From an uncultured bacterium (GTDB taxonomy: Bacteria; Bacteroidota; Bacteroidia; Bacteroidales; CAIXTV01), in contig CAIXTV010000022.1 of NCBI GenBank assembly GCA_903922465.1, forward strand, positions 1 through 45,463: 45,463 nt of DNA, given 5' to 3'. The notes under the pieces were generated by a model. The model saw nothing but the letters and a program-made list of their open reading frames with translations, made no database searches and was not told the origin of the DNA. Positions 1-45,463 of this stretch are shown piece by piece; positions within the stretch are counted from its first letter, which is position 1; every line of letters starts with the position of its first letter. Position numbers and translations under genes: made by a program.

Positions 1-625
1 TACCCCCAAGGCTGTCTCCTTCAGAAGCTGTTTCTTCAATCGCTTTTGCCATTAAGTCAGCAGTAGCAGGGTGGGGGCAACGCAAAGGACTTGTATAAGT
101 TGCGCTTAAATCCAGGGTATCGTAAGAAGCATCAAGAACAATATTCCCAATTTGCTTAGCGAATGCCTGAGTATGAAGGTCGATTTTGTTAAACCAATTC
201 GTAAGCAAAGCTGCGGCCACTACTCTTACGGCTGTTTCTCTTGCTGAAGCTCTTCCCCCGCCACGAGGGTCGCGGATGCCGTATTTGTTTTGATACGTAT
301 AGTCAGCATGTGAAGGACGGTAGATATCTTTCAGCCCTTCGTAATCTTCTGATTTGGTATTCCTGTTTCTGATGATAAAAGCAATAGGAGTACCAAGGGT
401 TTTTCCTTCATAAATTCCAGAAAGAAACTCAACTTCATCGGCTTCTATTCGTTTGGTCCCCCCTAAAACAGCGGCAGGGCTGCGAAGCATAAGACGGTAT
501 TTGATATAATCCATATCCACCTGCAAATTAGCAGGACATCCATCCAACACACCCCCGATTGCCTCTGAATGAGACTCTCCGAAAGTGGTTAGACTAAGTA
601 TTTTTCCAAATGTGTTGAATGACAT
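1..625 (-). CDS. aroC: Chorismate synthase, N-terminal 208 residues (cut by window edge)
   Basis: I translated the minus strand from the ATG at 625 down to the window edge. The product starts MSFNTFGKILSLTTFGESHS and contains the FMN/EPSP-binding stretch YRPSHADYTYQNKYGIRDPR followed by GGGRASARETAVR, and later EGDSLGG. These are the signatures of chorismate synthase, which makes chorismate from 5-enolpyruvylshikimate-3-phosphate with reduced FMN in the last shared step of aromatic amino acid synthesis. The frame stays open to base 1, so the C-terminal part (about 40% of a usual ~355-residue enzyme) lies outside the window. It diverges from the PLP-enzyme gene at 782 across a 156-bp promoter region. 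A TAnnTTTG box on its own strand at 638-631 lies only five bases from the ATG, so the transcript may be leaderless. Family assignment is very secure. Confidence 0.96.
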   Translation of the reverse strand, partial: MSFNTFGKILSLTTFGESHSEAIGGVLDGCPANLQVDMDYIKYRLMLRSPAAVLGGTKRIEADEVEFLSGIYEGKTLGTPIAFIIRNRNTKSEDYEGLKDIYRPSHADYTYQNKYGIRDPRGGGRASARETAVRVVAAALLTNWFNKIDLHTQAFAKQIGNIVLDASYDTLDLSATYTSPLRCPHPATADLMAKAIEETASEGDSLGG

Positions 626-630
626 GGATA

Positions 631-638
631 CAAAAGTA
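631..638 (-). promoter_or_regulatory. Putative -7 box for aroC
   Basis: On the minus strand this reads TACTTTTG, a match to the Bacteroidota TAnnTTTG -7 element. Transcription would start about five bases later, at the ATG itself. No clear -33 TTTG was picked out. Confidence 0.45.
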
Positions 639-744
639 AAGGAAATATTTCTGATATCACTTATTTAGTCTTCAAAATTCATTTTAACGCACAATTTGAT
701 TTCAATATTTTTTAGTTTTCAGTATTAATTCTCCATAGAAATTA

Positions 745-752
745 TACTTTTG
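745..752 (+). promoter_or_regulatory. Putative -7 box for the PLP-enzyme gene at 782
   Basis: TACTTTTG matches TAnnTTTG. The ATG follows 29 bases downstream, giving a short leader of about 24 nt. Confidence 0.6.
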
Positions 753-781
753 CATACACATAAATACTAATACTTATTCTT

Positions 782-1981
782 ATGAATTACGACTCAGCTT
801 CCAACATACAAGACCTACTTCAATTCGGTGAATTTGGCGATGTTAACCCTTCCATTACCGATTCTGCTACCTATACATTTATGCAGGCAAAAACCATGTC
901 CGAAACTTTCGACGGCACAGAGAAGGGATGTTATTTATATTCCCGTCACTGGAACCCCTCAAACCGCTATCTTGCCGACGCAATGGCTGCATTGGAAGGC
1001 ACCGAAAGTGCTTGGGTGACCGCTTCGGGAATGTCGGCTATCACCACTGCCATTTTGCAAATCTGCAATTCGGGCGATCATATCGTTTCGAGTTTGAGCA
1101 CCTATGGCGGGACTTTCGCTTTCCTCAATAATTATTTAAAGAAATTCAATATCGAAGTTAGTTTTGTCGATATCACCGATTTGGCGGAAGTGGAAGCGGC
1201 TATTAAGCCCAACACCAAAATTATTTACACCGAAACCATGACCAATCCCATGCTACAGGTGTCGGATGTGCCTGCTCTCGCAAAAATTTCGAAGAAATGT
1301 GGTGCGAAGCTGCTTATCGATAATACTTTCACCCCCATGATAGTGCAACCGGCTTTGTTGGGTGCCGATATTGTGCTCTATAGTATGACCAAGTTCATCA
1401 ATGGTAAAAACGACTGCCTCGCAGGCGCTATTTGTGCCAGCAACGAATTCATCGAAGCCATCAGCAGTGTGAACGATGGCACTGCTATGCTTCTTGGCCC
1501 AGTTCTTGACCCTTTTCGTTCGAGCAGCATACTGAAAAACCTCCATACCTTGCACATTCGCATGAAACAACACAGTAGTAACGCTATGTATTTAGCTGAA
1601 AAACTGAGCGAATTGGGTTTGCAGGTATCCTATCCCGGCCTTACAAACCATAAAGGACATGAAACCCTGAAACGCATCATGAATCCTGAGTTTGGCTTTG
1701 GCGGAATCTTTTCTATCGATATGGATAGCATGGAAAAAGCCAGTGCATTGATGGAAAAGATGGAGATGGAAGGCGTGGGTTATCTTGCCGTAAGTCTTGG
1801 TTATTTCAAAACCCTGTTTAGCAATTCGGGGAAGAGCACTTCATCAGAAATTCCTGAAGAAAAACAAAAAGAAATGGGCATGTCGAACGGTTTGGTTCGC
1901 TTTTCTGTTGGTTTGGACATGGACATCCACCGCACTTTCGACCGCATTAAGAAAAGTTTGGTGGAACTGGAGTTGATTTAA
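782..1981 (+). CDS. Cys/Met-metabolism PLP-dependent enzyme (methionine gamma-lyase / cystathionine gamma-synthase-like)
   Basis: The 399-residue protein is a fold-type I PLP enzyme of the Cys/Met metabolism family. The PLP-binding lysine is K204 in SMTKFINGK (201-209), the cofactor-nitrogen aspartate is D180 in LLIDNTF, and the phosphate-binding YSRHWNPSN motif sits at 53-61. These enzymes do gamma-elimination or gamma-replacement on methionine, homocysteine or acylated homoserine; which reaction applies here cannot be read from sequence. At the position of the active-site cysteine of characterised methionine gamma-lyases (YGC) this protein has YGG (108-110). Its active-site lysine is followed by GKND rather than the usual GHxD. 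It resembles, but is clearly divergent from, the second family member at 15576. It appears monocistronic, with its own promoter box at 745-752. Confidence 0.9.
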   Translation: MNYDSASNIQDLLQFGEFGDVNPSITDSATYTFMQAKTMSETFDGTEKGCYLYSRHWNPSNRYLADAMAALEGTESAWVTASGMSAITTAILQICNSGDHIVSSLSTYGGTFAFLNNYLKKFNIEVSFVDITDLAEVEAAIKPNTKIIYTETMTNPMLQVSDVPALAKISKKCGAKLLIDNTFTPMIVQPALLGADIVLYSMTKFINGKNDCLAGAICASNEFIEAISSVNDGTAMLLGPVLDPFRSSSILKNLHTLHIRMKQHSSNAMYLAEKLSELGLQVSYPGLTNHKGHETLKRIMNPEFGFGGIFSIDMDSMEKASALMEKMEMEGVGYLAVSLGYFKTLFSNSGKSTSSEIPEEKQKEMGMSNGLVRFSVGLDMDIHRTFDRIKKSLVELELI

Positions 1982-2193
1982 GGAAAAGGATTGAATCTTT
2001 CGTAGGTTAATCTTTATTAGGTATAATATGTTATTGGGTTAATTAGTTATTAGGTCGATAAATTAAAAATTGGAGGAGGGAAAATCAAATTGTAAATTTG
2101 ATTTTCCCTCTATCTTTCTCTACGCATTATATTCTTATCCCTTTTTTTACTATTCAGATTAAAAATATTTTTTCTTGATTTTGAAAAAATGCT

Positions 2194-2201
2194 TATCTTT
2201 G
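2194..2201 (+). promoter_or_regulatory. Putative promoter reading into the 21-bp array
   Basis: TATCTTTG matches TAnnTTTG, with a TTG at 2175-2177 upstream (16-nt spacing). A transcript from here would run through the whole array at 2365-2680 and on into the gene at 2738, giving a leader of roughly 530 nt. Confidence 0.45.
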
Positions 2202-2364
2202 TTACGTTAAGATTTAGACTTGTATGAAAAAGAATAATTCAAATATGAATTCATTACTTATCTACATAGATAAGGGATATGAAGCTTTGTTTTCTTTATT
2301 TAAGTGCATTAAAAAGGCTGATAGATTTCCGTATTTGCCACTTCAAATATTGCACATGTCACAT

Positions 2365-2637
2365 CTACATAAAAAGAAATCCTTTCTACATTTGTGGAAT
2401 TCGTATCTACATAAAAAGAAATTCCATTTCCATAAAAAGAAATTCCATTTCCATTTAAAGAATTCAAATCAACTTTTAAGGAAATTTTTTCTACATAAAA
2501 AGATTTCAAGCCTACATTGGAAGAAACAGCATATACATTGGAAGAATTCAAATCTACATTTGAATAATCTATTTCTACTGTCTCTGATTTCATCTCTATA
2601 TTGGAAAATATTACTTCAGAATTTAATGAACTCAAAG
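2365..2637 (+). repeat. Array 1: thirteen degenerate 21-bp tandem units
   Basis: Units start at 2365, 2386, 2407, 2428, 2449, 2470, 2491, 2512, 2533, 2554, 2575, 2596 and 2617, so the 21-bp pitch is never broken. The unit is approximately CTACATWWRAAGAAWTTC plus three variable bases. Units 1-9 are the best conserved; the last four, nearest the gene at 2738, are eroded, and two more weak units may reach 2679. Several units hold a small palindrome, GAATTC or GAAATTC. Because 21 is a multiple of three, both strands stay open as heptapeptide-repeat ORFs (2224-2691 plus, 2309-2680 minus); I take these as by-products. The array lies between a promoter-like box (2194-2201) and the ATG of the next gene. 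The flanking 1982-2193 stretch holds nothing else I can identify. Confidence 0.9.
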
Positions 2638-2737
2638 AATAAGCTGATTTCTGTACATCAAACTCGTTCGATTTCATCATTCTATTGTTGAAAATTTAAT
2701 TGATATTAGGATTTATTAATACTGAAAAATAAATATC

Positions 2738-3679
2738 ATGAATAAAAGACAAAAAGCGAAATGTAATACTATCCATAAGGTGATTAGTTTATTAGACAAA
2801 AAGGAAATTGCTGAGCTTATTGATAGCTATGATACGATGAGATATGATGTAAACAGATTTATGGGTAATGTAGCTAAGATGAATGTTCAAATAGTTATAT
2901 CAGGAACTGACTATACGGGATTAACTAAAAATCAAACTAAAGAGAAAAGCATCTTAAGTAAATATTTGGTGTCGAAAATTTGTGCCCCTTCGGCGAGGTA
3001 TGCTCGCAATAAAAAAGACAGAAATCTTTTAGCAATTTTCAATCATTCGGAATACGATGTGAGGCGTTATGGTATTGCAGGAGTGATGGCTTTTGTGGGT
3101 AATATTATTGATAGGGCTGAGGAACTTATGTTAAAAGTGTCGGAATATGCTAATTCTACTAAAATAACTCCTGTTATTATTGCAAAAGCAAGAGAATTGA
3201 GAGGCATATTTGGTGTGTGTCTGGGTCAAGCTAAAATGATGAAAGTCAAAATCTCATTAGCTTTAGAGACAATTACTGAAATTCAGACTGATATTTGGAA
3301 TTTTGATTTCCCAAATTTAATTGATGATGCGCAACATTTCGAAACGGGTATCTCTGGCTTTTTGAAAGCGCTTAAGGATGTAACGAAAATTGATAATCTT
3401 CCTACTGAACATACCGCAATTAGTGGTTATGGGCATGATATTGAAGGTAATGTGATTGAGGGAGGAGCTATTTATTTTATAGATTTGCCTAAGCGCAAAC
3501 CTATGTCGTTTGATCAGTTTGGTTATTTTCATGATGAAATCTTTAAGTGGGGAATTCATCGTATTAGGTTTACTCATCCGGATTATTTGGATTTGATTAT
3601 AACTGTAATCATTGCGAGAGGGAAGAGATTGGCTGTAAATGTGGTTATGGAGAAGAAGGAAGTGGACAAGAGTGATTAG
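2738..3679 (+). CDS. Hypothetical protein: helical N-terminus plus CarboxypepD_reg/transthyretin-like C-terminal domain
   Basis: The 313-residue protein has no signal peptide. Residues 1-225 look all-alpha, with stretches of mixed charge and leucine, and I recognise no enzyme motif. Residues about 227-305 follow the pattern of the carboxypeptidase-regulatory (transthyretin-like) beta-sandwich: ISGYGHDIEGNVIEGGAIYF, then FGYFHDEIFKWG, then a final strand RLAVNVVMEKKE. Such domains are usually extracellular, so their use here without an export signal is odd. The gene follows the 21-bp array at 2365-2637 by about 100 bp and is in an AT-rich accessory stretch. The overall plan, helices then a beta-sandwich, is the same as in the protein at 28685, which also has an array upstream. 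Function unknown; the domain call comes from pattern recognition only. Confidence 0.8.
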   Translation: MNKRQKAKCNTIHKVISLLDKKEIAELIDSYDTMRYDVNRFMGNVAKMNVQIVISGTDYTGLTKNQTKEKSILSKYLVSKICAPSARYARNKKDRNLLAIFNHSEYDVRRYGIAGVMAFVGNIIDRAEELMLKVSEYANSTKITPVIIAKARELRGIFGVCLGQAKMMKVKISLALETITEIQTDIWNFDFPNLIDDAQHFETGISGFLKALKDVTKIDNLPTEHTAISGYGHDIEGNVIEGGAIYFIDLPKRKPMSFDQFGYFHDEIFKWGIHRIRFTHPDYLDLIITVIIARGKRLAVNVVMEKKEVDKSD

Positions 3680-3808
3680 AATGGCCGTTCGGGACATTTG
3701 ATACTATGCAATGATAAAGAATGTCGGATTTAAACCTATTGTTTAATCAATTTAATGTCGGATTGCTTGGTCGTGATTCTTACTAATGATAAGATAGGTG
3801 GAATTAAA

Positions 3809-3921
3809 TTAAACACAAGGAACACAAAGTTTTTCACTAAGGGCACTATGAGTTTTTTACCTAAGTTAAAGCAATTACTCATTGTGAATATTGTGTATTG
3901 GCTTTGTATATCTAGCCTTAA
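3809..3921. repeat. Decayed copy of the ~115-bp hairpin element
   Basis: The left arm TTAAACACAAGGAACACAAA is followed by TTTTTCACTAAG. The right arm, about 3880-3921, is recognisable but mutated. It aligns with the better-preserved copy at 7379-7491, including flanking text (GGAATTAA just before the left arm in both). Confidence 0.65.
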
Positions 3922-4360
3922 AATCCGAAATTTAATGAAAGATTTATTCATGATTGTCATATAATATGGTGTGCGGAAGAAATGGGAACTCGCAATAATG
4001 TTGCAAACATGCTCTTCCCCTTTTGGACTTAAGATTTGAAATTTGGGGCTTGGGACTTGCCAAAAAGTATGTTAATCAATACGTCCCTATATATTCACTA
4101 AGGACATAATTAGAGCCAAAACCTAAGAGGGTTTAAAAACTTGCTAGGTTTTCCCAAGTAAATAAAATTCCAAAAAGCTAAAAACTTAAAGGTCTAGTCG
4201 CCCAAACGCCCCCTTGGATCTTGGGATTTGGAATTTGGGTCTTGGGTCTTTTCCTTCCTAAAGGTCTAAATGCTTAAATAGCTAAAAACCTAATTCCCTT
4301 AGCCAAAAAATAAATCAATTATTATTTCGTTTTAAAATAGTAATCCTAAATAATAATATA

Positions 4361-4368
4361 TAGTTTTG
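4361..4368 (+). promoter_or_regulatory. Putative -7 box for the outer-membrane barrel gene
   Basis: TAGTTTTG matches TAnnTTTG, 34 bases before the first ATG at 4403. Confidence 0.55.
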
Positions 4369-4402
4369 CTCAACCGAATTCGAATGATTTTTAAAAACCA
4401 AA

Positions 4403-7231
4403 ATGTGTATGAAAAAGCTAAGTTTTCTTGCTGTTTTCCTGCTTATGAGTGCAATAAGTATTGCACAACAGCCTTCACGATGTAGTATTAAGGGCATTAT
4501 TAAAGATGCCGAAAACCATGAAGCGGCCTACGCCACCGTAATGCTGCTCAGCCCTGTCGATTCGACCCTCAAAAACTTCACGCAAAGCAACGACAAGGGG
4601 GCATTCACTTTCAATAATGTTAAAAATACCGATTATGTGCTTAAAGTTTCACATATCAGTTTCTTGCCTCTGCAAATACATGTGTCGCCGGGCACCACTG
4701 CGGTTCACGACCTGGGCACTGTACTCATAAAACCCATTGCCAAAGAACTTTTCGAGGTGGTCATACGCACGGCTAAGGCTCCATTAATTATAAGGGGCGA
4801 CACCATAGAGTATGATGCCACCACTTTTAGGATACCCCCCGGCTCGTCGGTCGAAGATTTGCTTCGTCGCCTTCCGGGTATAGAGGTTGACCTTTCGGGA
4901 AACCTTAAAACTCAAGGAAAGGATGTTAAAAGGGTGTATGTCGACGGCAAAACCTTTTTTGGAGACGACCCCAAGGGAGCTACTAAAAACCTCGATGCCA
5001 ATGTGGTGTCCAAGGTTCAGGTTTTCGACGAAAAGTCGGAACAATCGAAACTCACCGGAGTGGATGACGGTTTGAAAGAAAAAGCCATGAACCTTGAGTT
5101 GAAAGAAGAGTTCAAAAAAGGTTCGTTTGGGAAAATCACTCTTGCAGGCGGTTCCAATGAAGAGGGGGTGGGACGTTATGCAGGTCGTGGCAACTTCAAC
5201 CGCTTTAATAAAACACAGCAGCTTTCTTTTATAGGTTACATCAATAACATCAACGAAACAGGCGTGAATTGGGAAGATTACAGCGAGTTTAAAGGACAGT
5301 CGAGTTTCGATCAGTATGATAATGGCGATTTTGGCTTTAATTCAGGTGGAAGCTATCGTTGGTTTGGTGGCTACGATGATTCGGACCCCGTGGGCTATTT
5401 CGATGGCAAAGGTTTTACGAAAAGCTCAGGGGCAGGGGTGAATTATAATTACGACAATACAAAGACCAAGTTTAATGTTTCTTATTTTTTCAAACATAAT
5501 GAGTTGGAATATGATCAGGAGAACTTCCGTCAGACCTTTTATTCAGATACTTCATACTATGCTAAAGGAATTACCAATTATAGTGATGAAAAGAACAATC
5601 ATAACCTCTCGACTCGCATCGAACGCAATATCGATTCGAATAATGTGATTATTGCCAAGGCCAATTTTCGTTATAATGTAAGCGTTTATAATAATTTGAA
5701 CTATAGTTTGTATTCGGCTTCAGAACAAGTGCTTATCGACAGTTTGTCGACTGATAATGTTGTGGATAAGATGTCGTGGAAACTTACCAGTGCTGCCATC
5801 TACCGTCATAAGTTTAAGAAAAAAGGACGTTCGTTTGCCTTGAGTGCGGGTTATAATCGAAATCCGGGTAACGAAGATGCCGATTTGAATTCGCTGAACC
5901 ATTTTTACATTCCCACTTTTCAGGAGGAAATCAAACGAATTTCGGCCAATGCCATCGATAAGGAACAAATTAAATCGAGTGTACTCTATACCGAACCCCT
6001 TTCGAAAAAGTTTTTCTGGGAAGTGTTTTATAATTTTAATAATACCAACAATCAGGTGAATAATCAGGTGAAAGATGCTTTGCAGCATGACATTAGAATA
6101 GATACTTTAAGCGTATATTACAGCAATACTATTTTGGTGAACCGTGTAGGTAGCGATATTCGCTATTCGTATGATGGATTGAATATTATGTTGGGCATTG
6201 CAGGGCAAAACCTTCAAATGGATGGGAAATATGCGGTGGACAAAAGCATGACAACGCGCAATTCTATCAGTAAAGATTATTGGAGTTTGAGCCCAAAGTT
6301 TTCTTTGACAAAGGAATTCAAGCGCAATCAGTGGTTTAGTTTGGATTATGGCTATGAACTTACCGAACCCTCTTTCGAATATCTTCAACCTACACCCAAT
6401 GTTAACAACCCCTTGTATCGTATTGAGGGAAATGTCAATCTGCAACCTGAACATAGCCATAATGTGAGTATGGGCTATAATTACTATAATCCTGGAAACT
6501 TTTCAAACATTGGCATTAATTTCGATTATGATTATTGTGATAATAAAATCAGTTATAATCAGAAAATTACTATGATTGACTCGGTTGGTTTGGTGACTGT
6601 TTCGACCCCCGAGAATAATTCGGAATCGAATAGCCTAAGTTCGTATTTATGGGCTTCATATCCCATAGCAAAAACGGTTTTGACAAATAATTGGAACCTT
6701 GGTTTTACTTATGGGAATTCAGGTTTATTTGTGAATGATGTATTTAACAAAACCGATCAGTATCGCTATACTTTAAGGACTTCTTTTAACTTTACACCAG
6801 GGCAAAAACTGGTGTTGGCTTTGTCGGGAAGCGCTTCTCTAAGCGATGTAAGGTTTTCTGAGCATGCTGATCAAAATCAAATAATTCAGAATTACACAGC
6901 AGGTCTTTCTTTGAAATGGCAAATAGGGTCAAAATTCTTTTTCGAAAGCAATTATGATTATAATTATTATAAGAATTCGCAATACGATTACGAAAAAAAC
7001 TATCCTGTGTTTAATGCATCGGTAAGGAAAATTATTGGAAAGGATAATCATTTCGAAATTCGATTGGCAGCCTTTGATATTCTAAACCAAAGACAGTATA
7101 TTCAGCAATACTCTACACAAAACTATTATATGCGCAGCACAGCAGCAACTTTGGCCCGCTATTTTATGCTGAGTGTGAGCTATAATATAAAGGGCTATGA
7201 GAATAAAATTAAGAAACAGGGTTATTGGTAA
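4403..7231 (+). CDS. Outer-membrane beta-barrel protein with CarboxypepD_reg-like N-terminus (PF14905 type)
   Basis: The 942-residue protein begins with a signal peptide (KKLSFLAVFLLMSAISIAQQ). A second ATG at 4409 gives MKKLSF and is an equally good start. Residues about 25-115 form a carboxypeptidase-regulatory-like domain (SIKGIIKDAENHEAAYATV). A plug-like part follows, with PGSSVEDLLRRLPGIEVD and VKRVYVDGKTFFGDDPKGAT (about 145-195). The rest is a long run of alternating aromatic and polar residues typical of a large outer-membrane barrel of the TonB-receptor-like OMP_b-brl_3 group. It is probably a surface receptor or channel; the ligand is unknown. Downstream lies a GLPGLI-family gene at 7685, a pairing often seen in Bacteroidota, here separated by a 450-bp repeat-bearing gap. 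Confidence 0.92.
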   Translation: MCMKKLSFLAVFLLMSAISIAQQPSRCSIKGIIKDAENHEAAYATVMLLSPVDSTLKNFTQSNDKGAFTFNNVKNTDYVLKVSHISFLPLQIHVSPGTTAVHDLGTVLIKPIAKELFEVVIRTAKAPLIIRGDTIEYDATTFRIPPGSSVEDLLRRLPGIEVDLSGNLKTQGKDVKRVYVDGKTFFGDDPKGATKNLDANVVSKVQVFDEKSEQSKLTGVDDGLKEKAMNLELKEEFKKGSFGKITLAGGSNEEGVGRYAGRGNFNRFNKTQQLSFIGYINNINETGVNWEDYSEFKGQSSFDQYDNGDFGFNSGGSYRWFGGYDDSDPVGYFDGKGFTKSSGAGVNYNYDNTKTKFNVSYFFKHNELEYDQENFRQTFYSDTSYYAKGITNYSDEKNNHNLSTRIERNIDSNNVIIAKANFRYNVSVYNNLNYSLYSASEQVLIDSLSTDNVVDKMSWKLTSAAIYRHKFKKKGRSFALSAGYNRNPGNEDADLNSLNHFYIPTFQEEIKRISANAIDKEQIKSSVLYTEPLSKKFFWEVFYNFNNTNNQVNNQVKDALQHDIRIDTLSVYYSNTILVNRVGSDIRYSYDGLNIMLGIAGQNLQMDGKYAVDKSMTTRNSISKDYWSLSPKFSLTKEFKRNQWFSLDYGYELTEPSFEYLQPTPNVNNPLYRIEGNVNLQPEHSHNVSMGYNYYNPGNFSNIGINFDYDYCDNKISYNQKITMIDSVGLVTVSTPENNSESNSLSSYLWASYPIAKTVLTNNWNLGFTYGNSGLFVNDVFNKTDQYRYTLRTSFNFTPGQKLVLALSGSASLSDVRFSEHADQNQIIQNYTAGLSLKWQIGSKFFFESNYDYNYYKNSQYDYEKNYPVFNASVRKIIGKDNHFEIRLAAFDILNQRQYIQQYSTQNYYMRSTAATLARYFMLSVSYNIKGYENKIKKQGYW

Positions 7232-7378
7232 GCCACTATTTGATAATTAAAAGTATCGAGCCATATGAATATGCTTAATAAACCCAATTTAATTGAAGCG
7301 AGTGGGGCAAAGGAATCTCTGGGTTTGGAGATTGAATCGTCGTTTCTTTTGCTAATGTCAAGTTTGGAGGAATTAATA

Positions 7379-7491
7379 TTAAACACAAGGAACACTAAGC
7401 CTTTCGCTAAGTTCACTAAGTGTTTATCAGTTATATTGAAGGGATTACACTTTGTGAAAATAGAGGATTATCTTTGTGTTCCTTGTGTTAA
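7379..7491. repeat. Hairpin-forming dispersed element (~113 bp)
   Basis: The left arm ACACAAGGAACACTAAG is matched by the right arm CTTTGTGTTCCTTGTGT with one mismatch. An inner pair, TTCACTAAGTG and CACTTTGTGAA, extends the hairpin. It sits in the 7232-7684 gap, where I see no gene. A decayed relative is at 3809-3921. It could form a structure in RNA read through from the barrel gene. Confidence 0.75.
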
Positions 7492-7684
7492 ATTCAAAAA
7501 CTTAAAGGTATGGGGTCCCATAAAGACCTTCATATTAACTTAATATACAAATTAACCTAATAACCCAATAACTCATTATGAATTTAAGATTGCTTCGCTC
7601 TTCCTCCTCGCAAAGATGCTCTGAAAACTCTTAATTCTTATTCAAAATCAATAATAATAATCAAACATAAGTAAATATAATAAG

Positions 7685-8440
7685 ATGAAAAAACGAACTA
7701 TAATAGTGCTATTGTTTTTCATGATGATGATGCCTACTATCATGTATTCGCAACAAACAGAAGGTTGTGTGAAATATCTGACTTCATTTAACTGGGTGAA
7801 AATGATTAATGCTGCAGAGTATTTGAGCAAACAAAGAAAAGAAAAGGCTGCTTATATGTGGGGAAATCGTTCGGAATGGAAAGTGTATACTTTGTTGTAC
7901 TTCTCTCCAAAACAATCAAAATTTGAAGACTCTGAAGAAAAAACAGCAGAGGACAATCAAACTTATTCAGATAGGAAGGAAGTTTTCTTTATGACCCGCG
8001 ATTACGAAAACAACACTTTTTTTGATGCAATAGAAATGCTTGGGAAAGTATATTTAGTTAAGGATTCTATACATCCACTTGAGTGGAAAATATTAAATGA
8101 TATGAAAGAAGTGGCAGGTCATGTTTGCATGAATGCTTTGTATACCGATACTTTAAGAGGACAAAGTGTAATTGCGTGGTTTGCGTTGGATATTCCTGTT
8201 CAAGCAGGCCCCGATAGGTTTTTTGGTTTGCCTGGATTGATATTGGAAGTGAATATCAATAATGGAGCTAAAGTAATAACAGCAGAAAAGATTGATATGA
8301 AAGCCATAACAGAAGAATTCAAATTACCCAAAAAGACTAAAGGGAAACAAATGAATGAAGCAGCCTATCTGAGTGTGATTAAAAAGTTCTTAGATGAAAA
8401 AAAGAAAGAAGAAGAATTCCCTTGGGGAGTAAGGTATTAA
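7685..8440 (+). CDS. GLPGLI family protein
   Basis: The 251-residue protein has an N-terminal signal peptide (TIIVLLFFMMMMPTIMYSQQ) and the motif that names the family, FFGLPGLILEVNINNG, at about 178-193. GLPGLI proteins (TIGR01200) are Bacteroidota-specific, periplasmic or outer-membrane-associated proteins of unknown function, commonly found beside TonB-type outer-membrane receptor genes. That matches the barrel gene ending at 7231. The C-terminus is unusually rich in lysine and glutamate (KKFLDEKKKEEEFPWG). No promoter box was recognised just upstream; co-transcription with the barrel gene through the hairpin element is possible. It is convergent with the protease genes and is followed by a strong palindrome. 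Confidence 0.9.
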   Translation: MKKRTIIVLLFFMMMMPTIMYSQQTEGCVKYLTSFNWVKMINAAEYLSKQRKEKAAYMWGNRSEWKVYTLLYFSPKQSKFEDSEEKTAEDNQTYSDRKEVFFMTRDYENNTFFDAIEMLGKVYLVKDSIHPLEWKILNDMKEVAGHVCMNALYTDTLRGQSVIAWFALDIPVQAGPDRFFGLPGLILEVNINNGAKVITAEKIDMKAITEEFKLPKKTKGKQMNEAAYLSVIKKFLDEKKKEEEFPWGVRY

Positions 8441-8452
8441 TTGACAATTGAA

Positions 8453-8504
8453 AATGGACAGTTGACAATGGGGTCATTTAATTGTCCATTGTCAACTGTC
8501 CATT
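8453..8504. terminator. Perfect 19-bp inverted repeat between convergent genes
   Basis: AATGGACAGTTGACAATGG (8453-8471) is repeated exactly in inverse at 8486-8504 around a 14-nt loop. It lies between stop codons of convergent genes and can act as a bidirectional terminator. The TTGACAATGGACA-like text is typical of dispersed palindromes in environmental Bacteroidota genomes. Confidence 0.75.
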
Positions 8505-8510
8505 CTTAAT

Positions 8511-10622
8511 TTATTTAACGACCAGTTTTCGGGTTAAGCTACCGGTTTCGCCAATGATTTTAACTACATAAATTCCCTTTGCCAAAGCTGAAATATTTAA
8601 TGAGGTTGAAACCGTGCCAAGTTGTTTAGGAATCGATTTAGTGATAACGGTATTTCCATTTATAGCAATAACCTCAATCTGAATATCTTGTTGTTGTAGA
8701 AGATTAAGCTCGATATTTAACTTTTCAGTTGCAGGATTAGGGTATAAAGAAAAAGAGTTTAAGAAGTTAGAGTTTTCGATTCCGCTAACAGTATTGTAAG
8801 TAGCATCCCAACCAGAACCTGGGTAACGATTATCGGAATAGAAAATGACCTGCATTTTCCCGCTAGGAGATGTAATAGTAGGAGGAAGGGTAGACCCACT
8901 GTAACGACCCAATAAAGTTACAGGATTAGTTGCTGAATTATAAACCTCAACAGCATCAGCACTGTTTTCAATGTTAAATGTGCTAAATTGAAGAGTGATG
9001 AAGCTTGCTCCACTTGGTTGAATTATCCATTTACAATAGGTGTTGTTGTTATAATCATTAGCAGCACTTCCATCGGTTAGACTTCCGCTTGGAGTAGTAA
9101 GAAGTTTAACAGCTGAACAATAGGAACTGCTTACATTTGAAGTGTAATTTGCCAACCAACCATCAGCAACTGTAGAAGCATTAGATGAAAAAGTGACTAA
9201 CATAGTTCCACTTGTAGAACTGATAGAAACGGGTAAGGTGCTTCCCGAATAAGTTCCTAATAAAGGAGCAGTAATTGTACTTCCATCATACACTTTAACA
9301 ACATCGTTAGTGGCTTCGGTGTTGAAACGACTAAATGACAAGGTGATATCCGATGCATTTGGAGGAGAAATCAGCCATGAACAACTCGAATTGTTTTGGT
9401 AAGTAGCATTTCCACTGCCATCTTCAAAACTTCCCGAACGGGATATTAAAGTGGAAGCCCCTGTGCAATTTGAAGGATAAGAACTTGCAGGGAAAATATT
9501 GAGAACGGCTGCTTGACCTGAATTAAAATCTTCTCCGTTAGGATTTAAATTGGTTGTATAATAATATCCGTCGCCATATCCACCCCAACCCCAATTAAAA
9601 TGGAAGTAATCGGTTCCCTGGTAGCCATCGCAAACCCAAGCATGACCACCAGAAGCTTGAGAACTCCCTGAATATATAATTGGTCTTTTAAGGTCTAGGT
9701 TTGTTGTAAGTAAGGTTATGAAATTTGTCGTTTGGCTTTTGTTTTTAACAGTAATTGTGGTGCTATACTTAAAATATGTTTTTAAGGCTGTGGCTGCATC
9801 TTGTGTCATAGCTCCTGAACCACCGGGTGCATAATCCATATTAACCGAAACTCCGCAATGATAATTCAATAATGCTGCTGCGTAACTGTATGAAGTTATA
9901 TCATTCATCATACTATTGTAATCGTAAGTAGCAGTAGCGAAGTTTGCAGTTTGTGTGCCATAAATAGTTGCAGTGTAACTGTGACTTCCTGTGCCTTGAG
10001 TAGGATAGCGGTAGTAGTTCATTACTTGTGCCATTGAAGTTGCAACACAACCTACATATAAATGACCATCGTCGCCACCTGTGTCGCGTGGACACAAAGC
10101 ATTATAGTATTTACCTTGTTGCCAAATAGAAGTTAAAAGAGGTGCAATAGCTTTCTCTCCATTTTTAGTGTTTAAAGTTGTGTTGTCATTCGTTAAATAT
10201 TTATTCCAAATATATTGAATTGTATTTGAAGTTTGAATGTTTCTTTCTCTAATATAATTTATTTGATGTTGATAGCCATCAATCCAACTTTGAAAAGCAG
10301 GTGATTGGCTTTGATTGGCATAAGGACTATTGAATGAATACCCTAAAACAGGATGAGCTGCATCTTCAGCAGAGATAATGATAAAACCTTTTTGTTCGCA
10401 TTCAAAAACATAAAATACTGGGATGTTGTTTGATGTTTTGGTGATTACATTGCTAAAAACAATTTCATCAATTGAAGTTTGTTTAAACGTATTGATCTTT
10501 TCGAAATAAAAGTTTTTAGCTACAATGGCAGCATCTTGTTGTGAAATGATAGCGGAGAACACCTGAGTTGTGAGAAACAAAGATATCACAAGGAGAGCAT
10601 TCTTCAAAGAATAGTTCTTCAT
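8511..10622 (-). CDS. C10-family cysteine protease with two CUB domains and T9SS sorting domain (copy 2)
   Basis: This 703-residue secreted protein has, in order: a signal peptide (about 1-24); a Spi-type prodomain (about 25-150) with GFIIISAEDAAHPVLGYS; a streptopain/C10 peptidase domain with nucleophile C192 in LYVGCVATSMAQ and histidine H327 in SGGHAWVCDGY, followed by FHFNWGWGG; two CUB-like domains (about 386-495 and 500-612), each with GSGxxxYxNNxxCxWxI-type cores; and a C-terminal T9SS type A sorting domain (about 626-703; SLYPNPATEKLNIEL). It should be exported by Sec, crossed to the surface by T9SS, and act as an extracellular protease. It is the downstream gene of a tandem pair, 27 bp after the paralogue at 10650, and probably shares its promoter. 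Length and domain order match the paralogue exactly. Confidence 0.94.
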   Translation of the reverse strand: MKNYSLKNALLVISLFLTTQVFSAIISQQDAAIVAKNFYFEKINTFKQTSIDEIVFSNVITKTSNNIPVFYVFECEQKGFIIISAEDAAHPVLGYSFNSPYANQSQSPAFQSWIDGYQHQINYIRERNIQTSNTIQYIWNKYLTNDNTTLNTKNGEKAIAPLLTSIWQQGKYYNALCPRDTGGDDGHLYVGCVATSMAQVMNYYRYPTQGTGSHSYTATIYGTQTANFATATYDYNSMMNDITSYSYAAALLNYHCGVSVNMDYAPGGSGAMTQDAATALKTYFKYSTTITVKNKSQTTNFITLLTTNLDLKRPIIYSGSSQASGGHAWVCDGYQGTDYFHFNWGWGGYGDGYYYTTNLNPNGEDFNSGQAAVLNIFPASSYPSNCTGASTLISRSGSFEDGSGNATYQNNSSCSWLISPPNASDITLSFSRFNTEATNDVVKVYDGSTITAPLLGTYSGSTLPVSISSTSGTMLVTFSSNASTVADGWLANYTSNVSSSYCSAVKLLTTPSGSLTDGSAANDYNNNTYCKWIIQPSGASFITLQFSTFNIENSADAVEVYNSATNPVTLLGRYSGSTLPPTITSPSGKMQVIFYSDNRYPGSGWDATYNTVSGIENSNFLNSFSLYPNPATEKLNIELNLLQQQDIQIEVIAINGNTVITKSIPKQLGTVSTSLNISALAKGIYVVKIIGETGSLTRKLVVK

Positions 10623-10649
10623 AAATTTAGTGGTTTTTGGTTTTATTAG

Positions 10650-12761
10650 TTATTGTAATACTATTTTCTTAGTAATGATTTCTTTTGAATTGCTTAATTG
10701 CAAAATGTAAATTCCTTTTCTAAAAGAGCTTAAGGATAAAGTTTCTTCTGAATTCGAAGGGATTATTTTATTTAATATTTGTTCGCCATTAGTGTTAAAT
10801 AGCTTAACATTTATCGGAAGTGTTTGTTCCCCATGAGTCTCAATGGTAATCATGTCGGTGGTTGGATTAGGGAAAATATGATAGGCCATGTTTGAAGTTT
10901 TTTCTTCAATGCCATCAAAAACTGAACTATAAGTCGCTTCCCAACCGTCAAATACATTTGTATTATTTGAGAAAAATGCGACTAACATTTTACCTCCAGG
11001 GGAGATAATATCAGCGGGAATGCTTGTCCCAGTATAAGTTCCTAAAACAACAGGAGGGTCAGTCAAAGGATTATAAACTCTGACGAAATCGCCGCTACTC
11101 TCAAGGTTGAAAGAATTAAAGTGAAGTATAATGCTGGTAGCATGTTGGGGTGCAATAAACCATTTGCAATTTGACATATTGTTGTAAGGAGCAGTTCCGC
11201 TTCCATCTTCAATGGTTCCCGAAGCAGCAGTAATCGTATCGTTACTTGAGCAAAAAACTGGTTTGGTTGTGGTGTATGAAGCATACCAACCTGTTGATCC
11301 ATTGCTAGCATTAGTTTTAAAACGAATGAGCATTCTATTTCCGGTAGAAGTTAATGAGGCAGGCAGGGTAGCGCCAGAGAAGGTTCCCAGAATAGGGGAT
11401 GTTGTATCAGACCCATTATACACGATTACTTTATCAAAGCCACTTTCAGTATCAAATTTCTTAAAGTTTAGAGTGATACTGGTAATAGAATCTGAAGGGG
11501 CAATTAGCCATTTGCAATCTGAGTTGTTCTGATATATTTCGGGGCCACTGCCATCTTCAAGAGTTCCGGTTGTATTTGTTAAAGTTGTAAGACCTGAGCA
11601 AAAATAAGGGAAGTTGGATGCAGGATAGATGTTAAAAACAGCTTGTTGCCAATTAATAAAATTATAAGAGCCAGGGTTTAGAGCAGTTAGATAATAATAT
11701 CCATTATAGCTGCCCGACCAACCCCAGTTAAAATGAAAGTAATCGGTCCCCTGATATCCATCAACAACAAAAGCATGCCCGCCACCACCTTGTGTGTCGA
11801 AGCCAGCATATTCTATAGGCATATTGTTGTCAATATTAGTTCTGATTTTATTAAGCCAAGCAGAGTTTGTGAAATCGCTTTTTGAAACGGTTTCAATGTT
11901 TTGCGAATAACCGAAATAGGTTTTTAAGCCTTGCCCAGCCCAATCAATTCCTGCGCCAGAACCGTCGGGTGCATAATCCATTTCAACAGCAACTCCGCAA
12001 TGATATTGAAGCAAGGCACAAGCACGATTAACGGAATATCCTCCATCAGTCATAGCATTCCAATTATAATTGGTTGTGTCGAAATAAGCTTCAAGCATTC
12101 CATATTCAGGATGTATATATGAATGGTAGCCTGTTCCTATTTGCGGATAACGGAAGAAATACATGATTTGTGCCATCGCTGTTGCCGTGCAGCCAGCATA
12201 AACATGCCCACCATTTCCGGCTGTATCAAGAGGACAAAATAAATTATAAGGATATCCCTGATCCCAAGTGCATTGGAGAAGAGGTTCGACGCTTTTAGGG
12301 TTTTTCGCTTTTTCGCTAATTCCATTTCCTGAGATTAGACGATCCCAATTTTGTTTAATTTCAGGCGTTGCATCTAATTGCTGATTGCGACACCATTCAA
12401 TCTGTTGGCTATAATTATTCATCCATTCAGTAAACTGAATAGGTTTATTGGTGTAATCGGCAATCTTTTCGTTAGAATATGCTAAAACTGGAGTTACTAT
12501 GTCGTCAGCAGCAATAATAATGAAACCTTTTTCGGGTAAAAGAAATTCATAATACAAAATCTGTGCGTTCTTTACAACTGTATTTACTTTTTTAAAACTA
12601 ATCGATTTAGAATCGGAAAGGCCAAAATAAGCAGAATTAGCTTTTACAAACTGCGCAGCAGCTAGAGTAGCTTTAGATTCTGGGATAATTTTGGCGAATG
12701 CAGTTGAGATGAAAAAAAGAAATACGAAAATATATGCTATGAAATGTTTATTATGATGCAT
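10650..12761 (-). CDS. C10-family cysteine protease with two CUB domains and T9SS sorting domain (copy 1)
   Basis: This is the upstream member of the pair, also 703 residues. It has a signal peptide (about 1-23), a prodomain with GFIIIAADDIVTPVLAYS, nucleophile C191 in VYAGCTATAMAQ, histidine H329 in GGGGHAFVVDGY, and FHFNWGWSG. Two CUB-like domains follow (from about 385 and 500; DGSGPEIYQNNSDCKWLI and DGSGTAPYNNMSNCKWFI), then a T9SS sorting domain with IFPNPTTDMITIE. Both catalytic residues are present, so it should be active. Prodomains of this family resemble the Spi inhibitor and keep the protease inactive until cleavage. The two copies diverge clearly throughout, so the duplication is old. 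A promoter box lies at 12791-12784. Confidence 0.94.
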   Translation of the reverse strand: MHHNKHFIAYIFVFLFFISTAFAKIIPESKATLAAAQFVKANSAYFGLSDSKSISFKKVNTVVKNAQILYYEFLLPEKGFIIIAADDIVTPVLAYSNEKIADYTNKPIQFTEWMNNYSQQIEWCRNQQLDATPEIKQNWDRLISGNGISEKAKNPKSVEPLLQCTWDQGYPYNLFCPLDTAGNGGHVYAGCTATAMAQIMYFFRYPQIGTGYHSYIHPEYGMLEAYFDTTNYNWNAMTDGGYSVNRACALLQYHCGVAVEMDYAPDGSGAGIDWAGQGLKTYFGYSQNIETVSKSDFTNSAWLNKIRTNIDNNMPIEYAGFDTQGGGGHAFVVDGYQGTDYFHFNWGWSGSYNGYYYLTALNPGSYNFINWQQAVFNIYPASNFPYFCSGLTTLTNTTGTLEDGSGPEIYQNNSDCKWLIAPSDSITSITLNFKKFDTESGFDKVIVYNGSDTTSPILGTFSGATLPASLTSTGNRMLIRFKTNASNGSTGWYASYTTTKPVFCSSNDTITAASGTIEDGSGTAPYNNMSNCKWFIAPQHATSIILHFNSFNLESSGDFVRVYNPLTDPPVVLGTYTGTSIPADIISPGGKMLVAFFSNNTNVFDGWEATYSSVFDGIEEKTSNMAYHIFPNPTTDMITIETHGEQTLPINVKLFNTNGEQILNKIIPSNSEETLSLSSFRKGIYILQLSNSKEIITKKIVLQ

Positions 12762-12783
12762 CTATTATTAATTTTGAAGTGTC

Positions 12784-12791
12784 CAAATGTA
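12784..12791 (-). promoter_or_regulatory. Putative -7 box for the protease pair
   Basis: The minus strand reads TACATTTG, matching TAnnTTTG, 22 bases before the ATG at 12761. Confidence 0.5.
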
Positions 12792-12867
12792 ATAGAAAAA
12801 CAAATAGATGGACGAGATTTATTTTTCTTTAAAAGCAACTTTAACAAGTATTTAAAACAATTTAGGA

Positions 12868-14115
12868 ATGAATATTCTAATCAAAAATATTAAAGAGCTC
12901 ATAAGTGTTGAAAACGAGGGCTTAGTATTAAAAATCGAAGGCGGTAAAATGGCCGAACTTCAAACGATAAAAAATGCATATTTAATCATCAAAGGTGGTA
13001 AAATATTTGATTTTGGAGAAATGAAGCATCTTGTAATGGATTCTTTGAGTGGGAAATTCAAAATAATTAATGCAGAAGGAAGAATGGTGTTCCCATCTTT
13101 TTGTGATTCACACACTCATTTAGTTTATGCAGGAAGTCGAGAAATTGAATATGTTGACAAGATAAAAGGGATTTCATATGAAGAAATAGCTAGAAGAGGT
13201 GGTGGAATTTTAAATTCTGCTAAACTTTTACAACATACTTCGGAAAAGGAATTGGTGGAACAAGCCTTAATAAGGCTTTATGAAATTATGAATTTTGGAA
13301 CCGGGGCGGTTGAAATTAAAAGTGGTTATGGCTTAACAACAGAAAGTGAACTTAAGATGCTTAGGGTAATTAGGACATTGAAAGAATTATCCCCACTTAC
13401 TATTAAAGCTACTTTTTTGGGAGCTCATGCAGTGCCGGATGAATTTCAAGGAAATCAAAACGATTATGTTGATCTGATAATTAATGAGATGATTCCAATG
13501 ATTGCGGCCGAAGATCTTGCAGATTATATAGATGTGTTTTGCGACCGTGGGTTCTTTACAATTGAGAATACTGAGAGAATACTAATGGCAGGTATGAAAC
13601 ATGGTTTAAGACCAAAGATTCATGCAAATGAATTAGATTATTCAGGTGGTATTCAAGCAGGGGTTAAATATAATGCCCTGTCAGTTGATCATCTTGAATA
13701 TACTGGAGATGATGAAATAAGTTGTCTTTTGAAATCGGAAACCATGCCCACTTTATTGCCTGGTGCAGCTTTCTTCTTAAATATGATAAATGCACCAGCT
13801 CGCAAAATGATTGATGCAGGTTTGCCTATTGCTTTAGCAAGTGATTTTAATCCTGGGTCTTCTCCATCAGGGAATATGCAATTAATACTTTCGATGGCAT
13901 GTATTATGTTTAAGATGACACCAGAAGAAGCAATTAATGCCGTTACTGTAAATGGTGCTTATGCCATGGGTGTAAGTGATATGTTGGGTAGTATTGCGGT
14001 TGGGAAAAAAGCAAATGTTTTTATAACAACGCCTATACCATCCTATCAGTTTATGCCTTATTCCTTTGGTAGTAATAAGGTTGAAACTGTTATTTTAAAT
14101 GGGAAAATAATTTAA
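12868..14115 (+). CDS. hutI: Imidazolonepropionase
   Basis: The 415-residue amidohydrolase carries the metal-binding HTH (H82, H84) in SFCDSHTHLVYAGSRE, FLGAHAVP, HANELDYSGGIQAG, SVDHLEYTG and ASDFNPGSSPSGNM, all diagnostic of imidazolonepropionase. The enzyme hydrolyses 4-imidazolone-5-propanoate to N-formimino-L-glutamate in histidine degradation. Length is normal for the family. No hutH, hutU or formimidoyltransferase gene is next to it; its neighbours are the divergent protease pair and a convergent nitronate monooxygenase-like gene, so the rest of the pathway must be elsewhere. It ends before a palindrome at 14133-14170. Confidence 0.96.
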   Translation: MNILIKNIKELISVENEGLVLKIEGGKMAELQTIKNAYLIIKGGKIFDFGEMKHLVMDSLSGKFKIINAEGRMVFPSFCDSHTHLVYAGSREIEYVDKIKGISYEEIARRGGGILNSAKLLQHTSEKELVEQALIRLYEIMNFGTGAVEIKSGYGLTTESELKMLRVIRTLKELSPLTIKATFLGAHAVPDEFQGNQNDYVDLIINEMIPMIAAEDLADYIDVFCDRGFFTIENTERILMAGMKHGLRPKIHANELDYSGGIQAGVKYNALSVDHLEYTGDDEISCLLKSETMPTLLPGAAFFLNMINAPARKMIDAGLPIALASDFNPGSSPSGNMQLILSMACIMFKMTPEEAINAVTVNGAYAMGVSDMLGSIAVGKKANVFITTPIPSYQFMPYSFGSNKVETVILNGKII

Positions 14116-14132
14116 ACGAATTCAAAGGAATT

Positions 14133-14170
14133 ACAGAGTTAACCAAATAAAATCATTGGAATAACTCTGT
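14133..14170. terminator. Inverted repeat between convergent hutI and NMO-like genes
   Basis: ACAGAGTTA (14133-14141) pairs with TAACTCTGT (14162-14170) around a 20-nt loop. It lies between two stop codons and may serve both genes; it lacks a strong T-run on either side. Confidence 0.45.
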
Positions 14171-14204
14171 TAACTTTGAAATAATGTAGGTAAAAAGTAA
14201 GAAG

Positions 14205-15278
14205 TTATTTGCCTTCAGCTTCTTGATATTCGGCTTTGAGTTCATTGAATAATTCTTCAACTGAAACAATTTCATTAATGCGATATGCATTGCTTCCTGA
14301 AAAAGCAAAACCATCATCAAGGTTGCCTATTTGTGCTTGTAATAATGCATCCGCTATACAGTAAGGAGTTGTTTTAAAATTGCATGTAACAATACAGTGG
14401 AAACTACAATGTACGGGTTTTGTCTTCCCTACTAAAGTGTCTTTTAAGAATGGAGTAAGAATAGCTCTCCCAGGCAAACCTACCGGGCTTTTGATAATAA
14501 CTATATCTTCTTCTTTGGCATCTAAATAAGCTTGTTTGAAAGTGTCAGATGCGTCACATTCATGAGTGGCAACAAAACGAGTGCCCATTTGAACGCCTGC
14601 TGCGCCCATTGAAATGAATTTATAAATATCTGCGCCGGTATAAATACCTCCACCGACTATTACAGGAATTGCTTTATTATATTTTTCTTCAAAGGAACGA
14701 ACTACTAGCAAGATTTCGGGTAAAAGTTCTTCTAATTGAAAAGCATCGTCTTCTATTTGTTCAACTTTAAAACCCAAATGACCGCCAGCTTTAGGCCCTT
14801 CAATAACAATAGCATCGGGTAAATAATTATAATTACTCATCCATTTGCTACATAAAATGTTTGTAGCTCTACCTGAAGATACAATAGGTACTAACTTTGT
14901 TGTGGAATCAGGTTTTAAATATTTTGGTAAATCTAAAGGAAGGCCTGCTCCTGAAAAAATGATATCAACGCCTTCTTTGATAGAAGTTTCAACCATGTCG
15001 GCGAAATTGCTGAGGGCAACCATTATGTTAACACCAATAACTCCATTAGATAAGCTTCTGGCATTCTTAATTTCTTCTGTCAGTGCCTCGATATTCGATT
15101 TCCTGAAATTAGTGTAAGGCTTATTGTCAATCTGACCAACGCCAACTGTAGAAATCACACCAACGCCTCCTTGATTCGCAACAGCAGCTGCTAAGCCTGA
15201 TAATGAAATTCCAACTCCCATGCCTCCTTGGATTATAGGAGTCTTTATTTCAATGTTTCCGATATTAAAACTTTTCAA
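14205..15278 (-). CDS. Nitronate monooxygenase / FabK-like FMN oxidoreductase
   Basis: The 357-residue protein is a TIM-barrel flavoenzyme of the nitronate monooxygenase (2-nitropropane dioxygenase) family. Visible motifs are PIIQGGMGVGISLSGLAAAV at the N-terminus, GVIGVNIMVAL, EGPKAGGHLG, PVIVGGGIYTGADIYKF and GAAGVQMGTRFVAT. The last two bind the FMN phosphate. Members oxidise alkyl nitronates, and some relatives are enoyl-ACP reductases (FabK), so the substrate is uncertain. A Cys-containing C-terminal segment (HCSFHCIVTC) is typical of a longer subgroup. The start is a TTG at 15278; no ATG precedes the conserved GGMG motif, so TTG is probably genuine. A TAATTTTG box lies upstream at 15418-15411. 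Confidence 0.88.
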   Translation of the reverse strand: MKSFNIGNIEIKTPIIQGGMGVGISLSGLAAAVANQGGVGVISTVGVGQIDNKPYTNFRKSNIEALTEEIKNARSLSNGVIGVNIMVALSNFADMVETSIKEGVDIIFSGAGLPLDLPKYLKPDSTTKLVPIVSSGRATNILCSKWMSNYNYLPDAIVIEGPKAGGHLGFKVEQIEDDAFQLEELLPEILLVVRSFEEKYNKAIPVIVGGGIYTGADIYKFISMGAAGVQMGTRFVATHECDASDTFKQAYLDAKEEDIVIIKSPVGLPGRAILTPFLKDTLVGKTKPVHCSFHCIVTCNFKTTPYCIADALLQAQIGNLDDGFAFSGSNAYRINEIVSVEELFNELKAEYQEAEGK

Positions 15279-15410
15279 TAGCTAATTTTTTATATTACTT
15301 TAAAAGACAGAATAATAATTCAATTTATTTTATTTGAAAATATTAGGCGAATATGTGAAATCCAATTACTTGTAAATGGTAAGTGAAAAATAAGCCTATT
15401 TATTCATCTG

Positions 15411-15418
15411 CAAAATTA
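15411..15418 (-). promoter_or_regulatory. Putative -7 box for the NMO-like gene
   Basis: The minus strand reads TAATTTTG. The start codon is 133 bases away, so the leader would be rather long. No other gene lies between. Confidence 0.35.
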
Positions 15419-15531
15419 CTATTATTTCCGATGTTTCTTCTTAATTTATTCATAATTAAATTAAAAAAGAGAAACTTGAGGCTAATTCAATAATTTATGT
15501 GAGATGATAAAGGAAATTAAAATACAATTTG

Positions 15532-15539
15532 TACTTTTG
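15532..15539 (+). promoter_or_regulatory. Putative -7 box for the methionine gamma-lyase-like gene
   Basis: TACTTTTG matches TAnnTTTG, 37 bases before the ATG at 15576. Confidence 0.6.
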
Positions 15540-15575
15540 CAATTCATTTAATAACTAACAAATCAACGAATTATT

Positions 15576-16757
15576 ATGCAACAAAAAGATCTTGGATTCA
15601 ACTCTATATTAATACATGGTGGTGACCATGTTGACCCTTTAGGAAGTGCAACTGTTCCTATTTATCAAACTTCAACATTTGCATTTAAGAGTGCAGAGCA
15701 CGGGGCTGCATGTTTTGCCGGCGAAGATAAAGGATATATCTATACTAGAATTGGAAATCCTACCATCACAGCTTTGGAAAACCAAGTAGCTGCTCTTGAA
15801 AAAGGAGTTGGTGGGATAGCTGTAAGTTCAGGAATGGCTGCAGTGAATACAATTTATATGGCTTTACTAAGCAAAGGCGATCATTTAGTTAGTTCTGCTG
15901 CGGTTTATGGTCCTTCACGTGTTGTGATGGAAGATCATTGGTCACGTTTTGGAGTGGAGTCAACTTATGTTAATACTGCCCATCTAGAAGAAATTGAAAA
16001 GGCCATTCGCCCGAACACAAAAATGCTTTTCATTGAAACACCTGCAAATCCTACAATGGAGATTACTGATTTGTCTGCTTGTGTTGAAATTGCAAAAAAA
16101 CATAATTTAATTGTAGTTGTTGACAACACCTTTAGTAGTCCTTATTTACAACGCCCTCTTGAAATGGGAGTTGATGTTGTTTTTCATTCGATGACCAAAT
16201 TTATTAATGGCCACGCTGATATTGTTGCCGGGATTATTGTTGCGAAAGAACCAGCTATTTATAAAAAGCTAAGAGGGATGATGATTAGTATGGGATGTAA
16301 TATGGATCCTCATCAAGCATACATGGTGATTAGGGGGTTGAAAACCTTATCTATTCGTATGGATTATGCTCAGAAAAGTGCAATGAAAGTTGCTGAATTT
16401 CTGCAAAATCATCCTAAGGTTGATTGGGTAATTTACCCTGGGTTAACTTCGCATCCTCAGTATGAGTTAGCAAAAAAACAAATGGACGGCCCAGGCTGTA
16501 TGATCAGTTTTGAATTAAAAGGAGGTGTTGAAGCTGGAAGAAAATTAATGAACAATGTTCAGTTTTGCATATTAGCAGTTTCATTAGGTGGAGTAGAGAC
16601 ATTAATTCAACATCCTGCTTCGATGACTCATTCGAAAATGTCAACTGAATCGAAACAAAAAGCTGGAATTACTGACGGTTTGGTTCGCTTTTCGGTTGGT
16701 ATAGAAAATGTTGAAGATATTATTGGTGATTTAACTCAAGCCTTAGAAAAAGTTTAA
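15576..16757 (+). CDS. Methionine gamma-lyase-like PLP enzyme
   Basis: This 393-residue enzyme has the full canonical Cys/Met-metabolism pattern: YTRIGNPT (56-63) for PLP phosphate binding from the neighbouring subunit, SSGMAAV (84-90), D183 in VVVDNTF, K208 in HSMTKFINGHADIVAG, and a C-terminal TDGLVRFSVGIE. Its length and motif spacing match methionine gamma-lyase and cystathionine gamma-synthase. The reaction is gamma-elimination or gamma-replacement on sulfur amino acids. The cysteine that marks characterised methionine gamma-lyases (YGC) is proline here (Y111-G-P113), so specificity should not be assumed. It is the closer of the two paralogues in the window to the textbook sequence. It appears monocistronic. 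Confidence 0.92.
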   Translation: MQQKDLGFNSILIHGGDHVDPLGSATVPIYQTSTFAFKSAEHGAACFAGEDKGYIYTRIGNPTITALENQVAALEKGVGGIAVSSGMAAVNTIYMALLSKGDHLVSSAAVYGPSRVVMEDHWSRFGVESTYVNTAHLEEIEKAIRPNTKMLFIETPANPTMEITDLSACVEIAKKHNLIVVVDNTFSSPYLQRPLEMGVDVVFHSMTKFINGHADIVAGIIVAKEPAIYKKLRGMMISMGCNMDPHQAYMVIRGLKTLSIRMDYAQKSAMKVAEFLQNHPKVDWVIYPGLTSHPQYELAKKQMDGPGCMISFELKGGVEAGRKLMNNVQFCILAVSLGGVETLIQHPASMTHSKMSTESKQKAGITDGLVRFSVGIENVEDIIGDLTQALEKV

Positions 16758-16790
16758 TCGAAATATTCGGTTTAATCTAATTGCTTTTTG

Positions 16791-16798
16791 TATATTTG
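16791..16798 (+). promoter_or_regulatory. Putative -7 box for the patatin gene
   Basis: TATATTTG matches TAnnTTTG. The start codon lies about 150 bases downstream, so the palindrome at 16856-16922 would be in the leader of the mRNA. Confidence 0.45.
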
Positions 16799-16855
16799 AC
16801 GAAGGTTTTAATAATTGATTATCCAGCTATTCTGGGAGGTCAAAAAATCTAATAG

Positions 16856-16922
16856 AATATGCCACAGATTCACAGATTTTTGATGATAATTAGTTGTTAT
16901 TGCTGTGGTTGTGTGGCATATT
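16856..16922. repeat. Palindromic element in the patatin leader
   Basis: AATATGCCACA (16856-16866) is exactly inverted at 16912-16922. A nested pair CACAG/CTGTG (16871-16875, 16903-16907) extends the stem. The CCACAGATTCACAGATTTTT text is typical of small dispersed REP/MITE-like repeats. Confidence 0.65.
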
Positions 16923-16946
16923 TTAATTTTATGACGAATAACCTTT

Positions 16947-19241
16947 ATGCTTATGAAACTACGTCACTTTTTTCTATTTATAATTCTTTTAGGATTTAAT
17001 TTTCCTTTAGCCAATGCTCAAAGGGTTGGAGTTGTATTGAGTGGTGGAGGGGCAAAGGGTTTAGCTCATATTGGTTTATTAAGGGCTCTCGAAGATCAAG
17101 GCATTCGTATTGATTTTATTGCCGGTACTTCGGCAGGGGCTATCGTAGGTGGCTTATATGCCAGTGGATATTCACCTGATCAGATTGAGCAATTAGTTAC
17201 ATCTAAAGATTATGCTCGTTGGGCAAGTGGTGAGATTGAGGATAGTTATCTGTATTATTTCAAGCAGCAACGAAAAACGCCTTATTGGGTGCAAATGAAA
17301 TTTAATTATGATACAACTCTTAAATCGAAGCTTCCTACCAATTTTATCTCACCTTATCAAATGGATTTTGCCCTTTTGCAGCTATTTGCAGGGCCAAATG
17401 CAGCATGTAAAGGAAATTTCGATAGTTTGTTTGTCCCTTTTCGTTGTGTGGCAACCAAGGTTGAAACCAGCAAGGCTGTTGTGTTTCGCAATGGCGATGT
17501 GGGCGATGCTGTGAGGGCTTCGATGACTTATCCCATTTTCTTTAAACCTATTAAAGTGAATGGCGATTTGATGATGGACGGAGGCATCGTAAATAATTTC
17601 CCTGCTGATGTGATGTATGAAGACTTTAAGCCCGATGTGGTAATTGGGAGTAAAGCCGTGAGAGGTGATGTGCCGCCCGATGAGGACGATGTGTTTTCGC
17701 AAATTGAATGCGTGGTTATGGGGCAGACAAATTTTAATTTATATGCTGAAAAAAGTATTCTGATTTCGCCCAATCTGATTAGCAGTGGGGTGACAGATTT
17801 AACCTATCTGAAAAGAAATATCGACACTGCTTATGCCGAAACCATGCGCCGGATGCCTGAAATTAAAATGCTTGTGCACGATTCTATCAGCAAAAGTGAA
17901 ATTAGCATTAGGCGTGAAGCTTTCAATAAAAAGTGTCCGGCTATTGAAATTGATAATATTTTCATTAGTGGTTTAACCCGGATTCAATCGCTTTACATCA
18001 ATCGATTGCTGAAGCAACAGCAGACAAAAACAGGCATCAACGATGTAAAGAAAGAGTATTTTAAGTTGGTGGCCGATGATAAAATCGAATCGATTACCCC
18101 AAAGATGAAATATGATTTCGGAAAAGCTTCATATGATTTGTACCTCGAGGTAAAGAGGGATAAAAATCTGGTTGCACAGTTGGGTGGGAATCTTTCGTCG
18201 AGTTCGATGAACGAAATTATGTTGGAGTTGCGGTATAAATACCTAGGAGCAACCGCGAGTATGGTGGCTGCTAATGTATATTTCGGGAAGTTTTATAATT
18301 CGGGGCAAATTATGTGGAGGTTTGATTTTCCAAATAAAAATCCATTTTATTTTGAAACCGCTGTTACATATAATCAGTTCGATTATTTTTCGAGTTCTAC
18401 GCATTTTTATGAAGATAAAACCCCCTCTTTCTTAATCAAGTCAGAAACTTTGCTTCGTTTGAATGTTGGAATGCCAGCCACTAACAAAGGGAAACTCGAA
18501 CTGGGTGTTGTGGGAGGGTTTCTGAAAAATGAATATTATCAGACCAATTATTTTTCACGATCCGACATTGCTGATATGACCTATTTCAACGTGATTTCGC
18601 CATATCTTTTATTCGATATGAATTCGCTTAACGAACGTCAATATGCCTGGACGGGAATTCAGTTTCTTTCCGAATTTCGTTTTGTAGAAGCTATTGAGAA
18701 GACGGTACCGGGAACAACTTCGGCAAATCAAACAGTGAAAAGAAGTCAGCACGATGTGTTTCATTACAATTTGCAATATCTGAATTATCTTAAAAGTGTA
18801 GGGTTTTGGCATTTGGGTTTATATCTCGAAGGCTATCTTTCAAATCAAACTCTCATGGACAGTTATGCTTCGAGCATTTTGGTTTCGCCTGCATTTGCCC
18901 CTATTCCCGAAAGTAAAACCCTTTTTCTACGTCACTATATTGCCTATAATTATATAGCAGCAGGAATTAAAAACGATTTTATGCTTCGCAAGAAACTGCA
19001 TCTTCGACTAGAAGGGTTCCTTTTTCAGCCCTACAAAGAAATTGTTAGGCAAGCCGATAATACTGCCGAATTCGGGAAACCCTTTACTGATCGCTATTTT
19101 ATGGCTTCTTCGGCTTTGGTTTATCATACCCTTTTTGGTCCTTTGAGTTTAAGTGCGAATTATTACGATCGCAACGACGAACAATTTTCGTTTATGCTGA
19201 GCTTTGGTTTTACGATCTTTAATAGGAGGGCTTTGGAGTAG
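16947..19241 (+). CDS. Patatin-like phospholipase fused to an outer-membrane beta-barrel (type Vd autotransporter-like)
   Basis: The 764-residue protein has a signal peptide (about 1-25, ending ANAQ), then a patatin domain: oxyanion-hole LSGGGAKG (31-38), nucleophile S62 in GTSAG, and catalytic D211 in DGGIVNNFP. The Ser-Asp dyad is intact, so lipid acyl-hydrolase activity is expected. A short POTRA-like segment follows (about 335-400; IEIDNIFISGLTRIQSLYIN), then a C-terminal barrel of alternating aromatic strands ending in SFGFTIFNRRALE. This order, patatin-POTRA-barrel, is that of type Vd (PlpD-like) autotransporters. It probably acts on the cell surface on phospholipid. A second ATG at 16953 gives an equally good start. 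Confidence 0.9.
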   Translation: MLMKLRHFFLFIILLGFNFPLANAQRVGVVLSGGGAKGLAHIGLLRALEDQGIRIDFIAGTSAGAIVGGLYASGYSPDQIEQLVTSKDYARWASGEIEDSYLYYFKQQRKTPYWVQMKFNYDTTLKSKLPTNFISPYQMDFALLQLFAGPNAACKGNFDSLFVPFRCVATKVETSKAVVFRNGDVGDAVRASMTYPIFFKPIKVNGDLMMDGGIVNNFPADVMYEDFKPDVVIGSKAVRGDVPPDEDDVFSQIECVVMGQTNFNLYAEKSILISPNLISSGVTDLTYLKRNIDTAYAETMRRMPEIKMLVHDSISKSEISIRREAFNKKCPAIEIDNIFISGLTRIQSLYINRLLKQQQTKTGINDVKKEYFKLVADDKIESITPKMKYDFGKASYDLYLEVKRDKNLVAQLGGNLSSSSMNEIMLELRYKYLGATASMVAANVYFGKFYNSGQIMWRFDFPNKNPFYFETAVTYNQFDYFSSSTHFYEDKTPSFLIKSETLLRLNVGMPATNKGKLELGVVGGFLKNEYYQTNYFSRSDIADMTYFNVISPYLLFDMNSLNERQYAWTGIQFLSEFRFVEAIEKTVPGTTSANQTVKRSQHDVFHYNLQYLNYLKSVGFWHLGLYLEGYLSNQTLMDSYASSILVSPAFAPIPESKTLFLRHYIAYNYIAAGIKNDFMLRKKLHLRLEGFLFQPYKEIVRQADNTAEFGKPFTDRYFMASSALVYHTLFGPLSLSANYYDRNDEQFSFMLSFGFTIFNRRALE

Positions 19242-19307
19242 GAAAAACGATTTAAGAACAAGGATCAAAGTTTTTTGATTTACGATGTACTCCCCAAAAA
19301 CACAATT

Positions 19308-20126
19308 ATGATTAATAGATTTTTCACTTCACTGTTTATTGTTTTGCTTTTCTCTTTTTCCGCAAAAGCACAATCAAGTCCTGCTCTGATAAACGACCCT
19401 GATGGATTTACTTACATAAGAAGTGGTAAAGGAACCCATTTTGAATCGATTGGGAAAATAGAGAAAGATGAATTCTTTTACTGCGATTCTACTTTTATGG
19501 ATTGGTGGAAAGTGTATGTATTGAAATTGGATAAACAGTATCATTATAATCAGCTCGAAGGCTATGTGCATAAAAGCAGAGTTCAATTATTAAAAGATTT
19601 GTCCGATACTTCGCAAAAAAGTCTTATTAATAACACCCTTTCAGTTTTTAAAAAACAGGTAGAAATCAGGTTGGCTTTTTGGAATAAATATCATCAAAAT
19701 AAAAACAAGTGGAAAACATCTGCCGATAGTATTGCTTCAAATAAAGAATCTGAGAAATGCCAGTTTTATTCAGACTCAAAATATGACCCCATTTTAAATA
19801 TTATCCCTCAATATTTTTGCAAAACGAAAGACACATTAATGCTTCAGCTGTTTCTTGCAACGATGTGGGTTGATAATGGTTCGGCAAATGAATCGCCCTC
19901 TTATGCAATTGGTTTGTGTTTTGAATGTCAACCAGAGCTTGTAATTGGACTGATTAGTAAATTTAAAAGCAAATCAAAAAGAGATTTTTTTTATGATGAT
20001 ATTGAATTTGGTTTGGGAGATGCCCTCGATGTTGATGAGAACGGATATTCATCGAATAAGGAATATCCAAAGCTTAAAAAGAAACTTGATAATGCCCGGA
20101 AATACAAGTCTGCGCAACAGAAATAA
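19308..20126 (+). CDS. Secreted protein with bacterial SH3 domain
   Basis: The ATG at 19308 gives MINRFFTSLFIVLLFSFSAK followed by AQSS, a clear signal peptide. The frame is open further upstream only from a TTG at 19275, which I reject. Residues about 30-95 of the mature-side protein form an SH3b domain (DPDGFTYIRSGKGTHFESIG ... WWKVYV ... GYVHKSRV). The remaining ~170 residues are polar, with a cysteine-bearing middle (LCFECQPELVIGL), and I do not recognise a family. SH3b domains often bind cell-wall peptides, but here the role is unknown. It follows the patatin gene by 66 bp and may be co-transcribed. Its stop is 65 bp before the second 21-bp array. Confidence 0.8.
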   Translation: MINRFFTSLFIVLLFSFSAKAQSSPALINDPDGFTYIRSGKGTHFESIGKIEKDEFFYCDSTFMDWWKVYVLKLDKQYHYNQLEGYVHKSRVQLLKDLSDTSQKSLINNTLSVFKKQVEIRLAFWNKYHQNKNKWKTSADSIASNKESEKCQFYSDSKYDPILNIIPQYFCKTKDTLMLQLFLATMWVDNGSANESPSYAIGLCFECQPELVIGLISKFKSKSKRDFFYDDIEFGLGDALDVDENGYSSNKEYPKLKKKLDNARKYKSAQQK

Positions 20127-20191
20127 AGAGAATTGACAACATATCAAAAGTTATCAAATCTAACATCCATAATATCAGGCTACAAGAATTT

Positions 20192-20337
20192 CATCTCAAG
20201 CTTCGGATGCTCCATCTCAAGCTCCGGATGCTCCATCTCAAGCTCCAGATGCTCCATCTCAAGCTTCGGATGCTCCATCTCAAGCTTCGAGAGCCCATCT
20301 CAAACCTTACGAAGTCCATCTCAAGCTATAATATTTC
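20192..20337 (+). repeat. Array 2: seven 21-bp tandem units
   Basis: Units start at 20192, 20213, 20234, 20255, 20276, 20296 and 20317; all are 21 bp except the fifth, which is 20 bp. The first four are almost identical, approximately CATCTCAAGCTTCGGATGCT plus C; the last three are eroded. Read in another register the unit is CTCCATCTCAAGnnn..., sharing the pattern CTnCATnnnAAG with array 1. All three forward frames stay open over the four best units. There are no spacers between units, so it is not CRISPR. Confidence 0.92.
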
Positions 20338-20521
20338 ACTTACAGAAGGTCAGTTTTTTGAAGGAAACACTTTCGTTTTTAAAATACATTCTATGAGTAA
20401 GGATTCATTAACATTATCTTGTCTTAAAGTTAATCCTCTTCACAAAACGTATAAATTAAAGGAATTAAAAAAGTTGGATAAAAAAACTAAGGTTGGAGAA
20501 AGAGTTTATTTAAAGCAGTGA
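20338..20521 (+). pseudogene. Possible ORF remnant after array 2
   Basis: One frame continues from the array and ends at the TGA of 20519-20521. The part after the array encodes ISLTEGQFFEGNTFVFKIHS and then about 40 residues ending GERVYLKQ, with codon use that looks coding. The only ATGs are inside the array or internal (20393), so no complete gene is evident. It may be the tail of a gene disrupted by array growth or an unrelated relic. From 20522 to 20713 I see nothing. Confidence 0.35.
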
Positions 20522-20713
20522 AAGGAAATGTATTGAATTCTCATATTCCCTTTTATACTCTCCTAAAACATCATAAATCATAAATTGTTAATTGATGTTC
20601 CTAAATCAATTTCCAACTCCCCTTTCACTGCATATTTCTCCCCTCCCAACAGCATTTCCATTTATAAAATTATGAAAAACATTAAATTCAATTGCTATTA
20701 AACCAAATTTCTT

Positions 20714-20721
20714 TATTTTTG
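20714..20721 (+). promoter_or_regulatory. Putative -7 box for the DUF349 gene
   Basis: TATTTTTG matches TAnnTTTG, giving a leader of about 100 nt before the ATG at 20827. Confidence 0.5.
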
Positions 20722-20826
20722 CCTCCTATTTGAAAAACAAATATATGTAATCTATGTAATGAAGTCCGACCACAAATCGAATTTCTGGATCTGTCAACAA
20801 TTAATTAAATTAATCTTATTACCTTT

Positions 20827-23202
20827 ATGGAAAACAAATTAGAAAACGAACAACTCCCTGAAGAAAATAACAACTTACAGGAAGTCAGTTCAACAGAAGC
20901 TCAACATCAAACTGAAACTATTTCAGAAGAAACCTTCGGGAATCCCGAAAATGAAACCATCATCACAGCCCTAGAGGAAATGCCGGAAGTGGCAGTATCC
21001 GAAAATGTTTCAACAGAAATTACTGTTGAAGATGTTAAACCAGAAACATTTGAAGAAAATGTAAACGAGGGAAACCCTATTGAACAGCCCGTCGAAATGA
21101 TGGAAGTTGCCATGGAAATTCCTGAAACAACCGCAGAGATGCCTGCAGAAGAAGTTTTGGCCGAAACAATTGTTGTAGAAGCCATCGAACCGCCAGCCGA
21201 AATAATGGAAGTTGCAATTGAAGCACCACAAACCATTGCTGAGGAATCAACAGAAACTATCCATGAAGCAGCAATTGAAATGATTGAAGCTCCTATGGAA
21301 GCTCAGGCAGTAGTTGCTGAAACAATTGCCAAAGAAGAAATGCCAATCGACGAACCTATGATTACTGCCGAAACTTCAGTTCAGGCAATAGAAATGCTCG
21401 CCGAAATCAACAGCATTCAGGAAGAAATCCTCGAAGAAACCGAAGAAGAAATCCTCGACGAAACTAAAGATGAAACCACCGAAGAAGATTTAAACACCCT
21501 CTCACGTGAGCATTTAGTGGAATTGCTAGAAAACGTTGTGAAAACCGATGATATCAATTCGGTGAAAAACAAAGTTGCTCTCATAAAAGTTGCTTTCCTG
21601 AAAATTAATAAAGAAGAAAAATCACAAAAATATAATGCCTTTATTGCTGAAGGTGGCAATAATGATGATTACGACAAATCCGACGACATTTTGGAAGATC
21701 GCTTCCATGCCGCTTTTGCCGTTTATAAAGAAAAGAAAGCCATATTCAATGATGGCCAAGAAAAAGTTAAAGTAAAAAATCTTGAAGCAAAAAATCTTAT
21801 ACTCGAGCAACTTAAAGTGTTGATTGATTCAGAAGAAACCCTAAAGAAAACTTACGATGAGTTTACTTCACTTCAAGAAAAATGGAAAGATATCGGTATG
21901 GTACCTCAAGGTGAGGTTACCAACCTTTGGCACACCTATCATTATTTGGTTGAAAAGTTCTTTGATAAAATCAAAATCAATAAAGAACTCAAAGATCTCG
22001 ACTTAAAGAAAAATCTGGAACAAAAAATGATACTCTGCGAAAAAACAGAGGAATTATTAATAGAGCCTTCAACCCTAAAAGCTTTTCAAGCACTTCAAAA
22101 ATATCACGAAGAATGGAAAGAAATTGGGCCTGTTCCTATGGATAAGAAGGATGAAATTTGGGATCGCTTTAAAACAGCAACCGATAAAATCAATAAAGAC
22201 CGTCAGGAGTTTTATGATCAACAGTATGCTGAACAAGAAAATAATTATTTAGCTAAAGTTGCCCTTTGCGAAAAAATTGAATCGATGATAGGCGCCGAAA
22301 GCACCAAACTTAATCAATGGCAAGCACAAAACAATGAAGCTAACGACCTGATTAAAATATGGAGAAGCCTCGGACCAGCACCAAAAAAACTCAATAATGA
22401 AATTTGGGAACGCTTCCGCAATGCACTCGAAACTTTCTTCTCATCAAAAAAAGATTATTTTGGTAAAATTAAAGATGAGCAAGTAAATAACTATAATCTG
22501 AAACTCGATCTTTGTGCACAAGCCGAAGCTGTGAAAAACAGTCAGGATTGGCGCAATACAACAGAGCAATTAATTCGCCTACAAGGCGAATGGAAGAAAA
22601 TTGGGCCTGTTCCTCGTCGTTATGCCGAAATAGTTTGGAAACGCTTTAGAGGCGCTAGTGATGAATTTTTCCAGACAAAAACAGAGTTCTTTAAGCACAT
22701 TAAGCAACATGAAGACGAAAACCTCAAGAAAAAACTCGAATTAATTCAAAAAATCGATGAATTTCAATTTGGTAACGACAGAAGCGAAAATCTCAATATT
22801 CTAAAAGATTTCCAACGCGAATGGTCTGAAATCGGACATGTTCCCATGAGTGAAAAAGATAGTCTTCATGTGAAATTCCGCACTTCAATTAATGTTCAAC
22901 TTGATAAACTTAAAATTAACTCGGTAGAAATTAAATCTCAAGAGTTCAAACATCGTGTTGAGGATATGAAAAACAGTCCAAATGCTAAGTTTGATATCAT
23001 CCGCGAAAAGAATGCTCTTGCGCTGAAAATTCAGAAAATCAAAGACGATATAAATCTCTGGGAAAACAATATTGGCTTCTTAGCTTCTTCAAAAAAGGCA
23101 GATTTGCTAAAAGAAGAATTTTTAAATAAGATTCAGAAATCGAAAGACGAAGTTAATTTCCTCGAAGTTAAACTGAAATATTTGAAGAATAACTCTAATT
23201 AG
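20827..23202 (+). CDS. DUF349 domain-containing protein
   Basis: The 791-residue protein has no signal peptide. Residues 1-225 are a very acidic, low-complexity region built from loosely repeated glutamate/methionine/proline phrases such as PAEIMEVAIEAPQTIAEES. From about 330 to 700 come five DUF349 repeats, recognised by EWKEIGPVPMDKKDEIWDRF-like cores (LQEKWKDIGMVP, YHEEWKEIGPVP, IWRSLGPAP, LQGEWKKIGPVP, FQREWSEIGHVP), each followed by a basic helix. The C-terminus (about 730-791) is coiled coil. DUF349 proteins are widespread in Bacteroidota as cytoplasmic helical proteins of unknown function. It is monocistronic and ends in a strong hairpin at 23222-23253. Confidence 0.9.
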   Translation: MENKLENEQLPEENNNLQEVSSTEAQHQTETISEETFGNPENETIITALEEMPEVAVSENVSTEITVEDVKPETFEENVNEGNPIEQPVEMMEVAMEIPETTAEMPAEEVLAETIVVEAIEPPAEIMEVAIEAPQTIAEESTETIHEAAIEMIEAPMEAQAVVAETIAKEEMPIDEPMITAETSVQAIEMLAEINSIQEEILEETEEEILDETKDETTEEDLNTLSREHLVELLENVVKTDDINSVKNKVALIKVAFLKINKEEKSQKYNAFIAEGGNNDDYDKSDDILEDRFHAAFAVYKEKKAIFNDGQEKVKVKNLEAKNLILEQLKVLIDSEETLKKTYDEFTSLQEKWKDIGMVPQGEVTNLWHTYHYLVEKFFDKIKINKELKDLDLKKNLEQKMILCEKTEELLIEPSTLKAFQALQKYHEEWKEIGPVPMDKKDEIWDRFKTATDKINKDRQEFYDQQYAEQENNYLAKVALCEKIESMIGAESTKLNQWQAQNNEANDLIKIWRSLGPAPKKLNNEIWERFRNALETFFSSKKDYFGKIKDEQVNNYNLKLDLCAQAEAVKNSQDWRNTTEQLIRLQGEWKKIGPVPRRYAEIVWKRFRGASDEFFQTKTEFFKHIKQHEDENLKKKLELIQKIDEFQFGNDRSENLNILKDFQREWSEIGHVPMSEKDSLHVKFRTSINVQLDKLKINSVEIKSQEFKHRVEDMKNSPNAKFDIIREKNALALKIQKIKDDINLWENNIGFLASSKKADLLKEEFLNKIQKSKDEVNFLEVKLKYLKNNSN

Positions 23203-23221
23203 ACCAAACTCCAAATCATAA

Positions 23222-23253
23222 AAAAAAGAGTAGCTAAACGGCTACTCTTTTTT
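23222..23253. terminator. Bidirectional rho-independent terminator
   Basis: A perfect 13-bp stem, AAAAAAGAGTAGC with its inverse at 23241-23253, closes a six-base loop. T-runs occur on both strands. It lies between the convergent DUF349 and alkaline phosphatase genes. Confidence 0.88.
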
Positions 23254-23274
23254 GTTTCTATATGTTTGGAGAAT

Positions 23275-24675
23275 TTACTTTCTCCTTGGCAGAATACCCA
23301 AGCCTAATTGACGGGCAATATATTTTGCAACATCAGTGTTGTCAATAACTCCAGTTAAACGGTCGTTATAGGGATGATACATTCCAAGGAAGACATCTTC
23401 TCCTGTATGCCCATGAGTAGTCCAGCCTACATATGATTCCCAGCTAAGCTTTCCTGTGAGGAAATACCTAATTTCGCTCAGACATGAATCTTTTTTCAAA
23501 GAGTTGTTTTTTGCAAATATGAGAGTGTTGAAAATGTTTTCGGCCTCATCTTTATATAATGAAATATAATATTCCTTCTTTATAAATGAAATGATGGCGA
23601 TAACGGCAGGTATGGTCTCTTGAGTTGAGTCAATATTCTTAAATAAATTCTCTACCACCCATGAAGCTGAATGTTGTGCTGTTTTTAATGGGGCAATGAT
23701 TTTGTCTTTTATCTTAAGTTCATCATAAAAACTATTACTATTGGTGTTTCCTATAGAAATTCCTCCATTCCCATGATCAGGGCAAACGATAACTACTGTG
23801 TTTTTATTACTTTTAGCATATTTAAGACAAACACCCACTGCTTTATCAAAAGCAATGAAATCGGTAACGGCGGCTTTAGGGTCATTCGAATGCGCAGCCC
23901 AATCTATTTGACTTCCTTCCACCATTAAGAAAAATCCTTTAGGGTTTTTCGATAAAATTTCAATAGCCTTTTGCGCCATTTCTGATAGGGAGGGCTCTTT
24001 GGTCGTGTCTCTGTCGCAATCGAATGACAAATATTTATTGCTGTTTTGCCAGTTATTAAATAAACCCCAAACAGGTTTATCTCTGAATGCAAGGCTGCCG
24101 AGAGATTTAAAGCTATTGTAATTTGAAATAAAAGTAAATTTCGAAGTGTCTTTTAACCTGAATTCTAATTTGCTTTCAAGAATATTGCGATAACCCCCAG
24201 TGAAAACAACATCAGGCGAGTTATTGATAAACTGATGACTTAAAGTATCATAAGCTTCTCTGTCGAAATAATGACAAACAAAGTCTGCAGGAGTGGCATG
24301 TGGAAACTGACAAGTAGCAACAATGCCTGTTGACATTCCTTTCAACTTCGATAGTTCCAAAACAGACCAGAGGGGTGCTTTTGAAGAATCAACTCCAATA
24401 TATCCACTTTTGGTTTTTTCTCCGGTAGCATAAGCTGTAGAAGATGGAGCCGAATCAGTTATTTTATTCTCAACAGAATGGGTTTTCACCAAGCCACAAA
24501 TAATTTCATCTACAGCTAAAGCCTGATTGTTTTGATACCAACGCGATAATGTAATGATATCAGCACTTGTCCCGTCAGGAATTAAGATGATTACATTCTT
24601 GATATTTTGCTGAGCAAAAATGGAATGAGAAAAAATGAAAAGAACGGTTAGAAATAGAAATTTCTTTATTTGCAT
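23275..24675 (-). CDS. Alkaline phosphatase
   Basis: The ATG at 24675 gives MQIKKFLFLTVLFIFSHSIF and AQQ, a clear signal peptide; an upstream in-frame TTG at 24708 is rejected. The 466-residue protein has the PhoA-superfamily motifs: metal-binding PDGTSA, nucleophile serine in TDSAPSSTAYATG, VEGSQIDWAAHSND, PDHGNGG, and TTHGHTGEDVFLG near the C-terminus. These supply the two-zinc site and the phosphoserine. It should hydrolyse phosphomonoesters in the periplasm. Family length is normal. It is downstream of purC on the same strand with a 73-bp gap, and ends at a shared terminator. No Pho-box-like element was recognised. Confidence 0.94.
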   Translation of the reverse strand: MQIKKFLFLTVLFIFSHSIFAQQNIKNVIILIPDGTSADIITLSRWYQNNQALAVDEIICGLVKTHSVENKITDSAPSSTAYATGEKTKSGYIGVDSSKAPLWSVLELSKLKGMSTGIVATCQFPHATPADFVCHYFDREAYDTLSHQFINNSPDVVFTGGYRNILESKLEFRLKDTSKFTFISNYNSFKSLGSLAFRDKPVWGLFNNWQNSNKYLSFDCDRDTTKEPSLSEMAQKAIEILSKNPKGFFLMVEGSQIDWAAHSNDPKAAVTDFIAFDKAVGVCLKYAKSNKNTVVIVCPDHGNGGISIGNTNSNSFYDELKIKDKIIAPLKTAQHSASWVVENLFKNIDSTQETIPAVIAIISFIKKEYYISLYKDEAENIFNTLIFAKNNSLKKDSCLSEIRYFLTGKLSWESYVGWTTHGHTGEDVFLGMYHPYNDRLTGVIDNTDVAKYIARQLGLGILPRRK

Positions 24676-24748
24676 AAGGTTTAAATTAATTGGAGAACGG
24701 TGTTTCAAAGAAACAAAAGAGTGAGAGGAAAGTTTGAAAAGGAGAAAT

Positions 24749-25699
24749 TTATAGTTTACCTAATGCGTCAAGAATATTATTTTCTATTCTATGCAACAAA
24801 GCATCGCTTGAAGGGGAAGCAATGAACTCTTTACCCGTAATTTGTTCGAAAAGCTCAATATACCTCTCCGAAACTTGTTTCACAAAAGCATCATCCATTT
24901 CAGGAACTGTTTGACCATCTTTCCCTTGGAAGTTTCTTTCGATTAACCACTCTCTTACAAACTCTTTCGAAAGTTGACGTTGAGGTAAGTTTTGATTTTG
25001 CCTATCTTGATATCCTTCTTTATAGAAATAGCGTGAAGAATCGGGAGTATGAATTTCATCAATCAGAATAATTTCATCGTCTTTTTTGCCAAACTCATAT
25101 TTGGTGTCCACTAATATCAAATCTTGTTGAGCAGCCATTTGAGTTCCTCTTTCAAATAAGGCATAAGTGTATTTCTCCATTAATTCATAATCCTCCTTCG
25201 AAATGAGTCTCAAATGAAGAATTTCTTCTTTAGAAATATCTTCATCATGACCTATATCCTCTTTCGTAGTAGGTGTAATAATAGGACTGGGGAATTTATC
25301 ATTTTCTTTCATTCCGTCGGGCATGACAACACCGCAAAGCATACGTTTGCCTTCTTTATATTCGCGCCAAGCATGTCCAGAAAGATACCCCCGAATAACC
25401 ATTTCTATAGGGAATGGTTTGCAAAAACTTCCTATGCTTACCATGGGGTCGCATTCAATGAGTTTCCAATTGGGGACAATGTCGCGGGTTGCGTCTAAGA
25501 ACAGCGATGCGATTTGATTAAGTACCTGGCCTTTGTATGGAATGCCTTTGGGAAGCACTACATCAAATGCAGAAATTCTATCGCTTACAATCATCACCAT
25601 GTAAGTGTTGTCAATTGTGTAAACATCCCTAACCTTGCCTTTATAAAAAGCCGTTTGATTAGGGAAGGAAAACGAAGTATTTGTAATTGCTTGTATCAT
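24749..25699 (-). CDS. purC: Phosphoribosylaminoimidazole-succinocarboxamide synthase (SAICAR synthetase)
   Basis: The 316-residue protein has the family motifs [13 protein letters not shown] (phosphate-binding K-G-K-V-R-D), [32 protein letters not shown] and [10 protein letters not shown], and [13 protein letters not shown]. It ligates aspartate to CAIR with ATP in de novo purine synthesis. It is longer than the ~240-residue enterobacterial enzyme and matches the longer form common in Bacteroidota. It starts four bases after the phoH stop and is clearly in one operon with it. Confidence 0.97.
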
Positions 25700-25703
25700 A
25701 ATT

Positions 25704-26651
25704 TTATATTTGATTTTTTTGAAATGCGTATATTATTTTGCGAACCAATTTGTGACGAACAACATCTTTTTCGTCGAGGGTAATAAATCCAATCCCTTCG
25801 ATGTTTTTAAGTAAATCAACGGCTATAGTAAGGCCTGAAGGTTGGTTCTTTGGTAAATCTATTTGCGTGACATCTCCCGTAACAATGAACTTTGCCGATT
25901 TTCCCATGCGAGTTAAAAACATTTTCAATTGATTTTGACTGGCATTTTGTGCTTCATCTAATATTACAAAGGCATTATCGAGGGTTCTTCCACGCATAAA
26001 TGCCAGAGGGGCAATTTCAATAGTTCCGTCTTCGAAATAGGAAAGAAGTTTTGCCGAAGGAATCATATCGCGTAATGCATCATAAAGAGGTTGCATGTAA
26101 GGGTCTAACTTTTCCCTTAAATCACCCGGAAGAAAACCGAGGTTTTCACCTGCTTCAACAGCGGGTCGGGTAAGGATAATCCTTCTGACCTGTTTGTTCC
26201 TTAAGGCCCTAACGGCAATAGCAACGGCAGTGTATGTTTTTCCGGTTCCTGCTGGGCCTATAGCAAATACCAAATCGTTTTCTTCAGCAATGTCAACTAA
26301 CTTTTGTTGATTAGGAGTGATAGCTTTAATCAGCAAGCCATTTCTTCCGTGCACCAACACCCCGTTTGTTTCGCTTTCTTGTGAGAAATCGCCTGCATTA
26401 TCCATCTCATTTAATGAAACAATGTCACTTTCAGTAAGCTTGCCGAATTTCTCGAAATGAAGAAGCATCATTGCGAATTTATTTTCAAATAATTCAATTT
26501 CAGCAGCAGCACCTGTCACTTTTATGTCGTTTCCGCGTGCAACAAGTTTGAGCTTCGGAAAGATTTTTTGCATTAAAAGAAGATTGCTGTTGTAGATTCC
26601 GAAAATCTCTAGGGGATTAACGTTTTCTAAGGTAAAAGTTTTTTCTGTCAT
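25704..26651 (-). CDS. PhoH family ATPase
   Basis: From the ATG at 26651 ([18 protein letters not shown]) the protein has 315 residues. A TTG at 26669 is the only longer start, and it coincides with the predicted transcription start, so I chose the ATG. A KH-like N-terminal part ([17 protein letters not shown]) precedes the ATPase domain with Walker A GPAGTGKT (132-139), [20 protein letters not shown], and Walker [13 protein letters not shown], then [13 protein letters not shown]. PhoH-like proteins are cytoplasmic NTPases linked to RNA metabolism. The gene is first in a phoH-purC operon and diverges from pdxJ. Confidence 0.94.
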
Positions 26652-26673
26652 CAGTAAGTTTTGATTCAAGTAT

Positions 26674-26681
26674 CAAAAGTA
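26674..26681 (-). promoter_or_regulatory. Putative -7 box for phoH-purC
   Basis: The minus strand reads TACTTTTG. Start of transcription at about 26669 leaves an 18-nt leader to the ATG at 26651. Confidence 0.5.
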
Positions 26682-26703
26682 TAGAATTCTGTTGAAATAA
26701 TAG

Positions 26704-26711
26704 TAATTTTG
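26704..26711 (+). promoter_or_regulatory. Putative -7 box for pdxJ
   Basis: TAATTTTG matches TAnnTTTG, 21 bases before the ATG at 26732. It lies 23 bp from the opposing phoH box. Confidence 0.55.
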
Positions 26712-26731
26712 TAAGATAATTTCTTTTCAAT

Positions 26732-27448
26732 ATGACAAAGCTTAGTGTAAACATCAACAAAATAGCTACCTTGCGAAATGCACGTGGTGGCAATCTCCCT
26801 GACGTAGTTAAAGTAGCACTCGATTGTGAAAGATTCGGGGCACAAGGTATCACAGTGCATCCTCGTCCTGACGAACGTCATATTCGTTTCGATGATGTTC
26901 GTAGGTTGAAGCCTTTGCTGAAAACCGAATTTAATATAGAAGGATATCCTTCTGAAAATTTCATTGAATTGGTGCTTAGTGTTCATCCCCATCAGGTGAC
27001 TTTAGTGCCTGATCCTCCTGATGCTTTGACTTCTAATTCGGGTTGGGATACTATTGATTATAAAGATTTCCTGATTCCAATTATTAAACAATTTAAAGAC
27101 AAAGGCATTCGAACTTCTATTTTTATCGACCCTGTAGTTGAACTTATTAATTATGCTGCTGATATTGGGACCGATAGAGTTGAGTTGTATACCGAAGCTT
27201 ATGCAAAGAACTATTCTTTAAATCGTGAAATCGCTATTGAAGATTATCTCTTGGGTGCTGAAGCCGCTGTTAGGGCGGGAATGGGTGTTAATGCAGGTCA
27301 CGACCTTAATCTTGATAATTTATATTATTTCTCAAGAAATGTGCCCTGTTTGCTTGAAGTTTCGATTGGACATGCGCTTATTTGCGACAGCTTATACCTC
27401 GGACTCGAGAAGACAATAATTGCATATCTTCAAGAACTTAAGAAATAG
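26732..27448 (+). CDS. pdxJ: Pyridoxine 5'-phosphate synthase
   Basis: The 238-residue protein has the PdxJ signatures [77 protein letters not shown] and [13 protein letters not shown]. The enzyme is a TIM barrel that condenses 3-amino-2-oxopropyl phosphate with 1-deoxyxylulose 5-phosphate to give pyridoxine phosphate. The product feeds PLP enzymes such as the two Cys/Met enzymes here. Length is normal. It is monocistronic; a composite dispersed repeat begins right after its stop. Confidence 0.97.
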
Positions 27449-27711
27449 TTAAAGACCCAAATTCCAAATTCCAAAATCCAAGACCCAAGGTGGAAGCAGG
27501 GTAATGAATAATTAATAATGAATAATGAAATGAATTTATTTTCATTGCCGTTGTGCTTTTGCCGGCGGACTTATAATAAAATTCGGGCATGGGCTTTAGC
27601 CGAAAGTGAAGGAACCAAGACCCAAATCCCAAATTGCAAGACCCAAAGGTGCAATTTGTTGGAAAACTCTTGGAATTTGGAGCTTGAGACTTGGAATTTG
27701 GAATTTTAAAG
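27449..27711. repeat. Composite dispersed repeat with inverted ends
   Basis: The left end reads AGACCCAAATTCCAAATTCC and the right end CTTGGAATTTGGAATTTT, so the ends are inverted copies. A further copy sits inside at about 27617-27650. Between them lie an AT palindrome (ATGAATAATTAATAATGAAT) and the stretch GGCGGACTTATAATAAAATT followed by CGGGCATGGGC. The right end stops about one base before the ATG of the hydrolase gene. The same words occur at 4024-4252. It looks like nested small dispersed repeats rather than a gene; the minus-strand ORF at 27438-27836 is a by-product. Confidence 0.7.
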
Positions 27712-28485
27712 ATGCTATTATCATACCGACATATTGGAAATGAAGGGAAACCCATCATCATACTGCATGGTTTGTTTGGTGTTTCGGATAATTGGGTGCA
27801 TTTCGCCAGAAGCATAAGTTCTATTGCAAACATCATTATTCCTGATCTTAGGAATCATGGCTTATCGGAGCATAGCAGGGTCCATAATTATGATGCTATG
27901 ATGGATGATGTTATTGAATTGATGGATAAGCTAGAGATTGAAAAGGCAAATATCATTGGGCATTCGATGGGAGGGAAGCTGGCAATGAAACTTGCTTTGT
28001 GCAGCCCCGAACGGGTGGGGAAATTGATGGTTGTAGATATTAGTCCGCGCTCCTATAAGCATTATAACGAGCATCAAAGTTTGATAGAGGTAATGCTTTC
28101 GGTTGATTTTGATGAAATTACAAGCCGAGAGAAAGCAGAGACGTTTTTAGCTAAACAAATACCCGAAAGGCGTTTGCTGCTTTTTGTTTTGAAGAATTTA
28201 TACTGGATACGTCCTAATCGATTGGGGTGGCGGCTCAATCTGAATGCTCTTTACGAGAATCTACCTTATATATATGAGGAAATTACGTCCTCAACAGCAA
28301 GCGATGTTCCCACCCTCTTTGTGAGAGGGGGCTTATCGGCTTATCTGATGGAACACGATATTCCTTTAATAGAACAGTTGTTTACCCATTTCGAGATAAA
28401 AACCATTGCAAATGCAGGACATTGGGTTCATGCGGATGCGGAGGAGGAGTTGCTGGGCTTGGCGATGGGGTTTTTGGGAGGGTGA
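27712..28485 (+). CDS. Alpha/beta hydrolase (YbfF-like esterase)
   Basis: The ATG at 27712 gives MLLSYRHIGNEGKPIIILHG. The frame extends back to a TTG at 27691, but that part is inside the dispersed repeat and is rejected. The 257-residue protein has an oxyanion HGLFGVSDNW, VIDLRNHG-like IPDLRNHGLSEHS, the nucleophile elbow GHSMGGK, and a C-terminal histidine in NAGHWVHADAEEEL. These fit small cytoplasmic esterases of the YbfF type; the substrate is unknown. The repeat ends so close to the start codon that it probably supplies the promoter or leader. It is convergent with the gene at 28685. Confidence 0.9.
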   Translation: MLLSYRHIGNEGKPIIILHGLFGVSDNWVHFARSISSIANIIIPDLRNHGLSEHSRVHNYDAMMDDVIELMDKLEIEKANIIGHSMGGKLAMKLALCSPERVGKLMVVDISPRSYKHYNEHQSLIEVMLSVDFDEITSREKAETFLAKQIPERRLLLFVLKNLYWIRPNRLGWRLNLNALYENLPYIYEEITSSTASDVPTLFVRGGLSAYLMEHDIPLIEQLFTHFEIKTIANAGHWVHADAEEELLGLAMGFLGG

Positions 28486-28639
28486 AGTTGCTCAGTACAA
28501 AAGGAAATTAAATAATTATATAATTATACAATGATAGAATTATATAATTTGGGGAATTGGCGAATTAGCGATTTGAAAAGCTGTAACATAAAGAAATCAG
28601 GCTGTTAGGCTGAAGACTATTAGGTTTTAGGAAAAGAAA

Positions 28640-28662
28640 AAGGCTTGCCAATGGCAAGCCTT
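28640..28662 (-). terminator. Rho-independent terminator for the gene at 28685
   Basis: An 11-bp stem, AAGGCTTGCCA with its inverse at 28652-28662, is followed on the minus strand by TTTTTCTTTT. It lies 23 bases after the stop codon of the minus-strand gene. Confidence 0.85.
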
Positions 28663-28684
28663 ATGTAATACGAATTTATTTTTT

Positions 28685-29305
28685 TTATGGAATAAACTTC
28701 ATAATGGCAGGCATGAAATCTTCATTGGTTTCGTTTTTGCCTGTTTTTACACCAACAGCCTTAAACCAACAGCAGGAACCCCTTTCGAAACCGTCCTTTA
28801 CATATAAATTCAAATTTGTAGAAACTAAATATCTGTAATCATCATCAGTGGGGACAGTTTTCAATTTAGCAACTAACCAAACCACTGCTACTTCGTTATC
28901 TTCTTTAGCATAAAAAAGAATAACTTCACCAGAATTATCACCAACCTTAACATAATAGTTTTCACCTGTAGAGGAAGATTTTCCCAAGGTAGCATGAAAA
29001 CCTGTAGAATTTATTTTAGTAGCATCCCCTTGAGATACAAGGGTAACATAATCGGCATCTTGTGTAAGTAAGCCGCATAGATTATCATGAGCCGTATTTA
29101 ACGTATCATGTTCAGTTTTGCCTTTTTCAACCTCCCAGGCTGTGTAGGCATTGGATAAGCTTAAATCTGCAGCAATTAATGCTGCAATATCAGCAGGCAA
29201 ATTTGGGACAAGTGAATTCCCATTTGATTTTACAATTATAATCTTTGTAAAATTCATTAATTCCAGGTAGCCAAAACCCAGAAAATCAATTGACGCTCGA
29301 ATCAT
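28685..29305 (-). CDS. Hypothetical protein: helical N-terminus plus fibronectin type III-like C-terminus
   Basis: The protein is 206 residues from the ATG at 29305, or 190 from an ATG at 29257 (MNFTKIII); I cannot decide between them. No signal peptide is evident. The first half (about 30-112) is rich in Ala, Asp and Leu and looks alpha-helical (LPADIAALIAADLSLSNAYT). The second half (about 116-206) resembles a fibronectin type III fold: NSGEVILFYAKEDNEVAVVW, then a closing WFKAVGVKTGK strand pair with FMPAIMKFIP. The fold calls come from pattern only. Upstream, in its transcription direction, lies the 20/21-bp array at 29431-29690. It has its own terminator. The architecture parallels that of the protein at 2738. 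Function unknown. Confidence 0.8.
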   Translation of the reverse strand: MIRASIDFLGFGYLELMNFTKIIIVKSNGNSLVPNLPADIAALIAADLSLSNAYTAWEVEKGKTEHDTLNTAHDNLCGLLTQDADYVTLVSQGDATKINSTGFHATLGKSSSTGENYYVKVGDNSGEVILFYAKEDNEVAVVWLVAKLKTVPTDDDYRYLVSTNLNLYVKDGFERGSCCWFKAVGVKTGKNETNEDFMPAIMKFIP

Positions 29306-29430
29306 AATTATTGTTTTTGTTGAATATTAAATTTATTATTTGAAATATATTGAATTTTATATTGACCATTTGTTGAATTTTAAAATCATATAAGTAGTCG
29401 ACCTGCCCTTCCCAAAATATATTTTGAGCT

Positions 29431-29690
29431 CACCTAAACACTTTAGCAAAGCTCCTAAATGGTTTAGTAAGGCTCCTAAATGGTTTAGATGCGTTCAGAA
29501 ACCAATTCTGAAGAATAGAAACCAATTCTGAAGAACAGAAACCAATTCTGAAGAACAGAAACCAATTCTGAAGAATAGAATCCAATTCTGAGGAACAGAA
29601 ACCAATTCTGAAGAATAAAATCCAATTTTAAAGAATAGAAACCAATTCTGAAGAACAGAAACTAATTCTGAAGAACAGAAATAATTTTTG
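29431..29690. repeat. Array 3: three 21-bp units followed by about ten 20-bp units
   Basis: Nearest the gene are three 21-bp units starting at 29431, 29452 and 29473, each holding the palindrome CTAAAnnnTTTAG. From about 29494 the sequence switches to 20-bp units, approximately ACCAATTCTGAAGAACAGAA, with full copies starting at 29501, 29521, 29541, 29561, 29581, 29601, 29621, 29641 and 29661. Each well-preserved unit holds CAGAA-ACCAA-TTCTG, an inverted repeat with a five-base centre. No spacers are present. The array lies upstream of the minus-strand gene at 28685. The AT-rich 29306-29430 between array and gene shows no promoter box. Confidence 0.93.
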
Positions 29691-29843
29691 CATTATAAAA
29701 ACTATAATGGATAATAGAAACTTATGTTTTTAAATATTCAACCTTTCAAAGAACATTTATGCTTAATGGGCTTACTTTAAGGCGAATAAAAAAGGGGTGT
29801 TATTATCCAATTTTATAGCCGGCAAAACGAAATTAAGCCGCAA

Positions 29844-29851
29844 CAAAGTTA
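29844..29851 (-). promoter_or_regulatory. Possible promoter reading through array 3 toward 28685
   Basis: The minus strand reads TAACTTTG, matching TAnnTTTG. It is the only such box I see between array and next gene on this strand; a transcript would carry the whole array in its leader. The rest of 29691-29956 is featureless AT-rich DNA. Confidence 0.3.
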
Positions 29852-29923
29852 TACAAATTTCTTCAAATAAAAAGCATTCTGAACAAAAAAAAATAAATAT
29901 TTCTCTTGCATTATTATTTTGCC

Positions 29924-29931
29924 TAATTTTG
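29924..29931 (+). promoter_or_regulatory. Putative -7 box for the frameshifted T9SS cargo gene
   Basis: TAATTTTG matches TAnnTTTG, 26 bases before the ATG at 29957. Confidence 0.45.
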
Positions 29932-29956
29932 AATTGGTTTTAGCTTATTATTCTTA

Positions 29957-30906
29957 ATGAAAAAATCATTCATAATATTATTGTTTTTTGTGTTGGGGAG
30001 GGGGTATGGACAAAATCTTGTGCCTAACTATAGTTTTGAAAACTATATTGATTGTCCATTTACAACATCTGAAATATATAAAGCTATACCATGGTTTGCA
30101 GGCATGAAAGATATTAATGGAAATTTAGATTGTTCGAGCGATTATTTTAATCTATGTAATAATTCAATTAATGGGTATGTTGGCGTTCCTATCTTTGGCC
30201 CTATAGGATTTCAATATCCAAGAACAGGAAATGCGTTTGCAGGTTTTCATTTCTGGAGTCCAACTTGGGGTAGAGAATATATTGAAGTAAAACTAATTCA
30301 ATCTCTTGATTCTGGAGCAAAATATTGTGTAGAATTTTGGATAAATAATTCAGGGTTTGCACATTGGGCAACTGATGCATTTGGTTTAATATTTACTAAG
30401 GATAGTATACTTACCTTAGGAGGAACACCAATTATATTACCTCCTGACATTGAAAATCCTTCAAGTAATATTATAACTGATACACTAAATTGGACAAAGG
30501 TAAGTGGCACTTATTTGGCAATGGGAGGAGAACAGTTTATAACTATTGAGAATTTTTTAAATGATAGCGTTATAAATAAAATTATTTTTCTACTCTGTCA
30601 AATGATTATGATTATTATTTAGTGGATGATGTTTCGGTGGTAAGGTGCGATACCTTTATATCGAAGCCTGTTGTTGTAATAAATGTTTATCCTAACCCTG
30701 TGATAGATGAACTTACCATTGAAGCAAAAGGAAATACCATTCCAATTTGGTTCGAGATATATAATACAATTGGGCAGCTTATCTGCAAGGGGAGTATGGT
30801 AGGAAAGATAATTATTCCAACAAACAGACTTGCAGGTGGGATGTATGTTATTAGGTTTGAGAATGGGGAGAGGTTGGAATATAGGAAGGTTGTTAAAGGA
30901 AATTGA
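29957..30906 (+). pseudogene. T9SS cargo protein gene split by a frameshift
   Basis: The first frame (29957-30622, 221 residues) begins with a signal peptide (KSFIILLFFVLGRGYGQ) and NLVPNYSFENYIDCP, the start of a carbohydrate-binding-like domain common in Bacteroidota surface proteins. It loses sense after NDSVINKIIF. Sense resumes one frame over with SNDYDYYLVDDVSVVRCD and continues through a T9SS type A sorting domain (VYPNPVIDELTIEAKGN ... GGMYVIRFENGE) to 30906. The break falls at the five-T run 30585-30589; one extra T would restore a continuous protein of about 317 residues. It is therefore a recent pseudogene, a slippage-switched gene or a sequencing error. Before the break the protein looks normal. 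Confidence 0.85.
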
Positions 30907-30997
30907 CAAGGGAAAGTGCCACAACTTTGGCACACTTCACCCCCCTAAAAATCATTGGAAAAAGCCTTGCCGGAATTCCAATTAAAAAGTTTGGCTT

Positions 30998-31005
30998 TAT
31001 TTTTG
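30998..31005 (+). promoter_or_regulatory. Putative -7 box for DUF4468-rlmN
   Basis: TATTTTTG matches TAnnTTTG, 46 bases before the ATG at 31051. Confidence 0.5.
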
Positions 31006-31050
31006 TAGCTTTGTAGCCCCTTAACTACATAATTCAATATTATATTCAAC

Positions 31051-31602
31051 ATGAAACGCATTTTATTAAGTCTGGCTTTTTTTGCCGGAATCGCCCTGTC
31101 ATCTATTGCCCAAATCACAACAGCCCCCACCTCAAATCTGTCTGTTGATGAAGATACCAAGCTGATTACCTATAAGGAAGTAGTGAAAGAAACCGGCACT
31201 GCCGACGATTTCTATAACCGTGCATTAACTTGGATTAATAAGACTTTTCCGAACCCTACAGATGTTACGAATATACGCGACGCGAAGAATGCCAAACTCG
31301 AAGGCATTGCTCGCTTTAAAATTCATAAGTATTTGCCCGATAGTACGAAAGTGGATAATGGAGTGATATCCTACACCTTCAGCATCGAAGGAAAGGAAGG
31401 CAGATATCGCTACTCGTTCAGCAAATTTAACCTTAAAACCCAGTCATATTATCCCCTGGAGCGCTGGCTCGACAGTAAAAGTACCTATATTGATGGCTAT
31501 ACCAATTCGAATTTGTTGCAAGTGGACGAAAAAATAAAAGAACTGATAGTAAGCCTGAAAGAAAGCATGAAATTTAAAGCTAAAAAAGATGACAGTTGGT
31601 AA
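31051..31602 (+). CDS. DUF4468 domain-containing secreted protein
   Basis: The 183-residue protein has a signal peptide (KRILLSLAFFAGIALSSIAQ) followed by a DUF4468-like domain: the LSVDEDTKLITYKEVVKETG start, ALTWINKTFPNP, ARFKIHKYLPDSTKVDNGVI and SYTFSIEGKEGRYRYSFSKF. DUF4468 proteins are small Bacteroidota envelope proteins of unknown role with a TBP-like fold. Its last 14 bases overlap the start of rlmN in another frame, so the two are translationally coupled or at least co-transcribed. The link to an rRNA methylase is probably one of expression only. Confidence 0.85.
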   Translation: MKRILLSLAFFAGIALSSIAQITTAPTSNLSVDEDTKLITYKEVVKETGTADDFYNRALTWINKTFPNPTDVTNIRDAKNAKLEGIARFKIHKYLPDSTKVDNGVISYTFSIEGKEGRYRYSFSKFNLKTQSYYPLERWLDSKSTYIDGYTNSNLLQVDEKIKELIVSLKESMKFKAKKDDSW

Positions 31603-32641
31603 AAAATCGAAAAAAATAAATATCCGTTCCCTAACAAAAGAGGAATTAAGTCTGGCAATTGCCGAAAAAGGTCACCCAGCTTTCAGGGCCAAACAAATTT
31701 GGGAATGGTTGTGGAAGAAACAGACCGTTGATTTTAAACAGATGTCGAGTTTGTCGCTACCACTTAGAGAGCAACTAAACAAAGAATTTGAGATACTCAA
31801 TGCAGTTCCTTTCCATTCACAGTTAAGCAAGGATGGAACCTTCAAAACCACCCTGCGTTTGTTCGATGGAAATGTGATTGAAGCAGTGCTGATACCTGAT
31901 GCAAAACGAAATACAGCTTGCATTTCATCTCAGGTAGGATGTAAGTTGGGGTGTCATTTTTGTGCAACAGCAAGTCTTGGGTTTAAAAGAAATCTGTCGT
32001 TTGATGAAATAATGGATCAGTTATTTTGCCTTGATCAAAAAGCAATTGAGCAATCAGGAAGCAAACTGAGCAATATTGTTTTTATGGGTATGGGTGAACC
32101 TTTGTTGAATTTCGAGGCTTTGCTTAAGGCAATACAAATGATTACTTCTCCGGAAGGAATGGGGATGTCGCCCACTAGGATAACCGTTTCGACAGTTGGA
32201 ATTTCGAAACAAATCAAGCGCTTAGCCGACGAAAAGACAAATGTAAATCTGGCCCTTTCGCTACATGCAGCTAATGATGAGCTACGATCTTCTCTCATCC
32301 CATTTAATGATGTTGAGCCGATCAAAAATCTTATTGATGCTTTACGTTATTACCACGAAGTAACAGGTCAGCGAATTACCATAGAGTATATTCTTTTTGA
32401 TAAATTGAATGACGATTTGAAGAGTGCCAAAGAACTGGCTAATTTTTGTCGCAATTTTCCTGTGAAGATTAATCTGATACCTTATAACCAAACCGATATG
32501 AAGCAATTTAAGACTGCTCAAATGCGTAAGGTTACCGAATTTGCAGAATTCTTAAAAGATATGAATATTGTGGTGAATGTTCGCCGCAGCCGTGGTAGTG
32601 ATATTAGTGCTGCTTGTGGGCAACTAGCTAATAAAGGTTAA
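31589..32641 (+). CDS. rlmN: 23S rRNA (adenine-2503-C2)-methyltransferase
   Basis: The 350-residue radical-SAM protein has the CxxxCxxC cluster motif at C118, C122 and C125 (VGCKLGCHFCATA), GMGEPLLNF, SLHAANDELRSSLIPFN, and the C-terminal methyl-accepting cysteine C343 in SDISAACGQL. It methylates A2503 of 23S rRNA and A37 of some tRNAs. The start at 31589 lies inside the upstream DUF4468 gene, with 14 bases of overlap; the next in-frame ATG is past conserved sequence (QMSSLS), so this start is right. It is convergent with the ECF sigma gene, 24 bases away. Confidence 0.97.
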   Translation: MTVGKKSKKINIRSLTKEELSLAIAEKGHPAFRAKQIWEWLWKKQTVDFKQMSSLSLPLREQLNKEFEILNAVPFHSQLSKDGTFKTTLRLFDGNVIEAVLIPDAKRNTACISSQVGCKLGCHFCATASLGFKRNLSFDEIMDQLFCLDQKAIEQSGSKLSNIVFMGMGEPLLNFEALLKAIQMITSPEGMGMSPTRITVSTVGISKQIKRLADEKTNVNLALSLHAANDELRSSLIPFNDVEPIKNLIDALRYYHEVTGQRITIEYILFDKLNDDLKSAKELANFCRNFPVKINLIPYNQTDMKQFKTAQMRKVTEFAEFLKDMNIVVNVRRSRGSDISAACGQLANKG

Positions 32642-32665
32642 GCAAGAATTATTTGCAACCTTAGT

Positions 32666-33271
32666 TTAAATTTTATCGTGTGAATCTTTAAGAATCTGAT
32701 AAAGTAAGTCTCTTGCTCTAAAGAGTTTAGCCTTAACTGTCCCAATAGGTAAATTGAGTTCAGTGGCAATTTCTTCATAGGAATATTCTTTAAAGTAACG
32801 CAATTCAACTAATTGTCGATAGTGAGGTTTAAGCCTCTTAACCACACTTCGTATTACCTGTATTTTCTGTTTATGGATGAAATTCTCTTCAGGGTCGAGG
32901 GTTTGTGTGCGGATATCTTTAACGAATGTAGCTCCATCTTCTTCGCCTGAAGGGTTGTCTACTGAAATGATATCCAATCTATTTTTCCTTATAAAATCGA
33001 TACAATTATTGGTGGCAATTCGAAAGAGCCAAGTGCTAAAAGCATATTCAGGCGTGTATTGATGTAGATTTTTAAAAGCTTTTCCAAATGCTTCAATAGT
33101 TAAATCCTCAGCATTTAATTCGCTACTAGTCATTTTAAGCAAAGTAAAATATAAGGTATCTCTGTAATTATCCATTAAATGAGTATAAGCCCTTTGGTCG
33201 CCCTGAAGTGCTTTTAAAACAAGATGATAATCTTTTTGTGCCTTATTGGTTAAATTTGGATTTACTTCCAT
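32666..33271 (-). CDS. ECF-type RNA polymerase sigma factor
   Basis: The 201-residue protein has sigma region 2 at about 25-100 (AYTHLMDNYRDTLYFTLLKM ... AFSTWLFRIATNNCIDFIRK) and region 4 at about 135-195 (RLKPHYRQLVELRYFKEYSY, then IATELNLPIGTVKAKLFRAR). It should direct RNA polymerase to an unknown regulon. No anti-sigma factor gene is adjacent; the only operon partner is the glycosyltransferase, whose stop overlaps this start by 10 bases. Between regions 2 and 4 the linker is rather long and acidic (NPSGEEDGATFVKD). Confidence 0.94.
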   Translation of the reverse strand: MEVNPNLTNKAQKDYHLVLKALQGDQRAYTHLMDNYRDTLYFTLLKMTSSELNAEDLTIEAFGKAFKNLHQYTPEYAFSTWLFRIATNNCIDFIRKNRLDIISVDNPSGEEDGATFVKDIRTQTLDPEENFIHKQKIQVIRSVVKRLKPHYRQLVELRYFKEYSYEEIATELNLPIGTVKAKLFRARDLLYQILKDSHDKI

Positions 33272-34434
33272 TTGTTATTTTTTTTATGAAATGAGAACAA
33301 ATAAAAAATGACATTCAGTTTGATGAAAAGCAACTCGTAGAGAGGGATAGCAATGGGGGATATTCTTTCGTTTAGTTTTCGCATGTTGAAATAAAATATT
33401 ATCATCATACTAATAATCCTGAAAGATATTAACGAAAGCACTGCGTATATATTGTATTGGGTTATGAGGAGAAAAATCAATGTAATGTATGATACCACTA
33501 TGCTAAAAGGGTATAAACTTAAAAGGAACTTGTGAATAAACTTATAATGTATAGAGGTTGATAGATGTCTTTTCTTTTGATAATACCAATCAGTAAAAGT
33601 GGTTTTCGGGGCAGAAATGGTATGACTATCGTGGCTAAGTTCAATAACAGTGTTTTTGCTGTTTGCCACCTGATTAATAAATAAATCGTCATCGCCCGAA
33701 GAGATTTTATAATGAGAAATAAATCCTTTATTGCGATAGAAAAGACTTTTTCGGTAGGCAAGATTGCGACCTACCCCCATATAAGGCAAGCCAGATTTGG
33801 CAAAAGAAAGATATTGCATGGCAATATGCATGGTGTCGAAGCGGATTAACTTGTTAAGAAGGCCTTTTTTCTTTTCATAGGCACCATATCCCAAAACAAT
33901 TTCGGTTTTCCCCGAAAAATGTTTTTGCATATTCCTTATCCATTGATCACTTTTCGGATAACAATCGGCATCAATCAGCAAAATAATATCATAAGTAGCT
34001 GATTTTATTCCAATGGATAAAGGAAATTTTTTCCCTTTGAAGAATATAACACTATTCTTTACATCCACTATCTTCAAATTGGGATGTTCGTGCTGCAAAT
34101 CCATCAAAAAGAAATGCGTATCATCATCAGATTCATCATTAACAACCACTACCTCAAATAGTGGGTAATCTTGATTGAAAATGTGTGGAAGATTCTTTTT
34201 AAGGTTTAAAATTTCGTTTTTAGCACATATAACAACAGAGACTCCTTCTTTTGGTATGTCTTTTGGTTTAAGCCTTATGAAGGCAAGTCTGCAGAAAATC
34301 ACCCAGTAATATAACGACAATATCCCTATAGAGGAAGTGAAGATAATAAAAATGACCTGATTGAGCAATTCGTTCTGGGTAAGAAGTTCGAGCATCGAAA
34401 ATAAATTAAGTTGCAAAATTATAGAATACTTCAT
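33262..34434 (-). CDS. Membrane-bound family 2 glycosyltransferase
   Basis: From the ATG at 34434 the protein has 390 residues; an ATG at 34395 (MLELLTQNELLNQ) is an equally possible start. An N-terminal membrane segment (LNQVIFIIFTSSIGILSLYY) is followed by a GT-A domain: VSVVICAKNE, VVVVNDESDDDTH, the metal-binding ILLIDADCYPKSD, and SGDDDLFINQVA. Two or more membrane segments close the protein (FLLSLYPFSIVVSYITLIFL). It probably transfers a sugar to a lipid or exopolysaccharide at the inner membrane. It overlaps the downstream ECF sigma gene, so both come from one transcript. Confidence 0.9.
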   Translation of the reverse strand: MKYSIILQLNLFSMLELLTQNELLNQVIFIIFTSSIGILSLYYWVIFCRLAFIRLKPKDIPKEGVSVVICAKNEILNLKKNLPHIFNQDYPLFEVVVVNDESDDDTHFFLMDLQHEHPNLKIVDVKNSVIFFKGKKFPLSIGIKSATYDIILLIDADCYPKSDQWIRNMQKHFSGKTEIVLGYGAYEKKKGLLNKLIRFDTMHIAMQYLSFAKSGLPYMGVGRNLAYRKSLFYRNKGFISHYKISSGDDDLFINQVANSKNTVIELSHDSHTISAPKTTFTDWYYQKKRHLSTSIHYKFIHKFLLSLYPFSIVVSYITLIFLLITQYNIYAVLSLISFRIISMMIIFYFNMRKLNERISPIAIPLYELLFIKLNVIFYLFSFHKKNNKWK

Positions 34435-34503
34435 CAACCCTACAAAAGTTTAAAAAAAGAAACTCACAGTGTTTTTAACATTATTAGTTAGGCTTAAAAG
34501 CAT

Positions 34504-34511
34504 TACTTTTG
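34504..34511 (+). promoter_or_regulatory. Putative -7 box for tgt
   Basis: TACTTTTG matches TAnnTTTG; the ATG at 34526 is 15 bases downstream, so the leader is about 10 nt. Confidence 0.6.
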
Positions 34512-34512
34512 C

Positions 34513-34520
34513 CAAAAATA
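34513..34520 (-). promoter_or_regulatory. Putative -7 box for the glycosyltransferase-sigma operon
   Basis: The minus strand reads TATTTTTG. It lies one base from the opposing tgt box, so the two promoters would be back to back and could not both be occupied at once. Confidence 0.35.
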
Positions 34521-34525
34521 ATTGA

Positions 34526-35656
34526 ATGAAGTTTACTAAGGAGTATGTCGATACATCATCATCAGCCAGAGCAGGTACCATCATAACTGCACATGGTGAA
34601 ATAAAAACTCCGATTTTTATGCCTGTTGGAACTATAGGTTCGGTGAAAGGGATACATATAAAGGAATTGCATGAGGATATCAAGGCGCAAATAATATTAG
34701 GAAATACCTATCATTTATATCTTCGTCCCGGTGCAGGGATTTTAGAACAGGCTGGGGGTTTGCATAAGTTTAATGGATGGCATAAGCCTATATTAACTGA
34801 TAGTGGTGGATATCAGGTTTATTCTCTTAGTGCAAACCGCAAACTTAATGAAGAAGGAGTTGTTTTTCGTTCTCATATTGATGGTTCAAAACATACTTTT
34901 ACACCCGAAAATGTTATGGATATACAGCGTAAGATTGGTGCTGATATTATGATGGCATTCGATGAGTGTACTCCTTTCCCTTGCGACTATACTTATGCTC
35001 AGAATTCGATGAAACTGACCCATAAGTGGCTCGATCGTTGCATTCAACAATTTGATAATACTGAATGCCCTTATGGTTACGAGCAAAATCTTTTTCCTAT
35101 AGTTCAAGGCAGCGTGTATAATGATTTGCGTAAGCAGAGTGCAGAATATATTGCGTCAAAAAAAGCAAATGGTTATGCTATTGGAGGTTTGTCTGTTGGC
35201 GAACCAATTGAAACCATGTATGAACTTACCGATTTAGTTTGCCAATATTTACCTGAGGAATCACCACGATATTTGATGGGAGTGGGCACTCCTGCCAATA
35301 TACTTGAATGTATTTCGTTAGGAGTTGATATGTTTGATTGTGTAATGCCCACCCGAAACGGAAGAAACGGAATGTTGTTTACTTCAGAGGGTATCATCAA
35401 TATTAAGAATGAAAAATGGAAGGACGACTTTAGTGCTATCGACCCAAATGGAAGTTCTTTCGTTGATGGTTTTTATTCTAAAGCATACCTCAGGCACTTA
35501 TTTGTGGCAGGTGAAATGCTTGGTCCTATGATAGGAAGTATCCATAATTTAGCATTTTATTTATGGTTGGTTGGTGAAGCACGAAATAAAATTATTTCAG
35601 GTGAGTTTTCAAATTGGAAAACAGTAATGGTCCAACGCTTACAAAATCGTTTATGA
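34526..35656 (+). CDS. tgt: tRNA-guanine (queuine) transglycosylase
   Basis: The 376-residue protein has the Tgt motifs GNTYHLYLRPG, D92 in LTDSGGYQVYS (general acid/base), FDECTPFP, GYAIGGLSVGEP and D271 in MFDCVMPTRNGRNG (nucleophile). It exchanges guanine 34 of GUN-anticodon tRNAs for preQ1. In the C-terminal part, where most bacterial enzymes have a CxCxxC zinc site, residues 306-316 read DPNGSSFVDGF with no cysteine; H340 is kept. From memory this loss is general in Bacteroidota. The stop overlaps the start of the lptF/G-like gene by ATGA. Confidence 0.96.
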   Translation: MKFTKEYVDTSSSARAGTIITAHGEIKTPIFMPVGTIGSVKGIHIKELHEDIKAQIILGNTYHLYLRPGAGILEQAGGLHKFNGWHKPILTDSGGYQVYSLSANRKLNEEGVVFRSHIDGSKHTFTPENVMDIQRKIGADIMMAFDECTPFPCDYTYAQNSMKLTHKWLDRCIQQFDNTECPYGYEQNLFPIVQGSVYNDLRKQSAEYIASKKANGYAIGGLSVGEPIETMYELTDLVCQYLPEESPRYLMGVGTPANILECISLGVDMFDCVMPTRNGRNGMLFTSEGIINIKNEKWKDDFSAIDPNGSSFVDGFYSKAYLRHLFVAGEMLGPMIGSIHNLAFYLWLVGEARNKIISGEFSNWKTVMVQRLQNRL

Positions 35657-36744
35657 GAATTCCTTTAAAGAAAATAGATATATACATTATTAGAAAGTTC
35701 CTGAGTACATTTTTCTACTCATTAGCTTTAATAATTGTGATTGTTATCATTTTTGATATTTCTGAAAAGGTAGATGATTTTATCGACAAACAAGCTCCCC
35801 TTAAGGAAATAGTTTTCCAATATTACTTGAATTTCATTCCTTATTTCGCAAATTTATTTAGTCCTCTCTTTACTTTTATTGCTGTCATATTCTTTACTTC
35901 AAAAATGGCCAGTCACACCGAAATTATTGCCATGTTGAGCAGTGGGGTGAGTTACCGAAGAATATTCAGGCCTTATTTGATTTCAGCAGTACTTATTGCG
36001 TTAATGTCGTTTTACCTTGCCAATTTCGTTATCCCACATTCTAATCAGATACGAATTAATTTCAGGAATAAGTATGTTGAGAAAATGACTAAAAATAAAG
36101 AGCGGAATATACATCTTCAGTTAAGCCCTGGTGTTTTTGCTTATGTTGAGTATTATGATAACCGCTTAAAAACAGCTTCAAATTTTTCACTCGAAAATAT
36201 GAGCTCTGAAGTAGGTATGTTTTATAAAATTACAGCAAGAAATATGGTTTATGATACCATTATCAACCAATGGACATTAAACGATTATTATAGGCGTACA
36301 TTTAATGGGATGCACGAACAAGTAGAAACTGGTAAAATGATGAGAGTTACCCTCCCTTTGAAACCTTCCGATTTCATGATACAGAAAGAAGATTACGAAA
36401 CTATGAATTATGGTGAGCTTAGGACTTATATTGATAAAGAGAAAATAAAAGGTTCTGATTTAATCAAACTCTATGAAGTTGAGAAACACAAAAGACTTGC
36501 ATTCCCATTCTCAACCATTATTTTAACAATGATAGGAATGGCTGTGTCGAGCAGGAAAATGCGGGGAGGAATAGGGATGCACCTAGGCTACGGCTTAATC
36601 GTAAGCTTTAGTTATATCTTGTTTATGCAAATTTCAACTACGTTTGCAACCTTTGGAAGCCTTCCGCCTATTATTGCAGTATGGATACCTAATTTAATCT
36701 TTGGTGTCATAGCAATGATAATGTTTCGGATGGCACCGAAATAA
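35653..36744 (+). CDS. LptF/LptG family permease
   Basis: The ATG at 35653 overlaps the tgt stop (ATGA) and gives MRIPLKKIDIYIIRKFLSTF. Extension to a TTG at 35614 is rejected. The 363-residue protein has the YjgP/YjgQ layout: two or three N-terminal membrane segments (FFYSLALIIVIVIIFDISEK, YFANLFSPLFTFIAVIFFTS), the MLSSGVSYRRI loop, a periplasmic jellyroll region (about 135-255), and three C-terminal segments (LAFPFSTIILTMIGMAVSSR to the end). LptF and LptG form the inner-membrane part of the exporter that drives LPS to the outer membrane. Which of the two this is cannot be told. The tgt-lptG order is common in the phylum. Confidence 0.92.
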   Translation: MRIPLKKIDIYIIRKFLSTFFYSLALIIVIVIIFDISEKVDDFIDKQAPLKEIVFQYYLNFIPYFANLFSPLFTFIAVIFFTSKMASHTEIIAMLSSGVSYRRIFRPYLISAVLIALMSFYLANFVIPHSNQIRINFRNKYVEKMTKNKERNIHLQLSPGVFAYVEYYDNRLKTASNFSLENMSSEVGMFYKITARNMVYDTIINQWTLNDYYRRTFNGMHEQVETGKMMRVTLPLKPSDFMIQKEDYETMNYGELRTYIDKEKIKGSDLIKLYEVEKHKRLAFPFSTIILTMIGMAVSSRKMRGGIGMHLGYGLIVSFSYILFMQISTTFATFGSLPPIIAVWIPNLIFGVIAMIMFRMAPK

Positions 36745-36770
36745 TAAAACAAAGTATTTTGAGTATAGTA

Positions 36771-36800
36771 TTTGTAATTTAAAAATATTGTGTATTTTTG
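36771..36800 (+). promoter_or_regulatory. Promoter of rpsT
   Basis: TTTG (36771-36774), 18 bases, then TATTTTTG (36793-36800): a good match to the Bacteroidota -33/-7 consensus. The ATG follows at 36830. Confidence 0.75.
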
Positions 36801-36829
36801 CAGTCCGTTAAAAACCGAAATTTGAATAT

Positions 36830-37087
36830 ATGGCAAATCATAAGTCTTCAATAAAAAGAATTAGAGCAAACGAAACACGTAGACTCCGTAACCGTTACGA
36901 TGCAAAAACAATGCGTAATGCATTAAAGAAATTCAGGGCACTTAATACAAAAGAACCTGCAGTTGAAAAATTACCTGATATGATTTCGCTTATTGATAAA
37001 TTAGCTAAGAAATCGGTTATTCATAAAAACAAAGCATCCAATTTAAAATCAAAACTCATGCGTCAAACACACGCTATGAGCAAATAA
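36830..37087 (+). CDS. rpsT: 30S ribosomal protein S20
   Basis: The 85-residue, strongly basic protein begins [20 protein letters not shown] and has [20 protein letters not shown] near its C-terminus, the S20 signature. S20 binds 16S rRNA early in assembly of the 30S subunit. Length is typical. It has its own promoter and a strong terminator, so it is a single-gene unit. Confidence 0.97.
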
Positions 37088-37139
37088 TATTGCTTTTTTT
37101 TCTTAAAAAAAAGTAATTGTTTTCATTATTGTTAGGGTT

Positions 37140-37169
37140 AGCCTCTCTTGTAAAAGAGAGGCTTTTTTT
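37140..37169 (+). terminator. Rho-independent terminator of rpsT
   Basis: AGCCTCTCTT (37140-37149), loop GTAA, AAGAGAGGCT (37154-37163), then a T-run to 37169. Confidence 0.93.
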
Positions 37170-37264
37170 GTGCCCAAATTCCTCTTAGTTGGTTTTTGAC
37201 TGCAAAATACAGCTATGTATATATTTTGAAATCTATATTATTGACACAGGATTTAATGTTTTCA

Positions 37265-37294
37265 TTGCAGTTAAATCAAAAAAAATTAACTTTG
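37265..37294 (+). promoter_or_regulatory. Putative promoter of the hybrid kinase gene
   Basis: TTG (37265-37267), 19 bases, then TAACTTTG (37287-37294). The leader would be about 195 nt. I see nothing else between 37170 and 37494. Confidence 0.55.
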
Positions 37295-37494
37295 AAACCG
37301 CATACTTAGAACAGGCTTTGTTGTGAAATAACACAGAACCAATATTTTATTATAAATTTCATTAGTAATGTATAATAAGATCCTTCTTGAATTTCATGTA
37401 AATGACTTAATGGAGAAATTTAATAAGTAAAGGCATAATCGTAAATATATCGTTCAAGTCTATTAAGGTTTGAACTACATTAATAAAGAGCAAT

Positions 37495-40400
37495 ATGAAG
37501 CAGAATAATCGTAAAGCAAAAGCCGACAATCTTCGCAAAAAGGCAGAAGACCGTTTGGAAAAGGTAACCCCACTCCAAAATGCCCACCCTCTTACTGATG
37601 TTGAAGCTTTGAAACTCCAACACGAGTTTGAGGTGCATAAAGTAGAACTGGAAATGCAGAATCATGAACTCATTCGTGCAAAGGAGCAAGCTGAGGCCGA
37701 TGCCATAAAGTATGCTTATTTGTACGATTTTGCACCTACTGCTTATTTCACTCTTACTAAATTGGGGGAAATTTGCGAACTAAATCTTTGTGGTGCAAAT
37801 ATGCTTGGTGTTGAAAGAAGGAATTTAAACCGTAGACGATTTGTTGATTTCTTATCTTTAGAAAGCAAATCAAGTTTCATGCCTTTTTTAGAATTGGTGT
37901 TTAAAAGCAAAACGCAGTCAAGTTGTGAGTTGACTTTGGCAAGTGAAAGTAAGTCCCCCGTGCATATTCATTTGACTGCAAAGTTTGAAGAAAAAACAGA
38001 TCACTACCTCCTAAACGCTGTTGATGTTTCGCAACGAGTAATATTAGAAAAAGCCGGAGAAGTAAATGATGCAAGGTTAGAATTGGCCATGAAAGGAGCA
38101 AGTATGGCTTGGTGGGAAATGGATGTTATAACAGGAAATGTTTTTTTTGGGAAACAGAAAACTGATATGCTCGGCTATCCTAAGAAAGAGTTTACTCATT
38201 ATAAACATTTCACTGATCTACTTCACCCTGATGATTATGAAAAAGCCATGTTGGCCATGAAAGAGCACTTGCAGGGAACATTAGATAAATATGAAGTAGA
38301 ATATAGAATTAGAACTAAATCAGGAGAGTATATTTGGTTTTATGATGTTGGTTCAATTACTGAAAGAGATTCTAGCGGAAAGCCCCTGAAATTAGATGGA
38401 ATCGTAATAAACACTAGCGATCGTAAGATAGCAGAGTTAAACCTTCAAGAGGTTACTGCGCGTAGAAATGCTATAACGGAAACAGCTAAGGATGCCATTT
38501 TGATGATGGATGAAAAAGGTAAAATAAGCTTTTGGAATGGGGCAGCCGAAAATATGTTCGGATATTCAAGTACTGAAGCTTTCGGCAAAAACTTACATGA
38601 TTTAATGGCCCCTTCTCAGTATCATGAAGCACATAATGCAGCCTTTCCTGAGTTTCAGAAGACAGGCGATGGAAGTGGAATGGATAAAATACGAGATTTG
38701 TTTGCGATTCGAAAAGATGGAAAGGAAATAGCCGTGCAGATTTCGGTTTCATCAATTAATATCGACGATGCTTGGCATTCAGTGGGTATCATAAGGGATG
38801 TCACTGATCGAAAACAGGCTGCAGATGCATTGTTAGAAAGCGAATTGCGTTTCAGGCATTTAGCTGACACTGCACCGGTCTTAATTTGGATGTCAGGTAT
38901 AGATACTTTATGCAATTACTTTAATCAAACCTGGCTTAACTTTACCGGCAGAACCCTTGAACAAGAAATGGGAAATGGGTGGGCAGAAGGGGTTCATCCC
39001 GAAGACTTACAGGTTTGTCTCGATACCTATCTTGAATCTTTCAAAATGCAGGTCTCCTTTAGAATGGAATACCGCCTTATGCACGCCGATGGTGAATATC
39101 ATTGGTTATTGGATAATGGTGTGCCCCGTTTTACAACCGATGGTGAATTCTTAGGTTATATTGGCTCCTGTTTTGATATTTCCGAAAGGAAGAAAGTTGA
39201 AGAAGGCATGCAAATACTAAGCCTAGCCGTTGAGCAAAGTAAAGCCTCAATTGAAATTACTGATATTAATGGGAATATTGAATATGTAAACTCTGCAGTT
39301 TATGAGCTTACTGGGTATGAAACAAGTGAATTATTAGGAAAAAACGCCAGGATTTTTAGTGGTGGAGAAAAACCAAAAGAAGAATATAAGAAGCTTTGGG
39401 ATGTTATCACCGCTGGTGGGGTATGGAAAGGGGAGTTTCATAATAAAAAGAAGAACGGGGACTTATATTGGGAGAGTGCGATTATATCCCCAGTAAAAAA
39501 TGCAAAAGGGGAGATAGTGAAATTCATGGCTCTAAAAGAAGATATAACTGCAAGCAAAGAAACTAATGAAAAAATCTTAATGCTTGTTAAAGCCATACAT
39601 AGCATTGGCGAATGTGTGGTTATTACCGATTTGGATGATAGAATCATATATGTTAATAAGGCGTTTGTCGACCTTTTTCAATATGAAGAAAATGAATTGA
39701 TTGGACAGAATGTAGAAATTATTCGTTCGCCAAATAATTTATTGGATAATGTTGTAGATATACTCCCTACAACCTTGAAAGGGGGATGGCAGGGTGTAAT
39801 TATTAACAGAAAAAAAGACGGTACTGAAGTACCTCTTTTGCTATCAACTTCTATTGTTCATGACGAAGAAGATAAGCCCCTTGCATTAATTGGGGTTGCT
39901 ATTGACATCACCGAACGTAATAAGATAGAAGCCGAGAGAAACCACCAATTGGGTTTAATTAGTTCTTTGCTCGATGCCATTCCTGATATTATTTTCTTTA
40001 AAGATACGGAGGGTGTATATTTAGGCTGTAATCCTGCCTTTTCGGAGTTTTTTGGCAAACAAAAAGAAGATATTGTTGGTAAAACTGACTATGATTTATT
40101 TGATAGGGAGGCCGCTGATTCTTTTAGAAATAATGATGCTGAAATGTTGAAAAACAAACTATTCCATCAAAATGAAGAGTGGATAACTAGTGTTGATGGG
40201 AGAAAAATTCTTGTCGATACTCTTAAAACCCCTTTTTGGGCAAAAGATGGTAGCCTTATAGGTATTCTTGGAATTAGCCGAGATATTACCGAGAAAAAAG
40301 CTGCAGGAGATAAAATTAGAGAGGGGGAAGCTCGTTTCGATTTACTTGCTGAAATTAGTAAGGTTATGCATTGGGAAGTGGATGCAAATGGGTTGATTAC

Positions 40401-42498
40401 TTACATCAGTCCTGTTTGTATCAGTATCTTAGGCTATCAACCAAAAGAAATTATTGAAAAAAAATACTTCTACGATTTATACCCTGAAGAAACAAGAGAG
40501 GAAAGAAAGTTGAGAACACAGCAAATATTCGAAGGCAAGTCGGCTTTTACAAATGTTGAAAGCCAAATTGTTGCAAAAGACGGGGATATTGTTTGGGTCT
40601 CAGCAAGTGGAGTTCCATTAATCGATATGGAAGGTAAGTTACTAGGATATAGTGGCTCTTTTACGGATATATCTAATAGGAAAAAAATTGAAATTAAATT
40701 GGCTCAAGCGGCCACCCGTCTTGCATTGGCTACTCGTGGAAGTGGTATAGGAGTTTGGGACTTAGATATTGTAAATGATAATTTAGAATGGGATGAGCAG
40801 ATGTTTGAACTATATGGTTGCAATAAAGATCATAAAACTAAGGCAAGTGATGTTTGGCTTTCAGAAGTTCATCCTGAAGATATTTGGAGGGTTGAAAGGG
40901 AAATGGTCATGGCCATACGTGGTGAAAAAGAATATGACACAGAGTATCGTGTAATATGGCCTGATGGTTCTATCAGATTTTTGAGGGCTTTGGCTGTTAT
41001 TATGCATGACGATTCAGGTAATCCCTTGCACATGATTGGAACCAATTGGGATATTAGCGAGCTAAAATGTAATGTTGCAGGACTTATGAAAGCCAAGCAG
41101 GAAGCCGAAACTGCCAATAAATCAAAGAGTGTTTTTCTGGCTAATATGTCGCATGAAATCAGAACTCCCTTAAACGCTATTATCGGATTTTCACAACTCA
41201 TGATGCGCGATAAAAACACAAATGATTCACAAAAAGACTACAATTTATCTATCATAAGAGCAGGAGAGCATCTTTCGGCACTTATAAATGATGTGTTGGA
41301 ATTATCGAAAATGGAAGCAGGTCGCCTTGAATTAAATCCTTCCCATATCGATTTATATGCCCTCTTTACCGATATTAAGATGATATTCGAAAAACAAGCG
41401 CAATTGAAACAGCTCCAATTTGTTTTTGAAATTGATGATAATCTACCTAACTATGTTTTTATTGATGATAATAAGCTTCGTAGGATATTTATTAATTTGA
41501 TTGGAAATGCTATTAAATTCACCGAAACAGGTGGGATTAGCGTACACGTTGGGTATGATGAACAGCAAGATAGCAAGAAGTTATTGTTGGTTGAAATAGA
41601 AGATACAGGTGAAGGTATTCACGAAGAGGAGTTGGGAAAACTCTTTAAACAATTCGAACAAACAAGTAGTGGAGTTAAAGCCAGCAGTGGTAGTGGGTTG
41701 GGGCTTGCCTTGAGTCGCGAATTGGTCGTTTTGATGGGTGGCGATATTAAAGTTATTAGCCAACCTGGGAAAGGTTCGGTGTTCTCCTTTTTTGTTGAGA
41801 TTAATGAGGGCCAGGCCACTATAAATCATACGCAAATATCAAAGCGTGTTATTGGCTTAAAAGAAGGCGAACCAGCGTATCGCATTTTGGTGGTCGATGA
41901 TAATGAGGAAAACATCAAATTGATGGGAAGCCTTTTGGGTTTGGTGGGATTTCAAATTAAAGAAGCCCATAATGGGATAGAAGCTATAGCTGTATTTGAG
42001 CAATGGAATCCCGATCTCATTTTAATGGATATCAGAATGCCTAAGATGGATGGTTTTGAGGCAAGTCGGCGCATTAAATCAAGCGAAAAAGGCAAAAATA
42101 TGCCTATCATTGCGCTTACAGCCACTGCTTTTAAAGAAGATCAGGCTGATATAGAAGCTGCTGGTATGCAGGCTTTTATTAGAAAACCATTCAAGGAAAA
42201 CGAATTGTTTGAAATTATTGGGAACGGGCTTAGTCTTGAATATGTTTATGAGGAGGAGGCGCCAGTTGCTCAAAACAAACATCTTAGTAGCTTGCAATCT
42301 ATAGAAAAGAAAGCTGGAGATTTGCCCAATAGCTTGGTGTTAAAAATGGCCGAGGCTATTTCTGTCGCCGATTTAGACCTTTTAATCGATTTAATCAGCA
42401 GCATTGAACAGGATTATCCTGAACTTGCAAAGCACCTACTTGCATTGGCGAATAATTACGATTACGACCGCATAAGAAAGTTGTTGGGAGTTGGATAA
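37495..42498 (+). CDS. Hybrid sensor histidine kinase with nine PAS domains and a receiver
   Basis: The 1667-residue protein has no membrane segment or signal peptide. A short coiled coil (about 1-65; VHKVELEMQNHELIRAKEQA) is followed by nine PAS/PAC units starting at about 70, 190, 325, 452, 576, 698, 822, 945 and 1072, most ending in a DIT/DIS-[ED]-RK linker. Next come HisKA with H1220 in ANMSHEIRTPLNAIIGFS, HATPase_c (NLIGNAIKFTE at about 1332; EDTGEGI; GSGLGLALSRELV), and a receiver with D1512 in LILMDIRMPKMDGFE. A ~75-residue helical tail ends the protein. It should autophosphorylate on H1220 and pass phosphate to D1512. PAS ligands are not readable. It is 86 bp upstream of the receiver-kinase gene at 42585, the likely partner. 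Confidence 0.95.
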   Translation: MKQNNRKAKADNLRKKAEDRLEKVTPLQNAHPLTDVEALKLQHEFEVHKVELEMQNHELIRAKEQAEADAIKYAYLYDFAPTAYFTLTKLGEICELNLCGANMLGVERRNLNRRRFVDFLSLESKSSFMPFLELVFKSKTQSSCELTLASESKSPVHIHLTAKFEEKTDHYLLNAVDVSQRVILEKAGEVNDARLELAMKGASMAWWEMDVITGNVFFGKQKTDMLGYPKKEFTHYKHFTDLLHPDDYEKAMLAMKEHLQGTLDKYEVEYRIRTKSGEYIWFYDVGSITERDSSGKPLKLDGIVINTSDRKIAELNLQEVTARRNAITETAKDAILMMDEKGKISFWNGAAENMFGYSSTEAFGKNLHDLMAPSQYHEAHNAAFPEFQKTGDGSGMDKIRDLFAIRKDGKEIAVQISVSSINIDDAWHSVGIIRDVTDRKQAADALLESELRFRHLADTAPVLIWMSGIDTLCNYFNQTWLNFTGRTLEQEMGNGWAEGVHPEDLQVCLDTYLESFKMQVSFRMEYRLMHADGEYHWLLDNGVPRFTTDGEFLGYIGSCFDISERKKVEEGMQILSLAVEQSKASIEITDINGNIEYVNSAVYELTGYETSELLGKNARIFSGGEKPKEEYKKLWDVITAGGVWKGEFHNKKKNGDLYWESAIISPVKNAKGEIVKFMALKEDITASKETNEKILMLVKAIHSIGECVVITDLDDRIIYVNKAFVDLFQYEENELIGQNVEIIRSPNNLLDNVVDILPTTLKGGWQGVIINRKKDGTEVPLLLSTSIVHDEEDKPLALIGVAIDITERNKIEAERNHQLGLISSLLDAIPDIIFFKDTEGVYLGCNPAFSEFFGKQKEDIVGKTDYDLFDREAADSFRNNDAEMLKNKLFHQNEEWITSVDGRKILVDTLKTPFWAKDGSLIGILGISRDITEKKAAGDKIREGEARFDLLAEISKVMHWEVDANGLITYISPVCISILGYQPKEIIEKKYFYDLYPEETREERKLRTQQIFEGKSAFTNVESQIVAKDGDIVWVSASGVPLIDMEGKLLGYSGSFTDISNRKKIEIKLAQAATRLALATRGSGIGVWDLDIVNDNLEWDEQMFELYGCNKDHKTKASDVWLSEVHPEDIWRVEREMVMAIRGEKEYDTEYRVIWPDGSIRFLRALAVIMHDDSGNPLHMIGTNWDISELKCNVAGLMKAKQEAETANKSKSVFLANMSHEIRTPLNAIIGFSQLMMRDKNTNDSQKDYNLSIIRAGEHLSALINDVLELSKMEAGRLELNPSHIDLYALFTDIKMIFEKQAQLKQLQFVFEIDDNLPNYVFIDDNKLRRIFINLIGNAIKFTETGGISVHVGYDEQQDSKKLLLVEIEDTGEGIHEEELGKLFKQFEQTSSGVKASSGSGLGLALSRELVVLMGGDIKVISQPGKGSVFSFFVEINEGQATINHTQISKRVIGLKEGEPAYRILVVDDNEENIKLMGSLLGLVGFQIKEAHNGIEAIAVFEQWNPDLILMDIRMPKMDGFEASRRIKSSEKGKNMPIIALTATAFKEDQADIEAAGMQAFIRKPFKENELFEIIGNGLSLEYVYEEEAPVAQNKHLSSLQSIEKKAGDLPNSLVLKMAEAISVADLDLLIDLISSIEQDYPELAKHLLALANNYDYDRIRKLLGVG

Positions 42499-42584
42499 TA
42501 GGAGTGAAAAATTTAAAACTAATTCATTGAATTTCGATTCCTCAATTTGAAATTACCAATGTTACTTCATGAATATAAATAATA

Positions 42585-43733
42585 ATGGATAAAAAGAATA
42601 TAAAAAATGATAGTGTAAGCGGAGAATCCATCCCCAACATTCTAATTGTTGACGATATTGCCGCCAACCTTAAAGTTTTGGGCGAAATTCTTAAAAGTTA
42701 TGGATATAAAGTGCGTCCGGTTCCCAATGGAAGGCTGGCTTTGGAAGTAGCTGAAAAGGAAAAGCCCGACCTCATACTTCTCGATATCATGATGCCCGAA
42801 ATGGATGGCTTTGAGGTGTGTCGCCGTTTAAAAGAGAAGGAAAGTTTAAGAGAAATTCCTGTTATTTTCATAAGTGCGCTAAACGATACAAGCGATATTG
42901 TCAATGCTTTTACTGCCGGAGGAGTTGATTATATCACCAAGCCTTTCAATGCCGAAGAGGTGAAAGCCAGAGTGGCTACCCATATTCAAATATGCAGGCA
43001 AAACCAAATTCTTAAGGATCAAAGTCGTCAACTTAAAGACCTTATGAATACCAAAGACAAGCTTTTTTCAATTATTTCGCACGATTTGAGGAGCCCTTTC
43101 ACAGTTTTGATTTGGTTTAGTGAGATGCTGATGGAAAAAGCTGGCAAATTAGATAAAGAGAAAATAGTGGAGTTATCCACTGATATTAATAGTGTTTCAA
43201 CTGCAACCTTGGTGCTCTTGGATAATTTATTGCAGTGGGCACGCATTCAGCAAGGATTATTAGTCCCCGTTTTAAGGAAAATTAATCTAAAAGATATTGC
43301 TTTTGGCATAAGCATACTTAGCGAAGAGAATGCAAAAAGTAAAGATATTGTATTAAAAAACAATATTAATAAAGATGTATTTGCTTATGGAGATATGGAA
43401 ATGACTAAAGTTGTTCTGCGAAATCTTATTTCAAACGCATTGAAATTCACCAAAAAAGAAGGTTCAATATCAATAGATGTCTTCGAACGCGATGCTTTTA
43501 TCGAAATTAAGGTGGCAGATAATGGGACAGGAATTTCATCCGAAAGAATTCCTTATCTTTTTAAAATTGACCGAAACACTTCAACCGTTGGCACTGCCGA
43601 TGAAAAAGGTTCGGGTTTGGGTTTGATGCTCTGTAAAGAATTAATTGAAATGCAGGGAGGAAGCATTTGGTTAGAAAGCGAAATGGGAAAAGGAAGTGTT
43701 TTCTCAATTTCTTTACCGAAAAATCAATCTTAG
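42585..43733 (+). CDS. Response regulator receiver fused to a histidine kinase
   Basis: The 382-residue protein has an N-terminal receiver (about 17-135) with D67 in LILLDIMMPEMDGFEVC, followed by HisKA with H166 in LFSIISHDLRSPFTVLIWFS and HATPase_c with NLISNALKFTK, VADNGTGIS and GSGLGLMLCKEL. It has no sensor domain, no membrane segment and no DNA-binding output. Receiver-kinase proteins of this sort take a signal from another kinase and pass it on, so the nine-PAS kinase just upstream is the natural partner. The final target is not in the window. The two are on the same strand and likely share a transcript. Confidence 0.94.
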   Translation: MDKKNIKNDSVSGESIPNILIVDDIAANLKVLGEILKSYGYKVRPVPNGRLALEVAEKEKPDLILLDIMMPEMDGFEVCRRLKEKESLREIPVIFISALNDTSDIVNAFTAGGVDYITKPFNAEEVKARVATHIQICRQNQILKDQSRQLKDLMNTKDKLFSIISHDLRSPFTVLIWFSEMLMEKAGKLDKEKIVELSTDINSVSTATLVLLDNLLQWARIQQGLLVPVLRKINLKDIAFGISILSEENAKSKDIVLKNNINKDVFAYGDMEMTKVVLRNLISNALKFTKKEGSISIDVFERDAFIEIKVADNGTGISSERIPYLFKIDRNTSTVGTADEKGSGLGLMLCKELIEMQGGSIWLESEMGKGSVFSISLPKNQS

Positions 43734-44037
43734 AAAGCATTCTGAAAAAAGCCTAGAACAAGCATGTTTCAGAGGGTTTTTCCTTGATTTATGTCATTAT
43801 TTATAGGATGAAATTATAGAATTAGGGATATAAGTCTCTTAGAACGAATGCACAAAAACAAAATTTAGGTCTTGTGCTACTATGATGAGGTCAATTATGA
43901 CTTTAATAATATATTTTTTTAGGAAGATAAAGGAATATCTTGCAAAATATGCTTTTTCTTTTTGTATTTTGTTGATTTGAAGACGGCAACTTAGCCCCTC
44001 TATGAAAAATCATTTTCAAGAAACGACTATTAAATTG
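43734..44037. other. Gene-free stretch between kinase operon and IS
   Basis: A weak hairpin, TCTGAAA with TTTCAGA (about 43750-43780), followed by GGGTTTTTCC may end the kinase transcript. Nothing else is recognisable, and no disrupted gene is seen at the left end of the IS. Confidence 0.5.
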
Positions 44038-44083
44038 CATAACTGTCCGAACAAATAAATAAAAAAAGAAAAGCTCAAAAGTG

Positions 44084-44091
44084 TATATTTG
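44084..44091 (+). promoter_or_regulatory. Putative -7 box for the transposase gene
   Basis: TATATTTG matches TAnnTTTG; the ATG at 44128 is 36 bases downstream. Confidence 0.5.
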
Positions 44092-44127
44092 TAATTCCAA
44101 ACACAATTATAACTAAAGAACTTTTCT

Positions 44128-45393
44128 ATGAGTACAAAATTAGGAAAAATTTCGATTTCACCGATTTTTAAACAGATATTAGATTTAATACCACCATCTG
44201 TATTGCGAAACGCAATCAATAAATACAATTCGGATAAAAGCTGTTCAAAGTATTTCGCAAAGGAACAATTAATAAGCATGTTGTTCGGACAGCTAAACAA
44301 GTGCTTATCTCTTCGAGAGATAGCTATGGGCATTGACCAATCTCCAGAGTTTTTAGCTGACATCGGGCTAGAGCAAAGTCCAGCAAAGTCAACCATGAGT
44401 GATGGCAATGCAAAGCGGGATTATCGTGTTTATGAGGAACTTTACCATCTTCTTTTAAAACATTATAAATGTCAATTGAGTATGCGATCAGAATATAAAG
44501 TAATAAAAGAAATTGAAGGAAAGCATATCAAGATTATCGATGCTACAATCATGAGTGTATGTTTAAAACTGTTTCCATGGGCAAAGTTTCGGACAGCTAA
44601 AGGAGGCATCAAGGCACATGTTTCGTTAGATGAGGCAAGCATGATACCAGACATTATCAATATCAGCGAAGCAAAAGTAAGTGATAGACGTGGCGTAGAT
44701 GATTTTCGGCATGAAAAAGATACCATTATTGTTGACGATCGAGGGTATTATGACACCAAATTATTTAAAATAAGGATGGATGATCAGAATCATTTTGTAA
44801 CGAGAATAAAAGACAATATCCTTTATGAATCAGTAAGAGAGTACGATCTTCCGGACGATAAAGACGAACATATCCTAAAGGATGAAATAATACTGCTTAC
44901 AGGAAAGGCAGTAATTGAAAATAATATTGATCAAGTCGAGTTTCGGCGTGTAGCTGTATATATAGAAGAAGGTAGTCGAACTGTAATACTAATCTGTAAT
45001 AATTTAGAATGGAGTGCTACTACAATAGCTGAACTTTACAAAAGACGTTGGTTAATTGAGACCTTTTTTAAATTGATAAAACAGAATTTGCAAATAAAAA
45101 CTTTTTTAGGGACTTCGCCAAACGCTTGTAAATCACAAATTTTTATTGCCTTAATTTGCTACCTGCTTTTAGAACTTATTCGCAGAACCTTGAGCAAGAT
45201 AAATCATCGTTTCGGACACTTTGTCATCTTGATTCGGGTTTGCCTAACCCAGTATAATAGACTTGGATATATTGTAAATAATACTCAAATCAAGGTAAGA
45301 GCAGCTCGAAAACGGCAAAAAAACCCTCCAAATCTGTTCAGTCATCAATATTATGAAAAAGATTTTGAACAGCTTTTGATTGATTATATATAA
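44128..45393 (+). CDS. IS4-family transposase (with DUF4372-type N-terminus)
   Basis: The 421-residue protein starts with the N-terminal domain typical of this subgroup (SPIFKQILDLIPPSVLRNAI ... SLREIAMGIDQSPEFLADIG). The DDE catalytic residues are D138 in KIIDAT, D203 or D204 in IIVDDRGYYD, and E311 in the family-defining Y304-x2-R307-x3-E311-x6-K318 motif. The frame is intact and both inverted repeats are present, so the element is probably active or recently so. It moves by cut-and-paste in characterised relatives. Confidence 0.95.
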   Translation: MSTKLGKISISPIFKQILDLIPPSVLRNAINKYNSDKSCSKYFAKEQLISMLFGQLNKCLSLREIAMGIDQSPEFLADIGLEQSPAKSTMSDGNAKRDYRVYEELYHLLLKHYKCQLSMRSEYKVIKEIEGKHIKIIDATIMSVCLKLFPWAKFRTAKGGIKAHVSLDEASMIPDIINISEAKVSDRRGVDDFRHEKDTIIVDDRGYYDTKLFKIRMDDQNHFVTRIKDNILYESVREYDLPDDKDEHILKDEIILLTGKAVIENNIDQVEFRRVAVYIEEGSRTVILICNNLEWSATTIAELYKRRWLIETFFKLIKQNLQIKTFLGTSPNACKSQIFIALICYLLLELIRRTLSKINHRFGHFVILIRVCLTQYNRLGYIVNNTQIKVRAARKRQKNPPNLFSHQYYEKDFEQLLIDYI

Positions 45394-45463
45394 TATTCTG
45401 GCTGATAATCAGGAGTATAAATTACTAACTCGCCGAAATTTCTTTTTGTTCGGACACGTATGA

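Follow-up and report, generated by a model that had tools for sequence, protein, structure and literature searches.

Direct repeats of about 20-22 bp, lying beside a gene and spaced two helical turns apart, make up plasmid iterons and partition centromeres of the ParR/parC type. The locus described here sits in a 45,463-nucleotide stretch of DNA (the window) from an uncultured member of the Bacteroidales. Its third tandem array (array 3), next to the gene for an FN3-like protein (P0001), resembles these elements in its repeat length, close to two helical turns, and in its position next to a gene. The searches speak against an origin with iterons or a partition centromere: P0001 gave no match to a Rep, ParR or similar DNA-binder (its net charge is -8) and no plasmid relative of the family was found. 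No relative of P0001 was detected in phages or in the plasmid collection, and three single-protein scans of viral contigs, of a kind that finds close relatives only, returned no member of the family.

The BrickBuilt minisatellite/MITE of Porphyromonas gingivalis is built from 23-nt spacer-less intergenic repeats and is present in 19 copies in strain ATCC 33277 (PMC4596501). The arrays studied here are likewise intergenic spacer-less tandem repeats at many loci of a Bacteroidota genome, but BrickBuilt as portrayed there has one unit, a leader and a tail, and small inverted-repeat ends, whereas here the units differ by locus and a gene family is attached (PMC4596501). The same unit and flanking leader or tail did not recur at many loci and no common termini were found, and a BrickBuilt-type MITE was rejected. 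TAACTGA heptamer arrays occur in Beggiatoaceae, Cyanobacteria and some Bacteroidetes, often before start codons, and are described as possibly regulatory (PMC4679880). They too are intergenic direct repeats in which contigs of some relatives end, but theirs is a fixed 7-nt word, whereas here 20/21-bp words vary at a fixed pitch (PMC4679880). In Planctomycetota, tandem repeats are described behind non-coding deletions (PMC9426551).

Type III toxin-antitoxin systems of the ToxIN kind also carry tandem repeats directly upstream of a protein gene; their named representatives have 3 to 5.6 repeats, with a conserved pseudoknot-forming region and an endoribonuclease toxin, and neither the few repeats nor such a region or toxin was seen in our module (PMC8860590). 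The array is upstream of the gene in the window, in a paralogue and in 16 of 20 informative loci from other genomes, and downstream in four of eight members from the source genome (hereafter the own genome). The evidence speaks against type III membership: Pfam and PDB sequence searches gave only FN3-like similarity and no ToxN/CptN/TenpN-like endoribonuclease, NCBIfam gave nothing informative for the family, and the window had 0 terminator-like sites in 29300-29960. In literature searches partly aimed at other topics, no paper describing such a gene-array module was found by title or start of the abstract.

Array 3 and the neighbouring FN3-like gene

The switch from 21-bp to 20-bp units reported in the initial annotation was confirmed in kind and in position, three units of the first type being followed by ten of the second (Table 1). 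The array begins one unit earlier than had been read, with a degenerate unit that holds a perfect palindrome at 29413-29426 and is in phase, so that the dyad centres at the start fall at 29419.5, 29440, 29461, 29482 and 29503. The further claim that each unit is a small inverted repeat held in part. Perfect 5-bp inverted repeats are present in all three units of the 21-bp type and in six of the ten 20-bp units, and the remaining four are mismatched. Among the ten, five carry an exact CAGAA-N5-TTCTG, three TAGAA-N5-TTCTG with one mismatch and one CAGAA-N5-TTTTG; in the last, TAAAA-N5-TTTTA, both sides are altered with complementarity kept.

Table 1. Features of the array 3 locus and the other arrays, in positions of the window.
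Feature	Position	Strand	Remarks
Array 1, degenerate 21-bp units	2364-2568		Inside doubtful ORF 2309-2680 (-)
Array 2, intergenic, 21-bp, genome-wide class	20192-20327		
P0001 gene, 206 aa, FN3-like family	28685-29305	-	ORF; array 3 lies upstream of its start, gene points away
Gap from gene start to array	29306-29412		Gene-proximal ~85 bp conserved with paralogue (blastn L168/L169, alignment from -85 through gene)
Degenerate first unit, palindrome CAAAATATATTTTG	29413-29433		21-bp phase
Three 21-bp-type units, each with CTAAAnnnTTTAG	29434-29495		Starts 29434, 29455, 29476; 21, 21 and 20 bp
Ten 20-bp units, consensus CAGAAACCAATTCTGAAGAA	29496-29695		Starts 29496, 29516 ... 29676; TRF 29496-29681, 9.3 copies, 88% matches
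Inverted repeat CATTATA-aaaac-TATAATG, far edge of array 3	29691-29709		Offset from the phase by about 3 bp; possibly fortuitous
Far flank of array 3	29730-29765		29/36 identical to far flank of paralogous array, E=0.002 (pairwise comparison)

With units head to tail, outside genes and without spacers, array 3 has the layout of a bacterial intergenic minisatellite (VNTR); a CRISPR array was rejected, as the units are not separated by unique spacers. ARAGORN found no tRNA in the window and no Rfam match there reached its gathering threshold. The DNA of the array 3 region was compared with 59 other genomes of the order, all 59 from outside the family of the source organism, and 12 of them matched, over no more than 22-94 bases at a time. 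The gene across array 3 from P0001, at 29957-30906 (+), looks like one for a secreted protein with a type IX sorting tail and is split into two frames near 30600-30625. A type IX sorting domain, together with relatives labelled Chitinophagaceae, indicates a member of Bacteroidota. A short 8-bp array (AATTATAT, 5.5 copies) lies at 28506-28549, 136 bp downstream of the FN3-like gene.

Members of the P0001 family are about 205 aa long and their C-terminal half is FN3-like by sequence, so that a C-terminal sandwich of FN3 type is predicted for the family. Searched against PDB sequences, the family profile matched the FN3 of gp130 (6e-6) and a titin chain with many FN3 domains (4.8e-15), a whole-chain value that this multiplicity inflates. 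Pfam fn3 was recognised in six of 20 members at E<=0.1 (best 1.4e-6). P0001 alone had no Pfam match at E<=0.01, only weak PKD and TolB_N matches at 0.04-0.06 and no fn3; weak matches of the family in PHROGs were chiefly to tail proteins. A structure model of P0001 from its single sequence (pLDDT 31) was discarded. The charge of -8, beside a median of +2 for 23 members, argues against P0001 binding the array.

Arrays of 20-23 bp and their linkage to the gene family

Array 3 belongs to an abundant class. We counted 71 non-redundant arrays of 20-23 bp (at least 2.8 copies, score at least 70) in 1.23 Mb of unmasked own-genome sequence, a sample of about a quarter of the genome, which amounts to about 58 per Mb; 62 had a pitch of 21 bp, four of 20, three of 22 and two of 23. 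The same criteria gave five arrays in about 467 kb from seven other genomes of the order. As 63 of the 71 had no adjoining recognised family gene, such arrays are not exclusive to the module. Their letters are mostly private: among 82 first-sample units, 24 of 3321 pairs were alike at 15 or more positions, against 9 pairs in total over three rounds of shuffled controls, so some units are common to several loci. Arrays lay within 50 bp of 10 of 135 contig ends (a denominator that includes small masked contigs) and of 1.2% of random positions, an excess of about six times that is consistent with the assembly breaking inside them.

A coding role for the class was rejected. Of 444 internal units, 33 were off consensus length by one base, two by two and three by three; variability with period 3 was absent from 41 arrays of 21 bp (0.341 vs 0.340 +- 0.027), and just six of the first 53 arrays overlapped a predicted gene, five of these low-scoring ORFs. 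The ORF that holds array 1 reads, by eye, as heptapeptide repeats with V and S regularly placed. No 7-bp or 10/11-bp substructure was found inside units.

Some sequence was found to recur around the arrays. Of 111 flanks, 31 matched another part of the sample, in a few cases over a long stretch, and two of the seven flank-flank matches were the two paralogous genes. One 20-bp array stands in opposite orientation at L019:13840-14029 and L086:5825-6014 (91% over 190 bp), a sign that arrays or units are able to move. Recurring flanks were also seen at L014:584-883 and L161:16690-16979, for example 290 bases at 98% identity, and an element of ~42 bp near L012:588-887 recurs 11 times in the sample. 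The word TTCTTTGA was rejected as an intergenic feature, being just slightly commoner between genes than inside them in the own genome (31 sites vs 106; 0.073 vs 0.052 per kb and strand).

Within this background the FN3-like genes stand out. In a 1.27-Mb sample of the own genome, the family profile recovered eight ORFs at E<=1.3e-7, and each of the eight had a 20/21/42-bp array no more than 350 bp away, on the upstream side in four and on the downstream side in four, compared with 77 of 898 predicted genes (8.6%) with an array equally near. Three of the eight had been noticed through their arrays; the array-blind remainder was linked in five cases out of five, with a chance probability of 4.6e-6. 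A ninth, weak member (L153; E=0.035, or 0.003 after one iteration) had no array. The whole own genome contains 16 members at E<1e-4, eight of these in the sample. A pitch of 20 bp goes with the family (three of four 20-bp arrays vs five of 67 others, P=0.004), and the fourth 20-bp array, at L019, is the inverted copy of the one at L086. Three loci of named relatives, reached through RlmN at about 50% identity, carried no array of 19-23 bp.

The arrangement around array 3 is repeated at a paralogue. The gene at L086:4987-5607, 67% identical to P0001, has upstream a 21-bp array of 3.9 copies and then a 20-bp array of 11.9 copies, in the order of array 3, their nearest edges being 118 and 218 bp away from it. 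Similarity between the two loci extends over the near flanks and 36 bp of far flank, and both arrays begin at CTCACCTAAA, but their units are spelled differently.

When 393 genomes of the order were searched by protein, relatives turned up in 12, own included, with 21 loci in the 11 others; in another draw the family was present in 10 of 149 genomes of the order, again counting the own, in up to 15 copies. The family HMM and alignment A3 leave out L191, which has a stop inside, and A3 also leaves out L184, L186 and L187. In the region -700..-50 (12.2 kb), 16 of the 20 informative foreign homologues had an array of period 20, 21, 40 or 42, with its nearest edge 91-331 bp from the gene; L182, with merely 93 bp of upstream sequence, was counted as uninformative. 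Ten of the 11 other genomes had at least one array-bearing member. In contrast, none of the 21 downstream windows (+50..+700, 13.2 kb) had such an array, and none was found in 42.9 kb outside upstream windows and family genes, a background drawn from the same short loci that is largely coding, with about 9.6 kb beyond open frames of at least 90 codons. The foreign loci are not all independent, as L177 and L184 are near copies; L176 has a weak array of 2.8 copies, and two further loci, L172 and L190, are at contig ends. TRF found no upstream array at L181, L186, L187 and L188, although at L188 three or four decayed 21-bp rows resembling those of its relative L183 can be made out by eye. L180 has a downstream 63/126-bp repeat, outside the counted periods.

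Close pairs reveal how the rows change. Between L177 and L184 (89%), the aligned span differs in length by 42 bp, which is two units. At L174 and L185, from one genome and with proteins 85% identical, the alignment of the DNA runs outward from the gene and ends at the last few old-type units, beyond which L174 carries a different unit; by eye, the old-type rows are in 21-bp phase with the new ones. The gap between array and gene at both loci contains, by eye, a G+C-rich hairpin CCCCG...CGGGG. No conserved promoter motif was found that would place the array relative to transcription: TAnnTTTG occurred upstream of the array in three of 18 loci and in the gap in two of 18, with 1.2 and 1.9 in shuffles. 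TTCTTTG, perhaps a promoter element, lies 66-121 bp upstream of the arrays at L168, L169, L171 and L173 (four of 18 gene-linked loci, 0.16 expected in shuffles).

Dyad symmetry of the units

The initial annotation had proposed comparing palindromes with shuffled units, and array 3 by itself did not clearly exceed chance. The dyad of its 20-bp consensus gave P=0.11 against dinucleotide shuffles in two runs, and 0.003 and 0.022 against mononucleotide shuffles. In folding, which had also been suggested as a check, array 3 did no better than column-permuted versions, with z of -0.95 and -0.21 in one run and of -0.07 (sense) and -0.97 (antisense) in another.

The own-genome class gave no clear pass either. 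Dyads in its 71 units had P=0.19 (dinucleotide) and 0.013 (mononucleotide), and the 18 held-out units P=0.88 and 0.53, respectively. Palindromes as a trait of all arrays were thus rejected, for the weak enrichment of the first 53 (dinucleotide P=0.04) was absent from the 18 held out. When 51 first-sample units were compared with real GC-matched 21-mers, P was 0.07 (intergenic) and 0.05 (coding). Folding of 51 own-genome arrays, two of the 53 having been dropped for too few whole copies, gave mean z of -0.27 and -0.23 (se 0.14) relative to column-permuted versions. The palindromes GAATTC, GAAATTC and AAGCTT pointed out in arrays 1 and 2 are present and fall within the background of the array class.

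Compensatory stem changes were likewise rejected as evidence. A first count (P=0.007) had double-counted pairs and included a coding array; after correction, with this array (L024) left out, nine of 16 double changes in stems of at least 4 remained complementary vs 94 of 280 control pairs (P=0.10), and minimum stems of 3 and 5 gave P=0.09 and 0.28. By raw rate, single changes were somewhat rarer at own-genome stem positions (0.137) than in control pairs (0.184).

Arrays beside the gene family in other genomes behaved differently. Their selection was by protein similarity and not by palindromes, and in 16 such arrays the best stems summed to 72, compared with 61.7 +- 2.9 in dinucleotide shuffles (P=0.0025) and 54.7 +- 3.0 in mononucleotide shuffles; this test kept both L177 and L184, and the folding test dropped L184 as a near copy of L177. 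The 15 foreign arrays folded more stably than column-permuted versions, with a mean z of -1.74 in gene sense and -1.44 in antisense (se 0.26). No excess was found in the seven own family-linked arrays (stems sum 28 vs about 26.4 in dinucleotide shuffles), and among the three that were folded L170 was the sole exception (z -3.69 and -3.04). The symmetry is therefore a feature of arrays beside the gene family in other genomes, and not demonstrably one of array 3. The suggestion that such units may be sites for a dimeric binder or a chain of RNA hairpins is partly supported, through the dyad excess of the foreign gene-linked arrays, an excess not seen in array 3 or the own linked arrays. Among deviating pairs in stems of at least 5, wobble was equally common in sense RNA (63 cells) and in antisense (60), which favours neither RNA over DNA nor the reverse.

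A putative gene-array module and its alternatives

Our tentative reading, held with somewhat less than even confidence, is that array 3 and the FN3-like gene together form a recurring gene-array module, with the array as its upstream half; the row would consist of putative cis-acting DNA sites whose pitch is kept while the letters turn over. The module comprises a chromosomal FN3-like gene of ~205 aa and a row of some 3 to 22 non-coding units at 20-/21-bp pitch (sometimes as 40-/42-bp higher-order repeats), which in other genomes stands about 90-330 bp before the start codon. This reading starts from the observed linkage, the foreign position, the pitch, the lack of a coding signal, the letter turnover between paralogues, the two-unit copy difference in one pair and the foreign dyad excess. 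The units would be DNA sites that act in cis and are stacked at intervals of two helical turns, each presenting the same face. A dimeric or wrapping protein probably binds the units and controls the neighbouring gene; copy number would tune the element, unequal exchange or slippage would swap and homogenise letters, and selection would keep the pitch and often the symmetry. The adjacent FN3-like protein, which on its sequence is not obviously nucleic-acid-binding, is merely one candidate for the binder. Against the module stand the half of the own members (four of eight) whose array is downstream, and the thought that palindromic units might simply expand more easily.

The strongest competitor, which we regard as somewhat unlikely, holds that the arrays are neutral minisatellites. 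Slippage or unequal exchange would build arrays of about two turns in weakly constrained intergenic DNA, the family genes would merely live there, and hairpin-forming units would expand more easily. The density of arrays, mostly beside other genes, agrees with this, as do the enrichment at contig ends, expected of unstable repeats, the free variation of array sequences and the lack of a dyad excess in own family-linked arrays. It fits poorly with the linkage of all eight family genes against the 8.6% background, with the upstream-only placement in other genomes (16 loci vs 0/21 downstream windows), and with a 21-then-20 layout repeated in paralogues despite different letters. We slightly lowered the weight of the module and raised that of neutral origin, since a dyad excess is absent from the own linked arrays and the foreign control sequence is to a large extent coding.

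A structured leader RNA, in which a hairpin chain in a long 5' leader controls transcription or translation, or freed repeat RNA binds the protein as in type III toxin-antitoxin systems, appears unlikely. The upstream position in 16 of 20 informative foreign loci would suit it, and so would the stable folding of foreign arrays, slightly stronger in gene sense; yet G-U pairs are not preferred in the sense strand, the stretch from array to gene in the window holds no terminator-like site, FN3 takes the place of ToxN-like similarity, and the array is downstream in four of eight own members.

An element of the BrickBuilt kind, mobile and with a minisatellite inside, is very improbable: the inverted recurrence of the 20-bp array at L086 and L019, the 24 alike unit pairs and the 31 matched flanks speak for it, but most units are peculiar to their locus and few flanks recur from one array to another (seven flank-flank matches among 111 flanks, two of them from paralogous genes). 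Equally improbable, and already largely refuted, is a coding role of the units, as heptapeptide repeats in small or decayed proteins, because although 21 = 3 x 7 and one window array lies inside an ORF (2309-2680, -), 20-bp arrays exist, 1-bp shifts in unit length far outnumber 3-bp ones (33 vs 3 of 444) and period-3 variability is absent.

Returning to the gene-array module, a wider proposal, which we consider doubtful, is that it is a novel two-part module of Bacteroidota: a multicopy FN3-like protein with a private array, in which a ruler (20 or 21 bp, a fixed upstream place and often dyads) would be inherited and the letters rewritten between paralogues, as in self-recognising or regulatory diversifying pairs. 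Sequence searches do not pick up arrays whose letters differ, and ordinary annotation would therefore overlook a ruler common to them. Should the pairing be confirmed, it would open a way into a protein family that has no name yet and provide a clear example of DNA spacing, perhaps also of symmetry, that may be under selection with the letters free to vary. It also makes testable the question of whether bacterial minisatellites are passive products of slippage or maintained cis elements.
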